From the NCBI RefSeq assembly GCF_008386235.1, contig NZ_CP040671.1, positions 186,001-250,000 of the forward strand: a stretch of 64,000 nt of DNA, read 5' to 3'. Source of the DNA: Thermosynechococcus sp. CL-1 (GTDB taxonomy: Bacteria > Cyanobacteriota > Cyanobacteriia > Thermosynechococcales > Thermosynechococcaceae). The notes under the pieces are model-generated. The model was not told where the DNA came from. It searched no databases and saw only the letters and a list, made by a program, of their open reading frames with translations. Positions 1 to 64,000 of the stretch are shown here, in pieces (the first letter of the stretch is position 1; every line of letters starts with the position of its first letter). A program made the position numbers and the translations under genes.

Positions 1-117
1 TACCTAAAGATTTTATATGTGAACTTTTGTGACTCTCGCTACATTATCATGGAAGAAGAAGGGGAGCTCAGGCAGTGCAGCTTTTTGATCGCCCTCACCG
101 CTTTGTGTGCGCCTTGA
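1..117 (+). CDS. possible 3' end of an unknown gene (partial at window edge)
   Basis: Frame 1 is open from the first base to TGA at 115-117, while the other two plus-strand frames stop within 30 bases. The 38 codons match no family I recognise. A strong intrinsic terminator follows 33 bases later, so some plus-strand transcript ends here. The open frame could be the end of that gene, or chance if the transcript is non-coding. Confidence 0.25.
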   Translation, partial: YLKILYVNFCDSRYIIMEEEGELRQCSFLIALTALCAP

Positions 118-150
118 CTTCTCTTCTGAGACAAAAACATTGGACTGAAT

Positions 151-178
151 GACCAGTAATCCGCTGGTCTTTTTTTTT
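151..178 (+). terminator. intrinsic terminator, plus strand
   Basis: GACCAG (151-156) pairs perfectly with CTGGTC (164-169) around a 7-base loop and is followed by nine T residues (170-178). It ends a plus-strand transcript entering from the left edge and separates it from the convergent ftsH gene. Confidence 0.85.
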
Positions 179-200
179 GGCGGTTTTGCGGCTCCGTTGG

Positions 201-2069
201 TTAGGCAGCGGTTGGGGTTTTTACTTGGCTCAGTAGTTCGTGGAGTTCTTCGCCCTCAATCACTTCTTTTTCTAAGAGTTTTTGGGCGATCGCTTCGAGA
301 AGGTCACGGTTCTCCTTAAGAATACTGAGCGCCTGCTGGTGAGCTGACTCGACAATTTCTTTGACTTCGCGATCAATGGCTTGAGCGGTTTCCTCACTGA
401 CTGCCCGTAGCATCATGCCATTGTTCGTCAAAAAGCTCGCCTGCTGTTGCTCAAAGGCAAGAGGACCAAGAACTTTGCTCATGCCGTAGCTGCGCACCAT
501 CCGCTCTGCCAAATCTGTGGCCCGTTGTAGATCGTTCGCAGCTCCAGTTGTGATCGTGCCAAAGACAATCTCCTCTGCCGATCGCCCCCCTAGCAAGGTG
601 GCAATTTGGGCGCGCAATTCTTGCTCATCAAGGAGGAAGCGATCCTCCGTCGGCAATTGCAATGTGTAACCAAGAGCCGCCATGCCACGGGGCACAATCG
701 AGATTTTCTCTACCCGACCACTGCCCGGCAGCGCACAGCCGACAAGGGCATGACCGACTTCGTGGTAGGCGACAATTTTCTTCTCCTTGTCGTTGAGGAC
801 ACGGCTTTTTTTCTCAAGGCCAGCCACGATGCGTTCAATTGCTTCGGCAAAGTCCTGCTGCGTCACCACTTCCCGTTGATTGCGCGCCGCCAGTAGGGCT
901 GCTTCATTGACTAGGTTGGCCAAGTCTGCGCCAGCAAACCCCGGTGTACGGGCAGCGATCGCGTGCAGATCTACTTCAGGAGCCAGTTTTACCTTTTTGG
1001 CATGAATTTTCAAAATTGCCTCCCGACCACTCAAATCGGGGCGATCGACCAAGACTTGGCGGTCAAAGCGTCCAGGGCGTAGCAATGCCGGATCAAGGGT
1101 TTCTGGGCGGTTCGTTGCCGCAAGGACAATCACCGTTGCCCCCGTAGCATCAAAGCCATCCATTTCCGTCAGCAGTTGGTTGAGGGTTTGCTCCCGCTCA
1201 TCGTTCCCGCCATAAAAACCGGCACTGGAACGGGATTTGCCAATGGCATCTAACTCATCAATAAAGACAATACAGGGGGCTTGCTTTTTCGCCTGCTCAA
1301 AGAGATCCCGCACGCGGGCCGACCCGACGCCCACAAATAGCTCCACAAATTCAGAACCTGAAATGGAGAAGAAGGGGACATTAGCTTCGCCGGCAACGGC
1401 TTTGGCCAGCAGGGTTTTCCCTGTCCCCGGCGGCCCCACCAGCAGCACCCCCTTGGGAATGCGGGCTCCAATTTGAATGTAGCGCTGGGGATTTTTTAGG
1501 AAATCCACAATCTCCACCAGTTCCGCCTTGGCTTCTTCCACCCCGGCCACATCATCAAAGCGAATCCCCGTGTTGGCACCCTCGACATAGACCTTGGCTC
1601 GACTTTTGCTGATGGAGAGAACCCCTTGGGGACCTCCCCCTGCTTGGCGACTCGCAAAGAATTGGAAAACGAGCACAAAAACAATCGGCGGAATCACCCA
1701 GCCCAAGACATTCAACAGCCAACTGTTGCGGGGGGGTGGCGCGGCAGCAAATTCAACCCCCTGTTCCTCCAAGCGTTTAGGTAACTCTAAATCAAAGATG
1801 GGCGTGGTCGCCAACACTTGGGCAGGCTTATCCCCCTGGGGTTTGAGTTGATAAAGAATCTCATTTTGACCCACATAGGCGCGAGCCACTTCTCCCTCTT
1901 GCACCTGATGGATAAACATACTGTAGGGAACCTGAGGCGGGCGCGGTGCAAAGAGCTGCGGAAAGAAGAGGTTCAGCAGCAGAAATCCCAAACCCAGAAA
2001 GAGTAAGGCATTGCCAATCCAGCGATTGCGGGGTACTTCGGGCGAGTTTTTGATGGCCATGGGTTCCAT
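201..2069 (-). CDS. ftsH: ATP-dependent zinc metalloprotease FtsH
   Basis: Membrane-anchored AAA+ protease that unfolds and degrades membrane proteins. In cyanobacteria the FtsH family handles photosystem II repair and related turnover. Seen in the 622 residues: two membrane segments (about 18-40 and 117-139), Walker A GPPGTGKT (212-219), Walker [12 protein letters not shown] (about 267-277), the second region of homology RPGRFDR (about 331-337), and zinc site HEVGH (436-440) with a likely third ligand in NDLQRAT (about 513). All catalytic parts are intact and the length is normal. A second ATG three codons in (2060) sits at better spacing from an upstream GGGGA and may be the true start. Which of the usual four cyanobacterial paralogues this is cannot be told from this window. 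Confidence 0.96.
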
Positions 2070-2205
2070 TCCCCAGAGTTCACCTAGGGATCATGGTGAC
2101 ACTTGGGAGGGACTAAGGGCAAGGGTGAAAAACTTAACATTTCTTGCCTTGACCCCTCAGCTGCCTCAGAAATAGCCCACAGTAGCGTTGGGCGGCGGTC
2201 TGCCT

Positions 2206-2220
2206 TTGATAGAATATCAA
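2206..2220 (+). promoter_or_regulatory. prfB promoter with overlapping palindrome
   Basis: A likely -35 TTGGGC (2188-2193) and -10 TAGAAT (2210-2215) are separated by 16 bases. The -10 lies inside a perfect inverted repeat TTGATA-GAA-TATCAA (2206-2220), so a dimeric regulator could occlude the promoter. The start of prfB is 28 bases downstream. The promoter call is by eye. Confidence 0.45.
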
Positions 2221-2247
2221 CAGAATTCATTTCCTTTGCATTGTAGA

Positions 2248-3361
2248 ATGATCGATTTAAGTACGCTCAAACGCGATTTTTCCCTGTTGCGCGATCGCCT
2301 GGGTCATACCCAGGACTATCTTTGACCCAGCAGCATTAAGCGCTAAGATTCACGACCTTGAGCACACTGCCGCTCAGCCCGACTTCTGGAATGATCAAGC
2401 GATCGCCCAAGTCACGCTCCAACAGTTGACCGAAGCCAAAGACGCCCTCAACCAACTTCAGCAGTGGCAAAAAACAATTGAACACGTGGAAACGGCACTG
2501 GAACTGCTGGAGCTAGAGCCGGATGAAGGGTTGGTGACAGAGGCGACTACGCTGCTCAAGGATTTAGACGCCCAGTTGAGTCGCTGGGAACTGGAACAAC
2601 TCCTCAGTGGCCCCTACGACAAAAACAACGCCATTCTCACGATCAATGCTGGTGCTGGCGGGACTGATGCTCAGGATTGGGCAGAAATGTTGCTGCGAAT
2701 GTACACCCGCTGGGCGGAGCGCCACGGTTACCAAACCCATCTGGCCGAGCTATCGGAGGGGGAGGAGGCGGGCATTAAGTCAGCCACCCTAGAAATTCGG
2801 GGGCGCTATGCCTACGGTTATCTGCGCTCTGAAAAGGGCACCCATCGCCTTGTGCGCATTTCTCCCTTTAATGCCAATGGTAAACGGCAAACCAGCTTTG
2901 CCGGCGTGGATGTGATGCCCGAACTGGATCAATCCGTTACGGTTGAAATCCCGGAAAGCGATTTGGAGATTACCACTTCCCGCAGTGGTGGCAAGGGGGG
3001 GCAAAACGTGAACAAGGTGGAAACGGCAGTGCGTATTGTCCATAAACCAACGGGCTTGGCCGTCCGCTGTACGCAGGAGCGATCGCAACTGCAAAACAAG
3101 GAAAAAGCCCTTGCCATTCTCAAGGCCAAGCTATTAGTCATTGCCCAAGAACAAAAGGCCAAAGAAATTGCGGATATTCGCGGTGATGCCGTTGAAGCGG
3201 CTTGGGGCAACCAAATTCGCAACTATGTCTTCCATCCCTATCAACTGGTCAAAGACCTGCGCACGGCGGTGGAAACGACAGCCATTCAAGAGGTAATGGA
3301 TGGTGACCTCGATCCCTTTATCCAAGCCTACCTGCGGCAGCAAACGGAGGAAGCCAGTTAA
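2248..3361 (+). CDS. prfB: peptide chain release factor 2, expressed by programmed +1 frameshift
   Basis: RF2 recognises UGA and UAA stop codons and triggers peptide release. Translation starts at ATG 2248, runs 25 codons and meets an in-frame UGA at 2323-2325. The rest of the protein lies in the +1 frame from GAC 2324, giving about 370 residues after the shift. In that numbering the stop-recognition tripeptide SPF falls at 205-207 and the catalytic GGQ at 250-252, the same positions as in E. coli RF2. Both motifs are intact, so this is a regulated gene, not a broken one. It is divergent from ftsH. An annotation that starts at the first downstream ATG (2426) would lose the N-terminal domain. 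Confidence 0.95.
2311..2326 (+). promoter_or_regulatory. programmed +1 frameshift site of prfB
   Basis: The window CAGGACTATCTTTGAC holds the classic RF2 shift heptamer CTTTGAC (2320-2326) with the UGA stop in frame, preceded by an internal Shine-Dalgarno-like AGGA (2312-2315) at the spacing seen in other prfB genes. When RF2 is scarce the ribosome pauses at UGA and slips from CUU to UUU, so RF2 controls its own synthesis. Confidence 0.93.
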
Positions 3362-3369
3362 ACACAAAA

Positions 3370-3385
3370 CTCCCCCTAGGGGGAG
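3370..3385. terminator. palindromic hairpin between convergent prfB and atpC
   Basis: CTCCCCCTAGGGGGAG is a perfect 16-base palindrome placed nine bases after the prfB stop and 31 bases before the end of atpC on the other strand. It has no T-tract, so it may be a weak bidirectional terminator or an mRNA 3' stabiliser. Confidence 0.5.
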
Positions 3386-3416
3386 CAATTGCAGTTCAGC
3401 AAATCAGGGAAAGAAC

Positions 3417-3833
3417 CTAAATCTCGACCACACCCCCTGCGGCCTGCAAGCGAGCACGGGCACGACGAAAGGCTTGGGTGGCTTGAATTTTGGCCTGTTT
3501 AGATTCCCCCTGTTCGGCTTTAGCGAGGGCAGCCTGTGCTTCAGCAAATTCGGCCTTGGCTTTTTCGAGGTCAATTGTGTCCCCGCGCTCAGCACCGTTG
3601 ACAAGAATGGTCACTTCGTTGTTTTCAACTTCGGCAAAGCCCCCCATGAGGGCGATCGCCACCCACTCGCGGTCTTGGCGCACCCGCATCACGCCCGTTT
3701 CCAAGGCGGTTAAGAGGGGGGCATGATTTGAGAGAATACCCAATTGCCCCGTTGTGCTGGGCAAAATCACTTCCTCAGCGGGGGCATCCCAAACGGTTTT
3801 ATCGGGTGCAATTACCCGGACGGTCATCACCAT
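3417..3833 (-). CDS. atpC: F1 ATP synthase epsilon subunit
   Basis: Epsilon is part of the rotor stalk of thylakoid ATP synthase and inhibits wasteful ATP hydrolysis. The 138-residue product starts [10 protein letters not shown] and shows the N-terminal beta-sandwich ([18 protein letters not shown], with the NHAP signature) followed by the alanine-rich two-helix C-terminal domain. ATG 3833 is chosen because AAGGGAAG lies a few bases upstream. An ATG at 3827 and a longer in-frame start at 3854 are alternatives. It lies 67 bases downstream of the beta-subunit gene on the same strand, forming the usual cyanobacterial beta-epsilon operon (chloroplast-style naming would be atpE). Confidence 0.96.
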
Positions 3834-3900
3834 AACGCTTCCCTTGCCACTCAATGATCAAAGGGCGGGTTGCCCCACCCTGTATCGACACCTGTGAAAC

Positions 3901-5376
<1,476 letters not shown>

Positions 5377-5451
5377 TCATTTGCGTTTTTTCAGAGGGCG
5401 ATCGCTCCCCAAGGGGCACAACGATCGAGACTGAAAGTGGAATGCAGCTTT

Positions 5452-5467
5452 TGGTGCAAGCGCACCA
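5452..5467. repeat. small hairpin upstream of the ATP synthase beta operon
   Basis: TGGTGC-AAGC-GCACCA is a perfect 6-bp stem with a 4-base loop, about 100 bases upstream of the beta-subunit start in the 228-base gap 5350-5577. It could be part of the 5' leader of the minus-strand atp operon or an operator. Nothing else stood out in the gap. Confidence 0.4.
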
Positions 5468-5577
5468 CAATACAACGTACCACTAATGCAGCCTTTTTCT
5501 ATCGGATTCAGTGGGATGCAAATCTGAGATCTTATTGACCCCGCTCAGTTGCTGTGAAAAAGGCGGCAGGGCAGGAA

Positions 5578-5772
5578 TTAGCCGACGACTTCAATTTCGT
5601 CCTCAAAAAACCAAGTGCTGGAGCGATCGTCAAAGGTGACAATGACGCCAACCCCACTGCCATCGGTCATCTTAAAACCAGTAATTTGACCCACTTGGCC
5701 GAGTTTTTGAATGATGTCTTGGGCGACGCGATCGCGAATTCGACAGACGCGCACTTTTTGCCCCACGTCCAT
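5578..5772 (-). CDS. petP: cytochrome b6f complex subunit PetP
   Basis: A small SH3-fold-like protein that associates peripherally with the cyanobacterial and red algal cytochrome b6f complex and affects linear electron flow. The 64-residue product starts MDVGQKVRVCRIRDRV and contains the family stretch FKMTDGSGVGVIVTFDDRSSTWFFEDE. ATG 5772 is preferred over the longer open frame to 5814, whose extra 14 residues are not family-like. It stands alone, divergent from ddl. Confidence 0.88.
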   Translation of the reverse strand: MDVGQKVRVCRIRDRVAQDIIQKLGQVGQITGFKMTDGSGVGVIVTFDDRSSTWFFEDEIEVVG

Positions 5773-5844
5773 AGCAACTCCCAAACTTTGTATAATCCTT
5801 GAAAATCGTACCAAGAAACCGTCACATTCACACGGGTTTGTCCT

Positions 5845-6876
5845 ATGGGTCGTCTGCGGGTCGGGCTATTGTTTGGAGGTCGCTCACGGGAGCATGAAGT
5901 TTCGGTGGTCTCGGCGGCAGCGATCGCCCAAGCCTTTACCGAGGGCGACAATCGCGATCGCTATGAGGTGATTCCGATCTACATCCAAAAAGATGGCCAC
6001 TGGCGCTCCACAGACCATGTTGGCATCCCCGAGGGCGCAGCACCAGAGGACTCCCTGTGGCAGTTTCCTGCGGTTGCCGAAACCATTGATGTTTGGTTCC
6101 CGATTCTCCACGGCCCCAATGGTGAAGATGGTACGATGCAAGGCCTGCTGCAATTGATGCAACGCCCCTACGTGGGTTCGGGGGTGGCTGCCTCGGCCAT
6201 TGGTATGGACAAAATCTTGATGAAAACGGTCTTTGGGGCTGTGGGCTTACCCCAAGTGCGCTACGTAGCCCTTCAGCGCAGTGACCTGTGGTCGGATCCC
6301 TGTCGTTACAACCATTTGTGCGATCGCATTGAAACCGAATTGGGCTATCCCTGCTTTGTCAAACCTGCCAACCTTGGCTCCTCCGTGGGCATCTCCAAGG
6401 CCAAAAATCGCCAACAACTGACAACTGCCCTTGAGGCCGCTGCCGAACTGGATCGCCGCATCATTGTGGAAGCGGGTGTGGTTGCCCGTGAGCTAGAGTG
6501 CGCGGTGCTCGGCAATGATAAACCCCAAGCTTCGGTGGTGGGGGAGATTACCTACAGCAGTGAGTTCTACGACTACGAAACCAAATACACCGATGGCCGC
6601 GCTCAACTCCATATTCCTGCGGAGATTTCCCCAGCGGTGAGTGAGCAGATCCGCAGGATGTCCCTACAGGCCTTTCAAGCCCTTGATGCCGCTGGCCTTG
6701 CCCGCTTTGATTTTTTCTATGTACCCAGCACTGGCGAAATCCTGATTAATGAAGTGAATACCCTACCGGGGTTTACCGCCCTGAGTATGTACCCCCAACT
6801 GTGGGCGGCGAGTGGTGTGCCCTTTCCGGAATTAGTCCATCGCTTGGTGCAATTGGCTCTAGAGCGGCACGGCTAG
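5845..6876 (+). CDS. ddl: D-alanine--D-alanine ligase
   Basis: ATP-grasp enzyme that joins two D-alanines for the peptidoglycan precursor. The 343 residues contain the N-terminal [23 protein letters not shown] motif, the [12 protein letters not shown] loop, the ATP-grasp core [13 protein letters not shown] and the metal-binding C-terminal [11 protein letters not shown]. The VanA/Ddl-B type layout and length are normal. It starts 72 bases from divergent petP and has no linked cell-wall genes in this window. Confidence 0.96.
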
Positions 6877-6924
6877 CTATTGCCTTGACCACGTAAAGAG
6901 TCGTGAAGGCACTGGAGCCAGACC

Positions 6925-6969
6925 TTGACTTTTTCTACTAAATAACTTTATAGTCATATAAGACTATAA
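6925..6969 (+). promoter_or_regulatory. promoter with operator-like inverted repeat on the -10
   Basis: -35 TTGACT (6925-6930) and -10 TATAGT (6949-6954) are 18 bases apart. A perfect 8-bp inverted repeat TTATAGTC (6948-6955) / GACTATAA (6962-6969) with a 6-base centre covers the -10. The right half also forms a tandem direct repeat ATAAGACT-ATAAGACT (6958-6973). The arrangement is that expected for a repressor or a redox/metal-responsive regulator of the gene starting at 6983. Confidence 0.7.
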
Positions 6970-6982
6970 GACTAGGCAGGTT

Positions 6983-7516
6983 ATGAAGCAATCGTTGAGG
7001 GGCAAGCCCAGTCAGTGGGCAATGATTTGGCTATTTTTTCTAATTGCGATCGGTGGCCTCTGGTATCCTTGGCTGGGGTACCTGATGCTGGCCATGATGC
7101 TGGGTATTCCTGTGCTGGCCTATTTTCGCAGCCGCTACTGGTGTGGCAACCTCTGCCCGCGTGGCGCGTTCCTAGACATTGTGCTTTATCACTTTAGTCC
7201 CCACCGTCCCTATCCCAAACTCTTCAAAAAACAAAGTTTTCGCTGGGCGGTGTTTAGCTTCATCATGACGGTTTTTGCCCTTCGCATGACATTGGCATGG
7301 GGCAACTGGGTCGCGGTAGGTGGCCTCTTTGTCAATATGTGCGTCGTCACGTCCATTGTTGCGATTCTTTTAGGGGTGATCTTTAATCAGCGGGCATGGT
7401 GTGCGATTTGCCCGATGGGCACACTCCAAGAATCCTTGGGTAAACTGGGAAGTGGCCAGACGAAGGCGAAAAAAGCCAGTGCGAAAGCCACAAAATTGTT
7501 GCCCCCTGTGGAATGA
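6983..7516 (+). CDS. 4Fe-4S membrane protein, NapH/RdxA-like
   Basis: A 177-residue integral membrane protein with several hydrophobic segments (about 12-45, 84-105, 110-138). Two cysteine motifs, CGNLCPRG (about 54-61) and CAICPMG (about 140-146), match the two CxxxCP/CxxCP motifs of the NapH/NosR/RdxA-type electron transfer family, where each pair normally binds iron-sulfur clusters. The C-terminal ferredoxin domain of longer relatives is absent, and a lysine/alanine-rich tail follows. The function is not known. The palindrome over its promoter suggests tight control, perhaps by a redox or metal sensor. The start is ATG 6983. Confidence 0.75.
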   Translation: MKQSLRGKPSQWAMIWLFFLIAIGGLWYPWLGYLMLAMMLGIPVLAYFRSRYWCGNLCPRGAFLDIVLYHFSPHRPYPKLFKKQSFRWAVFSFIMTVFALRMTLAWGNWVAVGGLFVNMCVVTSIVAILLGVIFNQRAWCAICPMGTLQESLGKLGSGQTKAKKASAKATKLLPPVE

Positions 7517-7564
7517 GCGCGCGATCGCTAAAATTGAAGATATGCAGCAACAGCGGCAACCAAG

Positions 7565-8059
7565 GTGAATAAACTGCAAGAGTGGGGCTTCAGCAAAGAC
7601 TGGTGGCGCAATCAACGGGGAGAATTTTGGGTCATTGGCCAAACGGTACTCAGTATCGGCTTTATTCTCTTGCCAGTGGTACGAGTGGTTAGCCTACCCT
7701 TGGTGGTGCGCCTAGGATTGACCCTTGGCTTGGGGCTGATTGGCCTTGGTCTAGGCATTGCTGGCTTGTTTCACCTAGGGAACAACTTGACACCCCTACC
7801 CCATCCCAAGGAGGACAGTCAGTTAGTAACCACGGGGGTTTATGCTTGGGTGCGCCATCCGATCTATAGCAGTGTGATCTTTTTGGCCTTGGCCTATGGT
7901 GTATGGCAAATGAGTCTTTCCCACGGGCTGGGGGCGATCGCCCTCTTCATTTTCTTTGACCGCAAGGCCGCTCAAGAAGAACAGTGGCTATCGGCCAAGT
8001 TTAAGGACTACCCAACCTATCGGCAAACGGTGAAGAAACTGATTCCTCTTCTCTACTAA
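7565..8059 (+). CDS. isoprenylcysteine carboxyl methyltransferase-like membrane protein
   Basis: A 164-residue membrane protein of the ICMT/PEMT-like methyltransferase superfamily. The diagnostic SAM-binding part is the C-terminal stretch GVYAWVRHPIYSSV followed by a hydrophobic helix and the EEQWLSAKFKDYPTYRQ segment. The start is GTG 7565, 48 bases after the 4Fe-4S gene, so the two may be co-transcribed. The methyl acceptor is unknown, as for most bacterial members. Confidence 0.75.
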   Translation: MNKLQEWGFSKDWWRNQRGEFWVIGQTVLSIGFILLPVVRVVSLPLVVRLGLTLGLGLIGLGLGIAGLFHLGNNLTPLPHPKEDSQLVTTGVYAWVRHPIYSSVIFLALAYGVWQMSLSHGLGAIALFIFFDRKAAQEEQWLSAKFKDYPTYRQTVKKLIPLLY

Positions 8060-8148
8060 TTTTTGTCCTTTTGCTGGAACACAACTTGCCGCAGACTGGA
8101 TACAGGGGAGTTGAAAACTCTCGCCACCGCCCCCTTGCGGAAGTTCTG

Positions 8149-10872
8149 ATGAATGTTGTCCTTTGTCATCAAATTGCTGATTTTGACACCCTTGGGGCAG
8201 CCGTCGGTGTCACACGCCTTTATCCGGGAACCAAAATTGTCTTGACTGGGGGAACCCATCCCAAGGTGGGGGAATTTTTGGCCTACCATCGCGATGAATA
8301 TCCCCTCATTGAAGCAAGAGCCGTTGACCCCCGTCAATTGCGCCAGATTTGGGTGGTGGATACACAGTGGCGCCGCCAATTGGGGCAAGCCGCAGGATGG
8401 CTGGATCAACCCCAAGTCCAAATTGGCCTGTACGATCACCATTTAGAGATGACGGGGGATATTGTCCCCCAGCAGCAATGGTTAGAACCCGTGGGGGCAA
8501 CCAGCACCATTATTTGCGAACAGTTGCAGACCGCAGAGATTCGCCTGACACCCACAGAAGCAACGGTTCTCGCCCTAGGGATTCATGCGGATACGGGTTC
8601 CTTGACCTTTGAGCAAACCACGGTGCGGGATGTGCAGGCCTTGGTGTGGCTGTTGAGCCAAGGGGCCAATCAGCGGGCGATCGCCACCTATTCCGAGGCT
8701 GGCTTGAGTGCAGATCTGCAACCCTATTTGCAGCAGGCGTGGGCAAATCTCCAGCAAGTGGTTTATCAGGGCTATCGGCTGGGCTGGGTACTGCTGCACA
8801 CAGCGGAGTATCTCCCCGGCCTCTCGCGGTTAATCACCCAATTGGCGGATCTCAGTGAATGCGATGCCATTCTCCTTGGCCACTGCTATCGCCAACATCA
8901 TCTCGCCATTATTGCCCGCAGCCAAATTCCCAATGTCAATGTTGCCCATTTGCTGGCTCCCCTTGGCGGGGGTGGCCATGCCCAAGCCGCCGCAGTGACG
9001 ATGACCACAGACCAGCCAGAGGCGGTGCTCAAAGAGATATTTACAGCGCTTCAAGCACAGATTCCCCATCCGCCAACAGCGGCAGAACTCATGTCCTCAC
9101 CCGTACGAACAGTACGTCCAGAAACCCCCATTGCCGATGCCCACCGCGTCTTGCTGCGCTATGGCCACTCTGGTCTGTCGGTGGTGAGTGCCGCAGGGGA
9201 ACTGCTGGGGATTATTTCACGGCGAGATTTGGATGTAGCGCTGCACCACGGCTTTGCCCATGCCCCGGTCAAAGGATACATGAAAGCACCGGTGCGCACG
9301 GTTTCCCCGACAACGCCACTGCCAGAGATTCAAGCCCTAATGGTGCAGTACGATATTGGGCGGCTACCGGTGGTGAATGAGCAAGGTGATCTTGTGGGAA
9401 TTGTCACCCGTACCGATGTGCTGCGCCACCTCTATGCCCTCAGCCGCGAAACGGAAACGGTCTGCCCCTTGCCAACCCTAAATCTTTACGAGGCACTGCA
9501 ACAACGGCTGCCGGAGCAACTGTGGGCGCTACTGCAACGGGCGGCAGCGATCGCCAAGGAACGCGGCTGGCAACTATACCTTGTGGGTGGCGCCGTGCGG
9601 GATCTGCTGTTGGCCATTGCCCAAGGGAATCACCATTTACCGACACGGGAGTTTGATTTGGTGGTGGATGGGGTGCAACAGGAGGAAGCTGCTGGCGTGC
9701 ATTTGGCACAAGCGCTCCATGACCTTTACCCAGAGACGGATTTACAAATCTATGGCCAGTTTCAAACCGCGGCGCTCCACTGGCCGAAGGCCTTGCCCTT
9801 AGCCGGGTTTGCTGTGGATATTGCCACCGCCCGCAGTGAGTTTTATCCCTATCCGGCGGCGCATCCGGAAGTGGCCGCCAGTTCGATTCGCCAAGATCTC
9901 TACCGCCGCGACTTTACCATCAATGCCCTTGCTATGCGCCTGACGCCACCGCGCCACGGGGAGGTTCTGGACTTCTTTGGCGGACGGGAGGATTTGCAGC
10001 GGCGACTGATTCGGGTGCTCCACCCCAATAGCTTTATTGAAGACCCGACGCGGATTTTTCGAGCCGTGCGTTTTGCTGTGCGTCTGGGATTTGAACTGGA
10101 GCTGCAAACCCGCCAATATATTGAATATGCCCTCACCAGCGGTGTCTTTGCCACCCGCGATCGCCCCACCTCAAAACGGCCTTCCCTGCAAAGTCGGCTG
10201 CGCAATGAACTGCGCCACATCCTTGAACTGCCCCTTGCGCCAACGGAACACTTTGGCGGTGAGCGTGCCTTGACGTTACTCGCGGAATTGGGTGCCCTTG
10301 AGTGTTTAGATCGCCAAGTGAAGTTTGATCAGGCGGCCAAGGTGCGCCTCAGACTAGTGTGGGAGTGGTGGCCAGAGATTCCTGAGCGGCGAGAGTGGCA
10401 AACCTTCCCCCTGTGGGAGCTAGAACTCTTGGCCTTGATTGTGACTGTCCCCACGGCGGAGGCGATCGCCCGTCAACTGCAACTGGGGGAGCATATCTGT
10501 GAGTGGCTGGACACTTTTCCTCAATGCCAACAGGAGTGGCAGAGATTGCGGCAGAGCCAGCAACAGCGCAGTCGCTACTGTGAATTTTTAGAGCGTCAGC
10601 CCCTACCCATCATTGTGCTTTTGGCCGCAGTACAGCAGGCAAAAGGTAGCGAAGCTGATTTAGGGGATGTCGCCCTATTGCGGGAGTATCTCTGGCATTG
10701 GCGATTGCAAAAGCCGCCCCTAAATGGCCATGATCTGCAACAGTTGGGCTATCCTCGCGGACCGCAGTTACGGCAAATTCTCCTTGCCCTGCGATCGGCA
10801 ATGCTTGATGGCCTTGTCAGCGATCGCCCCAGTGCCATTGCCTATGTTAAAGCCCATTTCCCCAAACCATGA
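8149..10872 (+). CDS. DHH phosphoesterase - CBS pair - tRNA nucleotidyltransferase fusion
   Basis: A 907-residue three-part protein. Residues 1-300 are a DHH-family phosphoesterase-like domain (HQIADFDTLGAA near the N-terminus, later GGGGHAQAAA). Residues about 313-430 are two CBS motifs, which bind adenosine nucleotides. From about 477 comes a class II CCA-adding/poly(A) polymerase core with GGAVRD and the metal-binding EFDLVVDG, then RRDFTINA and the helical tail. Related large enzymes exist in Aquifex, and some cyanobacteria split CCA addition between CC- and A-adding enzymes, so this is probably one of those. Which nucleotide it adds cannot be read from the sequence. ATG 8149 is preferred over TTG 8071. 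The stop overlaps holB as ATGA. Confidence 0.88.
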   Translation: MNVVLCHQIADFDTLGAAVGVTRLYPGTKIVLTGGTHPKVGEFLAYHRDEYPLIEARAVDPRQLRQIWVVDTQWRRQLGQAAGWLDQPQVQIGLYDHHLEMTGDIVPQQQWLEPVGATSTIICEQLQTAEIRLTPTEATVLALGIHADTGSLTFEQTTVRDVQALVWLLSQGANQRAIATYSEAGLSADLQPYLQQAWANLQQVVYQGYRLGWVLLHTAEYLPGLSRLITQLADLSECDAILLGHCYRQHHLAIIARSQIPNVNVAHLLAPLGGGGHAQAAAVTMTTDQPEAVLKEIFTALQAQIPHPPTAAELMSSPVRTVRPETPIADAHRVLLRYGHSGLSVVSAAGELLGIISRRDLDVALHHGFAHAPVKGYMKAPVRTVSPTTPLPEIQALMVQYDIGRLPVVNEQGDLVGIVTRTDVLRHLYALSRETETVCPLPTLNLYEALQQRLPEQLWALLQRAAAIAKERGWQLYLVGGAVRDLLLAIAQGNHHLPTREFDLVVDGVQQEEAAGVHLAQALHDLYPETDLQIYGQFQTAALHWPKALPLAGFAVDIATARSEFYPYPAAHPEVAASSIRQDLYRRDFTINALAMRLTPPRHGEVLDFFGGREDLQRRLIRVLHPNSFIEDPTRIFRAVRFAVRLGFELELQTRQYIEYALTSGVFATRDRPTSKRPSLQSRLRNELRHILELPLAPTEHFGGERALTLLAELGALECLDRQVKFDQAAKVRLRLVWEWWPEIPERREWQTFPLWELELLALIVTVPTAEAIARQLQLGEHICEWLDTFPQCQQEWQRLRQSQQQRSRYCEFLERQPLPIIVLLAAVQQAKGSEADLGDVALLREYLWHWRLQKPPLNGHDLQQLGYPRGPQLRQILLALRSAMLDGLVSDRPSAIAYVKAHFPKP

Positions 10873-11804
10873 ATTGGTTTCGCTCCGTCATTGGTCAGCC
10901 AACCGCTGTTCAACTCTTGACCCATGCCCTCGATCGCCAGCGACTCGCCCCCGCCTATCTCTTTGTTGGACCTGAAGGGGTAGGCCGTGCCCTCACTGCC
11001 CGCTGTTTTCTGCAAGCGATTCTCAACGAGGCCAAGGATCTCAGCAACCACCCGGATGTCCTCTGGATTGAACCCACCTACAGTATCCAAGGGACGCTCT
11101 ACACCCGTCGCCAACTCGTCGCCGCTGAGAAGGAGATTCCCCGCAGTGCCCCCCAGATTCGTCTAGAGCAAATTCGCCAACTCAGCCGTCACCTCAGCCA
11201 ACCGCCGATGCGTGCGTCGCGATCGCTAGTGGTCTTGACCCAAGCTGAAACCATGAACGAAGCCGCCGCCAATGCCCTGCTAAAAACCCTCGAAGAACCG
11301 GGGCGTGCCACGTTGATTCTCATTGCTCCCAGTCCGTCAGCGCTCTTGAATACGATAGTTTCCCGTTGTCAGAAAATTCCCTTCTATCCCCTGAATCGTT
11401 CGGATCTGGAGCAGGTTCTGCGACAGGTCGCCCCCCCTGAATTTTGGCAGGAGGTTAGCCCCGCCCTCTTTGACCTAGGAGCTGGCTCCCCAGGAGCAGT
11501 TCTGCAAGCGTGGCAAACATGGCGAGAGATTCCTGAGCCGTTCCGCCACCTCGGCAAACAATTGACCACACCCCTCCCTTTACAAACTGCTTTGGAATTG
11601 GCACGAGATATTAGCCAATCCCTTGATGTGGAACGACAGCTCTGGCTCCTCGGTCTAATGCAGCAGCAAATTTGGCAAGGGGGATCGTTCCCGCAGAAGG
11701 TGTCTATGCTTCAGCAATTGGAGCGTGCCCGTCAGTATTTGCAGCAGTACGTTCAGCCTCGCCTTGTCTGGGAGGTGTTACTGATGCAGTTGGGGACGGT
11801 GTGA
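10869..11804 (+). CDS. holB: DNA polymerase III delta' subunit
   Basis: Clamp-loader subunit of the replicative polymerase. It starts NWFRSVIGQPTAV, with a modified P-loop (GPEGVGRA instead of GxxGxGKT, as usual for delta', which does not hydrolyse ATP), NALLKTLEEPG and the SRC motif (IVSRCQKI) typical of clamp loaders. It has 311 residues, normal length. The ATG overlaps the stop of the upstream nucleotidyltransferase gene (ATGA at 10869-10872), so the two are probably translationally coupled. Confidence 0.93.
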   Translation: MNWFRSVIGQPTAVQLLTHALDRQRLAPAYLFVGPEGVGRALTARCFLQAILNEAKDLSNHPDVLWIEPTYSIQGTLYTRRQLVAAEKEIPRSAPQIRLEQIRQLSRHLSQPPMRASRSLVVLTQAETMNEAAANALLKTLEEPGRATLILIAPSPSALLNTIVSRCQKIPFYPLNRSDLEQVLRQVAPPEFWQEVSPALFDLGAGSPGAVLQAWQTWREIPEPFRHLGKQLTTPLPLQTALELARDISQSLDVERQLWLLGLMQQQIWQGGSFPQKVSMLQQLERARQYLQQYVQPRLVWEVLLMQLGTV

Positions 11805-11841
11805 TAGGCTATCGGCAGCAGTTGGGAAGATAAATAGACAG

Positions 11842-13083
11842 ATGATGGCGAAACAACAATGGCTGGGGGCGATCGCGATCGCGGTGCTCTTGGGGGGGTG
11901 CCAGTCGGCAATAAATCGCTTAGAATCACCGGCAGTCGCGCGACCAGAAAGGGAAGGGGTCGCTGCTGATGTGGCGGTGGCACGCTTGGAACGGCTGGAA
12001 ACAGGCTCAACCCTGACAGGTACCACTCGCCCCTACCGTGAAGTGATGGTGCGATCGCAGGTGGAAGGTCAAGTGATTCGCCTTGGCGTGGATGTGGGCG
12101 ATCGCGTTCAAGCGGGGCAACTCCTTGCAGAGGTGGATCCCATTGTGCTGAAAAATGCCGTCTTTGAAGCAGAGGCAGAACTGGCTGCCCGTCGCAACGA
12201 GGTGATCCAAGCCCAAGCCGCCGTCAATCGCGCCCGTACAGCCGTCGAAGAAGCCCGTCTTACCCTCCAACAGGCGGAAAGTGACGCCCGCCGCCTTGAA
12301 ACCCTGCTGCGGGATGGTGCCGTCTCAGCGCAAGCAGCGGAACAGGCACGCACAACGGCGCAAACAGCACGGCAGGTACTGCGGTCTCGTGAAGCAGAGG
12401 TGGTGACCGCCCAACAGGGGGTGGCCGTTGCCCAAGGACGAGTCCAAGCCCAAACCGCCTTTGTCCAACAGGCACGGGCACGGTTGAATCAAGCCCTCCT
12501 GCGATCGCCCCTCAATGGCGTGGTGCTAGAGCGACTGACAGAAGTGGGCAACCTACTGCAACCGGGGGGAGAAGTTCTTCGCCTTGGCGATATTCGTCAA
12601 CTCAAGGTTGTTGTGGAAGTCTCGGAACGGGAATTAGCGAGATTAGCTCCCGGCCAAGGGGCAACAGTGACGTTTGATGCCGTGCCCAACCGCACCTATG
12701 AAGGACGGATTACGCGAATTTCACCTGCCGCCGCCGCTGCCCGTCTGATTCCTGTGGAAGTCGTGATTGACAATGCCGATGAACGCTTGGGCAGTGGTTT
12801 ACTGGCACGGGTGGCCTTCCAAGGAGCGAATGCGCCGCGCTTGATGATTCCGCAATCCGCCCTCAGTGGTTTTGAAGAGGGCCAACTATCCTCACGGCAA
12901 GGCAGCGTTTTTGTGGTGGTTGGCGATCGCGTGCAGGAGCGGCAGGTCACCCTAGGCCAACGGCGGGAGGGCAAAGTAGAAATCCTCAGTGGTTTGAATG
13001 CCGGCGATCGCTATGTCGTCCGTTCGGGTCGACCCCTGCGGGACGGGGATAAAATTCGCCCCAGCATTCTCTCTGAGGGCTAA
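11842..13083 (+). CDS. RND-type efflux membrane fusion lipoprotein (HlyD family)
   Basis: Periplasmic adaptor that would link an inner-membrane transporter to an outer-membrane TolC-type channel. The N-terminus is a lipoprotein signal with lipobox LLGGC (Cys20). Then come the biotinyl-lipoyl-like half (VRSQVEGQVIRLGVDVGDRV), a long alanine/glutamine-rich coiled-coil hairpin (about 100-220), the second lipoyl half (LRSPLNGVVLERL), the beta-barrel and the membrane-proximal domain. 413 residues. No RND pump or outer-membrane gene is adjacent. The start is either of two adjacent ATGs (11842, 11845). Confidence 0.9.
   Translation: MMAKQQWLGAIAIAVLLGGCQSAINRLESPAVARPEREGVAADVAVARLERLETGSTLTGTTRPYREVMVRSQVEGQVIRLGVDVGDRVQAGQLLAEVDPIVLKNAVFEAEAELAARRNEVIQAQAAVNRARTAVEEARLTLQQAESDARRLETLLRDGAVSAQAAEQARTTAQTARQVLRSREAEVVTAQQGVAVAQGRVQAQTAFVQQARARLNQALLRSPLNGVVLERLTEVGNLLQPGGEVLRLGDIRQLKVVVEVSERELARLAPGQGATVTFDAVPNRTYEGRITRISPAAAAARLIPVEVVIDNADERLGSGLLARVAFQGANAPRLMIPQSALSGFEEGQLSSRQGSVFVVVGDRVQERQVTLGQRREGKVEILSGLNAGDRYVVRSGRPLRDGDKIRPSILSEG
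11869..11882. repeat. two overlapping HIP1 octamers (example of the window-wide repeat)
   Basis: GCGATCGC occurs twice, overlapping by two bases, here, and again as a run at about 61209-61222. Single copies are scattered through nearly every gene in the window. HIP1 is the highly iterated palindrome characteristic of many cyanobacterial genomes. Confidence 0.95.
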
Positions 13084-13091
13084 CTAGAGGT

Positions 13092-14600
13092 TTATTGGCG
13101 CACAATTGTCTCGTAGGGGTGCCACGAGTGCAGTGCCCGCAGTTGCGGTGTTTTCTTCTGCTGGTGGGCTTCCATGCGGGCAAGGACATCATCGAGGATA
13201 TCTACTGCCAGTCCCACATAGGGGCCTTTGTTGAGCATGACACACTCCGCTCGCTCCGCCATCGCTGCATCCGTGATTTCTGCACGGGAGGGCACGCCTT
13301 TTTTCACCAAGTTTTCAAGGACTTGGGTCGCCCAAACCACGGGCACATGGGCAGCTTCACAGAGCCAGAGGATTTCCTCCTGCATTTCTGCCAAGCGTTG
13401 GTAGCCAATTTCAACCGCGAGATCACCCCGGGCAATCATGACGCCAAAGGGTTGCCGACCCGCCGCTTGGATGATCAGTTCTGGCAGTGCTCGAATTGCT
13501 TTCGGGGTCTCAATTTTGGCAATGATGCCCATCTGGTCGGCGCGATCGCCACAACAATGCTCCAGTTCCCGTTGCAGTAGGGCAATATCCTCGGCGGACT
13601 GGACGTAGGAGTAGCCAATGATGTCGGCATGGCGGCAAGCAAAGGCCAGATGCTCGCGATCGCTTGCGGTCAGAGGACACAGGCGCAAATCACTATCGGG
13701 GAAGTTTAAGCCTTTGGCCACTTTCAACCGCTGTCCTTCTTTGCAGTGGGTGATAGTCAGTTCCACCCCTTGCTCATCTTTGCTGACAATGCGACCGCCA
13801 ATGTGACCATCGTCAATCCAAATCCGCTGCCCCACCTCCAATTGCGGCAAAATTTCTGGCAAGGAGCAGGTGAATTGCGGTATTTCTCCGCCATCAGGGC
13901 AAATTGCTGTAGTCAAGCGCAGGCGATCGCCGCCGTGGAGGCGCACCACCTCAGGAAAAATGTCGGCAATGCGGGGTTTTGGCCCCCCCAAGTCCATGAG
14001 AATTTTGCAGGGTTGACCCGTAATGTGGCTTGCCGCTTGCAGGTGCTCAATCATCGCTTCCCAAGTGGCGGGGTCATCGTGGGCACAGTTGATCCGAGCA
14101 CAGTTCATCCCCTTGCGCAGGAGCGTAATACTCCATTGGGGGTCAGTCGCCGCCTCAGGGGGCAGGGTCACCATGATGCGCCCATGGCGTTTGCCCCGAA
14201 TCGGACCAAAGAGTTCTTCCGTCTGGCGGCGCAGTTGGCGATCGCCCGCAAAAAAGGCATCTAAGGGTGGGCGGGGGGGCAGTGACTCATGGGTATGGCA
14301 CAGGGCGCCCAAAGTATTGATCACCGCATCCAAATTGGGGAGCACCCGCGACTCAATCCGCCCTAAGGACGATAACCCCCAAGGCATCAAGGCCATTTGA
14401 ATTGCCCGTAGATCCCGCCAGCGCAAGGCCAAATAGTAGGCAAGATTGCGGGCACTAGGTATAAATTCGGATCGCTTAATTTTTGATTGCCACTGTTGAA
14501 AACGGGCTTCCCCTTCTTTGGTAATTTCCTGCCGCAGTTCTAACAGGCTATGGAGCAAGGCAATGGGGGAAACTGGTACAGTCGGTGCCTCCAGCAACAT
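13092..14600 (-). CDS. divergent pyruvate kinase-family protein with N-terminal extension
   Basis: 502 residues. About 130 N-terminal residues (helical, no match I know) precede a pyruvate kinase barrel: GRIMVTLPPEAATD where classical enzymes have the CTIGP motif, then MNCARINCAHDD, KILMDLGGPKPR, the B domain, AKIETPKAI and MIARGDLAVEIGYQRL. The substrate and cation residues of these motifs look mostly kept. The usual SGETA signature is replaced by NKGPY (VMLNKGPYVGLAV), and the chain ends soon after, so the allosteric C-terminal domain is missing. It may be a catalytically altered kinase or a related enolate enzyme. The start ATG 14600 has a good AGGAGG. It is convergent with the HlyD-type gene. 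Confidence 0.82.
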   Translation of the reverse strand: MLLEAPTVPVSPIALLHSLLELRQEITKEGEARFQQWQSKIKRSEFIPSARNLAYYLALRWRDLRAIQMALMPWGLSSLGRIESRVLPNLDAVINTLGALCHTHESLPPRPPLDAFFAGDRQLRRQTEELFGPIRGKRHGRIMVTLPPEAATDPQWSITLLRKGMNCARINCAHDDPATWEAMIEHLQAASHITGQPCKILMDLGGPKPRIADIFPEVVRLHGGDRLRLTTAICPDGGEIPQFTCSLPEILPQLEVGQRIWIDDGHIGGRIVSKDEQGVELTITHCKEGQRLKVAKGLNFPDSDLRLCPLTASDREHLAFACRHADIIGYSYVQSAEDIALLQRELEHCCGDRADQMGIIAKIETPKAIRALPELIIQAAGRQPFGVMIARGDLAVEIGYQRLAEMQEEILWLCEAAHVPVVWATQVLENLVKKGVPSRAEITDAAMAERAECVMLNKGPYVGLAVDILDDVLARMEAHQQKKTPQLRALHSWHPYETIVRQ

Positions 14601-14976
14601 GACCGCCTCCTAGATGGTTTTAAGGGATTTCATGATTGGTTTGGATTCATGGCAAAGCAAGACTTAATAAGGGTTTGAGGAAATTTTAATGATTGTTGAA
14701 AACCATTTATTGATGGCTTAACAATACCCCTCACTGCAAAACATAAATAAACACTTCTTTACATCACTCGGCTGCAACGAACAGTTGTGTAGGAACCGTT
14801 GTGCTTTCTGGCACAACTCTATCTATCTTTCAGTATATCTGCTGACCTCTTTCGGGAATCTTAATTTTCTCCTAAGCAAAAGGATTAAGAGTTACTACAA
14901 GGGTTCCAAACCGATTTCCCAGTTCTGTTATGTTCTCAATAGAGATGTTCATTGTCTTGCCCTGACCAGTGCCCCT
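14601..14976. other. 376-base divergent intergenic region
   Basis: AT-rich region between the pyruvate kinase relative (-) and the small protein gene at 14977 (+). It contains AGGAGG just upstream of 14600, T/A-rich promoter-like stretches, and the GTTGTG repeat cluster at 14779-14817. An open frame continues upstream of 14977 to about 14785 but does not look coding. Confidence 0.6.
14779..14817 (+). repeat. tandem GAAC-N-GTTGTG motifs with an inverted partner
   Basis: GAACAGTTGTG (14779-14789) and GAACCGTTGTG (14793-14803) repeat with a 14-base period. The second forms a perfect 7-bp inverted repeat GTTGTGC (14798-14804) / GCACAAC (14811-14817) with a 6-base centre. Three half-sites in 39 bases suggest a protein-binding operator or a small hairpin at the head of a transcript. 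Confidence 0.5.
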
Positions 14977-15309
14977 ATGGATCGTCATCCTTCGTTGCAA
15001 TTACTCAAATACTCTTATCAGTCCGCAGTGGCCTGGTGCCAAGAACATGGCTGGACAGATCTCTTTATTGAGCAGTACCAGTATTGGGCATTTCCCCCTG
15101 GCGGCGTGATGCCCCTGCCCTTGCCCACTGAGGGACTGCAACTCGTTGAACTGCCGACGGCTCCATCGCCGCAGCAACGCCGCCTCCAGATGTTGGCACT
15201 GGCGATCGCCCTAGTCACCACGGGCTTGAGTGGCTGGCTGCAGTCCTTGTTCCCCCTTGTGGTCGGATTTAGCTGCTGTGCCCTTTTGATTGCCGCCCAA
15301 GAACCCTAG
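14977..15309 (+). CDS. small conserved membrane protein of unknown function
   Basis: 110 residues starting MDRHPSLQLLKYSYQSAVAW. A soluble N-terminal half rich in W/Y is followed by two predicted membrane helices near the C-terminus (about 71-88 and 90-106). ATG 14977 is chosen because the 64 residues upstream in the open frame are cysteine-rich and lack protein character. It resembles conserved cyanobacterial hypothetical proteins, but I know no function. Confidence 0.6.
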   Translation: MDRHPSLQLLKYSYQSAVAWCQEHGWTDLFIEQYQYWAFPPGGVMPLPLPTEGLQLVELPTAPSPQQRRLQMLALAIALVTTGLSGWLQSLFPLVVGFSCCALLIAAQEP

Positions 15310-15359
15310 GGGGGATTCCTGATACACTGAGAAGCTGGCCTGCACGCTAGCGCATCCCC

Positions 15360-15710
15360 TTGATTGGCTTAGATTCAACCATAGAACAACCACCGGTCTT
15401 AGGGAGTGGGACTCAGTTCTACAGTCCCGGCTATTCCTTTAGCTATGAAGTGGTCGGTGCCTGTTGTCGCCTTTTTGACCGCGAGCAGTTACCGTGGCCC
15501 TGTTGCCGCATCGCTTGGCGCAGCAAAGAACCCAGTTGGCGGCGCATTGGGCGGCGGCTTGTCCTCGACAGTGCCACAAAACGGCATCCCAGCTATTGGG
15601 TGCGCCACCTCGAAACGGGGGCAATGATGGTGATTACGCTCTATTGGGTGGAGCTATCCCCTAGCGATCGCCAGTGGTGGTACAGCAAAGACTTAACTTA
15701 TTGCAACTAA
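15360..15710 (+). CDS. hypothetical protein
   Basis: 116 codons from TTG 15360. No ATG or GTG near the 5' end gives a better start. The product is basic and rich in tryptophan, with a VLIT-like beta-rich C-terminal half (MMVITLYWVELSPSDRQWWYSKDL). I recognise no family. It shares orientation with the preceding 110-aa gene, with a 50-base gap. The absence of other long overlapping frames supports a real gene. Confidence 0.5.
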   Translation: MIGLDSTIEQPPVLGSGTQFYSPGYSFSYEVVGACCRLFDREQLPWPCCRIAWRSKEPSWRRIGRRLVLDSATKRHPSYWVRHLETGAMMVITLYWVELSPSDRQWWYSKDLTYCN

Positions 15711-15711
15711 A

Positions 15712-15740
15712 TTGCAAAAACGAAGCCATCGTCCTAGAAT
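15712..15740 (+). promoter_or_regulatory. candidate promoter of futA
   Basis: TTGCAA (15712-15717) and TAGAAT (15735-15740) are 17 bases apart, with the futA ATG 36 bases beyond. A small palindrome GAGAA-A-TTCTC overlaps the AGGAGA ribosome binding site just before the start. I see no clear 19-bp Fur box. Confidence 0.5.
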
Positions 15741-15775
15741 ATTTTTCAGATTGGATTTAGGAGAAATTCTCAATT

Positions 15776-16846
15776 ATGCAGAAAGTCGGTCGCCGTGTAC
15801 TCCTAGGCATGGGCGCTGGGGCAACGGCCTATGTCGCCCACCACCTCTGGAACCAAAAAGCAGAATCGAGCAATGCTCAACAGCGGCAGGCAGGGGGTGT
15901 GATCAATGTCTATTCAGCACGGCACTACGATACCGACAAAGCCCTCTACAACGGTTTCACCGAGCAAACTGGCATTCGGGTCAATCTCATTGAAGCTGAG
16001 GCTGATGCCCTAATTGAACGGATTCGCAGTGAGGGCAGTCGGAGTCCTGCCGATGTGTTGATTACGGTGGATGCCGGTCGCTTGTGGCGAGCCCAGCAGG
16101 CCGGTCTTTTGCAGCCGATTCAGTCAAGGGTACTCAATAGCGTTGTGCCAGCCAACCTACGGGAGCCTCAAGGACACTGGTTTGGTCTCTCGCGGCGGGT
16201 GCGTGTCCTGATTTACGATAAATCCAAAGTGAATCCCAACCAACTCTCCACCTACGAAGACTTGGCCAATCCTAGGTGGCGGCGGCAGATCCTCACACGC
16301 AGCTCCAGCCATGTCTATAACCAATCCTTGGTAGGCTCACTGCTGGCGATTCATGGTCCTCAAAGAACAGAAGAGTGGGTGCGGGGATTGGTTGCCAACT
16401 TTGCCCGACCCCCAGAGGGAAATGACACCGCACAAATTCGCGCTTGTGCAGCGGGTGTTGGAAGTATTGCAATTACAAATCATTACTACCTCGCTCGATT
16501 AATGGCCTCAGATAAAGCAGAAGACCGCGCAGTTGCTGAGAAGGTTGGTTTGTTCTTCCCAAATCAGCGCGATCGCGGTGCCCATGTCAATATCTGCGGT
16601 GGCGGCGTGGTGGCGGGTGCCCCCAACCGGCAAGCGGCCATTCGTTTTCTCGAATACTTAGTGAGTCCTAGGGCGCAGGAAATGTTTGCCATGGCCAACT
16701 TTGAATATCCCGTGCGCGCCGGGGTACCCGTGCATCCGATTGTGCAGCGATTTGGCAACTTCCGTGGCCAAAATGTCAATGCTGCAGTGTTTGGCCGCAA
16801 CAATGCCGAGGCTCTGCGGCTCATGGATCGGGCGGGGTGGCGCTAA
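15776..16846 (+). CDS. futA: iron(III) ABC transporter substrate-binding protein
   Basis: Periplasmic ferric iron binding protein of the FutA/FbpA family. The 356-residue product has a twin-arginine-like N-terminal signal ([18 protein letters not shown]) and the family start [16 protein letters not shown], with the iron-binding tyrosines expected at YSARHY and in the NHYYLARL stretch. It ends with the usual [10 protein letters not shown]. Cyanobacterial FutA proteins are Tat-exported, consistent with the RR pair. The permease and ATPase (FutB, FutC) are not in this window. Confidence 0.92.
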
Positions 16847-16872
16847 GGTTCTAAAATGAGCGATCGCCCCCG

Positions 16873-17880
16873 TTGATCGTTCCTGTGTCTTGCCCCTTCA
16901 TTGCCTACACGATTCTTCTGGCTGCTGCCCTCCTTGACTTTGGCCTTGGGGATCCTTGGGGCTGGCCGCATCCCGTGCGCTGGATGGGAGCGTATATTCA
17001 ATCCCTTAGCAACGGGTTCAACTATGGCCAAGGCTGGCCAGTTTGGGGACAGCGGTTGGGGGGGGCGCTGCTGACACTGAGCTTAATCCTAGGTTCTGCC
17101 CTCATCAGTTGGGGGGTGGTGGCACTGGGGATGAGGATTTCGCCCCTCCTCGGTTGGGGGATTGCAGTCGTGGGCACGGCCAGTGGCTTTGCGGGTCGTA
17201 GTCTGCGGGATGCAGCGGCAGAGGTATTGGTACCTTTGGCGGCTAGCAATCTTGAGGGGGCACGCCAGTCCTTGGCCAAGTATGTGGGTCGCGAGACTGC
17301 CCATCTAGAGGCACCTGAGATTCTGCGGGCGGTTCTGGAAACCGTCAGTGAAAATACCACCGATGGCATGATGGCGCCACTCTTTTATGGGGCGATCGCC
17401 ACCCTGTGGGTGCCTCAACTGACGCCCCTGCCCTTCGTGATGGCCTACAAAGCTGCCAGTACCTTGGACTCAATGATTGGCTATCGCGAGCCACCCTACA
17501 CCCACTGGGGATGGTTTGCTGCCAAAACCGATGATGTGCTCACGTGGTTGCCCTGTCGGTGGTTCGTCTTTCTGGTTGCCCTTTGCTCCGGGCAGTGGCA
17601 GCGAGTGTGGCAGTGGTGTTGCCGGGATGCGCCCAAGGATCCCAGTCCCAATTCCGGTTGGAGTGAGTGTGCCTATGCAGCTGCTTTTGGCGTACGGCTG
17701 GGGGGTACGAATACCTATCGCGGCACGGTGAAAGTGAAACCCTTTTTAGGAGAACCGCTGCACCCCATTGATCAAGGCACGATTATTGCGGCTCTGCGGC
17801 TCAGCCGTTCCCTCTACCTGATCACCCTTACAGCCACAGGCGGCATCGTTTTGGTGTGGCATAAAGTGTTTTCCATTTAG
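16873..17880 (+). CDS. cobD: adenosylcobinamide-phosphate synthase
   Basis: CobD/CbiB is a membrane enzyme that attaches the aminopropanol arm to adenosylcobyric acid in cobalamin or pseudocobalamin synthesis. The 335-residue sequence has LDFGLGDPWGWPHPVRWMG near the N-terminus, several hydrophobic segments, the conserved SENTTDGMMAPLFYGAIA, YKAASTLDSMIGYR and the C-terminal RLGGTNTYRG. The start is TTG 16873 or GTG 16885. Other cobalamin genes in the window are cobN (26021) and a CobO-like gene (53445). Confidence 0.93.
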   Translation: MIVPVSCPFIAYTILLAAALLDFGLGDPWGWPHPVRWMGAYIQSLSNGFNYGQGWPVWGQRLGGALLTLSLILGSALISWGVVALGMRISPLLGWGIAVVGTASGFAGRSLRDAAAEVLVPLAASNLEGARQSLAKYVGRETAHLEAPEILRAVLETVSENTTDGMMAPLFYGAIATLWVPQLTPLPFVMAYKAASTLDSMIGYREPPYTHWGWFAAKTDDVLTWLPCRWFVFLVALCSGQWQRVWQWCCRDAPKDPSPNSGWSECAYAAAFGVRLGGTNTYRGTVKVKPFLGEPLHPIDQGTIIAALRLSRSLYLITLTATGGIVLVWHKVFSI

Positions 17881-17940
17881 CAATTCATCTTGGCCAGAGT
17901 CGTTTAGAGTAGATGGATTAAGAAATAAAATTTAGAAACA

Positions 17941-19250
17941 GTGGCCGTGGTTCAGCCCTCTCCTCTGCAAGGCCAGACACTGGCCGCTTCCTCCCTCTCC
18001 ATGACCGATCGCCTGTTGGAGATTCTTTTTAGTTATAGTGCCCAAGGGCTACTACTGATTGGTGTTTCTGCCACCCGCCCACCCCAATATCAAGTCATTA
18101 GCGCCAACAGCATTGGCCAGCAGCTTTTGGGGAATCACCTCTCCGTAGCTTCACTGCTTCAGGATGGAGCACTGCTAACCTTTTTGGACCAGTGTTGGCA
18201 CCAGCAAATGCCCCTGCAAGGTTGCCACCGCGAACTCTGCTTCACCATGGTTCCCCTCAGGGAGACGGCATCGGCATCCGGGTTCATTGTTGCCTTTCTG
18301 CAGCATGAGCCAAGCCATAGTCCCCTCGCCGAAAATCCGCAGCGCCTCACCCAATTGATGGATCAACTCTTGGGGTTTCTCTTTTCCTGTGAGAGTACAC
18401 CACCGTGGCGAAGGAAACAGGCTGCAACACGTATCAGTTCTACACCAATAGTCTCAATGCCCTTGCCCCGGAACTCCTGCGCCTTGAAAACGATCTCCAT
18501 GGGGCCCTTGAACGCGGCGAACTCTCAATTTACTATCAGCCCCAACTGGATCTCACAAGAGGCAAAATTCACGCCATTGAAGCATTACTGCGCTGGCACC
18601 ATCCTCGGCAGGGCTTGCTCTATCCCAAACACTTTATTGATATTGCTGAAGAAAATGGTCTGATCCTTGCTATTGGCCGCTGGGTTCTCCAACAGGCCTG
18701 TCGCGACTGCCAAGCATGGCAACAACAGGGATTAGCTGGCGTAGGAGTAGCGGTAAACCTGTCGGCACGGCAGTTTTTGCACATGAATCTTGTCGAAGAA
18801 GTCAGCCAGTGCCTGCGGAACGCCCACCTTCCTCCCGAATTACTCACCTTGGAAATTACAGAAACCACGGCCATCCATCACGTCCAACGAACGCAGTTAA
18901 TCCTTCAAGAGTTGCGTGCCCTTGGGGTGGGGATCACGCTGGATGATTTTGGCACTGGTTACGCCTCACTGAACTATCTGAAACAATTCCCGATCACTGG
19001 GCTAAAAATTGATCGCTCGTTTATTACTGAGATTGCAGGCAATCGCCAAGACCAAGCAATTGTCAAAGCCATTATTGACTTAGCCAACGGTTTAGAGATT
19101 CCCACTGTCGCCGAAGGTGTAGAAACTTGGGGGCAAGGGCAACTCCTCCACCACCTTGGCTGTAAGGCCACTCAAGGCTACCTGCTCACAGAGCCACTTC
19201 CCTATTCCCAAGTGATCCACTGGTCAATTCCTCAAATGCGGTTGAGATGA
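17941..19250 (+). pseudogene. broken sensor-GGDEF-EAL gene: GGDEF deleted and frame lost
   Basis: A GTG-started frame (17941) encodes about 150 sensor-like residues and then runs out of register into low-quality sequence, stopping at 18663. From about 18396 a different frame resumes with TTVAKETGCNTYQFYT, which is the characteristic end of a GGDEF domain, and continues through a complete EAL domain to 19250. A TGA at 18390-18392 blocks read-through in the second frame. The simplest reading is an ancestral sensor-GGDEF-EAL protein that lost almost the whole GGDEF domain, about 150-170 codons, by a deletion that also shifted frame. The EAL part may still be expressed (separate entry). Confidence 0.8.
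18405..19250 (+). CDS. EAL-domain protein, possibly translated alone (cyclic-di-GMP phosphodiesterase)
   Basis: 281 codons from GTG 18405. The EAL fold retains its catalytic set: EALLRW, the N of AVNLSARQF, E of LEITETT, DD of LDDFGTGYASL, K of LKIDRSF, E of VAEGVE and Q of TQGYLLTEPLP. It should therefore hydrolyse c-di-GMP if made. No Shine-Dalgarno is obvious before 18405, so expression may depend on the upstream frame. It is the 3' half of the broken gene at 17941. Confidence 0.6.
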   Translation: MAKETGCNTYQFYTNSLNALAPELLRLENDLHGALERGELSIYYQPQLDLTRGKIHAIEALLRWHHPRQGLLYPKHFIDIAEENGLILAIGRWVLQQACRDCQAWQQQGLAGVGVAVNLSARQFLHMNLVEEVSQCLRNAHLPPELLTLEITETTAIHHVQRTQLILQELRALGVGITLDDFGTGYASLNYLKQFPITGLKIDRSFITEIAGNRQDQAIVKAIIDLANGLEIPTVAEGVETWGQGQLLHHLGCKATQGYLLTEPLPYSQVIHWSIPQMRLR

Positions 19251-19416
19251 CGACACTTCCCATAGGTGTGAGAGCAGCATCCCTTGTGTAGTTTTCCACA
19301 TAAGGTTAGGATGATGAATCGATTGGCCACTCCGCTTCCCTACATTGCCGCGCCTTAACCCCCATCTGCGATGCGAGGATTAGGGAGTGCAGGCTAAGCA
19401 TGTTCAAGGTCTACTT

Positions 19417-20601
19417 ATGCGTTTCTATTGGCTGAGTGCGGCAAGTCGTCTGAGTCTGATGTTTTTGGCAGTGGGCTGTCAAGCGGTAACGGTTCCCTCA
19501 GCACCAGTAGAAGCATCTGCAACAGTTACAACGTCCCCTGTGGCTGTATCTCCTCTGTACACCGCGCTGGATGAGTTTGGCCAGCCCCAGTTTCAAGTGG
19601 ATGGGCGGAACCTGTTTCGCGATCGCCCCCTGCCCGCCCACCGCATTAGCACCGCCCCGATGAAGCTGCTGCAAGTGTTGCGTAGCACTCGCCAGTATTT
19701 TCAAGACTTTAGTGACACAGACCCCATTACCCAGCGGGAGGGCATTCTGGCGATTCAGGGGGTGACGTTGCCCCAAGTCCTCGACACCCTAGATTTCATG
19801 ATTGCAACGCTCACGGAGGATATTAGCCGCAAGCGCCCAATTCGTTTGCAAGATCCCGCATTTATTAATCAGCACTTTCGCGTCATTCAATGGCTGCCCC
19901 ACAATCCCCGCAATCCAAATCAAACTGAGGAATTGCGCCTCACCAACTACGCGGTATTTACCCATCGCGGATCACGCACCCGCACAGAGACGTACAATAC
20001 GGCGCTTTATGCTCTGCCGCCCCATGTTCCCGATCAACGCGAGGACTTATTTTATAAGCAACTGACAAAGCAACAGGTACTGAAAGGGATTTTTGAACCG
20101 GGTGGCTCCCTCTATGGACGGGTGAAGCCTTTGGCCTACTTGACGAGGAGAGGGCTTGAGGATGCCCTGATGCAGGGAACGATTCTGGTGCAATTTACCG
20201 ATGGCACTGAAGCCTTTTTCAATGTGGATCGCAATAATGATATTCCCTTCGTCAAGGGGCTTTCCCCCTACGAGCAGCAACGCTATTGGTACTTTCGCCA
20301 AGTGGCCGCCATCAAGGGCTACGGCAGCACCATTGAGAACAAAATTAACATTGAACCTGAAGTCACCTTTGCGGGGGATGTCTGGAATATCGGTCTTGGG
20401 CGAGTCATTGTGGTTGAAGATACCCAAGGCGGTCAGCCTAAACTGCGCCTCGGTGTGATTGCCGATACAGGAGGAGCCTTTATGCCCAATCTCTATCAGT
20501 TGGACTTTCTAGCGGGAATTTTTCCAGACCGTGCTACCTACCAAGCGGCTGCCCGTCGCATCCCCAATTATGTCCGTGCCTACATTTTGATCAAAAAGTG
20601 A
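19417..20601 (+). CDS. putative lipoprotein with MltA/3D-like C-terminal domain
   Basis: 394 residues from ATG 19417 with a lipoprotein-type signal (MRFYWLSAASRLSLMFLAVGC, cysteine at 21). The C-terminal third has GRVIVVEDTQGG...ADTGGAF...LDFLAGIF, which resembles the double-psi barrel '3D' domain of MltA-type murein lytic transglycosylases with its catalytic-type aspartate. The middle (about 60-250) I do not recognise. A role in peptidoglycan processing at the outer membrane is inferred. A GTG at 19387 would add ten residues before the signal. Confidence 0.6.
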   Translation: MRFYWLSAASRLSLMFLAVGCQAVTVPSAPVEASATVTTSPVAVSPLYTALDEFGQPQFQVDGRNLFRDRPLPAHRISTAPMKLLQVLRSTRQYFQDFSDTDPITQREGILAIQGVTLPQVLDTLDFMIATLTEDISRKRPIRLQDPAFINQHFRVIQWLPHNPRNPNQTEELRLTNYAVFTHRGSRTRTETYNTALYALPPHVPDQREDLFYKQLTKQQVLKGIFEPGGSLYGRVKPLAYLTRRGLEDALMQGTILVQFTDGTEAFFNVDRNNDIPFVKGLSPYEQQRYWYFRQVAAIKGYGSTIENKINIEPEVTFAGDVWNIGLGRVIVVEDTQGGQPKLRLGVIADTGGAFMPNLYQLDFLAGIFPDRATYQAAARRIPNYVRAYILIKK

Positions 20602-20614
20602 TTAAAAAATACCC

Positions 20615-21424
20615 CTAGCGCTGGCCGAGATATTTATGGGTTTGGGGGACGACGCGCACTTGGGTTAGCTGTGCCTTCAATTGCGCTTGCCACCTGAGGA
20701 GTTGTTCCGGGGTGGGTGGGGGGGTACAGCGACCGGTACCTACGGGCGTTACAGGTTGGAGAAAGACCGGGATATGGGGATTGACGCTGGCCACAAGGGC
20801 ACTGAGACAATCGAGATCGGCAGGGTCGGTGGTTTGGGAAATAATTACTTTGCAAAAGACCTCGACAGGGGCGCGATCGCACAGGCGCAAAAAGGCTTCA
20901 TGGGCTGACCAATGGCACTCACCACTGACGCTGGGGAGCTTAATGTCCATGCCGACACTATCGAGATAGGGAAGAATTTGCTCCAGTGCTTCTGGATGGT
21001 GTCCGCCAGTTTCAAGGTAGAGGGGCAGGGAGCTATGGGCTTTGAGGAGGGGCAAAAATGGTGCCAGTGTTGCAGCATGAAGCAGCGGTTCGCCGCCGGT
21101 GAGGCTAATACTGTCGTGGATGGGGGGAGTATTGAGCTGCTGTACGGCTTCGAGAATATGGGCGGCAGTGACGGGATTGGGTACGGTTTGAAAGTGGCGA
21201 TCGCCCGCTTGTGCTTCAATTAGGGCATGGGCGGGAACAAACCATGTGTGGGCACTGTCACAATAGGTGCAGCGGAGATCACAACCCGCCAAGCGAATAA
21301 AAATTTGCCGACACCCCACATTAGCGCCTTCCCCTTGAATCGCTGAGAACATCTCCACCAAGGGAAGCGTGATCGGTGCAAGGGAGAACTGATCGTTAGT
21401 TTGCTGCTCTTTTACAGAAATCAC
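20615..21424 (-). CDS. queE: 7-carboxy-7-deazaguanine synthase (queuosine pathway)
   Basis: Radical SAM enzyme that converts carboxytetrahydropterin to 7-carboxy-7-deazaguanine on the route to preQ0 and queuosine. Seen: MFSAIQGEGANVGCRQIFIRLAGC, then DLRCTYCDSAHTW with the cysteines of the short QueE cluster motif, SLTGGEPLL, and the C-terminal QPVTPVGTG and TQVRVVPQTHKYLGQR. The start is uncertain. GTG 21424 gives 269 residues and avoids the divergent gene at 21509, whereas the open frame reaches 21520. QueA, acting later in the pathway, is at 56862. Confidence 0.88.
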   Translation of the reverse strand: MISVKEQQTNDQFSLAPITLPLVEMFSAIQGEGANVGCRQIFIRLAGCDLRCTYCDSAHTWFVPAHALIEAQAGDRHFQTVPNPVTAAHILEAVQQLNTPPIHDSISLTGGEPLLHAATLAPFLPLLKAHSSLPLYLETGGHHPEALEQILPYLDSVGMDIKLPSVSGECHWSAHEAFLRLCDRAPVEVFCKVIISQTTDPADLDCLSALVASVNPHIPVFLQPVTPVGTGRCTPPPTPEQLLRWQAQLKAQLTQVRVVPQTHKYLGQR

Positions 21425-21508
21425 AGGGGATGTGCAAGCCTGATCACAATCGGGCGTTCTTTCCGATAGTACCTTAAAGATAGTTAGCGTGTTCAGTAGG
21501 TAAGTGCT

Positions 21509-22432
21509 ATGTCTGCCCACCGTTTTGGCCTTTCGTGGCTGCTTGTCGGTACCTTGGCAATGGGGATGGGTGCCCTGCCAGTTATTTTGCCATCGTTACC
21601 TGCTGTTGGCCAAACTTCCCCTAGGGAAGCCAGTGAGTTCGATCGCTACATGCAGCGGGGGTATCAACTCACCGCCAAACGCGACTATCAATCCGCCTTG
21701 GTGAATTTCCGCCGTGCCCTCAGTCTGCGCCCCGGTAACCGCTATGCCCTCACAGCGATGAGTAATGTCGAGGCCTATATTGCTCGCGATCGCTACGCTG
21801 CCCAATCGAGTAACCGTCTCACCTTTGTACCCCCAAATCGCGGCATGCCAGGGCAACGGATCGCAGGCGCCACCCGCTTTGGTGAATGTACCCAAGGCTC
21901 TCTGACAAAAATTGTCGCTCTTGTGCCCGATAACAACTTGGGGATGACCGCTGCGGCCAATCCCAGTCTCTTTTTCTTTGTTCCCCAAAGCACGGCCAAA
22001 TCGGCGGAACTGATGCTGCTCTCAGAAGCTGGCGATCTGCTCCTCACCCAACAAGTGCCCCTGAATGGTAAAGCCGGCATTTTACCTGTGACAGTGGATG
22101 CCAGTAAGGCGAAGCTACAACCGGGGCAAAAATACCAGTGGATCTTCTCCCTCACCTGTAAGCCCAATGAACCCGATGCCAATCCCTTTGTGACGGGCTG
22201 GATTGAGCGGGCTGAGCTAGACAGCAACCTTGCCCAGGTGATTACCACCATGCCGCCAGCCGATCGCCTGCCCCTTTTGGCCACCAGTCAACTCTGGAAC
22301 GATACCTTGGCAACCCTTGTGGAGTTGCAGCAAAGCAATCCCAATGATGCTGCCATCAAACAGCAGTGGCAAGATGTGCTCAAGAGTGCCGGTATTGATC
22401 CCCAAATTGTTAATATGCCGCTGTTGCGATAG
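21509..22432 (+). CDS. secreted TPR and DUF928 protein
   Basis: 307 residues with an N-terminal signal sequence (LLVGTLAMGMGALPVILPSLPAVGQ), one TPR-like repeat (GYQLTAKRDYQSALVNFRRALSLRPGN, about 51-76) and then a DUF928 domain (about 110-290; GATRFGECTQG, LVPDNNLGMTAAANPSLFFFVP, LTCKPNEPDANPFVTGWIERAEL). DUF928 proteins are almost confined to cyanobacteria and their role is unknown. The cell location is inferred as periplasm or outer envelope. It is divergent from queE. Confidence 0.85.
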   Translation: MSAHRFGLSWLLVGTLAMGMGALPVILPSLPAVGQTSPREASEFDRYMQRGYQLTAKRDYQSALVNFRRALSLRPGNRYALTAMSNVEAYIARDRYAAQSSNRLTFVPPNRGMPGQRIAGATRFGECTQGSLTKIVALVPDNNLGMTAAANPSLFFFVPQSTAKSAELMLLSEAGDLLLTQQVPLNGKAGILPVTVDASKAKLQPGQKYQWIFSLTCKPNEPDANPFVTGWIERAELDSNLAQVITTMPPADRLPLLATSQLWNDTLATLVELQQSNPNDAAIKQQWQDVLKSAGIDPQIVNMPLLR

Positions 22433-22531
22433 CTGCCCCTGTGCCGATATTGAGGGCGGTTGGCTGACCCCAAACCCCACATCAAGTTGCAGTAGGATGG
22501 AGAGTAGGCTGCATTGACAGGAGCGTGCGCC

Positions 22532-23095
22532 ATGCTAAAGATAACTCGATCGCCATTTCCCCTTTGGCTAACCAGTATTGTGCTTCTTGGAGCGATCGCC
22601 CCCCTCCCTGCCTTGGCACAACGGGCTGCGGGCGACATTGTGATTATTGGCAACTCTCCCTATGACTGGGGGCGCCATCAACGCTATTGGAATCATTTGC
22701 TCAACCTTTCTGGAGCAACGGCAGCCGCTTCTACGCCAACACCATCAGAGACGCCCCAAGAAGTCGATCCCAAAGTGCTGGAAGAACAGCTCCTACGCAA
22801 TATCCGCGTGGGGCAGCCGCAGCTTCAACCTGTACTGAAGTTACCAGGCTCTTCAGTGGTGACCGGTACCGTGACGAACAATAACCGCCAACCGGTAACG
22901 ATTCAATCCGTTAACTATGAAGTCGTGGGGCCTAATGGCCAAATTCTACAAACGGGTGCAGCGACGCCAGAACCGGCAACTGTTGGTCCCGGTCAGACAG
23001 TGACCTATCAACAAATGCTCCCCACTGTGCCAGCGGATATTGGGGCACGGGTGCGCTTAATGCAGCCAGCGGTGCAGCTCCAAGGGGGTGTCTAG
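22532..23095 (+). CDS. secreted protein of unknown function
   Basis: 187 residues from ATG 22532, which has AGGAG about ten bases upstream. A signal peptide ends at LPALA|QRAAGD. The mature part has a low-complexity proline/threonine linker (about 65-90) and a C-terminal beta-rich domain (GSSVVTGTVTNNNRQPVTIQSVNYEVVG) that reads like an FxLYD-type or immunoglobulin-like fold. It overlaps coaE by eight bases (the coaE GTG is at 23088), so the two are likely coupled. Confidence 0.7.
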   Translation: MLKITRSPFPLWLTSIVLLGAIAPLPALAQRAAGDIVIIGNSPYDWGRHQRYWNHLLNLSGATAAASTPTPSETPQEVDPKVLEEQLLRNIRVGQPQLQPVLKLPGSSVVTGTVTNNNRQPVTIQSVNYEVVGPNGQILQTGAATPEPATVGPGQTVTYQQMLPTVPADIGARVRLMQPAVQLQGGV

Positions 23096-23699
23096 ACCGC
23101 TTCGCCTCGGTATCACGGGGGGAATTGCCTGCGGTAAATCGGTGGTGGCTGCCTATTTGCAGCAGCAGTATGGTGTGCCTATTGTCGATGCTGATGTCTT
23201 AGCGCGGCAGGCGGTTGCCGTGGGCACACCCATTTATCAAGCCATTGTTGATCGCTATGGCCATGGCATCTGTCGGAGCGATGGGACCCTCGATCGCCCG
23301 CGGTTGGGCGAGATTGTCTTTGCTCAGCCCCAGGAACGCCACTGGCTAGAAGCGCAAATTCACCCTTGGGTGATTGCCCAGATGCAGCAAGCCATTCAAG
23401 CATGTGATCAGCCCCTGATTACCCTCGTGATTCCCCTATTGTTCGAAGCCCACCTCGAAGGGTTAGTGGATCAGATTTGGGTCGTTGCCACCACACCTGC
23501 ACAGCAGTTAGCTCGCCTTCAGCAGCGCGATCGCCTCTCTGGAAAGGCAGCCGCCCAACGCCTCGCTAGTCAATTGCCCCTAGAGGAAAAAATTCGGCGG
23601 GCAGATACAGTGCTCTGGAATACTGGTTCTCTTGAGGAACTTTACCGTCAGGTGGATCAGGCCTTTTCCCTACTGGGCAGAAATGGCAAGGGAGGTTAG
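23088..23699 (+). CDS. coaE: dephospho-CoA kinase
   Basis: Catalyses the last step of coenzyme A synthesis. 203 residues beginning RLGITGGIACGKSVVAAYL (P-loop GGIACGKS), then IVDADVLARQAV, IPLLFEAHLEGLVD and the RLQQRDRLS lid. The GTG start at 23088 is supported by AGGGGG-like bases immediately upstream and by the overlap with the preceding gene. The last 30 bases overlap the 3' end of the histidine kinase on the other strand. Confidence 0.94.
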   Translation: MSRPLRLGITGGIACGKSVVAAYLQQQYGVPIVDADVLARQAVAVGTPIYQAIVDRYGHGICRSDGTLDRPRLGEIVFAQPQERHWLEAQIHPWVIAQMQQAIQACDQPLITLVIPLLFEAHLEGLVDQIWVVATTPAQQLARLQQRDRLSGKAAAQRLASQLPLEEKIRRADTVLWNTGSLEELYRQVDQAFSLLGRNGKGG

Positions 23700-25862
23700 C
23701 CCCATTGTCACCTGTTGCAGGAAACTTTCTGGATTGATCGGCAAAGGAATGTAGCGATCGACCCCTTGGTAATTACCCTTTGACCCCAAAATGAAAATCT
23801 TGAGTTGCTCAGGGGTGCAGCGTTGTCGCAACTGATCCACTAGCTCCTGCACATCCCCAGAGCTAAAGGGTTCCGCCAAAAGAACGGCAATGGGAGTCAG
23901 TGCCAGCAACCGTTCCACTTCACCATCCACCAGCCAAATCACTTGATAGCCTGCGGTCGTCAAAATAGAACAGATCAGTGTGGCAGTGGCCTCATCCTCA
24001 CTCACAAGCACAATTCGCCCCTCCGGTTCGACCAGTACATCCGTTGTGGCCAGAGGCGGGACATCTAGCTTGAGTTTCGGGGGTTCTGGTAGGGAGTCTG
24101 AAGGGATTGCCGGCAGCCCCACCGTGAACGTACTGCCTTTGCCTTCAGTGGAGTCCACATCAATCCAGCCATGGTGCAGATCCACCCACTGCTTAGTGAG
24201 GGCTAACCCCAACCCTGCTCCAGTATAAGCACGACCAAAGGAGCTATCCAACTGCTGAAACTTTTGAAAGAGTAAGGGTTGCAGGTGCGCTGGGATACCG
24301 ATACCCGTGTCCTGAACTTGGAAAATGAGTTCATCCTCTTTCCACCATGCCCGTAGGATCACTTCCCCCATGGCAGGGGTAAACTTAATTGCATTGCTGA
24401 GCAGGTTAATGAGAATTTGCTGGAGGCGGCGATAGTCTCCCCAAAAGCGATCGCGACTAGGGGGAATCATCAGTTGGTGGTGCAGGTTGACCTGATGGCG
24501 ATGGGCTTGGGGTTTGACGACTTCAATGCAGTCGGTACACAGTTGCCGAATCGAAAAGGCACTACGATGCAGGTGCGATCGCCCCAATTCCGCCTGCGAA
24601 AGATCAAGAATGCTGTTAATTAACTCCAGCAGGTGCGTGCCACTCTCATGGATAATTTCCAAATACTCCCGCTGTTTGGCTGTCAGAGGGCCAAGGGGCC
24701 AGCGCAATAGCGTTGCCGAAACCCCAATCACACAGGTCAGAGGCGTGCGTAGTTCATGACTCATGGTGGCCAAAAAGTCATTCTTAATCCGATGGGCGGC
24801 TTCCATGGCACTCAGGGCTTCCCGCAGCGCTTGGGTGCGTTCATTCACCCGCTGTTCAAGGGTGGCCTTTTGCTGTTGCAGCTCGCTGTAGAGTTGCGCT
24901 TGGTAAATGGCAATACTCAGGTGTTGACTCAAATGGGTCAAAAACTCAACTTCCTGGGGTTGCCACTGGCGGGGGCGATCGCACTGGTGGGCAATGAGCA
25001 CTCCCCAAAGTTTTTCTTGAACAATGATTGGCACAATTAGCCAAGCCTTGATCTGCCAGCGGGCGGCAAAGGCCTGTAGGCAGGGAACCTCTTGATAAAA
25101 TTCCTCAATGTCACTGACTGCGATGGTTTGGCCACGACTGAGACGCTGATAGCTACTGCTGGGTAGGGCAGACCACTGCCAGCAGTCATCCCAGAGCCCA
25201 AGAACCGACGGAATTCCCCCATAGCGGCAAGATTCGTAGGCAATTTGCCCCTGCAATTGACCAGTAGAATTGTAAAACTGTCCCACCAGTAGCCGATCGG
25301 CACCTAAAAATTCGCGAATCCGATCCACGGCTGTTTTCAAGAGTTCAGGCAGCTCCAGACTTTGGCGAATTTGGGTGGTGACCTGATGTAGCAGGCGCTC
25401 TTTGGCCTGTCGTTCGCTCAAGGCAGCAGTGACAAGGGGGGCACAATTTTGACACTGCTGAGCCATGTCTTCGCTGAGCACATTCATCAGCGAAAGGGCC
25501 AAGTCGGCGGGCAACGTTTGGTCTTTGGAGGTCAAGGGAGTCAACTGCTGCAAAACTGAGCGGATCAGGGAACGCTGGCCTAGGGGTGTCTGGCTGCGAA
25601 TTTTGCGCAGAAAGCGAGCGATCGCCACCGGCTCAGTGAGGATTTTCACCCGATAGGCACTCATCTGCGGTACGGGTTCTGTCTGCAACAGCAGCGCAAA
25701 GGTCTCTGCCACAACAACGAGAAAAGGGGCATCGGCAGACACTATAACATCTTCACGGGTAAGAACAGTTGCGCCGCGATGGCTAGCTTCTGCGAGCAGG
25801 ACTGTGGCGATTCGCTCGTAGAAAAATGCTGGTAAAATTCGATTAAAGACGGGCTGGCGCAT
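23670..25862 (-). CDS. hybrid histidine kinase with DICT-like and GAF sensors and a degenerate receiver
   Basis: 730 residues. The N-terminus (about 1-90; APFLVVVAETFALLLQTEP) resembles a DICT sensory domain. A GAF domain follows (about 165-320; DRLLVGQFYN, LIVPIIVQEKLWGVLIAHQ), then a coiled coil, the H-box MSHELRTPLT, N-box LINLLSNAIKFTP, DTGIGIP and GAGLGLALTKQW, all intact. The C-terminal receiver-like domain (about 610-725) keeps a VSEDE-like start, but the phospho-acceptor aspartate is missing (VLLAEPFSSG), so it cannot be phosphorylated normally. The signal and partner regulator are unknown. Confidence 0.88.
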   Translation of the reverse strand: MRQPVFNRILPAFFYERIATVLLAEASHRGATVLTREDVIVSADAPFLVVVAETFALLLQTEPVPQMSAYRVKILTEPVAIARFLRKIRSQTPLGQRSLIRSVLQQLTPLTSKDQTLPADLALSLMNVLSEDMAQQCQNCAPLVTAALSERQAKERLLHQVTTQIRQSLELPELLKTAVDRIREFLGADRLLVGQFYNSTGQLQGQIAYESCRYGGIPSVLGLWDDCWQWSALPSSSYQRLSRGQTIAVSDIEEFYQEVPCLQAFAARWQIKAWLIVPIIVQEKLWGVLIAHQCDRPRQWQPQEVEFLTHLSQHLSIAIYQAQLYSELQQQKATLEQRVNERTQALREALSAMEAAHRIKNDFLATMSHELRTPLTCVIGVSATLLRWPLGPLTAKQREYLEIIHESGTHLLELINSILDLSQAELGRSHLHRSAFSIRQLCTDCIEVVKPQAHRHQVNLHHQLMIPPSRDRFWGDYRRLQQILINLLSNAIKFTPAMGEVILRAWWKEDELIFQVQDTGIGIPAHLQPLLFQKFQQLDSSFGRAYTGAGLGLALTKQWVDLHHGWIDVDSTEGKGSTFTVGLPAIPSDSLPEPPKLKLDVPPLATTDVLVEPEGRIVLVSEDEATATLICSILTTAGYQVIWLVDGEVERLLALTPIAVLLAEPFSSGDVQELVDQLRQRCTPEQLKIFILGSKGNYQGVDRYIPLPINPESFLQQVTMGLTSLAISAQ

Positions 25863-26020
25863 AGTTTTTGAAGTTTAATCCTTGATCGATCCATCGCAGG
25901 CAGTGGCATTGCCATGCGGGTTGCGATCGCTAAAGGCGTTTCCCATTAATTTCTGTTGTAGCGGCTCAAGGGGGACAGGGGGGAAAGCCCACTAGTTTCT
26001 TTAATGATTGTTGTCAACGT

Positions 26021-29000
26021 ATGCATCAAATTCTTACATTAAATGATCTGACTGTTGCCACAGATAACAGCGATGTTGCATTTCTACAGCAAAGCAGTGC
26101 TCCCATTGTTATTCTAACGGCAGCGGATACGGATATTGCCCTGCTGGCTCAAGCGTACAACCAACTACCCAAGGACTTTCCCCCTCTGCGCCTCGCGAAC
26201 TTACTTCATTTACAAGCGGCAGCGGCCATTGATGACTATGGCGATCGCGTCTTGGCCGAGGCCGACGTGGTCGTGATTCGCCTTTTGGGGGGACGGGGCT
26301 ATTGGAGCTATGGCCTAGAGGTGGCGCAGCAAATGGTCAGCGATCGCGGTGGACAGTTGATCTTACTGCCGGGGGACGATCACCCCGACTTAGAACTCAT
26401 GAGCCTCTCCAGTTGGCCGCTGGACCAAGTTGATCGCCTCTGGCAATACTTCCGCGAGGGCGGACAGGAAAATATTCAGCGTGCCCTAGAGTTCATTGGC
26501 CACTACGGTTGCGGTTGGGGTCAGCCCCCCCCACCCCCCCAAAGGATTCCCCGCTGGGGCAGCTATCCGATTGCGGGGCAGATAGCCAGCGACTGGCCGC
26601 AGGTGGGGATTCTCTTTTACCGTGCCCATTACTTAGCGGGCAATACGGCGGTGATTGATGCCCTCGCTCAGGCCTTGCTGCAGCGGCAATTGGCACCTGT
26701 CCCCCTGTTTGTCTCCTCGCTGCAAGATCCAGAAATTCAACGGGAACTGCTGGCGGCATGGCAGGGCAAGGTGGAACTGGTTCTCAATACGACGGGGTTC
26801 GCGATCGCCAAACCGAACGAGGTGAACCTTTGGCAGCAGTTGGATATCCCCGTGCTACAGGTGATTCTCAGCAGCAGCACCCACGAGACTTGGCAACACC
26901 ATCCCCAAGGACTGACGCCCCGCGACCTTGCTATGCACGTCGTCCTGCCGGAGGTGGATGGCCGCATCATTACCCGTGCGGTGTCCTTTAAGGCGGTGTC
27001 GCAAATTCAAGCAGATGTGGAAACCACCGTGACCACCTATGCCCCGGCGGGCGATCGCCTGCACTGGGTCAGTGATCTGGCAGCCAACTGGCTCAAGCTC
27101 CGCCGCAAAGCCCCTGCTGAACGCCGCATTGCCCTGATTTTAGCCAACTACCCCTGCCGCGATGGTCGTCTTGCCAATGGCGTTGGTCTCGACACCCCCA
27201 ATAGTACGGTGGAACTGCTCAAGGCACTTCAGGCGGCTGGCTATGATCTGGGGACTGACCCTTTGCCCAAGGATGGCGATGCCCTGATCCAACACCTCAG
27301 CCGCTACCGCACCAACGATCCCGAAGGCAATCACTGGCGGCAGCCCCGCTACACCCTTCCCCTTGAGGCCTACCAGCACTATTTTCAGAGCCTGCCAAGG
27401 GCAGTACAGGCGGCCATTACCCAACGCTGGCGATCGCCCACCACAGACCTCCCCATTGCTGGTGACTGTTGGGGCAACATTTTTGTCGGTGTCCAACCCA
27501 GTCGGGGCTACGATCGCGACCCCAGTTTGAATTACCATGCCCCCGATTTAGAACCCACCCCAGCGTATCTCGGCTTTTACTTTTGGCTGCGCCATGTTTT
27601 TGGGGCGGATGCGATTGTCCATGTGGGCAAACATGGCAATCTAGAATGGCTCCCTGGCAAAGGCATTGCCCTTAGTGACACCTGTTTTCCCGAAATTGCC
27701 CTTGGCCCTGTGCCCCACTTTTACCCCTTTATTGTCAATGATCCGGGCGAAGGTGCCCAAGCCAAACGCCGTGCCCAAGCGGTGATCTTGGATCACCTGA
27801 CGCCGCCCCTGACCCGTGCCGAGTTGTACGGTGGTCTAGAGACCCTCAGCCACTACATTGAGGAATACTACGCCGCTGAGCAGTTCGATCGCCCCCGTTT
27901 GAGTGTGCTGCGGCAGCAGATTGAAGCCCTCGTCAAAGAACTCGATCTCGATCAAGAAATTGGTGCCCCCAATCCTGAGGAAACCTGGACGGCGTGGCTA
28001 GCGCGCACCGATGGCTACCTCTGTGATCTGCGGGATGCCCAGATTCGCGATGGCCTGCATATTCTTGGCCAATGCCCCCAGGGACAGCAGTTGCGAGATC
28101 TGATGGTGGCGATCGCCCGCAGTCCCAGTGGCCAGCACATGGGTCTCACTCGTGCCTTAGCAAAGGATCAAGGGGTTGATTTAGATCCCCTGACCGCTAA
28201 CCCAACCGATCCAAGTCCTGTACTTGGATACCGTTCCGTTGGTGAGTGGCAGCATGCCCTCGAGGAAACCGCGGCAAAACTGGTGGAGGACTTACTGAAG
28301 GGCACCCCTGATCTCCCCTGTGGCCGTGCAACTCAGCAGGTACTGGATTGGATTCGTACGGTGCTCTACCCTGCCCTGCAACAGACCCGCCAAGAAATTG
28401 ACCACTTTCTCCATGGCCTCAATGGCGGCTATGTTCCCAGTGGCGCTGCCGGTGCCCCCAGTCGTGGTCGTCCGGATGTCCTACCCACCGGACGGAATTT
28501 TTATGCGGTGGATCTGCGGGCAGTCCCAACAGAGGCCGCTTGGGCATTGGCGGAGCGATCGGCGGCGGCACTCATCGAACGCTATTGTCAAGAGCAGGGA
28601 GAATTTCCCCGTACCCTAGGTCTTTCGGTATGGGGAACCGCAACCATGCGCACTGGAGGCGATGATATTGCCCAAGCCCTTGCCCTCTTGGGGGTTCGTC
28701 CTGTCTGGGAGGGTGCCTCGCGACGGGTGGTGGATTTGGAGGTGATTCCCCTATCGCTGTTGGGACGACCGCGTGTGGATGTCATGCTGCGCATTTCTGG
28801 CTTTTTCCGCGATGCTTTTCCTAACCTAATTGCCCTCTTTGATGAGGCGGTGCAGCGGGTCAGCCAGTTGGATGAACCCCCGGATCAAAATCCCTTGGCA
28901 GCGCAAGTGGCCAAAGAAACGGCCTATTGGCAACAGCAGGGTCTCTCCCTGAATCAAGCTCAACAACGGGCACGCTTTCGCATCTTTGGTTCCAAACCCG

Positions 29001-29698
29001 GTGCCTATGGTGCAGGGCTGCAAGGACTGATCGAAGCCCAAAACTGGCAAGGGGATGAAGATCTCGCCCGCGCCTATATTCACTGGAGTAGCTACGCCTA
29101 CACGGGGGAAGCCCACAGCCACAATGCAGCGGAAGCCCTAGAGCAGCGGCTGAGTCAATTGCAAGTGGTGCTGCAAAACCAAGACAACCGCGAGCATGAT
29201 CTATTGGACTCCGATGATTATTACCAGTTTCAGGGGGGCTTGACCGTTGCCGTGCGATCGCGATCGGGGCAGCAGCCCACGGTTTACTTTGGCGATCACT
29301 CCCGGCCAGAGCAGCCGAAAATTCGCACCCTCCAGGAGGAACTGCTGCGAGTCTATCGCTCCCGCGTCATTAATCCCAAATGGCTCGCCGGCATCAAGCG
29401 TCATGGCTACAAAGGTGCCTTTGAAATGGCAGCCACGGTGGATTATCTCTTTGGCTATGCCGCTACGGCTCGCTGTGTGCCCGATTATGTGTTTACAGGC
29501 ATTACTCAGACCTATGTGCTTGATAGCGAAATGCAAGCCTTTGTGGCGCAGCATAATCCTTGGGCACTGCGGGACATGGCGGAGCGACTCCTCGAAGCTG
29601 CCCAGCGCCAACTGTGGCAAGCACCGGATCCGCAGATCCTAGACCGCCTGCGAGCGATCGCCCTAGAGGCCGAAGGTTTAATTGAGGGCAAATTTTAA
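26021..29698 (+). CDS. cobN: cobaltochelatase subunit CobN
   Basis: Large subunit that inserts cobalt into hydrogenobyrinate diamide in the oxygen-type route, related to ChlH of magnesium chelatase. In cyanobacteria it may work with ChlI/ChlD-type partners. 1225 residues, full length, with conserved blocks such as GVGLDTPNST, GCWGN-like DCWGNIFVGVQPSRGYDRDP, HVGKHGNLEWLPGKG, NDPGEGAQAKRR, PTGRNFYAVDLRAVPT and HGYKGAFEMAATVDYLFGYAATA. The 158 bases upstream contain no recognisable cobalamin riboswitch. It is divergent from the histidine kinase. Confidence 0.95.
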   Translation: MHQILTLNDLTVATDNSDVAFLQQSSAPIVILTAADTDIALLAQAYNQLPKDFPPLRLANLLHLQAAAAIDDYGDRVLAEADVVVIRLLGGRGYWSYGLEVAQQMVSDRGGQLILLPGDDHPDLELMSLSSWPLDQVDRLWQYFREGGQENIQRALEFIGHYGCGWGQPPPPPQRIPRWGSYPIAGQIASDWPQVGILFYRAHYLAGNTAVIDALAQALLQRQLAPVPLFVSSLQDPEIQRELLAAWQGKVELVLNTTGFAIAKPNEVNLWQQLDIPVLQVILSSSTHETWQHHPQGLTPRDLAMHVVLPEVDGRIITRAVSFKAVSQIQADVETTVTTYAPAGDRLHWVSDLAANWLKLRRKAPAERRIALILANYPCRDGRLANGVGLDTPNSTVELLKALQAAGYDLGTDPLPKDGDALIQHLSRYRTNDPEGNHWRQPRYTLPLEAYQHYFQSLPRAVQAAITQRWRSPTTDLPIAGDCWGNIFVGVQPSRGYDRDPSLNYHAPDLEPTPAYLGFYFWLRHVFGADAIVHVGKHGNLEWLPGKGIALSDTCFPEIALGPVPHFYPFIVNDPGEGAQAKRRAQAVILDHLTPPLTRAELYGGLETLSHYIEEYYAAEQFDRPRLSVLRQQIEALVKELDLDQEIGAPNPEETWTAWLARTDGYLCDLRDAQIRDGLHILGQCPQGQQLRDLMVAIARSPSGQHMGLTRALAKDQGVDLDPLTANPTDPSPVLGYRSVGEWQHALEETAAKLVEDLLKGTPDLPCGRATQQVLDWIRTVLYPALQQTRQEIDHFLHGLNGGYVPSGAAGAPSRGRPDVLPTGRNFYAVDLRAVPTEAAWALAERSAAALIERYCQEQGEFPRTLGLSVWGTATMRTGGDDIAQALALLGVRPVWEGASRRVVDLEVIPLSLLGRPRVDVMLRISGFFRDAFPNLIALFDEAVQRVSQLDEPPDQNPLAAQVAKETAYWQQQGLSLNQAQQRARFRIFGSKPGAYGAGLQGLIEAQNWQGDEDLARAYIHWSSYAYTGEAHSHNAAEALEQRLSQLQVVLQNQDNREHDLLDSDDYYQFQGGLTVAVRSRSGQQPTVYFGDHSRPEQPKIRTLQEELLRVYRSRVINPKWLAGIKRHGYKGAFEMAATVDYLFGYAATARCVPDYVFTGITQTYVLDSEMQAFVAQHNPWALRDMAERLLEAAQRQLWQAPDPQILDRLRAIALEAEGLIEGKF

Positions 29699-29708
29699 TG
29701 GTTTAGCT

Positions 29709-30335
29709 TTAATACAGCAAAATCAAGCGCAACACCCGCGCTACCGCTGCCACCAAGCAGACAATCACCAACTGCCCTGGCAAGGCAAAAAGCGAATACT
29801 GCTCTAGTAGCTCCACCAAGGGTTGACTCAACTGCCCTGCAAGAGCCAGACCACTGAGGTAGAGCGCACCGCAGACATGAATGAGCACCAGTCCCGCTAG
29901 GCCACTCAAAGCAAGCCATTCTAAACTCACTCGCTTTTGGGGGCGAAAAGCCAGCCAACCACAGACCCAAGCCCCCGGCACAAAACCCAACAGGTAACCA
30001 AATGTCGGTTCACGCCAATAGTCCAGACCGCCCCCTTGGGAAAAAACCTGAAAGCCACTCAGCCCCAGAATCAAATAGGCCACCTGGGAGAGGGCGGCGG
30101 CTTGCCGTCCCCCCATACACCCGACCAAGAGAACCGCCGCTACTTGGTAGGATACGGGTAACCCATACACGGGAACGGCGGCCCATGAACTGGGCAAAAC
30201 AAATTGCCCTTCCTCATTGAGGAGGTTGGGGAGGGCGATCGCCGCCTCCATGAAGGTTCCAGCCACTGTCAGCAGGAGGCCTAAAATGGCCCACAAAAAT
30301 TCATCGAGGGGTGACAGGTTGGTTCTCAAGAGCAC
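29709..30335 (-). CDS. bioY: biotin transporter BioY
   Basis: S-component of the energy-coupling factor biotin transporter. 208 residues with about six hydrophobic segments and the family stretches PVYGLPVSYQVAAVLLVGCMGGRQAA and LGFVPGAWVCGWLA. The start is taken as GTG 30335, inside the last bases of the FHA gene (10-base overlap), so it is translated from the same message. Convergent with cobN, 10 bases apart. Biotin biosynthesis genes are not nearby. Confidence 0.88.
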   Translation of the reverse strand: MLLRTNLSPLDEFLWAILGLLLTVAGTFMEAAIALPNLLNEEGQFVLPSSWAAVPVYGLPVSYQVAAVLLVGCMGGRQAAALSQVAYLILGLSGFQVFSQGGGLDYWREPTFGYLLGFVPGAWVCGWLAFRPQKRVSLEWLALSGLAGLVLIHVCGALYLSGLALAGQLSQPLVELLEQYSLFALPGQLVIVCLVAAVARVLRLILLY

Positions 30336-30700
30336 TGCAACACATTAGGCGGGACAGACGGGGTCGGACTTGTATAGCGAAACGTGAGATCCGTATCCCC
30401 CATCATAATAAGGTCTCCATGGTATAAGACTCGCTCCTCCGACAGGGGTGTACCGTTAATTAATGTGCCATTGCGACTATTGTTGTCACGGATCAGGTAC
30501 ACTAGAGCATTGCCCCGCGGGCGTAGTTCAATGGTTGCTTGGTGCCGTGAAATAAACGGGTCATGGATAATAATGTCACAGTCACTGGCACGGCCAATCT
30601 TCCAAAAGGCTTTGCCTGCGAGGTGATATTTACCGACCACCGTGCCTTGAGAACGGACAATGAGCCATGCTTGCTTGCTCGTGTCTGAGAACCGCGTCAT
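30326..30700 (-). CDS. FHA-domain protein
   Basis: 124 residues, almost entirely one forkhead-associated domain that binds phosphothreonine. The family core is intact: KIGRASDCDIIIHDPFISRHQATIEL followed by DNNSRNGTLINGTPL (phosphopeptide-binding R, S-RH and N residues present). No other domain. It is co-transcribed with bioY, though the functional link is not obvious. It could take part in Ser/Thr kinase-phosphatase signalling of the kind implied by the PP2C gene at 57926. Confidence 0.88.
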   Translation of the reverse strand: MTRFSDTSKQAWLIVRSQGTVVGKYHLAGKAFWKIGRASDCDIIIHDPFISRHQATIELRPRGNALVYLIRDNNSRNGTLINGTPLSEERVLYHGDLIMMGDTDLTFRYTSPTPSVPPNVLQCS

Positions 30701-31055
30701 TAGAAAGATATGGCCAATGATTTAGATAATTGATTCATCGGGTCAGGAAATTACAATCCTGTCCATCTCTATCTTAATGAAGTTAAAAAACTTTTCATGG
30801 TGATGAGCCAACGCAATCCAAAATTTCAGGGTATCTACGGATAACTTCCCCCACTGTTTATGGTTTGATTAGGCTATAGATAGTTTTCAATCAAACCTTG
30901 CCTGTATTGATCAGGATAAGCAACGAATCAAAACCCTGTCGTCAGGGTAGCAAATCCCTAGTGTTTTGTTTGAGTTCCCTGTTTTCAAAAATTGATTTAC
31001 CACTGATGATCACTAATATTTGATACTGTTAGTTATTTGTGTTCTAGGACTGGCC
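30701..31055. other. 355-base divergent intergenic region with two inverted repeats
   Basis: AT-rich gap between the FHA gene (-) and the HlyD-like gene (+). A perfect 9-bp inverted repeat GGTTTGATT (30862-30870) / AATCAAACC (30889-30897) encloses an 18-base centre. A compact hairpin ACCCTG-TCGT-CAGGGT lies at 30933-30948. Several ATTGAT motifs recur. It is likely to hold the promoters of both genes and either an operator or a structured leader. No coding signal seen. Confidence 0.55.
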
Positions 31056-32384
31056 GTGAAAAGCAATCTGCAGCATCCCCAAAATATCATAGTAATTCAT
31101 GAGCACACCAGTAACCCAATACCCACTTTTACCCAGCAACTCAAGCTGCGGCGATCGCTCCTTGCCAATCTGTTAGTGTTTGCAGCCGGGTGTGGCATCC
31201 TTGCCTTTGCAGGCTTGTTTCTCTACCGCCATTTAACAACCGTGCGCAGTCGTGATGCGGTCATTAATGGCGTCATTGTGAATGTGCGGGCTCCGGAGGA
31301 AGGAACCCTCCAGCAACTGAGGGCAAAGGTGGGGCAATTTATCAAGCCAGCGGAGGAGACGCCCCTAGCCGTGCTAGAAAATGACTACCTTAGCCAAGGC
31401 GACCTCAAGGAAGTTGAAAAATGGCTCGAACGGCGGCAGGGTGAACTAGAAGCCGCTCAGGCAAAACTGGCTCAATTGCAGGGACTCCTCACCTCTGCCC
31501 AAGGGGATGAACGCCATCAACAGCTGCTTGAGGTGAAACAAACCAATCGCCAAGTGGCGGCTGCCCAAGCGGAACTAGGGGCTGCTAGAGCGAATCTGGC
31601 TGATGCCAAGGCACGCCATCGATTGGCAAAAATTAACTACGGCCGCTTTAGTCGATTGGCACAGCAGGGAGCGGTACCCCAAGCCCAAGCAGATGCGGCT
31701 CTAACGGAATTGCAGCAAAGCCAAGCGCAAGTGGCTGCTCGCCAACGGGAAGTGGAGGCTGCCGCTGATAGGGTAGAGGCGCTCAAGGCCGATGCCCGTG
31801 CCGCTGAATTGGGACTGACCCTGCGCAATACCCGCAGCAACTATGACCCCCGTCTGCGGCTTCAGGAGCTAAAAATTCAGATTGGCGAACAGCAGGCGAT
31901 CGTCCAAGGGCTGAAACGGGAAATTGCGGCTCAACAGCGACAGGTTGCCCAAGCCCGGCGGGAGGTTGCTCAGCGCAAAATAGTGAAGGTAGCGGCTCCC
32001 ATTGCCGCCTATGTCTGGCGGGTGGATGCCCGTCCGGGGATGTTTCTTGGCAAAGGGGATCGAATTTTGCAGTTATTGGATTGTCAACGGCGCTGGATTG
32101 ATGTGTTTGTAGAGGAACAGTCCCTGCGGCTAATCCACCCCGGTACCAAGGCCAAAATTGAACTCTATGGCAGCAAAGGCAAGGTGCTTTGGGGCACAGT
32201 CACCAACATTCGCTCTGGCTTGGGTCGCCTCAACCCCGGCGACGATCAGGTCATTCCCATTCCCGAAAACTATCCGCGTCAAAGCCAAGTGCGCGTTGAA
32301 TTAGACGCTGATCAAGACTGGGGCGAAGGCAATTTCTGTTATGTGGGCTACACCGCACGGGTGACCTTTCAAATTTCCCCCTAA
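31056..32384 (+). CDS. HlyD-type membrane fusion protein with long coiled coil
   Basis: 442 residues from GTG 31056 (TTG 31020 would add 12). One membrane helix near residues 38-58 (LLANLLVFAAGCGILAFAGL) and no lipobox. Then come a lipoyl half (VNVRAPEEGTLQQLRAKVGQFI), a very long alanine/glutamine-rich coiled coil (about 115-300), the second lipoyl half (VKVAAPIAAYVWRVDARPGM) and a beta-barrel. The layout resembles adaptors for polysaccharide export. From memory, an HlyD-like gene beside ndhF3 was implicated in cellulose export in Thermosynechococcus, and this could be it, but I cannot verify that. No transporter partner is adjacent. Confidence 0.82.
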   Translation: MKSNLQHPQNIIVIHEHTSNPIPTFTQQLKLRRSLLANLLVFAAGCGILAFAGLFLYRHLTTVRSRDAVINGVIVNVRAPEEGTLQQLRAKVGQFIKPAEETPLAVLENDYLSQGDLKEVEKWLERRQGELEAAQAKLAQLQGLLTSAQGDERHQQLLEVKQTNRQVAAAQAELGAARANLADAKARHRLAKINYGRFSRLAQQGAVPQAQADAALTELQQSQAQVAARQREVEAAADRVEALKADARAAELGLTLRNTRSNYDPRLRLQELKIQIGEQQAIVQGLKREIAAQQRQVAQARREVAQRKIVKVAAPIAAYVWRVDARPGMFLGKGDRILQLLDCQRRWIDVFVEEQSLRLIHPGTKAKIELYGSKGKVLWGTVTNIRSGLGRLNPGDDQVIPIPENYPRQSQVRVELDADQDWGEGNFCYVGYTARVTFQISP

Positions 32385-32503
32385 GCTTTTATAGCTATCC
32401 TAAACAATGCTCAATCCTTCATAGTTGCCTTTTATCTGGGCGATAAGAGATATTGATGCAACTTTGCACTTAGCCCTAGGAGGTCTGGTGCCATTCATAG
32501 ATA

Positions 32504-32514
32504 AGATTAAATCT
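32504..32514. promoter_or_regulatory. palindrome upstream of ndhF3
   Basis: AGATT-A-AATCT is a perfect 5-bp inverted repeat 34 bases before the ndhF3 ATG, in an AT-rich stretch of the 163-base gap. ndhF3 operons are normally repressed by the LysR regulator NdhR/CcmR under high CO2. This could be a half of its operator, but I did not find the full TCAATG-N10-ATCAAT site. Confidence 0.35.
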
Positions 32515-32547
32515 AATTAGTTTTGTCCATAGGCACAAGCAGGGTTT

Positions 32548-34383
32548 ATGTTGCAATCGTTTGCAGACACGGTGTGGCTCATTCCCTTTTACTCGCTGGC
32601 GGGAATGGTGCTCTCCTTGATTTGGTCACCGGGGATGACTCGGAAAACGGGACCTCGGCCAGCGGGCTATTTGAATCTCTTGCTCACGTTTTTCTCCTTT
32701 GTTCATGCACTGTTGGCCACGGTGGCGATCGCCAACCAGCCGCCGCAGTATTTGCACTGGACGTGGCTGGATGTCGCAGGTCTGCACTTTGACGTTCCCG
32801 TTGAAATTTCGATTTTGACGACCACTGCCCTGATGCTGATCACGGGCTTGAACCTCATGGCTCAGGTCTTTGCGATCGGCTACATGGAGATGGATTGGGG
32901 CTGGGCGCGCTTTTTTGCCCTATTGGCTCTGTTTGAAGGGGGGATGGGGGCGCTGGTGCTGCTGGATTCTCTGTTTTTTAACTATGTCATGCTCGAAATT
33001 CTGACCCTAGCGACCTATTTGCTCATTGGCTTCTGGTTTAACCAACCGCTGGTGGTGACCGGTGCCCGCGATGCCTTCCTCACCAAGCGGGTGGGAGACT
33101 TGGTGCTGCTGATGGGGGTGTTGGCGATTTATCCCCTTGCTGGCTCTTGGAACTACGACGATTTAGCGGCTTGGGCAGCTACGGCTCAGGTGGATCCCAC
33201 CCTCATTACCCTAATTTGTTTGGCGCTGATTGCTGGGCCAATGGGGAAATGTGCCCAATTCCCATTGCATCTGTGGTTGGATGAGGCCATGGAAGGCCCT
33301 GTGCCTGCCTCTATTCTGCGGAATGCCATTGTTGTGGGCACGGGGGCATGGGTGCTGGTGAAGCTGACGCCGGTGCTGAGCCTTTCCTCTGTCGCTCTAA
33401 CAGGTTTGCTGGTCATTGGTAGCGTCACTGCCTTGGGAGGAACCCTGATTGCCATTGCCCAGGTGGATATTAAGCGTGCTCTGTCCTATTTGGTCAGCGC
33501 CTATATGGGCTGGGTGTTTATTGCCGTTGGTCTCAAGGAGCCGGGCTTAGCTTTTGTCTTTATCCTCACCTATGGGGTAGCAATGGCACTGTTGATGATG
33601 AGTATTGGCAGCATCATTTGGAATAGCATTACCCAAGATCTGCGCCTGCTGGGTGGGCTGTGGTCGCGGCGCCCCATTTCCGGTATTTCGTTTCTCGTTG
33701 GTTCTGCAGGGTTGCTGGCGCTTCCCCCCTTGGCCAGCTTTTTCCCACAGGCAGAATTGCTGGATACGGCCTTTGCCCAACTGCCTTGGGTGGGGGTGGT
33801 GCTTCTATTGATGAATGCGTTTGCTGCCTTTAGTCTTGGTCGCACGTTCTGCCTGATTTGGGGCGGTGAGGTCAAACCAATGACGGCGCGATCGCCCGAG
33901 GTCTTTTGGCCGATGATTTTGCCGATGACCGTTGATCTGGGTCTGGTGCTGCACTTGCCCATTCTCATGGGGCGCTTTGATTGGGTGATTTGGACAGATC
34001 CTTCCTTAACCACAGCAGCTGCCCTGACGTTAACCGCTATCTTGGGCTGGGGAGCAGCTGCATGGGTCTATCTGGGCAGGGCGATTCCCAAGCCGGTGCA
34101 GTTTCCCCTACCGTCGGTACAGGATCTGCTGGCCTACGATTTCTATACGCCCAAGCTCTACAAAGCCACCGTGGTGGGAGCAGTGGATATGATTTCCCGC
34201 ATGACTGCTTGGTTTGATCGCACGTTGGTGGATGGCACTGGCAATGCCTTTGGCGGGGCAACCCTGTTGGGGGGCGATCGCCTGAAGTACAGTACAACCG
34301 GTCAATCCCAAGCCTATATCCTCACCATTTTGATGGGGGTCGCCCTTCTGGTGATTGCCATTTGTTGGCCACTACTGGCTTAA
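32548..34383 (+). CDS. ndhF3: NDH-1MS (CO2 uptake) subunit NdhF3
   Basis: Proton-pumping antiporter-like subunit of the inducible, high-affinity CO2-uptake form of cyanobacterial NDH-1. 611 residues, many membrane helices, and the Nqo12/NuoL-type stretches GPMGKCAQFPLHLWLDEAMEGPVPASILRNA and KRALSYLVSAYMGW with conserved lysines and histidine. Assignment as F3 rather than respiratory F1 rests on the order ndhF3-ndhD3-cupA and on length. It is separated from ndhD3 by 26 bases. Confidence 0.94.
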   Translation: MLQSFADTVWLIPFYSLAGMVLSLIWSPGMTRKTGPRPAGYLNLLLTFFSFVHALLATVAIANQPPQYLHWTWLDVAGLHFDVPVEISILTTTALMLITGLNLMAQVFAIGYMEMDWGWARFFALLALFEGGMGALVLLDSLFFNYVMLEILTLATYLLIGFWFNQPLVVTGARDAFLTKRVGDLVLLMGVLAIYPLAGSWNYDDLAAWAATAQVDPTLITLICLALIAGPMGKCAQFPLHLWLDEAMEGPVPASILRNAIVVGTGAWVLVKLTPVLSLSSVALTGLLVIGSVTALGGTLIAIAQVDIKRALSYLVSAYMGWVFIAVGLKEPGLAFVFILTYGVAMALLMMSIGSIIWNSITQDLRLLGGLWSRRPISGISFLVGSAGLLALPPLASFFPQAELLDTAFAQLPWVGVVLLLMNAFAAFSLGRTFCLIWGGEVKPMTARSPEVFWPMILPMTVDLGLVLHLPILMGRFDWVIWTDPSLTTAAALTLTAILGWGAAAWVYLGRAIPKPVQFPLPSVQDLLAYDFYTPKLYKATVVGAVDMISRMTAWFDRTLVDGTGNAFGGATLLGGDRLKYSTTGQSQAYILTILMGVALLVIAICWPLLA

Positions 34384-34409
34384 TGCTCGACTATTGAGGT
34401 TCTTGGCCT

Positions 34410-35885
34410 ATGCTGACGCTGTTAATTGTTTTGCCTGTCATCGGTGCGCTGCTGATGCCGCTGCTGCCAGAGCGATCCCTGCGTTCGGTTGCTTTGGTGA
34501 GCGCCGGTGTCACCTTTGCCCTGTCTCTCTGGATGCTGACGCAGTTTGATGTCCAGCAGACCGCACTACAATTTACGGAATTTGTGCCGTGGCTGTCGCC
34601 CTTGGGATTGAACTATTCCCTTGGCGTGGATGGTCTATCGCTGCCCCTGATTGTTTTGGGAACCTTCTTGACCCTTGTGGTCGTGTTCACGGGTGAAAAA
34701 AGTGCCCATCGGCTCTTCTATGCCCTTGTTCTTTTGGCCAATGCGGGAATTACCGGGGCGTTAGCAGCACAAAATCTGCTGCTGTTTATTCTCTTTTACG
34801 AAGTTGAGTTGGTGCCCTTTTACCTGTTGATTTTGATCTGGGGCGGGCAGCGTCGCGAGCAGGCAGCGATCAAGTTTCTTATCTATACGGCAGTCTCAGG
34901 AATTCTCGTGCTAGCTGCCTTTTTGGGGATGGGCTGGCTCACCCATGCTCCTAGCTTTGACTATCAAGATATTCGCGTTGCCGGCTTAGCACCCACGACC
35001 CAAGGGATTCTGCTGCTGCTGTTGATCCTAGGTTTTGGCATCAAAATGCCCTTGGTGCCCCTCCACAGTTGGTTGCCCGATGCCTATGTGGAAGCCTCAA
35101 TGCCAACCGCCATTCTCCTTGGGGGAATCCTAGCTAAGCTGGGTGCCTATGGCCTAGTGCGGTTTGCCTTAGGCTGTTTTCCAGAGACTTGGGGGCAGTT
35201 TTCTGGCCTGCTGGCCCTTGTGGCGGCTCTTGGCATTAGCTATGGGGCACTGGCTGCGATCGCCCAAAAGGACATTAAACGCATGGTGGCCTATAGCTCC
35301 ATTGGTCACATGAGCTACGTATTGTTGGCGGCAGCAGCCCATACCCACCTCAGCATCGTCGGCGCCATTGCCCAAATGATTAGCCATGGCCTGATTTTGG
35401 CATTGCTGTTCTATTTGGTCGGCGTCATTGAAACGAAAGTTGGCACCCGCGAACTCAATGTGCTCAATGGCTTGCTCAATCCTCTGCGGGGGTTACCGAC
35501 CACCAGTGCTCTCCTCATTTTGGGGGGGATGGCCAGTGCCGGTATTCCAGGATTAGTGGGGTTTGTGGCGGAATTTCTCATCTTCCAAGGCAGCTATGGT
35601 ACCTTCCCAATGCCAACTCTAATTGCGGTGGTGGGCACCGGCCTCACGGCTGTTTATTTTGTGATTTTGATTAACCGCACCTGCTTTGGCCGTCTTGACA
35701 ACGCCACTGCCTACTACCCACAGGTGGTTTGGTCAGAGAAGTTCCCCGCTATGGTACTGACACTGCTGATTCTGGTTCTGGGCATCCAACCAACATGGCT
35801 GGTGCGTTGGAGTGAGACCACCAGTGCGCAGCTGGTTGCCGCTATCCCTACTGCCACCGAAACCATTGCCAGTTTACCCCAATAG
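34410..35885 (+). CDS. ndhD3: NDH-1MS (CO2 uptake) subunit NdhD3
   Basis: Membrane proton-translocating subunit (NuoM type) of the CO2-uptake NDH-1MS complex. 491 residues with the family motifs LILIWGGQRREQAAIKFLIYTA, MPLVPLHSWLPDAYVEASMPTAILLGGILAKLGAYGLVRFA and QKDIKRMVAYSSIGHMSYVLL. Lies between ndhF3 and cupA with short gaps, one operon. Confidence 0.95.
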   Translation: MLTLLIVLPVIGALLMPLLPERSLRSVALVSAGVTFALSLWMLTQFDVQQTALQFTEFVPWLSPLGLNYSLGVDGLSLPLIVLGTFLTLVVVFTGEKSAHRLFYALVLLANAGITGALAAQNLLLFILFYEVELVPFYLLILIWGGQRREQAAIKFLIYTAVSGILVLAAFLGMGWLTHAPSFDYQDIRVAGLAPTTQGILLLLLILGFGIKMPLVPLHSWLPDAYVEASMPTAILLGGILAKLGAYGLVRFALGCFPETWGQFSGLLALVAALGISYGALAAIAQKDIKRMVAYSSIGHMSYVLLAAAAHTHLSIVGAIAQMISHGLILALLFYLVGVIETKVGTRELNVLNGLLNPLRGLPTTSALLILGGMASAGIPGLVGFVAEFLIFQGSYGTFPMPTLIAVVGTGLTAVYFVILINRTCFGRLDNATAYYPQVVWSEKFPAMVLTLLILVLGIQPTWLVRWSETTSAQLVAAIPTATETIASLPQ

Positions 35886-35900
35886 CTCAGAGAGGAAACC

Positions 35901-37214
35901 ATGGTTGAAACAATTGAGCGTCCCAGTTCTGCCAAACTTCCCCCCTTGGATCATCCCCTAGCCGACATTATTTACCGCCTCGAGGCGGGGGGTGCCCTCA
36001 TTCCCGACACGCCAGTGAACCTGATGAAGATCATCGGTATGTACAAGGCCTACGCCATTCCGATGGACTTTTACTGGCGGAATTTGCTCTACCTCGGCGA
36101 GCGGGTGTTTATCCATCCCTTTCCCTTCTTCAAGTATTTTCCAACCAAGGACTACTTTGAGTTGGCCAATCACTATGCAGGGGAGACTGCTGATCTGCGG
36201 ATTTGGCGTGGCCCTGCCCATGCCCACCCCGAACTGATGGAATTTATTGCAAAGGGGGAAACAGGGAAAATGCCGCGTCTGCTCCACCACCTTTGGCACG
36301 ACCGCATCAACATGGAGTTTTCCGAAAGCTTGGCGCGCTCAATGATGTGGCATCGCATGGGGGGGCAGCTGGATATCTACCTTGACTCTGAAGAGTACAA
36401 AGCTGCCGCCGATAGGGCAATCCGCGCCTACTTCAAAGGCAACCCGCTGATGCTCGGGCTGTACAAGCTCTTTCCCGACCTCTTCTTGGAGCAGGCTCGC
36501 CAAGCCACCTACATGAACGTGCTGGGGCTATTTTGGGAAGTGATGGCACCCGTCTTCTTCGAGATGAGCGATCGCTATGACGAGGGCAGCATTACCAGCG
36601 TCAAGGATGCCATGAACTTCTTGGTCAATGGAATTTTTGCCATGGCCGGTCGCCCGATTTACCACCATGTCTATATTGATGGCGAGGTGCATGTCCTTGT
36701 GCCCAAGGAAAAGGGCTTTATGTGGCTCTATGAAGCGGCCTTCCCCTATGTGGAAGCGGTCTTTTACCGCACGGCGCCCTTCCGGGGAACCAAGTCCTAC
36801 AATGCCCAAGCCAATCAGGTACCCACTGATCAGGTGGACTTCCACTATGGCATTCTCTTTGCCGATAAATTCCCTGTGGGGACGGCGGGGATTCCACCTA
36901 CGTTGCTCCACCAAGACATGTATCACTTCCTCCCCCAATACCTGAAGGATTACTTCCACCAGCACTGTCGCAGTGAGGATGATATTTTGGTGCAGTTGGG
37001 AATTGCCTTCCAGCACGCCATGTACACGGTGACCTCCGCTGTTTTGCAAGCAACCCGTGCCGCCTTCTACTACCCCTTGGATGATCCCAAGCCGGAGCAT
37101 CTCATGGCCAACCGGCGTTTCTTTGTGGCTCAGATGGATCGCTTTTTGCGACCGCAGTACGGCATTGCTGAAGCCTGCAAAATCCGCAATGTCCAAGATC
37201 CCAATTATTTGTAG
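35901..37214 (+). CDS. cupA: CO2 hydration protein CupA
   Basis: Peripheral subunit (also called ChpY) of NDH-1MS that converts CO2 to bicarbonate, in a carbonic-anhydrase-like reaction driven by electron flow. 437 residues, full length, beginning MVETIERPSSAKLPPLDHPLADIIYRLEAGGALIPDTP when read in two parts, with many histidine and cysteine candidates for the metal site (for example HHLWHDRINMEF, HQDMYHFLPQYLKDYFHQHC). A good AGAGAGGAAACC precedes ATG 35901. The usual companion cupS does not follow; a terminator and grxC do. Confidence 0.95.
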   Translation: MVETIERPSSAKLPPLDHPLADIIYRLEAGGALIPDTPVNLMKIIGMYKAYAIPMDFYWRNLLYLGERVFIHPFPFFKYFPTKDYFELANHYAGETADLRIWRGPAHAHPELMEFIAKGETGKMPRLLHHLWHDRINMEFSESLARSMMWHRMGGQLDIYLDSEEYKAAADRAIRAYFKGNPLMLGLYKLFPDLFLEQARQATYMNVLGLFWEVMAPVFFEMSDRYDEGSITSVKDAMNFLVNGIFAMAGRPIYHHVYIDGEVHVLVPKEKGFMWLYEAAFPYVEAVFYRTAPFRGTKSYNAQANQVPTDQVDFHYGILFADKFPVGTAGIPPTLLHQDMYHFLPQYLKDYFHQHCRSEDDILVQLGIAFQHAMYTVTSAVLQATRAAFYYPLDDPKPEHLMANRRFFVAQMDRFLRPQYGIAEACKIRNVQDPNYL

Positions 37215-37235
37215 GGAGTTGTAGGACAGGACATT

Positions 37236-37267
37236 AGGGAGAGGGGGTGTGTCTCTTCTCCCTTTTT
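37236..37267 (+). terminator. intrinsic terminator after cupA
   Basis: AGGGAGA (37236-37242) pairs with TCTCCCT (37257-37263), followed by a T-run to 37267. It ends the ndhF3-ndhD3-cupA operon 22 bases after the cupA stop and separates it from grxC. Confidence 0.85.
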
Positions 37268-37310
37268 GCTAGGCTGGAATCAAAGTGAATTTTTGTAACG
37301 AGGTAAAGCC

Positions 37311-37574
37311 GTGGCCAACGTCGAAATCTATACGTGGTCTCGTTGTCCTTTTTGTATTCGAGCAAAGCAATTGCTGACACGCAAAGGGGTGAAATTTACC
37401 GAGTACGTCATTGATGGCGATGAAGCGGCTCGTGCTGCAATGGCCCAACGTGCCCATGGTCGGCGATCGCTCCCGCAAATTTTCATTAACAACGAGCACA
37501 TTGGCGGCTGCGATGATCTCTATGCCCTAGAGGCGCAAGGCATCTTGGATAGGCTCCTGCAAGCGGCAGCCTAG
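37311..37574 (+). CDS. grxC: glutaredoxin 3
   Basis: Glutathione-dependent dithiol oxidoreductase. 87 residues with active site CPFC (about 12-15), the TVP-like loop region LPQIFINNEHIGGCDDL and normal length. The GTG start at 37311 is preceded by GAGGT. It lies four bases before gshB, forming the common cyanobacterial grxC-gshB pair for glutathione supply and use. Confidence 0.95.
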   Translation: MANVEIYTWSRCPFCIRAKQLLTRKGVKFTEYVIDGDEAARAAMAQRAHGRRSLPQIFINNEHIGGCDDLYALEAQGILDRLLQAAA

Positions 37575-37578
37575 CGGA

Positions 37579-38541
37579 ATGGCCGTGGATATTGCCTTTA
37601 TTATTGACCCGATCGCCAGCCTTGACCCCGGCCACGATACCAGTGTGGCCTTGATGGAAGCGGCTCAAGCCGCAGGGGTTCAGGTGTGGATCACGGAAAT
37701 TTCCCAACTGCTGATCCGCGAAGGTCAGGTATGGGCGGCGCTCACCCCGATCCAGTTATCGCCCGTGCAACTAGTGGCCAGCCAGTGGCAGATTCCCCAA
37801 CCTTGGTTTCAGACGGGGGCAGTGGAATGGCGACCCCTCAACACCTTTCGAGCGGTGTGGATGCGCAAAGATCCCCCAGTCAATACCGCCTACCTCTATG
37901 CCACCTACTGTCTGGATTTAGTGGATCCTCAAACCACCCTTGTTCTCAACTCGCCCGCAGGGTTGCGCCATGCCAATGAAAAGATGTATGCCCTGCAATT
38001 TCCCAGTGTGATTCCCAAGACCATTGTGACTGGAGACAAGCAGCGTATTCGGGAATTTGTGCAGCAGCAGGGCATGGCCGTTCTCAAGCCCTTGGGGGGC
38101 AAAGCCGGAGAAGGCATTCTCTTTTTACAGGCGGGCGATCGCAACCTCAATTCCATGATTGAAATCAGTACCCAACGCGGACAACTGCCCGTGATGGTGC
38201 AAGAGTATCTACCCGCGGCCAAGGAAGGCGATAAACGAATCATTCTCCTCAATGGGGAACCCATTGGTGCTGTGAATCGGATTCCCACAGGGGATGAATT
38301 TCGGGGCAATATGGCCACCGGCGGACGGGTGGCAGCAGTGGAAATTACCGAGCGCGATCGCCAGATTTGTCAAACCTTGGCTCCTGCCCTCCAGCGCGAT
38401 GGCCTCTATTTTGTGGGGATTGATGTCATTGGTGGCTATTTGACAGAAGTGAATGTCACTAGCCCCACCGGTGTTCGCGAGATCGATCGCCTCAATGGGA
38501 CTTGCCTTGGTCAACAGGTGATGGCTTGGCTATTAGGTTAA
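37579..38541 (+). CDS. gshB: glutathione synthetase
   Basis: ATP-grasp enzyme that adds glycine to gamma-glutamylcysteine. 320 residues with MDVAFIIDP-like start (MAVDIAFIIDPIASLDP), MRKDPPVNTAYLYATY, KPLGGKAGEGILFL and the C-terminal GIDVIGGYLTEVNVTSPTGVREID when read in parts. The four-base gap after grxC implies one transcript. Confidence 0.96.
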   Translation: MAVDIAFIIDPIASLDPGHDTSVALMEAAQAAGVQVWITEISQLLIREGQVWAALTPIQLSPVQLVASQWQIPQPWFQTGAVEWRPLNTFRAVWMRKDPPVNTAYLYATYCLDLVDPQTTLVLNSPAGLRHANEKMYALQFPSVIPKTIVTGDKQRIREFVQQQGMAVLKPLGGKAGEGILFLQAGDRNLNSMIEISTQRGQLPVMVQEYLPAAKEGDKRIILLNGEPIGAVNRIPTGDEFRGNMATGGRVAAVEITERDRQICQTLAPALQRDGLYFVGIDVIGGYLTEVNVTSPTGVREIDRLNGTCLGQQVMAWLLG

Positions 38542-38608
38542 CATTGAGTCATGCTTAGCCACTCAGGGGATGTGATTCAAACCAGTAATCAAGTTTTGAT
38601 AAAGCGAT

Positions 38609-39622
38609 ATGGTTCACAGCAAAGAACGCGCCCCCAGAAATAGAACAATTACGTTGACCGAGCAAGAACAAGCGAAGTATCGGCAGCGACTCCTACGGTT
38701 GAGTCATCCTGTGAGCCTATCAGAAATCATTAACCGCACCATCCATCAAGATATCTTTGAGGTCATCAAGTTTCTCCCAAGTCAATTTGTTGATTTGCTG
38801 TTTATTGATCCACCTTACAACCTGAATAAAGTATTTAACTCAATTAGCTTCAAGAAAAAAAGTTTAGAGGATTACATCAACTGGCTAGAGTCTTGCTTGT
38901 CGAGTCTTGAAAAAATTCTAAAACCAACTGCATCTATTTACATTTGCTCTGATTGGGAATCCTCAACTGCTGTATTTGAAGTCATTAAAGACCGTTTTCA
39001 AATCCGCAACCGAATTACATGGGAGCGCGAGAAAGGACGAGGAGCAAGCAAGAATTGGAAAAATGCCTCTGAGGATATATGGTTCTGCACTGTTTCTAAT
39101 GAGTACACCTTTAATGTTGAGGCTGTTAAGCTCAAGCGTAAAGTCATCGCTCCCTATAGAGTCAATGGACATCCCAAAGATTGGGAACCTACCGAAGAAG
39201 GTAATTACCGCCTAACGCATCCTTCTAACCTGTGGACAGACTTAACTGTGCCCTTTTGGTCAATGCCAGAAAATACAGATCATCCCACCCAAAAGCCCGA
39301 GAAACTACTGGCTAAGGTCATTTTAGCTAGCTCCAATCCAGATGACATTATTTTTGATCCGTTCCTCGGCTCGGGAACAACCTCTGTCGTTGCCAAGAAG
39401 CTCGGTAGACGTTTTTTGGGGGTTGAACTGGATGAGACTTATGCTTGCCTAGCGGAGAAACGCCTTGAAATGGCTGAAGTAGATGCTTCGATTCAGGGCT
39501 ATGCTGATGGCGTGTTTTGGGAAAGAAACACATTAAGTGAGCAAGGACGTTTTACGCAAAAGCAGTATCAGTGCGAAAAACTATTTCACCAACCAGAGCT
39601 TTTTTCCCTAGGAGAAACATAA
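38609..39622 (+). CDS. type II DNA methyltransferase (beta class)
   Basis: Modification half of a restriction-modification pair. 337 residues with catalytic motif IV DPPYNLNKVF (about 71-80) followed later by the SAM motif FDPFLGSGTTSVVAKKLGR (about 250-268). The order catalytic-then-SAM defines the beta class of amino-methyltransferases (N6-adenine or N4-cytosine; DPPY more often adenine). The recognition sequence cannot be read by eye. Base composition is clearly more AT-rich than the genes on both sides and HIP1 sites are absent, supporting acquisition by transfer. Confidence 0.9.
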   Translation: MVHSKERAPRNRTITLTEQEQAKYRQRLLRLSHPVSLSEIINRTIHQDIFEVIKFLPSQFVDLLFIDPPYNLNKVFNSISFKKKSLEDYINWLESCLSSLEKILKPTASIYICSDWESSTAVFEVIKDRFQIRNRITWEREKGRGASKNWKNASEDIWFCTVSNEYTFNVEAVKLKRKVIAPYRVNGHPKDWEPTEEGNYRLTHPSNLWTDLTVPFWSMPENTDHPTQKPEKLLAKVILASSNPDDIIFDPFLGSGTTSVVAKKLGRRFLGVELDETYACLAEKRLEMAEVDASIQGYADGVFWERNTLSEQGRFTQKQYQCEKLFHQPELFSLGET

Positions 39623-39628
39623 GAATCA

Positions 39629-40294
39629 ATGGAAAAAAGACATATTTTCTATGGTGATCAGATTGGTCAGATCGAAGAAAACATCAAAGAACTCTTAAAC
39701 TCACAGGAAGATTTCTTGTCTGCTGTGACAATCAATAGTCCAAGAGCTGTTGGCGATGCTGTTCAGCAAATTCTTGCCAATCATCTACAGGCGGTTCTTG
39801 GTGAAGAGATTTGTAAAAACTATTCAGCACATTTTGCCCGTAGAGCCATGGCTGATCTCGCTTTCAAGGATGATCAAGGATTTTACTATGTCATTGACGT
39901 GAAAACCCACAGATTGAGTACACAGTTTAATATGCCCAATTTAATTTCTGTAGAACGCCTCACTCGTTTCTATCAATCAGATGAAAATGTTTTTGCAATT
40001 TTGCTGATTGCCTATGAGGCTCAAGGAACTCGTATCGGTATTGAAAATGTTCAATTTTTGCCAATCGAGTTTTTGGGGTGGGACTGCTTAACAATTGGCG
40101 CTTTGGGTTGGGGGCAAATTCAGATTGCGAACTCTAATGTTTTAACGATTAACCGTGGCTACTCCCGTAAGCAGTGGATGCTTGAGTTGTGTGATGCATT
40201 AGCTGAATTCTATCCCCGTGAAATTAGCAAAATTGAAGAGCGGTTGAAATACTTTACAAAGGTTCGCGAGTTTTGGCTTAATCATAGCGATTAA
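39629..40294 (+). CDS. type II restriction endonuclease, PD-(D/E)XK-like
   Basis: 221 residues starting six bases after the methyltransferase. A probable nuclease core lies near residues 72-90: acidic AD of MADLAFKDDQGFYYV followed by IDVKTH, matching the D-x(n)-(D/E)xK pattern. The continuation STQFNMPNLISVERLTRFY is reminiscent of blunt-cutting type II enzymes with similar KTH motifs, but I cannot name the specificity. Its position next to a DNA methyltransferase is the main support. Like its partner it is AT-rich and poor in HIP1 sites. Confidence 0.75.
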   Translation: MEKRHIFYGDQIGQIEENIKELLNSQEDFLSAVTINSPRAVGDAVQQILANHLQAVLGEEICKNYSAHFARRAMADLAFKDDQGFYYVIDVKTHRLSTQFNMPNLISVERLTRFYQSDENVFAILLIAYEAQGTRIGIENVQFLPIEFLGWDCLTIGALGWGQIQIANSNVLTINRGYSRKQWMLELCDALAEFYPREISKIEERLKYFTKVREFWLNHSD

Positions 40295-40373
40295 AGCTTT
40301 TTTCATAAAGTTAAACATCATAAACCAAGCTGCAACATGGCTGTGATGCGACTGAAAACGGATATTTGCCTTG

Positions 40374-40412
40374 TATAATCACTGTACTGAATCTCTTCCT
40401 TTTGCCTATAAT
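40374..40412 (+). promoter_or_regulatory. candidate leuC promoter region
   Basis: Two consensus -10 hexamers TATAAT occur at 40374-40379 and 40407-40412, within the 145-base gap between the restriction gene and leuC. Neither has a strong -35, so activator-assisted transcription is possible. The call rests on the -10 matches only. Confidence 0.35.
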
Positions 40413-40439
40413 TGATAAACTGGATTTTTTCACGAGTCT

Positions 40440-41843
40440 ATGAGTCGCGGCACACTCTTCGATAAGGTTTGGGAACAGCACACGGTGGCTACACTGCCCT
40501 CAGGGCAAACGCAGCTCTTTATTGGCCTGCACCTGATTCACGAAGTCACGAGTCCCCAAGCCTTCGCCATGCTGCGGGAGCGGGGATTGGCGGTGTTGTA
40601 TCCGCAGCGAACTGTGGCGACGGTGGATCATATTGTGCCGACAGATACGCTGGCGCGTCCTCTCCAAGATGCCCTCGCTGAAGAGATGCTGCAAGCCCTT
40701 GAGGCGAATTGCCGTGCTCACCATATTCCTTTCTTTGGGATTGGCTCCGGTCGTCAGGGCATTGTCCATGTGATTGCCCCTGAGCAGGGGTTAACGCAAC
40801 CGGGGATGACGATCGCCTGCGGGGATAGCCACACCTCTACCCACGGTGCCTTTGGGGCGATCGCCTTTGGGATTGGCACCAGTCAAGTGCGGGATGTGTT
40901 GGCGACGCAGACCCTCGCCCTCAATAAGCTCAAGGTTCGCAAAGTAGAAGTGAATGGCTCCCTTGGTTCTGGGGTCTATGCCAAGGATCTCATCCTCCAC
41001 ATTATTCGCCACCTTGGTGTTAAAGGCGGTGTTGGCTATGCCTATGAGTTTGCTGGCAGTACCTTTGCCCAGCTCTCAATGGAAGAGCGGATGACCGTCT
41101 GCAATATGGCCATTGAAGGGGGAGCCCGCTGCGGTTATGTCAACCCCGATGAAACCACCTTTGCCTATTTACGAGGCCGCCCCTTTGCTCCCCAGGGCAA
41201 GGCTTGGGATGAGGCGCTGGTGTGGTGGCGATCGCTCGTCAGTGATGCCGATGCTGAATACGATGATGTTGTCACATTTGCGGCTGCAGATATTGCACCG
41301 ACGGTCACTTGGGGTATTACCCCCGGCCAAAGCGTTGCGGTGGATGAGACCTTGCCCACCCTAGAGAGTTTGCCCGAGGCAGAACGGGCGATCGCCGCTG
41401 AAGCCTATGCCTACATGGATCTGCAACCGGGGCAGCCCATTCAAGGCACCAAGATTGATGTCTGCTTTATTGGCAGTTGCACCAATGGTCGCATTAGTGA
41501 TCTGCGGCAGGCTGCCAAAGTTGTCGAAGGGCGCAAAGTCAAACCCGGTGTCAAAGCCTTCGTTGTCCCCGGTTCAGAACGGGTGAAAGCGCAAGCCGAA
41601 GCGGAGGGTCTCGATGTCATTTTCCAAGCCGCAGGGTTTGAATGGCGCAATCCTGGTTGCTCGATGTGCCTCGCCATGAATCCCGACAAGCTGCAAGGGC
41701 GTCAGATCAGTGCCTCCTCTTCCAATCGCAACTTCAAAGGACGCCAAGGATCAGCAGCGGGACGGACACTCCTCATGAGTCCAGCGATGGTGGCCGCCGC
41801 AGCGATTACGGGTGAAGTTACAGATGTGCGGGCATTTCTTTGA
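40440..41843 (+). CDS. leuC: 3-isopropylmalate dehydratase large subunit
   Basis: [4Fe-4S] dehydratase that isomerises 2- to 3-isopropylmalate in leucine synthesis. 467 residues, full length, with [21 protein letters not shown], the cluster cysteines in [10 protein letters not shown] and [13 protein letters not shown], and FKGRQG near the C-terminus. The small subunit leuD is not adjacent here. Confidence 0.96.
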
Positions 41844-41982
41844 TGTCCTGCTTAATAGATATCAAGTTCTTTATCAGCCCTGTCACATTCCCTAAAGTAT
41901 GAAATTATCCTCCTAGACAATGACAATAGAGACAAGGGGAGGAGCGGTTTATGTTTCCAATCTTTCCAAAAGGAGGCTGTCT

Positions 41983-42384
41983 ATGAAAATGTTACAGGGC
42001 TTGCTGGGGGCAGTGGTTCTGGGTATGGCCTCTATTTTGCCTGCTGCTGCTGAGACGCTAGTTTCTGATAGCGGGCTGACTGAAATTTACGGCTACCAGC
42101 TTAGCCCCTTGCCGGGAGATATCTTGCCCTACACGACCAAAGTCAATGGACGAGTTTATGAGGGCACCATTAACGTCACGGCAAGCGGCAATGGCTTCGT
42201 GCGCGGCTTTTTTAGCGATCGCGATCTGGGGGGTAATTTTGGCTGTAGTGGCGAAGTAACGATTCAATGGGTACGGGATAATCGCTATATTTCCGTGTGG
42301 CGAGTTGGCGGTACTTATACGCCGCGTCTGCAATGTCCCCAAGCAGGCAGCACCGCTCGGCTGAATATGCGCCTCTATCCCTAG
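41983..42384 (+). CDS. small secreted protein of unknown function
   Basis: 133 residues from ATG 41983, which has a near-perfect AGGAGG eight bases upstream. A cleavable signal peptide ends at LPAAA|ETLVSD. The mature 110 residues are beta-rich with two cysteines (GGNFGCSGEV and PRLQCPQAG) that could form a disulfide. I do not recognise the family. The longer in-frame start at 41920 ignores the strong ribosome binding site. Ends six bases from convergent mgtC. Confidence 0.75.
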   Translation: MKMLQGLLGAVVLGMASILPAAAETLVSDSGLTEIYGYQLSPLPGDILPYTTKVNGRVYEGTINVTASGNGFVRGFFSDRDLGGNFGCSGEVTIQWVRDNRYISVWRVGGTYTPRLQCPQAGSTARLNMRLYP

Positions 42385-42389
42385 AGAAA

Positions 42390-43091
42390 TCAACCATACT
42401 CCTGCTCTGTAATGCGCCAGCGCGCCGAAAGAACACTGGGTTCTAAACTCAAGCGGCTGACCAAGCCTTCAACAAAATCATCATTGCGCTCTTGACTGAG
42501 GAGTTCTGCTTCAATATGGACGCGATCGGGGGTGTCTTCAATATCCTCGCTGAGGAGCGATCGCAACTTCAGCCGACTGCCCGCCAGCGACTGTAACAAG
42601 AGTGCGCGCAAATGAGCCTCAGCATCGGCGCGGCAGACAATATCACAGCGATAGCATAATTCCACTTCGGTGCCCTTGAGGGGCTGCTGATTGATGCGAT
42701 AGCCGAGGGGACGCAAGAGCAGATTGGCCATGAGCACTGCCACTGCTCCTAAGGTTGCCTGATAGAGTAATCCCGAACCACACAGTGCTCCTACTGCCGC
42801 TGCACACCACAGGGTGGCTGCCGTATTTAAGCCGCGCACCGACAGGCCTTCCCGCAGGATCACGCCCCCGCCGAGAAACCCAATACCAGAGACAATTTGG
42901 GCGGCAATCCGCGTTGGACTCGCTTCCCCCGGGGTGAGAGCCGAAAGCATGACAAACAGGGCTGCCCCCGTTGCTACGAGGGTATTTGTGCGCAGACCGG
43001 CCATGCGCTGCCGCCACTGCCGCTCCAAGCCGAGGGCTGCCCCAAGACAAAAGGCTGCTACCAAACGGACAATAAAATCACTCGTTGACAT
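42390..43091 (-). CDS. mgtC: MgtC/SapB family membrane protein
   Basis: 233 residues: four to five membrane helices in the N-terminal 140 residues with the family signature LGLERQWRQRMAGLRTNTLV and GIGFLGGGVIL, then a soluble ACT-like C-terminal domain. MgtC proteins help cells grow at low magnesium, in some bacteria by modulating ATP synthase or transporters. Its placement three bases after mgtE strengthens a magnesium role. Last gene of the minus-strand operon starting at 44945. Confidence 0.88.
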   Translation of the reverse strand: MSTSDFIVRLVAAFCLGAALGLERQWRQRMAGLRTNTLVATGAALFVMLSALTPGEASPTRIAAQIVSGIGFLGGGVILREGLSVRGLNTAATLWCAAAVGALCGSGLLYQATLGAVAVLMANLLLRPLGYRINQQPLKGTEVELCYRCDIVCRADAEAHLRALLLQSLAGSRLKLRSLLSEDIEDTPDRVHIEAELLSQERNDDFVEGLVSRLSLEPSVLSARWRITEQEYG

Positions 43092-43094
43092 CGG

Positions 43095-44471
43095 TTAAAA
43101 CGACAGCCCTAGGAAGACACTCACCAGATAGAAGTAGAGCAACAGCCCTGTAAAGTCCTTGATGGTTGTGATAAAGGGATCCGCCGCTGGCCCGTGGTCA
43201 AAGCCCAACTTCAGCAACACCCAAGGAAGCAATGCCCCTAAGATCGCCGCGAAGGTAATTACAACAAAAAGTGAAAGCCCGACAGCCAGTCCCAGTTGGG
43301 GAATTCCGTTGGGTAACCCTTGCCAGAGGAAGGCAATCAAGCCGCCAGCAGTTCCCAAGATAAGACCCATGATCGCACCAATGCGAAACTCGCGAAAGAG
43401 ATAACCGCCATAGCGACGAATATCAATGTGCTGCCAAGCAAGACCACGGGCAAAGACAGTGGTGGATTGGGTACCGACATTGCCTCCCATGTCCATGACC
43501 ACAGGAATGAAAATGGCTACGGCAACGACGGCTTCCAGAACTTCCTCAAAGTACTGAATCACGCCGCCAACAATCATACCGCCAATGAGGGTAATGATCA
43601 GGCAGATAATCCGCAGTTGCACTGCATAGCGAATGGGACCGCGCACCAGTCGTTCACTCCAAGCTTGATCGCGGTTGAGCAAGTTGCCCACACCTGCTTG
43701 CGCCAAAATGGTGCTCGTTGCCTCCTCCTCAATCAGGTCAATCACATCATCAAAGGTGATATCGCCCACCAGTCGCCCCTCTTGATCCACCACAGGAATA
43801 GCAGGGACATCGTATTCCTTGAGGAGTTTGGCTGCTGCGAGTTCCGGCGCGGTCACAGCGATCGCCAGTTCCTGTCCTTGCACCAAATCTTGAAGCGGCT
43901 GGTGGGGATTTGCTTTCATCAACTGGATCGGCTGCACAAAGCCACGATAAAAGCGCTGTTCATCAATGACAAAAATAATGCTCAGGTCATTAATATCCAA
44001 GGAACTCTCACGGATAGCGGCGATCGCCTGCTCCACGGTCAAGTCTTGCCGCAGCGCCAAGTAGCGCAGATTCATGCGCCGACCAATTGTGCCCTCAGGA
44101 TAGCCCAACAGCAGGTTCACGGCGTCGCGGGATTCTGAGCTTAACTGGCTGAGCAACCGTTTGGTGACCTTGGCAGGTAATTCCTCAAAGAGCCGCACCC
44201 GTTGATCGGCCTCAAGGGCTTCTAGAAAATGCAGAATCTCAGGATCCGTCATCCCTTCAATGAGGGTTGCCTGCTCATCGGGAGTCAGGGCTTCAAAGAC
44301 TGCGATCGCCTTGTCTTTTTCGAGGAGGCGAAAGGCCAATACCCGCTTGTGGGGGTCAATTTGGCGCAGGGCACGCACTAGCTCAGGAATCGTCAGTTGG
44401 TTGGCTGTCCGCTTGGCAGCACCAAGACCCTGCGGATAGGTCAGCAGATCATCGAGGGGATTGATTACCAT
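43095..44471 (-). CDS. mgtE: magnesium transporter MgtE
   Basis: Mg2+-gated channel. 458 residues in the standard order: N-terminal superhelical domain (about 20-130; LLEKDKAIAVFEAL, LLLGYPEGTIGRRMN), CBS pair (about 140-260), a connecting helix and five C-terminal membrane helices including FIPVVMDMGGNVGTQSTTVFARG, the pore signature. Cytosolic Mg2+ closes the channel through the N and CBS domains. It lies 13 bases after the DUF7219-like gene and three before mgtC, so the operon is tightly packed. Confidence 0.95.
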   Translation of the reverse strand: MVINPLDDLLTYPQGLGAAKRTANQLTIPELVRALRQIDPHKRVLAFRLLEKDKAIAVFEALTPDEQATLIEGMTDPEILHFLEALEADQRVRLFEELPAKVTKRLLSQLSSESRDAVNLLLGYPEGTIGRRMNLRYLALRQDLTVEQAIAAIRESSLDINDLSIIFVIDEQRFYRGFVQPIQLMKANPHQPLQDLVQGQELAIAVTAPELAAAKLLKEYDVPAIPVVDQEGRLVGDITFDDVIDLIEEEATSTILAQAGVGNLLNRDQAWSERLVRGPIRYAVQLRIICLIITLIGGMIVGGVIQYFEEVLEAVVAVAIFIPVVMDMGGNVGTQSTTVFARGLAWQHIDIRRYGGYLFREFRIGAIMGLILGTAGGLIAFLWQGLPNGIPQLGLAVGLSLFVVITFAAILGALLPWVLLKLGFDHGPAADPFITTIKDFTGLLLYFYLVSVFLGLSF

Positions 44472-44484
44472 CGCATTGCTCCTT

Positions 44485-44760
44485 CTATGGTTGACAATTT
44501 AGGGTGGGTGAGACAGGGGCATAGGCTTCGCTCAATTGATGCCAGAGATCAGCCAACTGGTTGTAGGCTTCGGATGTAGAAAGTTGCCCACTCGTATGGA
44601 GAGCAGCGATAAACCCTGCCCGTTGAGCAAATTTCTGTAGGTAGGCATCAAAGGTCAGCGCGTCTAGGGTGACGTGCCCACGGTAAAGGGTATAGGGGCA
44701 CAGAAATGCCTGCTTTAATGCCTGCTTTGCATCGTGGGTCATCATGGTTCTAAGCTCCAT
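44485..44760 (-). CDS. small DUF7219-like protein
   Basis: 91 residues, soluble, with the stretch FLCPYTLYRGHVTLDALTFDAYLQKFAQR when read in parts and a C-terminal helix QLADLWHQLSEAY. It resembles the cyanobacterial DUF7219 family (LYP-x-Y-x-G, NLQEFAQR, EAY-x-LW), recalled from memory. Function unknown. ATGs at codons 1, 6 and 7 are all possible starts. Second gene of the magnesium operon, 29 bases after the 51-aa gene. Confidence 0.65.
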   Translation of the reverse strand: MELRTMMTHDAKQALKQAFLCPYTLYRGHVTLDALTFDAYLQKFAQRAGFIAALHTSGQLSTSEAYNQLADLWHQLSEAYAPVSPTLNCQP

Positions 44761-44789
44761 TGAGAAACGACAATAGGATGTTTTAGGGT

Positions 44790-44945
44790 TTAACGAGACA
44801 ACTCAAAGGGTGAGAACTCTCCCAAGTGGGCGATCGCTTGGCTCATGACCGTAATCATCAGGTGGCCAAGGGCAACACCCAGCACTTCCGAAAGGGTAAT
44901 TCCCAGCATTTCGGCCAGCATGCTGAACAAACAAACTTCAAACAT
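44790..44945 (-). CDS. 51-residue hydrophobic protein heading the magnesium operon
   Basis: ATG 44945 to TAA 44790. It begins MFEVCLFSMLAEMLGITLSE and continues with a hydrophobic stretch VLGVALGHLMITVMSQ, ending FSPFELSR. It has a good ribosome binding site (GGAGAG, six bases before ATG). It would form one or two amphipathic or membrane helices. Too short for usual gene calls. It is 29 bases upstream of the DUF7219-like gene and shares its strand and transcript. It could be a regulatory peptide of MgtE, like other small membrane proteins at Mg2+ transporters, but that is only positional inference. No family recognised. Confidence 0.6.
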   Translation of the reverse strand: MFEVCLFSMLAEMLGITLSEVLGVALGHLMITVMSQAIAHLGEFSPFELSR

Positions 44946-45379
44946 AGAAACTCTCCGTTGCTAATGGTTTTGCCACGCAACAACTTGAGCGATGAAAAGT
45001 AGTCGTTCAATAAAAACGCTTGACTACGGGCGATCGCTCTCAACAACAAACAGGTTTGAACCAGCCAACTTTAGGCAGACTCAGGTAGATACCAGACTGA
45101 GACCTATTGAACAATTTGCTTCGTGATCCATCTCCATTTGCAGATCAACTGCCTTGGAACGCGCGGAGATGAACCAGAAGTTCAAGCCATTAGGCAGCAG
45201 ACAAGTCTGAATTCACCTCGGCGATCCTTAGGGGAGAGAGGCTCCACCTATGGCAGGGATCTTCATTAGCGGAGATGGGGTCAGCAGAAGCAACATTACA
45301 GTGACTCCTACTAGACTCCATTAAGAAAATCTCCAAAAATAGACAAATGCCAGCAGCCTAGGAAATCTTTCAACTGCCA
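44946..45379 (-). ncRNA. long structured 5' leader of the magnesium operon
   Basis: From the inferred transcription start near 45379 to ATG 44945 there are about 430 untranslated bases. Visible structure in the minus-strand RNA: a 7-bp stem CATCTCC / GGAGATG (left arm plus 45163-45169, right arm plus 45129-45135) enclosing a GCAG/CTGC hairpin; a second CATCTCCGC copy (plus 45270-45278) that could compete for the same GGAGATG; a bulged stem CTCAG/CTGAG flanked by TAGG/CCTA (plus about 45070-45106); and a terminator-like hairpin at 44999-45027. It does not match the M-box consensus I remember. Confidence 0.5.
44999..45027 (-). terminator. terminator-like hairpin in the magnesium leader
   Basis: On the minus strand GTAGTC pairs with GACTAC across a 17-base loop and is followed by TTTT. 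It sits 54 bases before the first start codon, where a transcription attenuator would be expected. The T-run is short, so strength is uncertain. Confidence 0.45.
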
Positions 45380-45385
45380 CTTGGC

Positions 45386-45414
45386 ATTTTAGGGGGTGAG
45401 CAAGTCTTTGTCAA
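45386..45414 (-). promoter_or_regulatory. consensus promoter of the magnesium operon
   Basis: On the minus strand TTGACA (45409-45414) and TAAAAT (45386-45391) are separated by exactly 17 bases, close to the ideal sigma-70 promoter. Transcription would start near 45379. Confidence 0.75.
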
Positions 45415-45464
45415 GGATCATATGAACAGCTAGGGCGTTGCAGTGGGGCATTCCTAGTCGTATC

Positions 45465-45560
45465 GCCCTTTTCACAGCGATCGAACACCCTCAACCCGCT
45501 AAAAGCCCCGATGGCAGAGCACCGCACTCCCGTTATGTCGCTGATATTTCAGGAAAGGGC
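45465..45560 (+). ncRNA. conserved structured element, copy A, upstream of GGDEF-EAL gene
   Basis: About 96 bases closed by a perfect 7-bp stem GCCCTTT (45465-45471) / AAAGGGC (45554-45560). Inside lie GATCGAACAC (45479-45488) and AAAGCCCC (45502-45509). The same blocks, at identical spacing from the 5' stem, occur in copy B (59958-60049). It ends 97 bases before the start of the 1240-aa gene. Candidate cis-acting RNA; the plus strand is preferred because both copies precede plus-strand GGDEF genes. Confidence 0.55.
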
Positions 45561-45657
45561 TGTCATTCGCTAAAATTGTTAATCATTACTTAAAGTTTCA
45601 TAGTGTAAAACGTCCAGAAGTATCTTAATGCGTGATAAAAATTGTGGATTCTAGCGA

Positions 45658-48600
45658 ATGATTATAGATGAATTTGAGCATTTTACTGAATTATTGGTCA
45701 ACTACACCGATGATCTCATTTGCCTGCACGAACCGGATGGCAACTATCTATATGTGACTCCCTCCAGCAAAACCCTTTTAGGCTATTCTCCTGAAGAACT
45801 GATTGGTAAGAGTCCCTACACATTATTTCATCCTGAAGATGCAGAGCGCATTCGCAGTGGTGCCCATGCCCTCACCCTGCAAGGCAGTGTGAATGTGATA
45901 GAAACCTATCGCATCCGCAAAAAGCATGGCGGATATGTTTGGTTGGAAACCCTCACGCACCCCATTTGTGATGCAGGGGGAAATGTTTTATTTTTAGTCT
46001 CCACATCGCGGGATATTACCCGTCGCCGTCAACTCGAGCTAGAGCTACAAGCCAAGCAAGAACTACTGGAAGCCTTTTTTCAACAATCCCTTGAGGCCTG
46101 CTTCTTCATGATGTTGGATCAGCCCATCCGCTGGGATGACACAGTCAACAAAGAGGAAATCTTGGAGTATGTCCTTGATCATCAGCGGATTACGCGTGTC
46201 AACAGTGCCTTTGCCCAGCAGTATCAATTACCGCCGCAGGAGCTGATTGGCCTGACGCCGCGCATTTGCTTTAAGGATGATCTGGAACTCGCCAAACGGC
46301 TGTGGCGAGCACTCTTTGATCTGGGCTATTTTCACATTGAAATTGAACTCCACCGCCGCGATGGTAGCTCCTTTTGGGTGGAGGGGAACTATGTGTGCCT
46401 CTACAACCAAAATAAGGAAATCATTGGCCACTTTGGCGTGCAGCGGGACATTAGCGATCGCATGCGTCTGCAAGCAGAAATTGCCCAAAAAACCGCTGAA
46501 TTAGAGTATTTCTTTGGCTCTTCCCTAGAGCTATTTATGATTGCCGATAGTGAGGGACGGCTGCGGCGGGTGAATCAACACTGGCATACCTGCCTGGGCT
46601 ATGACCTGAATCGGTTGGCAGGGGCAAAGTTTGAGGAATTTCTCCACCCCGGCGATCGCCCCCGCCATCGGGAAATGCAGCAACGTCTCCTTGCTGGGGA
46701 GCAAATCACTAACCACACGATTCGCCTGCGCACCCAAGGGGGAGACTACCGCTGGTATGAATGGCAAGGCCTGCTCAGTCAAGGGCGCATCTATGGCGCA
46801 GCGCGGGATGTCACGGAACAGCGCCAATTTAGCGATCGCCTGCAAGCGGCCTACAACCAAGTGACTGATATTTTGGAGAGCATGTCGGATCACTTTTTTG
46901 AAGTGGATCGCGACTTCACAGTTATCTATGTCAACGGGAATTTTTGCCGTCTAGTGGGGAAATCTGCCTCAGAGATGCTGGGGAAAAACCTCTGGGATCT
47001 CTTTCCCGATGAGCGCAACTCAATTTTTGAAAGCCAAAGTCGGCAGGCAATGGCGGAGGAAACCCCTGTCCAATTTGAAACCTTCTATGAGGGGCTGAAC
47101 CAATGGTTTGCGGTACGGGCTTTTCCCACTGGCCGAGGCCTTGCGGTTTTCTTCCAGAATATTACGCTTCAGGTGGACTCCACTACTTCGTTACAGCGAC
47201 GGCAAACCCAAGCGGAACTCCTGCATCGGCTAACCTTGAAAATTCGCCGTTCCCTTGATCTGGAAACGGTTCTTAAAACCGCCCTTGAGGAAGTGCGTCA
47301 ACTGCTGGGGGTCGATCGCACGCTGATTTTCCAGTTCTATGCCGATGGCCGGGGTGAGGTGGTGGCTGAATCGGTAGCGGCACCGCAGTTTTCTCTCATG
47401 CACCGCACCTTCTATGACCCCTGTTTCCACCGTGAGTCTGCCGAAGCCTATCTTCAGGGGCGGGTACTGGCGGTTGCTGATATTAACACCGCTGAAATGA
47501 CCCAGTGTCATCGCGACTTTCTCAACCAATTGCAGGTGCGGGCCTCCTTAGTTGTCCCGATTATTGAAGAGGAACGTCTCTGGGGATTACTCCTGTGCCA
47601 CCACTGCTCTTCTCCTCGACCTTGGGCGATTGACGAGGTGGAGCTGATCCGCCAACTGGGGGAACAACTGGGCTTTGGCATCAACCGTGCCGAATTGGTC
47701 AGTGCCCTCCATCAGGAAAAGGAACGCTATCGGCGGGTTCTTGAGGCACAGACAGAATTGCTCTATCGCTGTACCCCTGAGGGACATCTCACCTTTGGCA
47801 ATCCCGCCTTCTTTCGCTATCTGGCTGAAGCAGGGATGAGTTGCGATTTTGGCGATGTGATCCAGCATCCCTTTGATCCGCTGACGCAGCAACGCTTCCA
47901 ACAACACCTGCAAGCCCTCACCCCCACGCAGTCCATCAGCACGATTGAATGTGGCGTGACTTTTGGTGAAGGACGTTTTGCTTGGTTTGAATGGACAACC
48001 CGCGCTTTTTTTGATCACCAAGGTCGCTGTGTGGAGTATCAATGTGTGGGACGCGACATTACCCGCCGCAAGGAAATGGAGGATCGCTTAATTCACGATG
48101 CCCTCCACGATGCCCTGACAGGACTCCCCAACCGTACGCTGCTCCAAGATCGCTTAAAACACTGCTGGCGCCAGTATCAACGCCATCGCGATCGCCCCTT
48201 TGCCGTTGTTTTTATTGATATTGATCGCTTTAAGCGGGTTAACGATAGCTTGGGACACCAAGCAGGAGATCAGGTGCTGATTACCCTTGCCCAGCGGATG
48301 CAAAGTGTGGTGCCGGAGGGGGATACCTTGGCTCACCTGAGTGGCGATGAGTTTGTGGTGCTGTGTGAAGATCTGGATCCGGAGCAAATGGTGGCTCAGG
48401 TAGAAGCACGGGTTGCCGATCTAGAGCGGGTGATTCAGGAGCCCTTGGTCATTGATGGCCATCTGTTAAGTCTCAGTGCCAGCATTGGCGTCACCTTTAG
48501 CGATCGCGACGCTGCCTCTGCCGCTACCCTCCTGCGGGATGCTGACATTGCCATGTACCAAGCAAAAAAACAGGGATTAGGGCAGTATCGGATTTTTGAC

Positions 48601-49380
48601 CCCCAAATGCACACCCAAGCCCAGAGTTGCTTTACGCTGGAGAGTCAACTGCATCAGGCGATCGCCAACAGTGAGCTACAGGTCTATTTTCAGCCCATTA
48701 TTGAGCTGGAGAGCGGGGCGCTCGTGGGTCTTGAGGCCCTGAGCCGTTGGTTTGATCCTGAAAAGGGTGAAATTCCTGCCGCTGAATTTATTGCCCTTGC
48801 GGAGCAAGCAGGTCTCATTGTCAGCCTTGGCCGACAGGTCTTTGAACGGGCGATCCAGGAATTCAGCCAGTGGCGGCAACAGGACAGCCGTCGCCAGACC
48901 ATGACCTTGGGCATTAATATCTCGCCTCAACAACTGGTGGATGCCAACTTTGTTAGTGATATTTTGGCGGCGCTGCGCAGTGCCCAATTGCCCCCTCATC
49001 TGTTGCATCTGGAGATCACGGAAACGACCATGATCCGCAACCTTGAAGCCACATTGCAGGTGGCCGAGGAACTGCAACAACTGGGGGTTGCCCTCAACAT
49101 TGATGACTTTGGCACGGGCTATTCCTCCCTGAGTCGGTTGCATCAGTTGCCGATCCACGCCCTGAAAATCGATCGCTCCTTTGTCCAGAGCTTAGAGCAG
49201 AGCCAAGCGGCTCAGGAAATTATTGGTGCCGTGATTGCCCTCGGTAAAAGCCTGCGCTTAGATGTGGTGGCAGAGGGGGTGGAAACAGCGACCCAAGCCG
49301 CCCAATTGATTGATCTCGGTTGTCGCTACGGCCAAGGCTACCTCTTTTATCCGCCATTGCCGATTGATTGCTTGCCCTAG
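45658..49380 (+). CDS. multi-PAS/GAF diguanylate cyclase-like and phosphodiesterase protein
   Basis: 1240 residues, no membrane helices. Order: PAS with PAC (about 8-125), second PAS (about 135-270), PAS (about 285-390), PAS (about 395-510), GAF (about 530-690), PAS (about 700-820), GGDEF domain (about 835-1000) and EAL (about 1010-1235). The GGDEF motif is SGDEF and lacks an upstream RxxD inhibitory site. The EAL domain keeps LEALSRW, GINISPQQL, LEITETT, IDDFGTGYSSL, LKIDRSF, AEGVE and GQGY, so phosphodiesterase activity is likely, with the SGDEF domain perhaps regulatory. No clear Shine-Dalgarno before ATG 45658. Element A lies upstream. Confidence 0.92.
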   Translation: MIIDEFEHFTELLVNYTDDLICLHEPDGNYLYVTPSSKTLLGYSPEELIGKSPYTLFHPEDAERIRSGAHALTLQGSVNVIETYRIRKKHGGYVWLETLTHPICDAGGNVLFLVSTSRDITRRRQLELELQAKQELLEAFFQQSLEACFFMMLDQPIRWDDTVNKEEILEYVLDHQRITRVNSAFAQQYQLPPQELIGLTPRICFKDDLELAKRLWRALFDLGYFHIEIELHRRDGSSFWVEGNYVCLYNQNKEIIGHFGVQRDISDRMRLQAEIAQKTAELEYFFGSSLELFMIADSEGRLRRVNQHWHTCLGYDLNRLAGAKFEEFLHPGDRPRHREMQQRLLAGEQITNHTIRLRTQGGDYRWYEWQGLLSQGRIYGAARDVTEQRQFSDRLQAAYNQVTDILESMSDHFFEVDRDFTVIYVNGNFCRLVGKSASEMLGKNLWDLFPDERNSIFESQSRQAMAEETPVQFETFYEGLNQWFAVRAFPTGRGLAVFFQNITLQVDSTTSLQRRQTQAELLHRLTLKIRRSLDLETVLKTALEEVRQLLGVDRTLIFQFYADGRGEVVAESVAAPQFSLMHRTFYDPCFHRESAEAYLQGRVLAVADINTAEMTQCHRDFLNQLQVRASLVVPIIEEERLWGLLLCHHCSSPRPWAIDEVELIRQLGEQLGFGINRAELVSALHQEKERYRRVLEAQTELLYRCTPEGHLTFGNPAFFRYLAEAGMSCDFGDVIQHPFDPLTQQRFQQHLQALTPTQSISTIECGVTFGEGRFAWFEWTTRAFFDHQGRCVEYQCVGRDITRRKEMEDRLIHDALHDALTGLPNRTLLQDRLKHCWRQYQRHRDRPFAVVFIDIDRFKRVNDSLGHQAGDQVLITLAQRMQSVVPEGDTLAHLSGDEFVVLCEDLDPEQMVAQVEARVADLERVIQEPLVIDGHLLSLSASIGVTFSDRDAASAATLLRDADIAMYQAKKQGLGQYRIFDPQMHTQAQSCFTLESQLHQAIANSELQVYFQPIIELESGALVGLEALSRWFDPEKGEIPAAEFIALAEQAGLIVSLGRQVFERAIQEFSQWRQQDSRRQTMTLGINISPQQLVDANFVSDILAALRSAQLPPHLLHLEITETTMIRNLEATLQVAEELQQLGVALNIDDFGTGYSSLSRLHQLPIHALKIDRSFVQSLEQSQAAQEIIGAVIALGKSLRLDVVAEGVETATQAAQLIDLGCRYGQGYLFYPPLPIDCLP

Positions 49381-49826
49381 GATTTGCTGCTGGTATCCTC
49401 ATGGGGAAGAAAGGGCAGGCTTTCCCACCAACTTTGATAGTTTTTCGTCATTTCCTGCCACCAGTCGGCGGGCTGTTGCAGTGCCTGTTGCAGGCGATCG
49501 CGCTCCTGTTCGAGACGTTGAAGGTTCATCTCCAGTTGGTGATAGGTGGTTTCTAGGGTGGTGAGTTGAGCATTGAGGGCTTGGTGTTGCTGTTGCCAGT
49601 AATCGCTGTCTGCTCGTAATTGTTGATTTTCGGCGGCTATTGCCTGCAGTTGGTGCTGGAGTTGATTGCAGTGATCTTGCAGTCGCACGACTTCGGCTTC
49701 GAGGGCGGCTTTTTGCGAGGGGTGTTGTAGCGATCGCAGAATTGTCCACAGCAGAATCAGGGTGGCAACCACGCCATAGCTGGCCAGTGCCCAAGTCCCC
49801 TGTGCAGATAATGCCGCCCACACCAT
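49377..49826 (-). CDS. small membrane-anchored coiled-coil protein
   Basis: 149 residues: one N-terminal membrane helix (about 8-30, WALASYGVVATLILLWTIL), then a long glutamine/leucine coiled coil (about 40-120) and a short C-terminal tail. Unknown function. It starts ten bases after the cysteine desulfurase stop on the same strand. Its TAG stop shares the palindromic CTAG (49377-49380) with the stop of the convergent GGDEF-EAL gene. Confidence 0.7.
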   Translation of the reverse strand: MVWAALSAQGTWALASYGVVATLILLWTILRSLQHPSQKAALEAEVVRLQDHCNQLQHQLQAIAAENQQLRADSDYWQQQHQALNAQLTTLETTYHQLEMNLQRLEQERDRLQQALQQPADWWQEMTKNYQSWWESLPFLPHEDTSSKS

Positions 49827-49835
49827 GGATACACC

Positions 49836-51005
49836 CTAGGAAAGAGATACTGCTAAGGGGGGAGCGATCGCCTCGGCAAGATATTGCCGCAGCACCATGG
49901 CCAACCAATCGACATCGGCAGCGGTGGTCTCTCGCCCCAAGGTAATGCGTATCCCTGCTTTGGCGGTTTCAGGATCGTAGCCCATGGCCAAGAGGGTGGG
50001 ACTGGGTTGGGTTTGACCACTTTGACAGGCGGATCCCGCACTAATGCCAATGCCCGCAAGGTTGAGTTGCCGTACAAAGGTTTTGCCATTCAAGGGTTGG
50101 CCGTGGCGATCGCGCACAATCAAACTCAAATGATGGGGCAATCGCTGCCATGGATGCCCTGTTCGTTCCACTTGGGGATGATCCTGCAACTGCTGCCACA
50201 GGCGATCGCGCAGTTGAGCAAGGCGCATCGGTTCTGTCGCTAGTTCAGTGGCGACCCATTCCGCTGCCACCCCAAAGCCCACCAAGGTCGGCACCGCTTG
50301 GGTTCCCGCCCTGAGGCCCAGTTCTTGTCCCCCGCCACGCAAGAGCGGCTCTAGGGGTACCCCCGATCGCACATAGAGCGCCCCCGCTCCCTGAGGGCCA
50401 TAAATTTTATGACTGGACAGCGAGAGTAAATCTACTCCCAAGCGTCGTACGTCAAGGGGAACTCGTCCCGCCACCTGAACCGCATCCGTATGGAAGAGCA
50501 CCCCCGCCTCTTGACAAATGGCTGCGAGTTCAGCAATGGGTTGCAGCGTGCCCACCTCACTTTGGCCGTAGATGATCGAGACCAAGACCGTGTTCGGCTG
50601 CAAAGCCTGCCGTAGTTGGGCGGGTTCCACCTGTCCCCAGTGATTCACCGCTAAGCGGGTCACTTGCCAGCCTTGAGCTTCAAGGGCCGCCGCGGGTTGA
50701 GCCACCGCCGAATGCTCGACCGCCGAAATAATCAGATGCTGAGGTTGGCGATAGCGTTGGCAAATTCCCCACAGGGCAAGATTATCCGCTTCTGTGCCCC
50801 CAGAGGTAAAAATGATTTCATCCGCTTGGGCATGAATCAGCCCTGCCACCTGCAGCCGTGCCTGTTCAAGGGCGATCGCTGCACGTTGCCCCCACTCGTG
50901 AATACTCGATGGATTGCCCCACTGCTGTTCATAGGCCGCCACCATCGCTGCAATAGCCTCTGCTCGACAGGGGGTCGTTGCACCATAGTCGAAATACAGT
51001 TGCAT
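49836..51005 (-). CDS. cysteine desulfurase (IscS/NifS family)
   Basis: PLP enzyme releasing sulfur from cysteine for iron-sulfur clusters and tRNA thiolation. 389 residues starting MQLYFDYGATTPCRAEA, with TSGGTEADNLAL, the PLP lysine in LSLSSHKIYGPQGAG and the catalytic cysteine in SAGSACQSG. Cyanobacteria have several paralogues and this window does not show which one this is. It is 54 bases after the 76-aa gene on the same strand and probably co-transcribed. Confidence 0.92.
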   Translation of the reverse strand: MQLYFDYGATTPCRAEAIAAMVAAYEQQWGNPSSIHEWGQRAAIALEQARLQVAGLIHAQADEIIFTSGGTEADNLALWGICQRYRQPQHLIISAVEHSAVAQPAAALEAQGWQVTRLAVNHWGQVEPAQLRQALQPNTVLVSIIYGQSEVGTLQPIAELAAICQEAGVLFHTDAVQVAGRVPLDVRRLGVDLLSLSSHKIYGPQGAGALYVRSGVPLEPLLRGGGQELGLRAGTQAVPTLVGFGVAAEWVATELATEPMRLAQLRDRLWQQLQDHPQVERTGHPWQRLPHHLSLIVRDRHGQPLNGKTFVRQLNLAGIGISAGSACQSGQTQPSPTLLAMGYDPETAKAGIRITLGRETTAADVDWLAMVLRQYLAEAIAPPLAVSLS

Positions 51006-51059
51006 GGGCAGGAGCAGCTCCCAAAAACCAATGGCGGAACTGTCATAAAACCCAGTCCC

Positions 51060-51290
51060 TTAAGCCAATTGTAACCGATTATTCCCTAGCTCCTTTTTGC
51101 TGCCAAACCGCTGAATCTGAGAGATGACTTGAATTTCCCCCGCAATAATCCCTGTAACCAGCTCCTGCATTGCTTGATATTCTGTGGCGCTCAGGGAACG
51201 CTGCCACAACAATTCATTGATCTGCCGCTCTTGAGCAGGGGTTACGATCCGAGTCGCCTGAATACGGCGGATTAGCTCCAGCAGCGTCAT
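51060..51290 (-). CDS. small conserved protein of unknown function
   Basis: 76 residues, mostly helical (MTLLELIRRIQATRIVTPAQ, ATEYQAMQELVTGIIAGEI), soluble. It precedes the cysteine desulfurase gene on the same strand. I know no function. The AGCGTCAT region fits ATG 51290. Confidence 0.6.
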   Translation of the reverse strand: MTLLELIRRIQATRIVTPAQERQINELLWQRSLSATEYQAMQELVTGIIAGEIQVISQIQRFGSKKELGNNRLQLA

Positions 51291-51354
51291 ACATCAATCC
51301 CCTTGCAATTTGCGTGTATGGTCTCAACTATGCCAGTGCTTCACAAAGCTTAAC

Positions 51355-51370
51355 TGTGATCAACAGCACA
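51355..51370. promoter_or_regulatory. CRP-type site candidate
   Basis: TGTGA-N6-GCACA matches the cAMP receptor consensus TGTGA-N6-TCACA at nine of ten positions. It lies 65 bases upstream of the minus-strand 76-aa gene and desulfurase. SyCRP1-type regulators exist in cyanobacteria. A single near-match could be chance. Confidence 0.3.
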
Positions 51371-51425
51371 CAAAGACGTTGATCTCAATCACAAGTTCCT
51401 ATTTGAGACTGAAAATAGTTGCTCT

Positions 51426-52631
51426 TTAGAACTCCACGTTGAGGGTGTCCCATGCCACCTGCGGATACAGGCATTCGAGTTCCTCTAGGCAGGTAAACTT
51501 TTGCTGCCGCCGCCGCTCCAAAATCGCATTGGCTGTAGCAGCGTCAATTCCCAGTTTCTGCTGCATTTGTTGGCGGGTGGCACGGTTGATGGCGATCGCT
51601 GGCGCAATTTTCTGAGCAACAGCAACCGTTTTCTCCTCACCCCGATTGATCAGGATATCCCCTTTCTCTGGCGCAGTAGCTACAGCTGGATTGTCTTGGG
51701 GCGCGTCCCGGGGAATTTCGTAATGGAGAAAATCCCGCGCCAAGCGAGTATTGGGGAAAATGGCTTGTGCTTCCGCAAGCAGATCCTCCACCTGCACGGG
51801 ATTGCCGGGGGCGTAGCGGGCACTAAAGTGGGTGAGGAAGAGCAATTTCACTTGGGCAAAGGCCGCCACCTGAGCCGCCATCGTGGATGTAGAATGCAGC
51901 CGTGCAAAAGCCAGATCCGCCTCCTGATGGGAAAATGTCGCCTCGTGGATGAGGACATCCGCCTGTTGGGCTAATTCAACCGCGCTTTCACAAAAGACTG
52001 TATCGGTGCAATAAACCATACTGCGCCCCCGCTGCGGTGGATCACAGAAGTCGCGGCCATCAAAGGTGCGGCCATCTGCGAGGGCGATTGTTTTTCCCTG
52101 CTTGAGTTGACCATACAGTGGTCCAAAGGGAATTCCCAAGGCTTGGGCTTTTTCCACATGAAAGCGACCGGGGCGATCGCTCTCGGTGACGCGGTAGCCA
52201 AAGGCGGGAACACGATGATGCAGCAGCCGACAGGTCACGGTAAACTCGCCATCACTAAAGACTTCCCCCGGCTCCACCGTATGCACCTGCAACTTGTAGG
52301 GAAGCCGCATCACAGACCAGCGCAAACAACTGGCAATGTAGCGATCCAATGTCGGCGGGCCATAGACATCAATTTGACTCACGGTTCCCGCAAGGCCGCA
52401 ACTGGCAAGCAAGCCCATCAGGCCAAAGATGTGATCGCCGTGCATGTGGGTAATGAAAATGCGGCGGATCTGACTGGTTCGCAGGTCACTGCGCAGCAAT
52501 TGGTGCTGGGTGGCTTCACCGCAGTCAAAGAGCCAAATTTCCTTGCGCTGGGGCAGCCGCAGAGCCACACTGGAAACATTGCGTGTGCGGGTGGGCACCC
52601 CAGAACTGGTGCCTAGAAATGTAATTTCCAC
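51426..52631 (-). CDS. rnz: ribonuclease Z with C-terminal helix-hairpin-helix-like extension
   Basis: Metallo-beta-lactamase-fold nuclease that matures tRNA 3' ends. The first about 310 residues are a standard RNase [22 protein letters not shown], zinc motif [37 protein letters not shown]. The remaining about 90 residues are unusual: an alanine/proline linker then [30 protein letters not shown] when read in parts, which resembles a ComEA-type helix-hairpin-helix DNA/RNA binding unit. GTG 52631 starts two bases after the stop of the DUF3386 gene, so they are coupled. Confidence 0.9.
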
Positions 52632-52633
52632 GC

Positions 52634-53305
52634 TTAGTCGTCTAGGAGTTGCAGGTCATCAAAACGAATTTCAAAGGTGCTGGTCTGACCATTTTCATGG
52701 GTGCGCACCACCTGCCGGCTCATCAGGTAGTAATTGCCGACGGGCACATAGGTATCCTCAAACTCCATTTGCCGCAGCACTTCGTTGGTTTGCGGATTGC
52801 GGAAGATAGCCACATAGTTGGTGGAAATGTAGCCTGCACCGGTATCAAGGGCTTCACGGTGGGTAATGGCAAAGGCAACTCGCCCCATGACACGGCTGAC
52901 ATAGACAATTTGATTGTCCCGCACCTTGTAGTTCGACCCCATGGCGTCACCGCTAACGAGGATTTCCACTGCCCCACTGGCGTCGGTTTCCCCAGCTTGG
53001 AAGGTGTTTTTGCCGTGGGCGGCTTCAAAACGGTTGCGCTTGCGATGGACAATCACATCCCGCAATTGGTTGTAGAGGGATTCGCGGACTTGTTCGTCTT
53101 CTATGCCACTCACTTCAACGGCGTAGTCGCGGCTAACTTTTACCTGCCCTTGGTAGGTGCGATCGCCCTCAATGAGCGTGACCTTGGCCGTAAAGCCGGG
53201 AAAATTCTCATCCCATGTGTAACGATTTTCGTAGGCAGCGCGAAAGAGCGCCTCAGCATCAAGAGCCTGTGTCGCTGGCATGGGGGCATCCTCAGTAACA
53301 GTCAC
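52634..53305 (-). CDS. DUF3386 protein
   Basis: 223 residues, soluble, with the DUF3386 stretches [46 protein letters not shown] read in parts, and [22 protein letters not shown]. Proteins of this family are widespread in cyanobacteria and plants. Function unknown. It is first in a two-gene operon with rnz. ATG 53279 (MPATQ) is an alternative start to the one used here. Confidence 0.88.
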
Positions 53306-53353
53306 ATTGTTTTAAGATAACTCAATTTTCTGACCCCTTGACGACCACGTATA

Positions 53354-53395
53354 TCTAGTGTTCACTAGGGTTAAATCATTGCGCACTACACTAGA
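53354..53395. promoter_or_regulatory. cluster of CTAGTG/CACTAG half-sites
   Basis: CTAGTG (53355-53360) and CACTAG (53363-53368) form a 14-base inverted repeat, and another CACTAGA lies at 53389-53395, inverse to TCTAGTG at 53354. Three copies of one half-site within 42 bases in a divergent promoter region (DUF3386 left, CobO-like right) suggest an operator. An ACCCC/GGGGT hairpin follows near 53401. Confidence 0.45.
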
Positions 53396-53444
53396 TGTAT
53401 AACCCCTAGGGGGTCGTTCTCCTTTTTAACTGGACAGGAACACG

Positions 53445-53978
53445 ATGGTGGCACAACTCGCGGTTTCCGTTTCTGAGGCAGGCTTGCCCCTAACCTATGG
53501 TATTGAGGGAGTGGTGCAGGTGTTTACCTGTCCGCAGCGACACTTTTTCACCACGGTCATGGCGCAGGCGTTGCGGGTTGCTGCCCAGGGCAGTGGTGTC
53601 CTGATTGTGCAATTCCTCAAGGGGGGGATTCAAACGGGAATCGCGCATCCGATTCAGTTGGGTCAGCATCTCACGTGGTGGCGACCGGCGCTGCAACGCT
53701 GTTTAGGCCAAGGAGATTCGATCACTGCCGAAGAAAAAGCCGCAGTGCGTGAGCTATGGCAGCATCTGCAAACCACGGTGCAAGGGGGACAGCATCGCTT
53801 GGTGGTCTTAGATGAGGTAAGTGTGGCCATTCAACTGGGGGTGCTAACTGAAGCAGAGGTACTGGATTTTCTCCAGAATCGCCCACGTACTCTCGATGTC
53901 ATGCTGACAGGACCTGAAATGCCAGAATCGCTGCTGGCGATCGCTGACCAAATTACGCAGTTGCGGCGTTTAATTTAG
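53445..53978 (+). CDS. CobO-like corrinoid adenosyltransferase relative lacking Walker A
   Basis: 177 residues. The C-terminal two thirds follow the CobO/BtuR fold: VLIVQFLKGG, LVVLDEVSVAIQLGVLTEAEVLDFLQNRP when read in parts, and VMLTGPEMPESLLAIADQITQLR. In true CobO the N-terminus carries a P-loop GNGKGKTTAA; here the equivalent segment reads TCPQRHFFTTVMAQAL, without the glycine/lysine loop. ATP binding is therefore unlikely in the usual way. It may be a structural or regulatory paralogue, or a differently acting enzyme. Confidence 0.78.
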   Translation: MVAQLAVSVSEAGLPLTYGIEGVVQVFTCPQRHFFTTVMAQALRVAAQGSGVLIVQFLKGGIQTGIAHPIQLGQHLTWWRPALQRCLGQGDSITAEEKAAVRELWQHLQTTVQGGQHRLVVLDEVSVAIQLGVLTEAEVLDFLQNRPRTLDVMLTGPEMPESLLAIADQITQLRRLI

Positions 53979-53987
53979 GTTTTAGGT

Positions 53988-54875
53988 CTAATTTAGGGCA
54001 GCAGAAACGGTTTCTAACCACTCCAGTAGATACTCATTCACTAAGTCGGGTTGCTCCTGCTGCACAAAGTGACCACAGTAGTCCAAGTATTGAATTTTCA
54101 GTTCCTTAACGTAGGCTTCGGTGCCGTAGGTGAGTTCCATACCCAAGGTGGGGTCTTGGCGCCCCCAGAGCATCAAGGTTGGTACGTCTAGCATGCCCCA
54201 CTCCCGACTCCACAGACTTTGCAACCCCGCACGGTAGTAGTTAAGCATTCCCGAGAGGGCACCGCGGTGGGCGGCGGCATCTTGATAAAGTGCCAAGTCT
54301 GCGGGTCGAATGGCCTGCTGGTTCACTGCGGCCCAGCGAAAAATTTGGGCGATCGCTCCATAGCCCCCCCACTCCAAGAGGATCTCTGGTAGCCACGGCA
54401 GTTGAAACAGCAGCATATAGCTACTGCGCAACCATTGCTCGAAACTCAACTGTTGAAACTTAGCAGGATGGGGACAGGCTAGCACACTCAGGGTTTGAAT
54501 CCGCTGCGGCACCGCATAGGCCACGCCCCAAGCCACCATCCCTCCCCAATCATGTCCCACCAAATGACAGCGAGGATAGCCAAGGCCGTCAATGACACCG
54601 ACAATGTCGAGAATTAACTCGTCAAGAACATAGCTAGCGGTATCTTGGGGTTTATCGCTGAGATTATAGCCGCGCAAATCTAGGGCAACGACTTTGTGCT
54701 TTTCCGCCAAGACAGGAATTTGGTGTCGCCAAGAGTACCAAAACTCGGGAAAGCCGTGGAGCAGCAGCACCAACTCCCCTTCTCCTTGGGTGACATAGTG
54801 GAGACGGATACCATTGGAGACAATAAACTTATGGATCCACGGGCCTTCAATCATATGCACCTTGGGGGCTGGCAC
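53988..54875 (-). CDS. alpha/beta hydrolase (epoxide hydrolase-like)
   Basis: 295 residues of the alpha/beta hydrolase fold: oxyanion motif LLHGFPEFWYSWRHQ, RGYNLSDKP, nucleophile elbow GHDWGGMVAW with aspartate as nucleophile, as in epoxide hydrolases and haloalkane dehalogenases, and the catalytic histidine in YCGHFVQQEQP. Substrate not predictable. Ends ten bases from the CobO-like gene on the other strand. Confidence 0.88.
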   Translation of the reverse strand: MPAPKVHMIEGPWIHKFIVSNGIRLHYVTQGEGELVLLLHGFPEFWYSWRHQIPVLAEKHKVVALDLRGYNLSDKPQDTASYVLDELILDIVGVIDGLGYPRCHLVGHDWGGMVAWGVAYAVPQRIQTLSVLACPHPAKFQQLSFEQWLRSSYMLLFQLPWLPEILLEWGGYGAIAQIFRWAAVNQQAIRPADLALYQDAAAHRGALSGMLNYYRAGLQSLWSREWGMLDVPTLMLWGRQDPTLGMELTYGTEAYVKELKIQYLDYCGHFVQQEQPDLVNEYLLEWLETVSAALN

Positions 54876-54930
54876 TTTCCACTATAACCAAGGGAACTCT
54901 GCAGGATGGTGTTGCTCCTGCCTCGCAAAT

Positions 54931-54961
54931 AAAACCCCCCAGATGGAATGCGCCGTGGGGG
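54931..54961 (-). terminator. intrinsic terminator, minus strand
   Basis: Read on the minus strand, CCCCCA pairs with TGGGGG around a 14-base loop and is followed by TTTTATTT. It lies about 70 bases beyond the stop of the 65-aa gene at 55029 and would end its transcript before the hydrolase gene. Confidence 0.75.
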
Positions 54962-55028
54962 TAATATGTGACCTAAGGAGTCAGAATGCTCCTAGTATAG
55001 GGGCAAAGCTTACAATTCTTACCAATTT

Positions 55029-55226
55029 TTAATAGGCAAGGGTTTCGAGAGCCTGACGCAGGTAAGCGGTAACGCAAGCATCCAGATCCGTAGGCTGCTC
55101 GACGACAACACTGGCCTGCTTTTCGCTCAGCCAACGCTGAAAACCTGAACTGTGGGCGATCGCCCGCTTCAGGGAGTTCCAAACCTCGGCGGAGGCTTGC
55201 GGATTGGGAACCGTAACGCTTTCCAT
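55029..55226 (-). CDS. small conserved protein of unknown function
   Basis: 65 residues from ATG 55226 (MESVTVPNPQASAEVWNSLK), with AGGAGAG eight bases upstream. Soluble and helical, with a tryptophan-containing N-terminal half and C-terminal CVTAYLRQALETLAY. A longer frame to 55268 is not supported by the ribosome binding site. Own terminator at 54931-54961. No function known. Confidence 0.7.
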   Translation of the reverse strand: MESVTVPNPQASAEVWNSLKRAIAHSSGFQRWLSEKQASVVVEQPTDLDACVTAYLRQALETLAY

Positions 55227-55346
55227 AGATACTCTCCTAGTCGGTTTGGAGTGAGGGCAAGGATTCACCTATGGTTCTACGATAGCGTAGGAAACTCCCC
55301 CCGTCTGTATGCCATGTTACGATTTATTTCACAATTGGCTCACAAA

Positions 55347-56165
55347 TCAGAAAAAGACACGGTGTTGCAAGCAGGGCATTTGTTGACGCACTTGCTCAAG
55401 GCGGCTAGGTTCAATGGCTGCAATGGCGAGGCCGGGGCGATCGCCGGCATCCGCCAAAATGGTTCCCCAAGGGTCCACAATCATGGCATGGCCATGGGTT
55501 TGCCGCCGCGCATAGTGAATTCCCGTCTGAGCCGGTGCAATCACGTAGCAGGTATTTTCAATGGCCCGTGCTTGCAGGAGAACTTGCCAGTGATCCTTAC
55601 CCGTGAAGGCGGTAAAGGCCGCCGGCACAAAAAGCACCGTTGCCCCTGCTTGGGAGAGCGCGCGGTAGAGTTCTGGAAAGCGAACATCGTAGCACACCGA
55701 CAAGCCGATATTCCCCAAATCCTTACTGGGATAGACAGAGGGTAACTGCCGTCCCGCTAGCACTGTGCCCGATTCGTGGTAGATATTGCCATCGGGCAAA
55801 TCGACATCAAATAAATGCACCTTTTGGTAGCGGCTCAATTCTTCTCCGCTAGGACCAATGAGGACTGCTGTGTTATAGACTTTGCCTGCAGTTGCTGGTA
55901 CTGGGTAGCCACCCCCCACTAAGGTAATCTGAAATCGCTGCGCCATGCGTTTCAAAAAAGCCTCAGTCCGCTCAGCGATTGTTGCCGCTTGGGCGACCTT
56001 CTCCCGGTCATCGCCAAGAAAGGAAAAATTTTCTGGCAACCCTACAAGTTCTGCACCCCGTCTCACTGCCAGTTCAATCAATTCCTCTGCCTGTGCCAGA
56101 TTTGCCTCAAGATTCGGTTGGCTCGTCATTTGTACTGCGGCAGCGAGATAGGATTTCATGCCCAT
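55347..56165 (-). CDS. carbon-nitrogen hydrolase (Nit/omega-amidase family)
   Basis: 272 residues with the nitrilase-superfamily triad in place: Glu of [10 protein letters not shown], Lys of YQKVHLFDV and Cys of [14 protein letters not shown]. The sequence is closest in feel to Nit1/Nit2-type enzymes (deaminated glutathione amidase or omega-amidase), which would repair side products of glutamine and glutathione metabolism. Exact substrate uncertain. Start ATG 56165 or 56159. Confidence 0.87.
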
Positions 56166-56219
56166 TGAAAAAAAGACAGCAATCCCTCATTCTATCGTCG
56201 CAATCTGCCTAGGGCAAGT

Positions 56220-56417
56220 CTAGCGAGAACGCAGGTTCCGGAAGATCGGATTGCGTTGGGTCGGGAGCTGATGCTCATGGGCAGTGCGGTATGCCCAAAA
56301 GACATAGCCGGCAATAAAGAGGTTCAACAGCACGACTAGCAGTAGCTTGGTACCACTAATGGGATGCAAGCGCGGCGTTTTTTGCCGTGTTTTTTGGGGT
56401 AGGAATTGAACGGCCAT
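56220..56417 (-). CDS. small single-helix membrane protein
   Basis: 65 residues: basic N-terminus (MAVQFLPQKTRQKTPRLHP), one membrane helix (about 25-43, LLLVVLLNLFIAGYVFWAY) and a basic C-terminal tail. Typical of small cyanobacterial thylakoid or plasma membrane proteins. No family recognised. It is 54 bases upstream of the Nit-family gene on the same strand. Confidence 0.6.
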   Translation of the reverse strand: MAVQFLPQKTRQKTPRLHPISGTKLLLVVLLNLFIAGYVFWAYRTAHEHQLPTQRNPIFRNLRSR

Positions 56418-56861
56418 GGCTGCTCTCAGAACGCAACAGTTCCAGAGTCCACCATCATTAGTCGTTGTTCACTCTCAATTTGTCTTCTCTGGCCAATAAT
56501 GGCGACGTTCCGGTTGCCCCTACTATAGATCGCTGCCCCATTCGCCACCCAGCATCTGAAATGTTTTTTAATGCCTGGTCACAAAACTACACTATCGCTC
56601 AGACGCCCCCAACATACCCCTAAAAAGCCATCCGCCCCCAAGGAAGGCCTTAGGAGCGGTCTGGTGGTTATCGTGGGTATCAACTGCTAGGAGAAGTGGC
56701 CTCCTAGGTGTGATTTCAAATCAACAGATGGAGAACAACTCTTCCCTAGAGCTGAGCTACTCCAAAACGACGACCCAAGCGCTTACTACTATCTGCCATG
56801 GGCATCACCTCCATCTCCCTGAACGGTAATTTGCAAAACAGCTGGCTTTAAGATAGCACAC
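56418..56861. other. 444-base region between the 65-aa gene and queA
   Basis: Contains a 17-codon open frame with a strong ribosome binding site (56746-56799, minus), a 7-bp hairpin CTAGGAG / CTCCTAG (56687-56707) and a compact palindrome TGATTT-C-AAATCA (56711-56723). It resembles a leader or small RNA gene on the minus strand. A tRNA-like TAGCTCAG stretch was checked and rejected. No other gene seen. Confidence 0.55.
56746..56799 (-). CDS. possible 17-residue peptide (leader or small protein)
   Basis: ATG 56799 to TAG 56746, product MADSSKRLGRRFGVAQL. The nine bases GGAGGTGAT (plus 56804-56812), four bases before the ATG, match the complement of the 16S rRNA 3' end perfectly, which is rare by chance. 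The peptide is basic. It lies downstream of queA on the same strand and is followed by hairpins at 56687-56723, as in a leader peptide arrangement, but the next gene is 330 bases away. Confidence 0.4.
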   Translation of the reverse strand: MADSSKRLGRRFGVAQL

Positions 56862-57926
56862 TCAAACGGTATTGTGGCAAGCGCTGGGCAAAATGAGCAT
56901 GGCATCGCCAAAGGAATAGAAGCGGTACTGGCGATCGATGGCCTGTTGGTACAACTGAAGCAACCGTTTGCGACCAATAAAAGCACTGACGAGCATCATC
57001 AAGCTAGAGCGGGGCAGATGAAAGTTGGTAATGAAGCCCTCGACTATCTTGGGCTGATACCCCGGATAGATATAGAGATCACTCTTGCCACAAAAGGGCT
57101 GAAGGGTGCCGGATTGGGCTGCCGTTTCTAGGGAGCGAATAACGGTGGTGCCGACGGCAATAATCCGTCCTCCGGCAGCTTTGGCGGCCTGAATCCGCTC
57201 GACGGTAGCAGCCGGTACCTCAATCCATTCTTCGTGGAGATGGTGATGGCGAATATCGCTGGCCTCCACAGGACGAAAGGTGCCAATGCCCACGTGGAGC
57301 GTCAAAAAACAATGATCAATGCCGTGATAGGCCAACTTACTCAAGAGTTCGGGGGTAAAGTGCAAGCCAGCGGTTGGCGCAGCCACAGCACCGGGACGGC
57401 GAGCATAGACGGTTTGGTATTGTTCAGTATCTTCAATGGGGTTGTCAATGTAGGGAGGTAAGGGCACTTCCCCTAGGTGATCAAGATAGGACCACAGGCG
57501 ATCGCCCGCGGGTAAGTCGAATTCAATCACCCGGCCTCGGGTCTCCTCATCAATGGCCTGTACCGTTGCTTGCAGTGTGCCGATTTGAATCACCGCCCCA
57601 GGGCGCAATTTTCGACCGGGCTTGACCAAGGCCAACCACTGGCGATCGCTCAATTCTTCGAGGAGAAACACCTCCACGGTGCGGCCAGAGCCGCCGATTT
57701 TTTGACCGATCAGCCGTGCCGGAATCACCCGTGTATCATTGAGTACTAGCAAATCCCCCGGTTGCAGCAGTTGCGGTAGCTCATAGAAGTAGTGATCGGT
57801 AGCAGTGTCCCGTGCCACCACCATCAGGCGGGAATGATCGCGGGGAGAAACGGGCTGTTGGGCAATCCGTTCCGGAGGCAGGTGATAGTCGTAGGCGTCG
57901 AGGGAAAAATCGTCAGAACTCGGCAT
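56862..57926 (-). CDS. queA: S-adenosylmethionine:tRNA ribosyltransferase-isomerase
   Basis: Transfers the ribosyl part of SAM to preQ1 in tRNA to make epoxyqueuosine. 354 residues from ATG 57926 (MPSSDDFSLDAYDYHLPPERIAQ in parts), with RDHSRLMVV, VLNDTRVIPARL, PGAVAAPTAGLHFTPELL and TNFHLPRSSLMMLVSAF. All family blocks present. The start codon overlaps the PP2C stop as TAATG, so translation is coupled to the phosphatase gene. The open frame extends further upstream but is not family-like. Confidence 0.95.
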   Translation of the reverse strand: MPSSDDFSLDAYDYHLPPERIAQQPVSPRDHSRLMVVARDTATDHYFYELPQLLQPGDLLVLNDTRVIPARLIGQKIGGSGRTVEVFLLEELSDRQWLALVKPGRKLRPGAVIQIGTLQATVQAIDEETRGRVIEFDLPAGDRLWSYLDHLGEVPLPPYIDNPIEDTEQYQTVYARRPGAVAAPTAGLHFTPELLSKLAYHGIDHCFLTLHVGIGTFRPVEASDIRHHHLHEEWIEVPAATVERIQAAKAAGGRIIAVGTTVIRSLETAAQSGTLQPFCGKSDLYIYPGYQPKIVEGFITNFHLPRSSLMMLVSAFIGRKRLLQLYQQAIDRQYRFYSFGDAMLILPSACHNTV

Positions 57927-59797
57927 TATTGGGGTGGGGTCAACGGTGAGGGGGATGGCTCTACCACAGAGCGATTCATAGAAGTCATCACAGCCAGAAA
58001 GCCAAGGGCAGCGGTGGCAACGCCCACAGCCACCAGCAGTAGCAGCCACGCTTGGGAACGAGACCTTTGGGCTGGCGGCGGTTTAGGTTGGGGTTGAGGG
58101 GGTTCCACAATCTGGGAAACCGTCAGGTCGAGATCCGCTGGATCGGGTGGGGGGACGTAGCCCATTGTAATGTCTGTCACCTCTGGCAACTCCCCTTGAC
58201 AAACAATATCGCTGTAGTCCAAGTCAATGACACCCGCTGCATTCTTCACCCGACAGTGAATGAGCACCACCGTCACATTGTCATGGCCATTGAGGCGATT
58301 GGCAAGATCAATGAGTTGTTCAGCCGCAGCAGTGAGGGCAAGCTGACCTTGGAGCACAGGCAGGAGGTACTGTGGCCAGTAGGTTTCGACACGATTAAAA
58401 TCACTGAGGCCGTCGGAACACAGCAAAAGAATTCCCTCTTCATCCAGCAAAAAGCGTTCTACTGTGGGGTGCAGATGCTGGGAGGGTGCCATCCCCAACG
58501 CTTGCACCAAGGAACCACCGTAGGGCAGCTCAAGGGCTTGATGGTAGGTACTCATCCCCAAGCGCACATCACGGCTGGCCACATCGTCATCGAGGGTGAG
58601 CTGGTAGCAGCCCCAGCGGTTGATCCAGTAGGCGCGGCTATCGCCAATGTGGGCAAGGTAAAGATGGGCGTGTTCCATCAGGGCACCGACAACTGTGGTT
58701 CCCATGCGCTGGCGTTCGTGGCGCTGCTCTGTATCGTTGCGTTGATTGATTGCATCATTGGTGCGGCGAATAGCGGTTTGAATCGCCTGTTCAACTGTAG
58801 CAGGGGACATCTCCAGCAGCTTGAGGGGGGTTAGCGTCTCCTCCAGAATGTCAATGGCCAAACCGGAAGCGACATCGCCCCCTTCATGCCCCCCGACGCC
58901 ATCACACACGAGGGCGAGCACCTGTGATTGGCTCGTGAGATCGCGCTCTGGAAAGCATTTGTCCTCATTGCGTGTCCGACTAGGCCCTTGGTCGGAGCGG
59001 CTGGCAATATCGTAGTGGTACTCATAACCAAGGTGATCGAGGGCCTGTTGAAAGAGGGTCTCTAGGGTGTCACGAATAAATTCAGGGGTGGTTTCCTGAG
59101 GATCCTGCATGTGTTGACACAGGATCGTGAAGGCCTGCTGAAAGTTTTCCCCTTGGTCGCTAAAACTGAAATGGGTTTGCCAGAATTTGCCAAGGTCAGC
59201 CAAGGTGGGATTATGGCCTGCTTGCAGTTGCAGCAGCCGCACAAGGGATCCCTCGGCCCGCAAAAGCTGGGGATTGAGCAGTGTGAGAGCCACATTTTCT
59301 GCCACTAAGGCTGGCCAAAGGGAGATGATTTGCCACAACCAGTTGAGGCGGCGCACTAAATTGGCTTTCTCCCAGATGGTGGTGAGGGGAGCGGCATGGG
59401 TGAGACCGGGGGCAACTTTGGCATCGGCAATGTCAATGCAACTGACGGGGGCATGCTCAAGGAGCAACAGTTCTCCTTCAGGGAGGGAAAGGGCGCCAAA
59501 TAATTCCGGGACATGGGGACGCTTGGGAAAGAGGCGCAGATAGGGACGGTAGAGCTGGGAGGTGTTGTCCACACTGGGCGCTGGCTCCCCCGGCAATAGG
59601 TCTAAGAGCAAGTGTTTGCCTTGCACTAGATAGCGATCGCCCACTAGCTCACCCACCCTGTAGGGATCCAAACCAGAACCGATCGCCCACAGATAGCGCT
59701 TCAGGAGTGGCACCTGACAGTGGCAACACTCAACTTGGTGAATAGAATTTGCAGTGCCACACTCCGGGCAAATGAGATTAGGCGCAGGTGGATTCAT
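57926..59797 (-). CDS. PP2C-type protein phosphatase with zinc ribbon and C-terminal membrane anchor
   Basis: 623 residues from ATG 59797. The N-terminal zinc ribbon (CPECGTANSIHQVECCHC, about 10-28) is followed by a region of about 220 residues resembling an inactive kinase-like fold. Then comes a PP2C domain (about 265-510) with RSDQGPSRTRNEDK, CDGVGGHEGGDVAS, HIGDSRAYWI, LLCSDGLSDF and GHDNVTVVLI, so the metal-binding aspartates are present. A proline-rich linker and a C-terminal membrane helix (AWLLLLVAVGVATAALGFL) follow. Likely a Ser/Thr phosphatase tethered to the membrane. Overlaps queA by one base. Confidence 0.9.
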   Translation of the reverse strand: MNPPAPNLICPECGTANSIHQVECCHCQVPLLKRYLWAIGSGLDPYRVGELVGDRYLVQGKHLLLDLLPGEPAPSVDNTSQLYRPYLRLFPKRPHVPELFGALSLPEGELLLLEHAPVSCIDIADAKVAPGLTHAAPLTTIWEKANLVRRLNWLWQIISLWPALVAENVALTLLNPQLLRAEGSLVRLLQLQAGHNPTLADLGKFWQTHFSFSDQGENFQQAFTILCQHMQDPQETTPEFIRDTLETLFQQALDHLGYEYHYDIASRSDQGPSRTRNEDKCFPERDLTSQSQVLALVCDGVGGHEGGDVASGLAIDILEETLTPLKLLEMSPATVEQAIQTAIRRTNDAINQRNDTEQRHERQRMGTTVVGALMEHAHLYLAHIGDSRAYWINRWGCYQLTLDDDVASRDVRLGMSTYHQALELPYGGSLVQALGMAPSQHLHPTVERFLLDEEGILLLCSDGLSDFNRVETYWPQYLLPVLQGQLALTAAAEQLIDLANRLNGHDNVTVVLIHCRVKNAAGVIDLDYSDIVCQGELPEVTDITMGYVPPPDPADLDLTVSQIVEPPQPQPKPPPAQRSRSQAWLLLLVAVGVATAALGFLAVMTSMNRSVVEPSPSPLTPPQ

Positions 59798-60247
59798 CGC
59801 TTCAATCCTGAGATGGCTGCCGCAGTCACAATCACCCGCAGCAGGTACGCACAACGTCTCTGATCCAGTAATTCGCTAGTCCATAGCAGCAGCGAATAGA
59901 ATACATTCAATTCCCTATCCTAGCTTTTCTCCTGTAACAGCGGAATATCCCAGTGACAGCCCTTTGGCGATGGATCGAACACACTCAAAACTGTGAAAGC
60001 CCCTACAGAAGAGACTCACATCCCCTATCCCATATTTTAGACAAGGGCTTATTCAACCCTGTCAACATCCCTGATGTTGCCACGAACTATCAAGATAGAA
60101 TTAGAATAACTAATTCGGGGTAAAAAGGATCACAATTAGTGATACAAACTTTTGTAAGTCTTATTTTTATTTGCCAGAACGATTAAAAACGATAGACGCA
60201 ACTTTAGACATCATTTTAACAGTATATCTTGGCGAAAGAGGGGCACT
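59798..60247. other. 450-base divergent region between PP2C and GGDEF genes
   Basis: Holds element B (59958-60049) and, nearer to 60248, AT-rich sequence with promoter-like hexamers but no clear consensus pair. An open frame continues upstream of the PP2C start to 59854 but is cysteine-rich and not family-like. No other coding signal. Confidence 0.6.
59958..60049 (+). ncRNA. conserved structured element, copy B, upstream of CBS-GGDEF gene
   Basis: About 92 bases closed by a perfect stem AGCCCTT (59958-59964) / AAGGGCT (60043-60049). GATCGAACAC (59973-59982) and AAAGCCCC (59996-60003) sit at the same distances from the 5' stem as in copy A. Between them CACA / TGTG could form a small hairpin in this copy only. 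It lies about 200 bases before the 772-aa GGDEF gene. Confidence 0.55.
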
Positions 60248-62566
60248 ATGGAGCAATTGAATTCAGGCTTAAATTTGCAAGCCTTGGTACAGGCTCAGTT
60301 AGTGACGATCGCTCCAAGGGGTTCCTTCAATGAGATTCTCCAAGGATTACAAAGCAACCAAGGATTGGGTTTAGTCGTCGAAGAGCAGGGACAGTTTCGG
60401 GGCTTGATCACCCAACGGGAAGTGATCCGTGCCCTTGGTAAGGGTTACTCGCCACAGGCGATCACGGCTGCCCAGATCATGCTGCCATCGGATTATTGCC
60501 TGCGCCTCAGTGATCTCGATGATCCGCTAGCGGTTTTAGGGCGTTTTCGCTACTTGGGCGTGGATGCCCTTGCCGTGGTCAATGAATCGGGACGGGTGGA
60601 AGGACTGCTGACTCGCCAAGCCTTTCGGGAGAGCCTGCGCCCTGTGGATCTCCTGCGAATTAAACGGGTGGCGGAGGTGATGGTACCCGATGTGGCTACC
60701 ATTGCGGCGGAAGCTTCGCTACAGGAGGCCGCTGTCCTGATGACCGAACGGGGGGTCACCAGTTTAGTGGTTCCTGAGGCATCCGCCTCGGGTGTGCTGC
60801 CGCGCGGCATTATTACGGAAAAGGATATTTTTGAGGCACTGCAGGGCCAAGGGGGAGTGCTCACAGGAACCGTTGGCAGTATTATGTCCCAACCCGTGCT
60901 GACCGTGAAGCCCGATCAAAGTTTGTGGCAGGTGAATCATTTCCTCAAGGAGCACCAAGTGCGGCGGGTGGTGGTCGTGGATGAGACAGGTCAACTGGTG
61001 GGGATTGTGACCCAAAGTAATCTTTTGGCGGCCATTGACATTACGGAAGCTCAAGGGGTGATTCAGGTGCTAACCCAAGAGCTCAATAAGGCCACGGCGG
61101 AACTGCGCTGGCAACTGTCACGGCAACAGGCGATTACGGTGGCGATTACGGAGAGCGAACAGCGCTATAACACTCTGATTAGTCATTTGCCCGTTGCGAT
61201 CTATCGGCGCGATCGCGATCGCCTGTGGCGGTTTAGCTATGTTAGCGATCAGATTTATCACCTCACGGGTTACTTTCCCCAAGATTTACCGGATCTGCGC
61301 CAGATTATCCCAGCGCCGGATTTGGCCTTGGCGGAACGGGATATTGAACAGGCGATTCGGCAGCAGCGTGCCTACAGTACCACCTATCGCATTCAACACC
61401 GCGATGGTTGTTTCCGCTGGTTGAGCGATCGCGGCCAGCTTGACCCCCACAGTCACATGCTCCATGGCGTTCTTTTGGATGTCTCGGAGCAACAGCGCAC
61501 AGAAGAGCGGCTGAAAACTGCCCTAGAGCGGGAAATGATTGTCAGCACGATCATTCAGGATATTCGCCAGTCGATTCGCTTAGAGGACATTTTGCAGCGG
61601 GCGGTAACCAGTATTCAACAACTGCTTTTGAGCGATCGCGTGCTGATTTACCGCTTTTTAGCCGATGGCAGTGGCGTTGTGGAAGTGGAAGCCACCACCT
61701 CGCCGCAGTATTCAATCCTAGGTCAAGTGATTCACGATCCCTGTTTTAGTAAAGAGACAGCGCAGCGGTTTCTGGAAGGACGCACTGTGACCATTAGCGA
61801 TGTCAATCAAGCGCAATTACAGGATTGCTATCGTGAGCTCCTAAGTAGCTTGCAAGTTCAGGCCAATCTAGTAGTGCCCCTGCTGCAAGGGCATGACCTG
61901 TGGGGACTGCTGATTGCTCACCAGTGTCGTGGCCCTCGCCTCTGGCAGCGGGAGGAGTTGTTCCTACTGCAACGGATTGCTGAACCCCTAACAGTGGCAC
62001 TGCAGCAGGCGGAGATGTATGCCGCGTTGGAAACTGCCAATGCCAATCTGCAGCAGATGGTGTACATTGACAGTCTGACGGATATTGGCAATCGCCGCTG
62101 TTTTGATGAACTCTTTGCGAAGGAGTGGCGGCGCTGTCAACGGGAGCAACAACCGTTAAGTTTAGTGATGCTGGATATTGATTGCTTCAAAGCCTACAAC
62201 GATCACTACGGCCATTTGCGGGGAGATCAAATTCTCAAGCGGGTAGCGGAAATTTTAGAAAGCCATCTGCAGCGGGCAGGAGATTTGGCCACGCGCTTTG
62301 GTGGGGAAGAGTTTGCCCTGCTGCTGCCCAGTACCGACCAAGGGGGAGCCATCCATATTGTTGAGAAGATTCAGGCAGCGCTGGCGGAGGCTAATATCAC
62401 CCATGCTAAAAGTACCGTTGGGCCAAAGCTAACGGCAAGTTTTGGCATTGCGACAACTATACCCACCCCTGACCATCCTCCAACAATGTTGTTGAGTCTC
62501 GCGGATCAGTGCCTGTATGAAGCAAAAGCCCTAGGGCGCGATCGCTGGGTGGCCAAGGAGCTATAG
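60248..62566 (+). CDS. CBS-PAS-GAF diguanylate cyclase
   Basis: 772 residues, soluble. Four CBS motifs (about 15-270), a coiled segment, PAS (about 300-410), GAF (about 425-590; LLSDRVLIYRFLADGSG, NLVVPLLQGHDLWGLLIAHQ) and a GGDEF domain (about 605-770) with an active-type motif FGGEEFALLLPS. An RxxD product-inhibition site (RAGD) lies exactly five residues before it. It should therefore synthesise c-di-GMP, possibly under control of adenine nucleotides bound at CBS and a GAF ligand or bilin. ATG 60248 has AGAGGGG upstream. Its TAG lies in CTATAG, shared with the convergent kinase gene. Confidence 0.93.
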   Translation: MEQLNSGLNLQALVQAQLVTIAPRGSFNEILQGLQSNQGLGLVVEEQGQFRGLITQREVIRALGKGYSPQAITAAQIMLPSDYCLRLSDLDDPLAVLGRFRYLGVDALAVVNESGRVEGLLTRQAFRESLRPVDLLRIKRVAEVMVPDVATIAAEASLQEAAVLMTERGVTSLVVPEASASGVLPRGIITEKDIFEALQGQGGVLTGTVGSIMSQPVLTVKPDQSLWQVNHFLKEHQVRRVVVVDETGQLVGIVTQSNLLAAIDITEAQGVIQVLTQELNKATAELRWQLSRQQAITVAITESEQRYNTLISHLPVAIYRRDRDRLWRFSYVSDQIYHLTGYFPQDLPDLRQIIPAPDLALAERDIEQAIRQQRAYSTTYRIQHRDGCFRWLSDRGQLDPHSHMLHGVLLDVSEQQRTEERLKTALEREMIVSTIIQDIRQSIRLEDILQRAVTSIQQLLLSDRVLIYRFLADGSGVVEVEATTSPQYSILGQVIHDPCFSKETAQRFLEGRTVTISDVNQAQLQDCYRELLSSLQVQANLVVPLLQGHDLWGLLIAHQCRGPRLWQREELFLLQRIAEPLTVALQQAEMYAALETANANLQQMVYIDSLTDIGNRRCFDELFAKEWRRCQREQQPLSLVMLDIDCFKAYNDHYGHLRGDQILKRVAEILESHLQRAGDLATRFGGEEFALLLPSTDQGGAIHIVEKIQAALAEANITHAKSTVGPKLTASFGIATTIPTPDHPPTMLLSLADQCLYEAKALGRDRWVAKEL

Positions 62567-63823
62567 TGCAGTTAAGGGCAGGTAAATTCGCAGCCACGCT
62601 CCCCCATAGTCAGGATGATTGGCAGCCTGCATGTAGCCGCCATGGCATTCAACAATTTGGCGGGCAATGGCCAATCCCAAACCGCTACCGCTACCGACGG
62701 GGGGCATCCGCCCTTCAGAATCGGTGGGAATGACAAAGCGATGCCGCCGGGCTTGGGCCCGATAAAACCGCTCAAACACATAGGGCAAGTCCTTGGGGGG
62801 AAAGCCACTGCCGCTATCAATGACTTCGAGACACAGATAGCCCCCCTCGCGATCGCTCAGCAGCCGCGTCAGCACTTGACCACCCACAGGGCCGTATTTA
62901 ATGGCGTTGTCGTAAAGATTGACCAGGAGCCGAAACAGTTGCGATTCATTGCCGCAGTAGGAAAATTGCTCTGGGCCTGTGTACTCGTGGTGAATGTTTT
63001 TAGCCGCAGCGAGGGGGGCGAGGGATTGCCACGCAGTATCAATGAGTTGGACAAGGTCAAGGGGATGCCGCTCAAGGCTATCGGCGGGAGTGTGACTCAG
63101 GCGGTTTAACTCTAGGAGTTCTTGAACAAGGAGGCTGAGGCGAATAATTTCCTCAAGGAGGCGATCGACCCAATCCCGTAAGGACTCCGGTACCCGTTGT
63201 TGTAGGGTTTCAGTCACCAAGCGCAGGGAGGTCAAGGGGGTTTTCAGTTCATGGGCGACATCCGCTGCCCAGCGATCGCGCTCATCCCGCAGCCGCACCA
63301 CCTCTTCGCAGTCCTCAATAAATACACCCACATGCCCCTCGCCAAGGCAGAGTCCCCGTGCCCGCAGGGGTTTGCGCTTGGTTTGCCCCGTCGGTGTGAG
63401 GTAGGCATAGAGCCATTCTTGCTCCCGCATCGTTTCCTCTTGGCGCACCTCTTCGATGAGACAGTCCAATTCATAGGAGCGCACCAATTCCAAAAAAAGG
63501 CGGCCTTCGGCATGCCCTAAACCAAGGAGCAATCGCGCTGCCTCGTTACAGCAGACCACGCAATTGGTCTCATCCACCTCCAAATAGGCAATGGGGGCAT
63601 ATTCAAGGAGCGTTTGACAGCGCAACATTTTCTGACGGCAGCGTTCCTGTTCCTGAAGCTGGTGGCTGAGTAGGGTTCGCAAGCGTTGCCACGGTGAGGA
63701 TTTGAAGGGGCGAGCCGCGTACTGCTCAAGGAGCGTCTCCAAAGCGTGTCGCACTTGCTGCCACTGCCAGAACCAGACCATTAGCCCCAACAGCAGGCCA
63801 ACCCCAAAAAAGATCAACTCCAT
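62561..63823 (-). CDS. sphS: PhoR/SphS-type sensor histidine kinase
   Basis: 420 residues: a single N-terminal membrane helix (ELIFFGVGLLLGLMVWFWQW), a PAS domain (about 68-180; EYAPIAYLEVDETNCVVCCNEAARLLLG in parts), H-box VAHELKTPLTSLRLVTETLQ, N-box LLVNLYDNAIKYGP, DSGSGFPPKDL and GSGLGLAIARQIV. The architecture fits SphS, the phosphate starvation sensor of cyanobacteria, but its partner sphR is not in the window, so the symbol is provisional. Minus strand, divergent from the ABC ATPase gene. Confidence 0.8.
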   Translation of the reverse strand: MELIFFGVGLLLGLMVWFWQWQQVRHALETLLEQYAARPFKSSPWQRLRTLLSHQLQEQERCRQKMLRCQTLLEYAPIAYLEVDETNCVVCCNEAARLLLGLGHAEGRLFLELVRSYELDCLIEEVRQEETMREQEWLYAYLTPTGQTKRKPLRARGLCLGEGHVGVFIEDCEEVVRLRDERDRWAADVAHELKTPLTSLRLVTETLQQRVPESLRDWVDRLLEEIIRLSLLVQELLELNRLSHTPADSLERHPLDLVQLIDTAWQSLAPLAAAKNIHHEYTGPEQFSYCGNESQLFRLLVNLYDNAIKYGPVGGQVLTRLLSDREGGYLCLEVIDSGSGFPPKDLPYVFERFYRAQARRHRFVIPTDSEGRMPPVGSGSGLGLAIARQIVECHGGYMQAANHPDYGGAWLRIYLPLTAL

Positions 63824-63880
63824 GCCTAAGTGCCAGAATCGCCTCTATTCTAGGATTATTCCGAGTTGGTTTGCCCTGTG

Positions 63881-64000
63881 ATGTCATCACCCCTTTTGCG
63901 TGTGGAAGCACTTACCGTTGACTTTCGCCAAACCGATCAAACCCTACGGGCAGTGGATGGCATTTCCTTTCGCTTGGAGCGGGGTCAGACCCTTGGCATT
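63881..64000 (+). CDS. ABC transporter ATP-binding protein, N-terminal part (cut by window end)
   Basis: Forty codons (MSSPLLRVEALTVDFRQTDQ, then TLRAVDGISFRLERGQTLGI) match the start of peptide/nickel-type ABC ATPases (DppD/OppD), just before the expected Walker A. Starts at ATG 63881 or GTG 63878. The rest lies outside the window, so substrate and completeness are unknown. Confidence 0.85.
   Translation, partial: MSSPLLRVEALTVDFRQTDQTLRAVDGISFRLERGQTLGI

Follow-up and report, generated by a model that had tools for sequence, protein, structure and literature searches.

Introduction

Chlorophyll, Rubisco and ribosomes all depend on Mg2+, yet a search of open-licence papers turned up no account of the way in which cyanobacteria sense a shortage of it. 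The closest described systems are enterobacterial and mycobacterial. The small proteins MgtS (31 residues), MgtR (30) and MgtU (28) act on enterobacterial Mg2+ transporters (PMC10710835). In E. coli, ribosomes translating MgtL are lost at an EPDP sequence at low Mg2+, opening mgtA (PMC11282234). In Salmonella, acidic codons in mgtQ, which lies between mgtC and mgtB, abort translation, and alternative stem-loops then expose a ribosome-binding site that is otherwise buried (PMC8092293), and the leader of the mgtCBR operon carries mgtM and mgtP, the latter toggling between stem-loops in an attenuator that lacks a classical U-run terminator (PMC3641672). In Mycobacterium tuberculosis an M-box controls a conserved small upstream ORF, rv1805A, that precedes the operon (PMC12810186). 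Cyanobacteria are reported to be without Rho, and many of their transcripts end by unknown means (PMC13289151).

Here we describe an Mg2+ operon within a 64,000-nucleotide stretch of Thermosynechococcus DNA (the window). We lean slightly towards a reading in which its 51-residue protein, here called smallA, is a single-helix membrane protein of the Mg2+ regulon that tunes a transporter, encoded in an operon under a Mg2+-responsive leader-peptide switch. The leader is the more surprising of the two results.

Results

Organization of the Mg2+ operon

The operon is read from the minus strand in the order leader ORF, hairpin region (45178-45124), 51-residue ORF, DUF7219, mgtE and mgtC. Its features are as follows:

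45386-45414 (-), promoter-like TTGACA-17-TAAAAT, 11 of 12 consensus positions matched
45190-45321 (-), leader ORF of 43 codons, MESSRSHCNVASADPISANEDPCHRWSLSPLRIAEVNSDLSAA, with GGAG at 45334-45331; homologues in 26 genomes of 12 families
45256-45264 (-), acidic/proline core codons E20-D21-P22 of the leader ORF, placed by alignment of 21 leader peptides
45206-45219 (-), RNA region 1 (GAGGTGAATTCAGA), within the leader ORF; predicted partner of region 2 from duplex energy and covariation in relatives
45166-45178 (-), RNA region 2 (TCTGGTTCATCTC), predicted partner of either region 1 or region 3
45124-45135 (-), RNA region 3 (GGAGATGGATCA), Shine-Dalgarno-like 3' arm; predicted partner of region 2
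44951-44956 (-), ribosome-binding site GGAGAG of the 51-residue ORF; GGAGAG or GGAGAA in congeners
44790-44945 (-), smallA, 51-residue small hydrophobic protein, assigned from conservation, dN/dS and AlphaFold
44485-44760 (-), DUF7219 protein, 91 residues (Pfam PF23856, E 2.6e-15); likelier start at 44745
43095-44471 (-), mgtE, Mg2+ channel (TIGR00400, E 4e-97, above cut-off; Pfam MgtE_N, CBS and MgtE)
42390-43091 (-), mgtC (Pfam MgtC, 6.7e-38; MgtC_SapB_C, 1.4e-26)

The divergent neighbour of the operon is a large PAS-GAF-GGDEF-EAL gene (window 45658-49380, plus strand). The same genome also encodes one CorA, and our search of cyanobacterial genomes for mgtA returned no mgtA-type ATPase from it.

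The short ORF with a good GGAGAG site that the original prediction described is present on the minus strand, with its ATG at 44945 and its stop codon ending at 44790; it encodes 51 residues, MFEVCLFSMLAEMLGITLSEVLGVALGHLMITVMSQAIAHLGEFSPFELSR, and the GGAGAG (44956-44951) ends 5 nt ahead of the ATG. Its designation as the first gene of the operon has to be withdrawn, as the 43-codon leader ORF (45321-45190) precedes it by about 245 nt, behind a conserved promoter. It heads the operon in the restricted sense of being the first ORF of ordinary size, the leader ORF being the first conserved one, and most likely opens the structural part of an operon that the upstream leader controls. The predicted spacing of 29 bases to the next gene applies to the DUF7219 ATG at 44760, a start codon that lacks a Shine-Dalgarno sequence; from the likelier ATG at 44745, which has a well-placed GGAG, the gap is 44 nt.

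SmallA is conserved and under purifying selection

ATG-initiated ORFs of at least 51 codons appear on the minus strand in 53% of Markov shuffles of the intergenic region (5.7% when a Shine-Dalgarno sequence is included), so length alone is no proof of a gene. The case for smallA as a real gene comes from its conservation. The frame is intact in the congeners G007, G008 and G001 (92, 90 and 85% identity), and more distant relatives, found at a profile E value of 1e-13 or better, occur in G038 and G082 (44% identity), which belong to one genus of Gloeomargaritales, and in G191 (38%). Twelve positions are invariant across the seven sequences: M1, F2, E3, C5, L6, E12, L14, G15, I16, L18, L22 and L26. 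The substitution ratio, one of the checks suggested with the original prediction, indicates purifying selection, with dN/dS of 0.07-0.19 among congeners. Pooling three pairs (window-G007, G008-G001 and G038-G082) gives 25 synonymous changes per 106 sites against 12 non-synonymous changes per 335 (p 5e-9).

The other suggested check, persistence of the frame among relatives, does not refute the prediction, although its outcome is divided. Six genomes keep it (G007, G008, G001, G038, G082, G191), while in two congeners it has been lost: G006 carries a short deletion that breaks the frame but retains the leader and mgtE, and G010, which retains the leader, mgtE and mgtC, has a deletion after which MFEICLF is all that is left of the protein, the reading continuing out of frame into DUF7219. 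The range is also patchy, amounting to 1 of 36 genomes in one family and 2 of 8 in one order; a scan of named genomes gave matches in two records only, and smallA is absent beside the more distant mgtE copies. Since it is intact and constrained in relatives but lost in G006 and G010, smallA is under selection yet dispensable in some lineages. The two losses, together with the ease with which half of the shuffled sequences yield an ATG ORF as long, are what a chance open frame would have in its favor; its occurrence in three families at such E values, its synteny with Mg2+ genes and a dN/dS well below 1 refute that reading, to which we assign almost no weight. On comparative sequence grounds it is nearly certain that smallA is a genuine gene under purifying selection.

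Predicted structure and genomic context of smallA

As predicted, the protein is rich in methionine and leucine (5 Met, 9 Leu) and has a hydrophobic core, with a GRAVY of 1.07 and a best 19-residue mean of 1.75. AlphaFold, applied to the seven sequences, models one helix over residues 2-42 (mean pLDDT 79.5). Because its hydrophobicity is high and its helical moment low, the helix reads as membrane-spanning rather than surface-lying, and from the modelling smallA is probably a single-helix membrane protein, the shape to be expected of a small modulator of Mg2+ transport. Faces of the small-xxx-small type are a common packing surface between membrane helices; the smallA helix carries an unbroken one (A11-G15-S19-G23-G27, with G-T-A-G in Gloeomargaritales). 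No Pfam or NCBIfam family matched smallA up to E 1.

In Thermosynechococcus, smallA adjoins mgtE/mgtC, while in Gloeomargaritales it lies beside an mgtA-type ATPase gene followed by mgtC, at a locus from which DUF7219 is missing; the transport genes in its company are thus of two unrelated kinds. In G191 it is followed by smallB (below) and then DUF7219 with no transporter beside them, and an mgtE gene elsewhere in that genome carries its own copy of the leader. In every genome found with smallA, a leader ORF lies upstream of it. Modulation of Mg2+ transport is plausible, and is our best single guess from this context and the predicted shape: the helix would pack against an Mg2+ transporter, or against a protease acting on the transporter, and so tune activity or stability. 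Both the membrane location and the target are what we infer from these data.

Two other roles deserve consideration. The first places smallA in Mg2+ homeostasis away from the transporter, acting on membrane properties, on MgtC, or as a module with DUF7219. The G191 locus, where smallA, smallB and DUF7219 stand behind a leader without a transporter, fits such a role, as do the adjacency of smallA and DUF7219 in Thermosynechococcus and the fact that MgtC is the other constant neighbour in the operon. However, transporters elsewhere in G191 could be the target, one mgtE there having a leader copy, and Gloeomargaritales keep smallA beside mgtA where DUF7219 is missing; we consider this role unlikely, though deserving of some weight. 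The second treats smallA as another cis-acting leader ORF, whose translation matters but whose product does not, for instance by coupling into DUF7219 and mgtE. SmallA does sit in a long interval between promoter and mgtE, it is dispensable in two congeners, and Mg2+ operons can hold several cis-acting short ORFs, as seen with mgtM/mgtP and mgtQ (PMC3641672, PMC8092293). Against this, selection acts on the amino acids, the protein is kept across three families despite differing downstream genes (mgtE, mgtA, smallB), and smallA is served by a ribosome-binding site of its own and is predicted to form a coherent helix, which together make a purely cis-acting role quite improbable. The tuning of a transporter by smallA remains the reading that we carry forward.

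A leader ORF family precedes Mg2+ transport genes

Searches with the leader peptide, a survey upstream of mgtA and the G191 locus together gave 28 copies of the leader ORF in 26 genomes from 12 cyanobacterial families. Downstream sequence is readable for 26 of them (the other two lie at contig ends), and these precede mgtE (14 copies), mgtA (9), mgtC alone (1), an Nramp-family gene (1) and smallA-smallB-DUF7219 (1); the mgtE count includes the genus of the window, where the leader reaches mgtE via smallA and DUF7219 where present. At least 14 leaders were found by sequence match before their context was inspected, so the association with Mg2+ genes is not a product of how the leaders were collected. 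The leaders of G198 and G382 were first found upstream of mgtA and are thus no independent evidence of linkage. Many further matches at E 0.002-0.05, and one in G259 (E 3e-4), were set aside as chance, having partial profile cover or lacking the leader anatomy.

Alignment of 21 peptides gives the consensus MExSGSSxxxATxQExxxSDEDP...MNLPxxxL. Most copies encode 29-58 residues, with an acidic core, usually containing proline, mostly at residues 15-30; this core is often SDEDP, is NEDP in the window, and elsewhere appears as SDESP or DEESEPEP, so that acidic or acidic/proline residues are present within the first 30 residues. Across the 12 families the ORF retains its start, its ribosome-binding site and the acidic core, and indels occur in multiples of three. 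TTGAC lies at about -88 to -121 from the ORF start in 24 of the 25 leaders examined. Within the genus dN/dS of the leader ORF reaches 1.2 with low dS, so conservation is partly at the RNA level and a role for the peptide is less certain; strong selection on the whole peptide was set aside on the same grounds. In G006 the leader ORF carries a frameshift after the core.

Side observations concern three of these loci. In G003 (L096) the leader ORF (7825-7959, minus strand) is followed by scraps of mgtE and then an intact mgtC; it seems that mgtE was lost by internal deletion while the leader and mgtC stayed. In a second G003 locus (L097, about 4940-5600) the interval between leader and mgtA holds a tandem repeat with two copies of about 260 nt. 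In G111 an Nramp-family gene (L115:2-898, minus strand) lies behind the leader, preceded by a 45-residue hydrophobic ORF, and may encode an Mg2+-transporting relative of Nramp.

Predicted alternative pairings in the leader RNA

Regions 1, 2 and 3 offer mutually exclusive predicted folds around the end of the leader ORF. Region 1 (consensus GRUGAAU.UGCC) lies near the 3' end of the ORF. In the window its duplex with region 2 is worth -14.7 kcal/mol (shuffles -9.5 +/- 1.8), and over the leaders the mean is -12.7 kcal/mol against -9.5 for shuffled sequences; 20 of 22 leaders have their best site at a shared position. Past the leader stop codon, region 2 (GGUUCAUCUC) can instead pair with region 3 (GGAGRUGAACC) around an inner helix. 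When the window leader is folded, the 1:2 pairing is the minimum as long as region 1 can take part; otherwise the 2:3 hairpin forms. Region 3 is Shine-Dalgarno-like; a start codon after it is missing in the window, and an ATG is present there in several relatives. A tiny ORF of 8-9 codons was observed on this arm in a few loci (L092, L097 and L050, with MNKFQSTS in G003 and G135, and MKSLKSPFW) and is absent elsewhere.

Between regions 1 and 2 lies a further hairpin, which spans the leader stop codon. Compensatory change is seen in five of its six pairs, and its covariation score lies above all 500 shuffles, in a comparison that spans several families and uses shuffles that ignore relatedness. 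Pairing holds in 96.4% of the cells of the 2:3 hairpin alignment, compensatory change being confined to the inner helix, while the 1:2 helix varies mostly on one side. The covariation alignments left out G003b, G064, G087 and G235, which have deviant hairpins, and Thermosynechococcus, a choice that favors structure. The second G191 leader has a shifted frame yet keeps GATGAATCTGCCC at and past the new stop codon, suggesting that the RNA itself matters. Folding and covariation thus support a leader with translation-dependent alternative folds, 1:2 and 2:3, as predicted from sequence.

We looked for an intrinsic terminator (a GC-rich stem with a U-run) as the output of such a switch. None was recognisable within 520 nt in 24 of 25 leaders, nor in the window leader, and this candidate was rejected. 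An Rfam search with E values allowed up to 1 gave no match for the window leader, and six other loci likewise had none at their leaders, which places this RNA outside the M-box and the other Mg2+ riboswitches modelled in Rfam. Sub-threshold Rfam matches to Mn2+ and cobalamin riboswitches in other loci fall outside the leader; one of the Mn2+ type (yybP-ykoY, L099:5327-5487, minus strand) lies near a UPF0016-like transporter gene.

The same data bear on whether the leader could instead be a riboswitch that binds an ion or metabolite directly, the ORF being a passenger or a coupling device. A structured, covarying RNA, the low synonymous divergence of the ORF within the genus and the second G191 leader, in which region 1 is kept past the stop after the frame shift, would all suit a riboswitch. 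Yet Rfam holds no aptamer that matches the leader, the start, ribosome-binding site and acidic core persist in 12 families with indels in threes, and the alternative pairings sit exactly around the end of the ORF, as in translation-driven attenuators. We regard direct binding as rather unlikely and continue with the leader-peptide reading.

SmallB and DUF7219

A second small protein, smallB (47-59 residues, MFVLFEFVLDHIDDVLAIVCGQF...), has invariant charged residues. It lies directly before mgtA and behind the leader in G158, G198, G235 and G031, and after smallA in G191 (loci L088, L117, L128, L170 and L094:2870-3079). An hhalign probability of 12% gives no ground for homology with smallA, and we claim none. 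Other small ORFs take the place of smallB in G382 (before mgtA) and in G111 (before the Nramp gene). Roughly 27 high-scoring mgtA genes were found in 390 cyanobacterial genomes, and inspection of the leaderless ones revealed no comparable hydrophobic ORF with a Shine-Dalgarno sequence. DUF7219, present in the Mg2+ operon of the window (44485-44760, minus strand), recurs in G191 behind the leader (L094:3759-4067, plus strand). It is a candidate Mg2+-homeostasis family, for which we found no paper in the open-licence literature.

Discussion

The leader may act as a Mg2+-responsive leader-peptide switch like enterobacterial MgtL and MgtQ. With ample Mg2+, ribosomes would finish the 43-codon leader ORF and cover region 1, so that region 2 would pair with region 3, the Shine-Dalgarno-like sequence would be buried and the operon would remain low. 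With scarce Mg2+, ribosomes would drop off at the acidic/proline core (NEDP in the window, SDEDP in many relatives), a role suggested for the core by analogy; region 1 would then capture region 2 and region 3 would be freed, permitting smallA, DUF7219, MgtE and MgtC to be made. In this scheme we infer Mg2+ as the signal, the drop-off of ribosomes, the direction of the response and the way in which freed region 3 raises expression. The output step would have to work without Rho and without an intrinsic terminator, a point that counts against the scheme.

The wider proposal is a cyanobacteria-wide, Rho-free Mg2+ switch, deep-branching lineages such as Gloeomargaritales included, that joins ribosome drop-off at an acidic/proline core of the leader peptide to a covarying two-state RNA and serves four kinds of transport gene, two families of small membrane proteins and DUF7219; we judge it evenly balanced between right and wrong. 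For the leader switch we found no published description in open-licence papers, and subscription journals may hold prior work. If the proposal is true, ribosome-operated sensing of Mg2+ would extend outside enterobacteria and to organisms without Rho. A leader common to mgtE, mgtA, mgtC and Nramp-type genes in 12 families would allow a regulon to be delineated from sequence alone, and smallA, smallB and DUF7219, so far unannotated, would become Mg2+-homeostasis genes open to testing.

Comparison with known systems

SmallA is like MgtS, MgtR and MgtU in being small, hydrophobic and associated with Mg2+ transporters, alongside which those proteins are encoded or co-regulated; the model of smallA itself has one helix. 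It lies in Mg2+ operons (mgtE-mgtC or mgtA-mgtC), with G191 as the exception. It differs from them in its length of 51 residues, in being first rather than last in its operon and in having mgtE as its neighbour in the window, and it shows no sequence homology to them as judged by Pfam and NCBIfam families alone.

Among leaders, the arrangement in the window is like that of rv1805A in M. tuberculosis, with a Mg2+-linked leader RNA and a conserved small ORF ahead of the operon; there, however, an M-box aptamer acts with Rho-dependent termination, whereas the window leader has no M-box match. With mgtM/mgtP it would share selection of a stem-loop by ORF translation, and it shares the lack of a U-run terminator, but the signals in that system are ATP and proline, and mgtP stalls at Pro codons, unlike the drop-off proposed here. 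MgtL, which precedes mgtA in E. coli and Salmonella, provides further parallels: a short ORF in a long leader of a Mg2+ gene, acidic/proline residues within the first 30 residues and alternative folds. MgtL is short with EPDP at residues 2-5, whereas most of the peptides here have 29-58 residues, with the core mostly at 15-30, and its output is Rho-dependent termination, in contrast to cyanobacteria, which are reported to be without Rho (PMC13289151). The leader thus resembles MgtL and MgtQ in its working parts, a likeness for which we do not claim homology. MgtQ has 8 codons and frees the ribosome-binding site of mgtB, whereas here several hundred nt lie between the Shine-Dalgarno-like arm and the transporter gene downstream; of the systems compared, mgtQ is the closest to the leader in logic.
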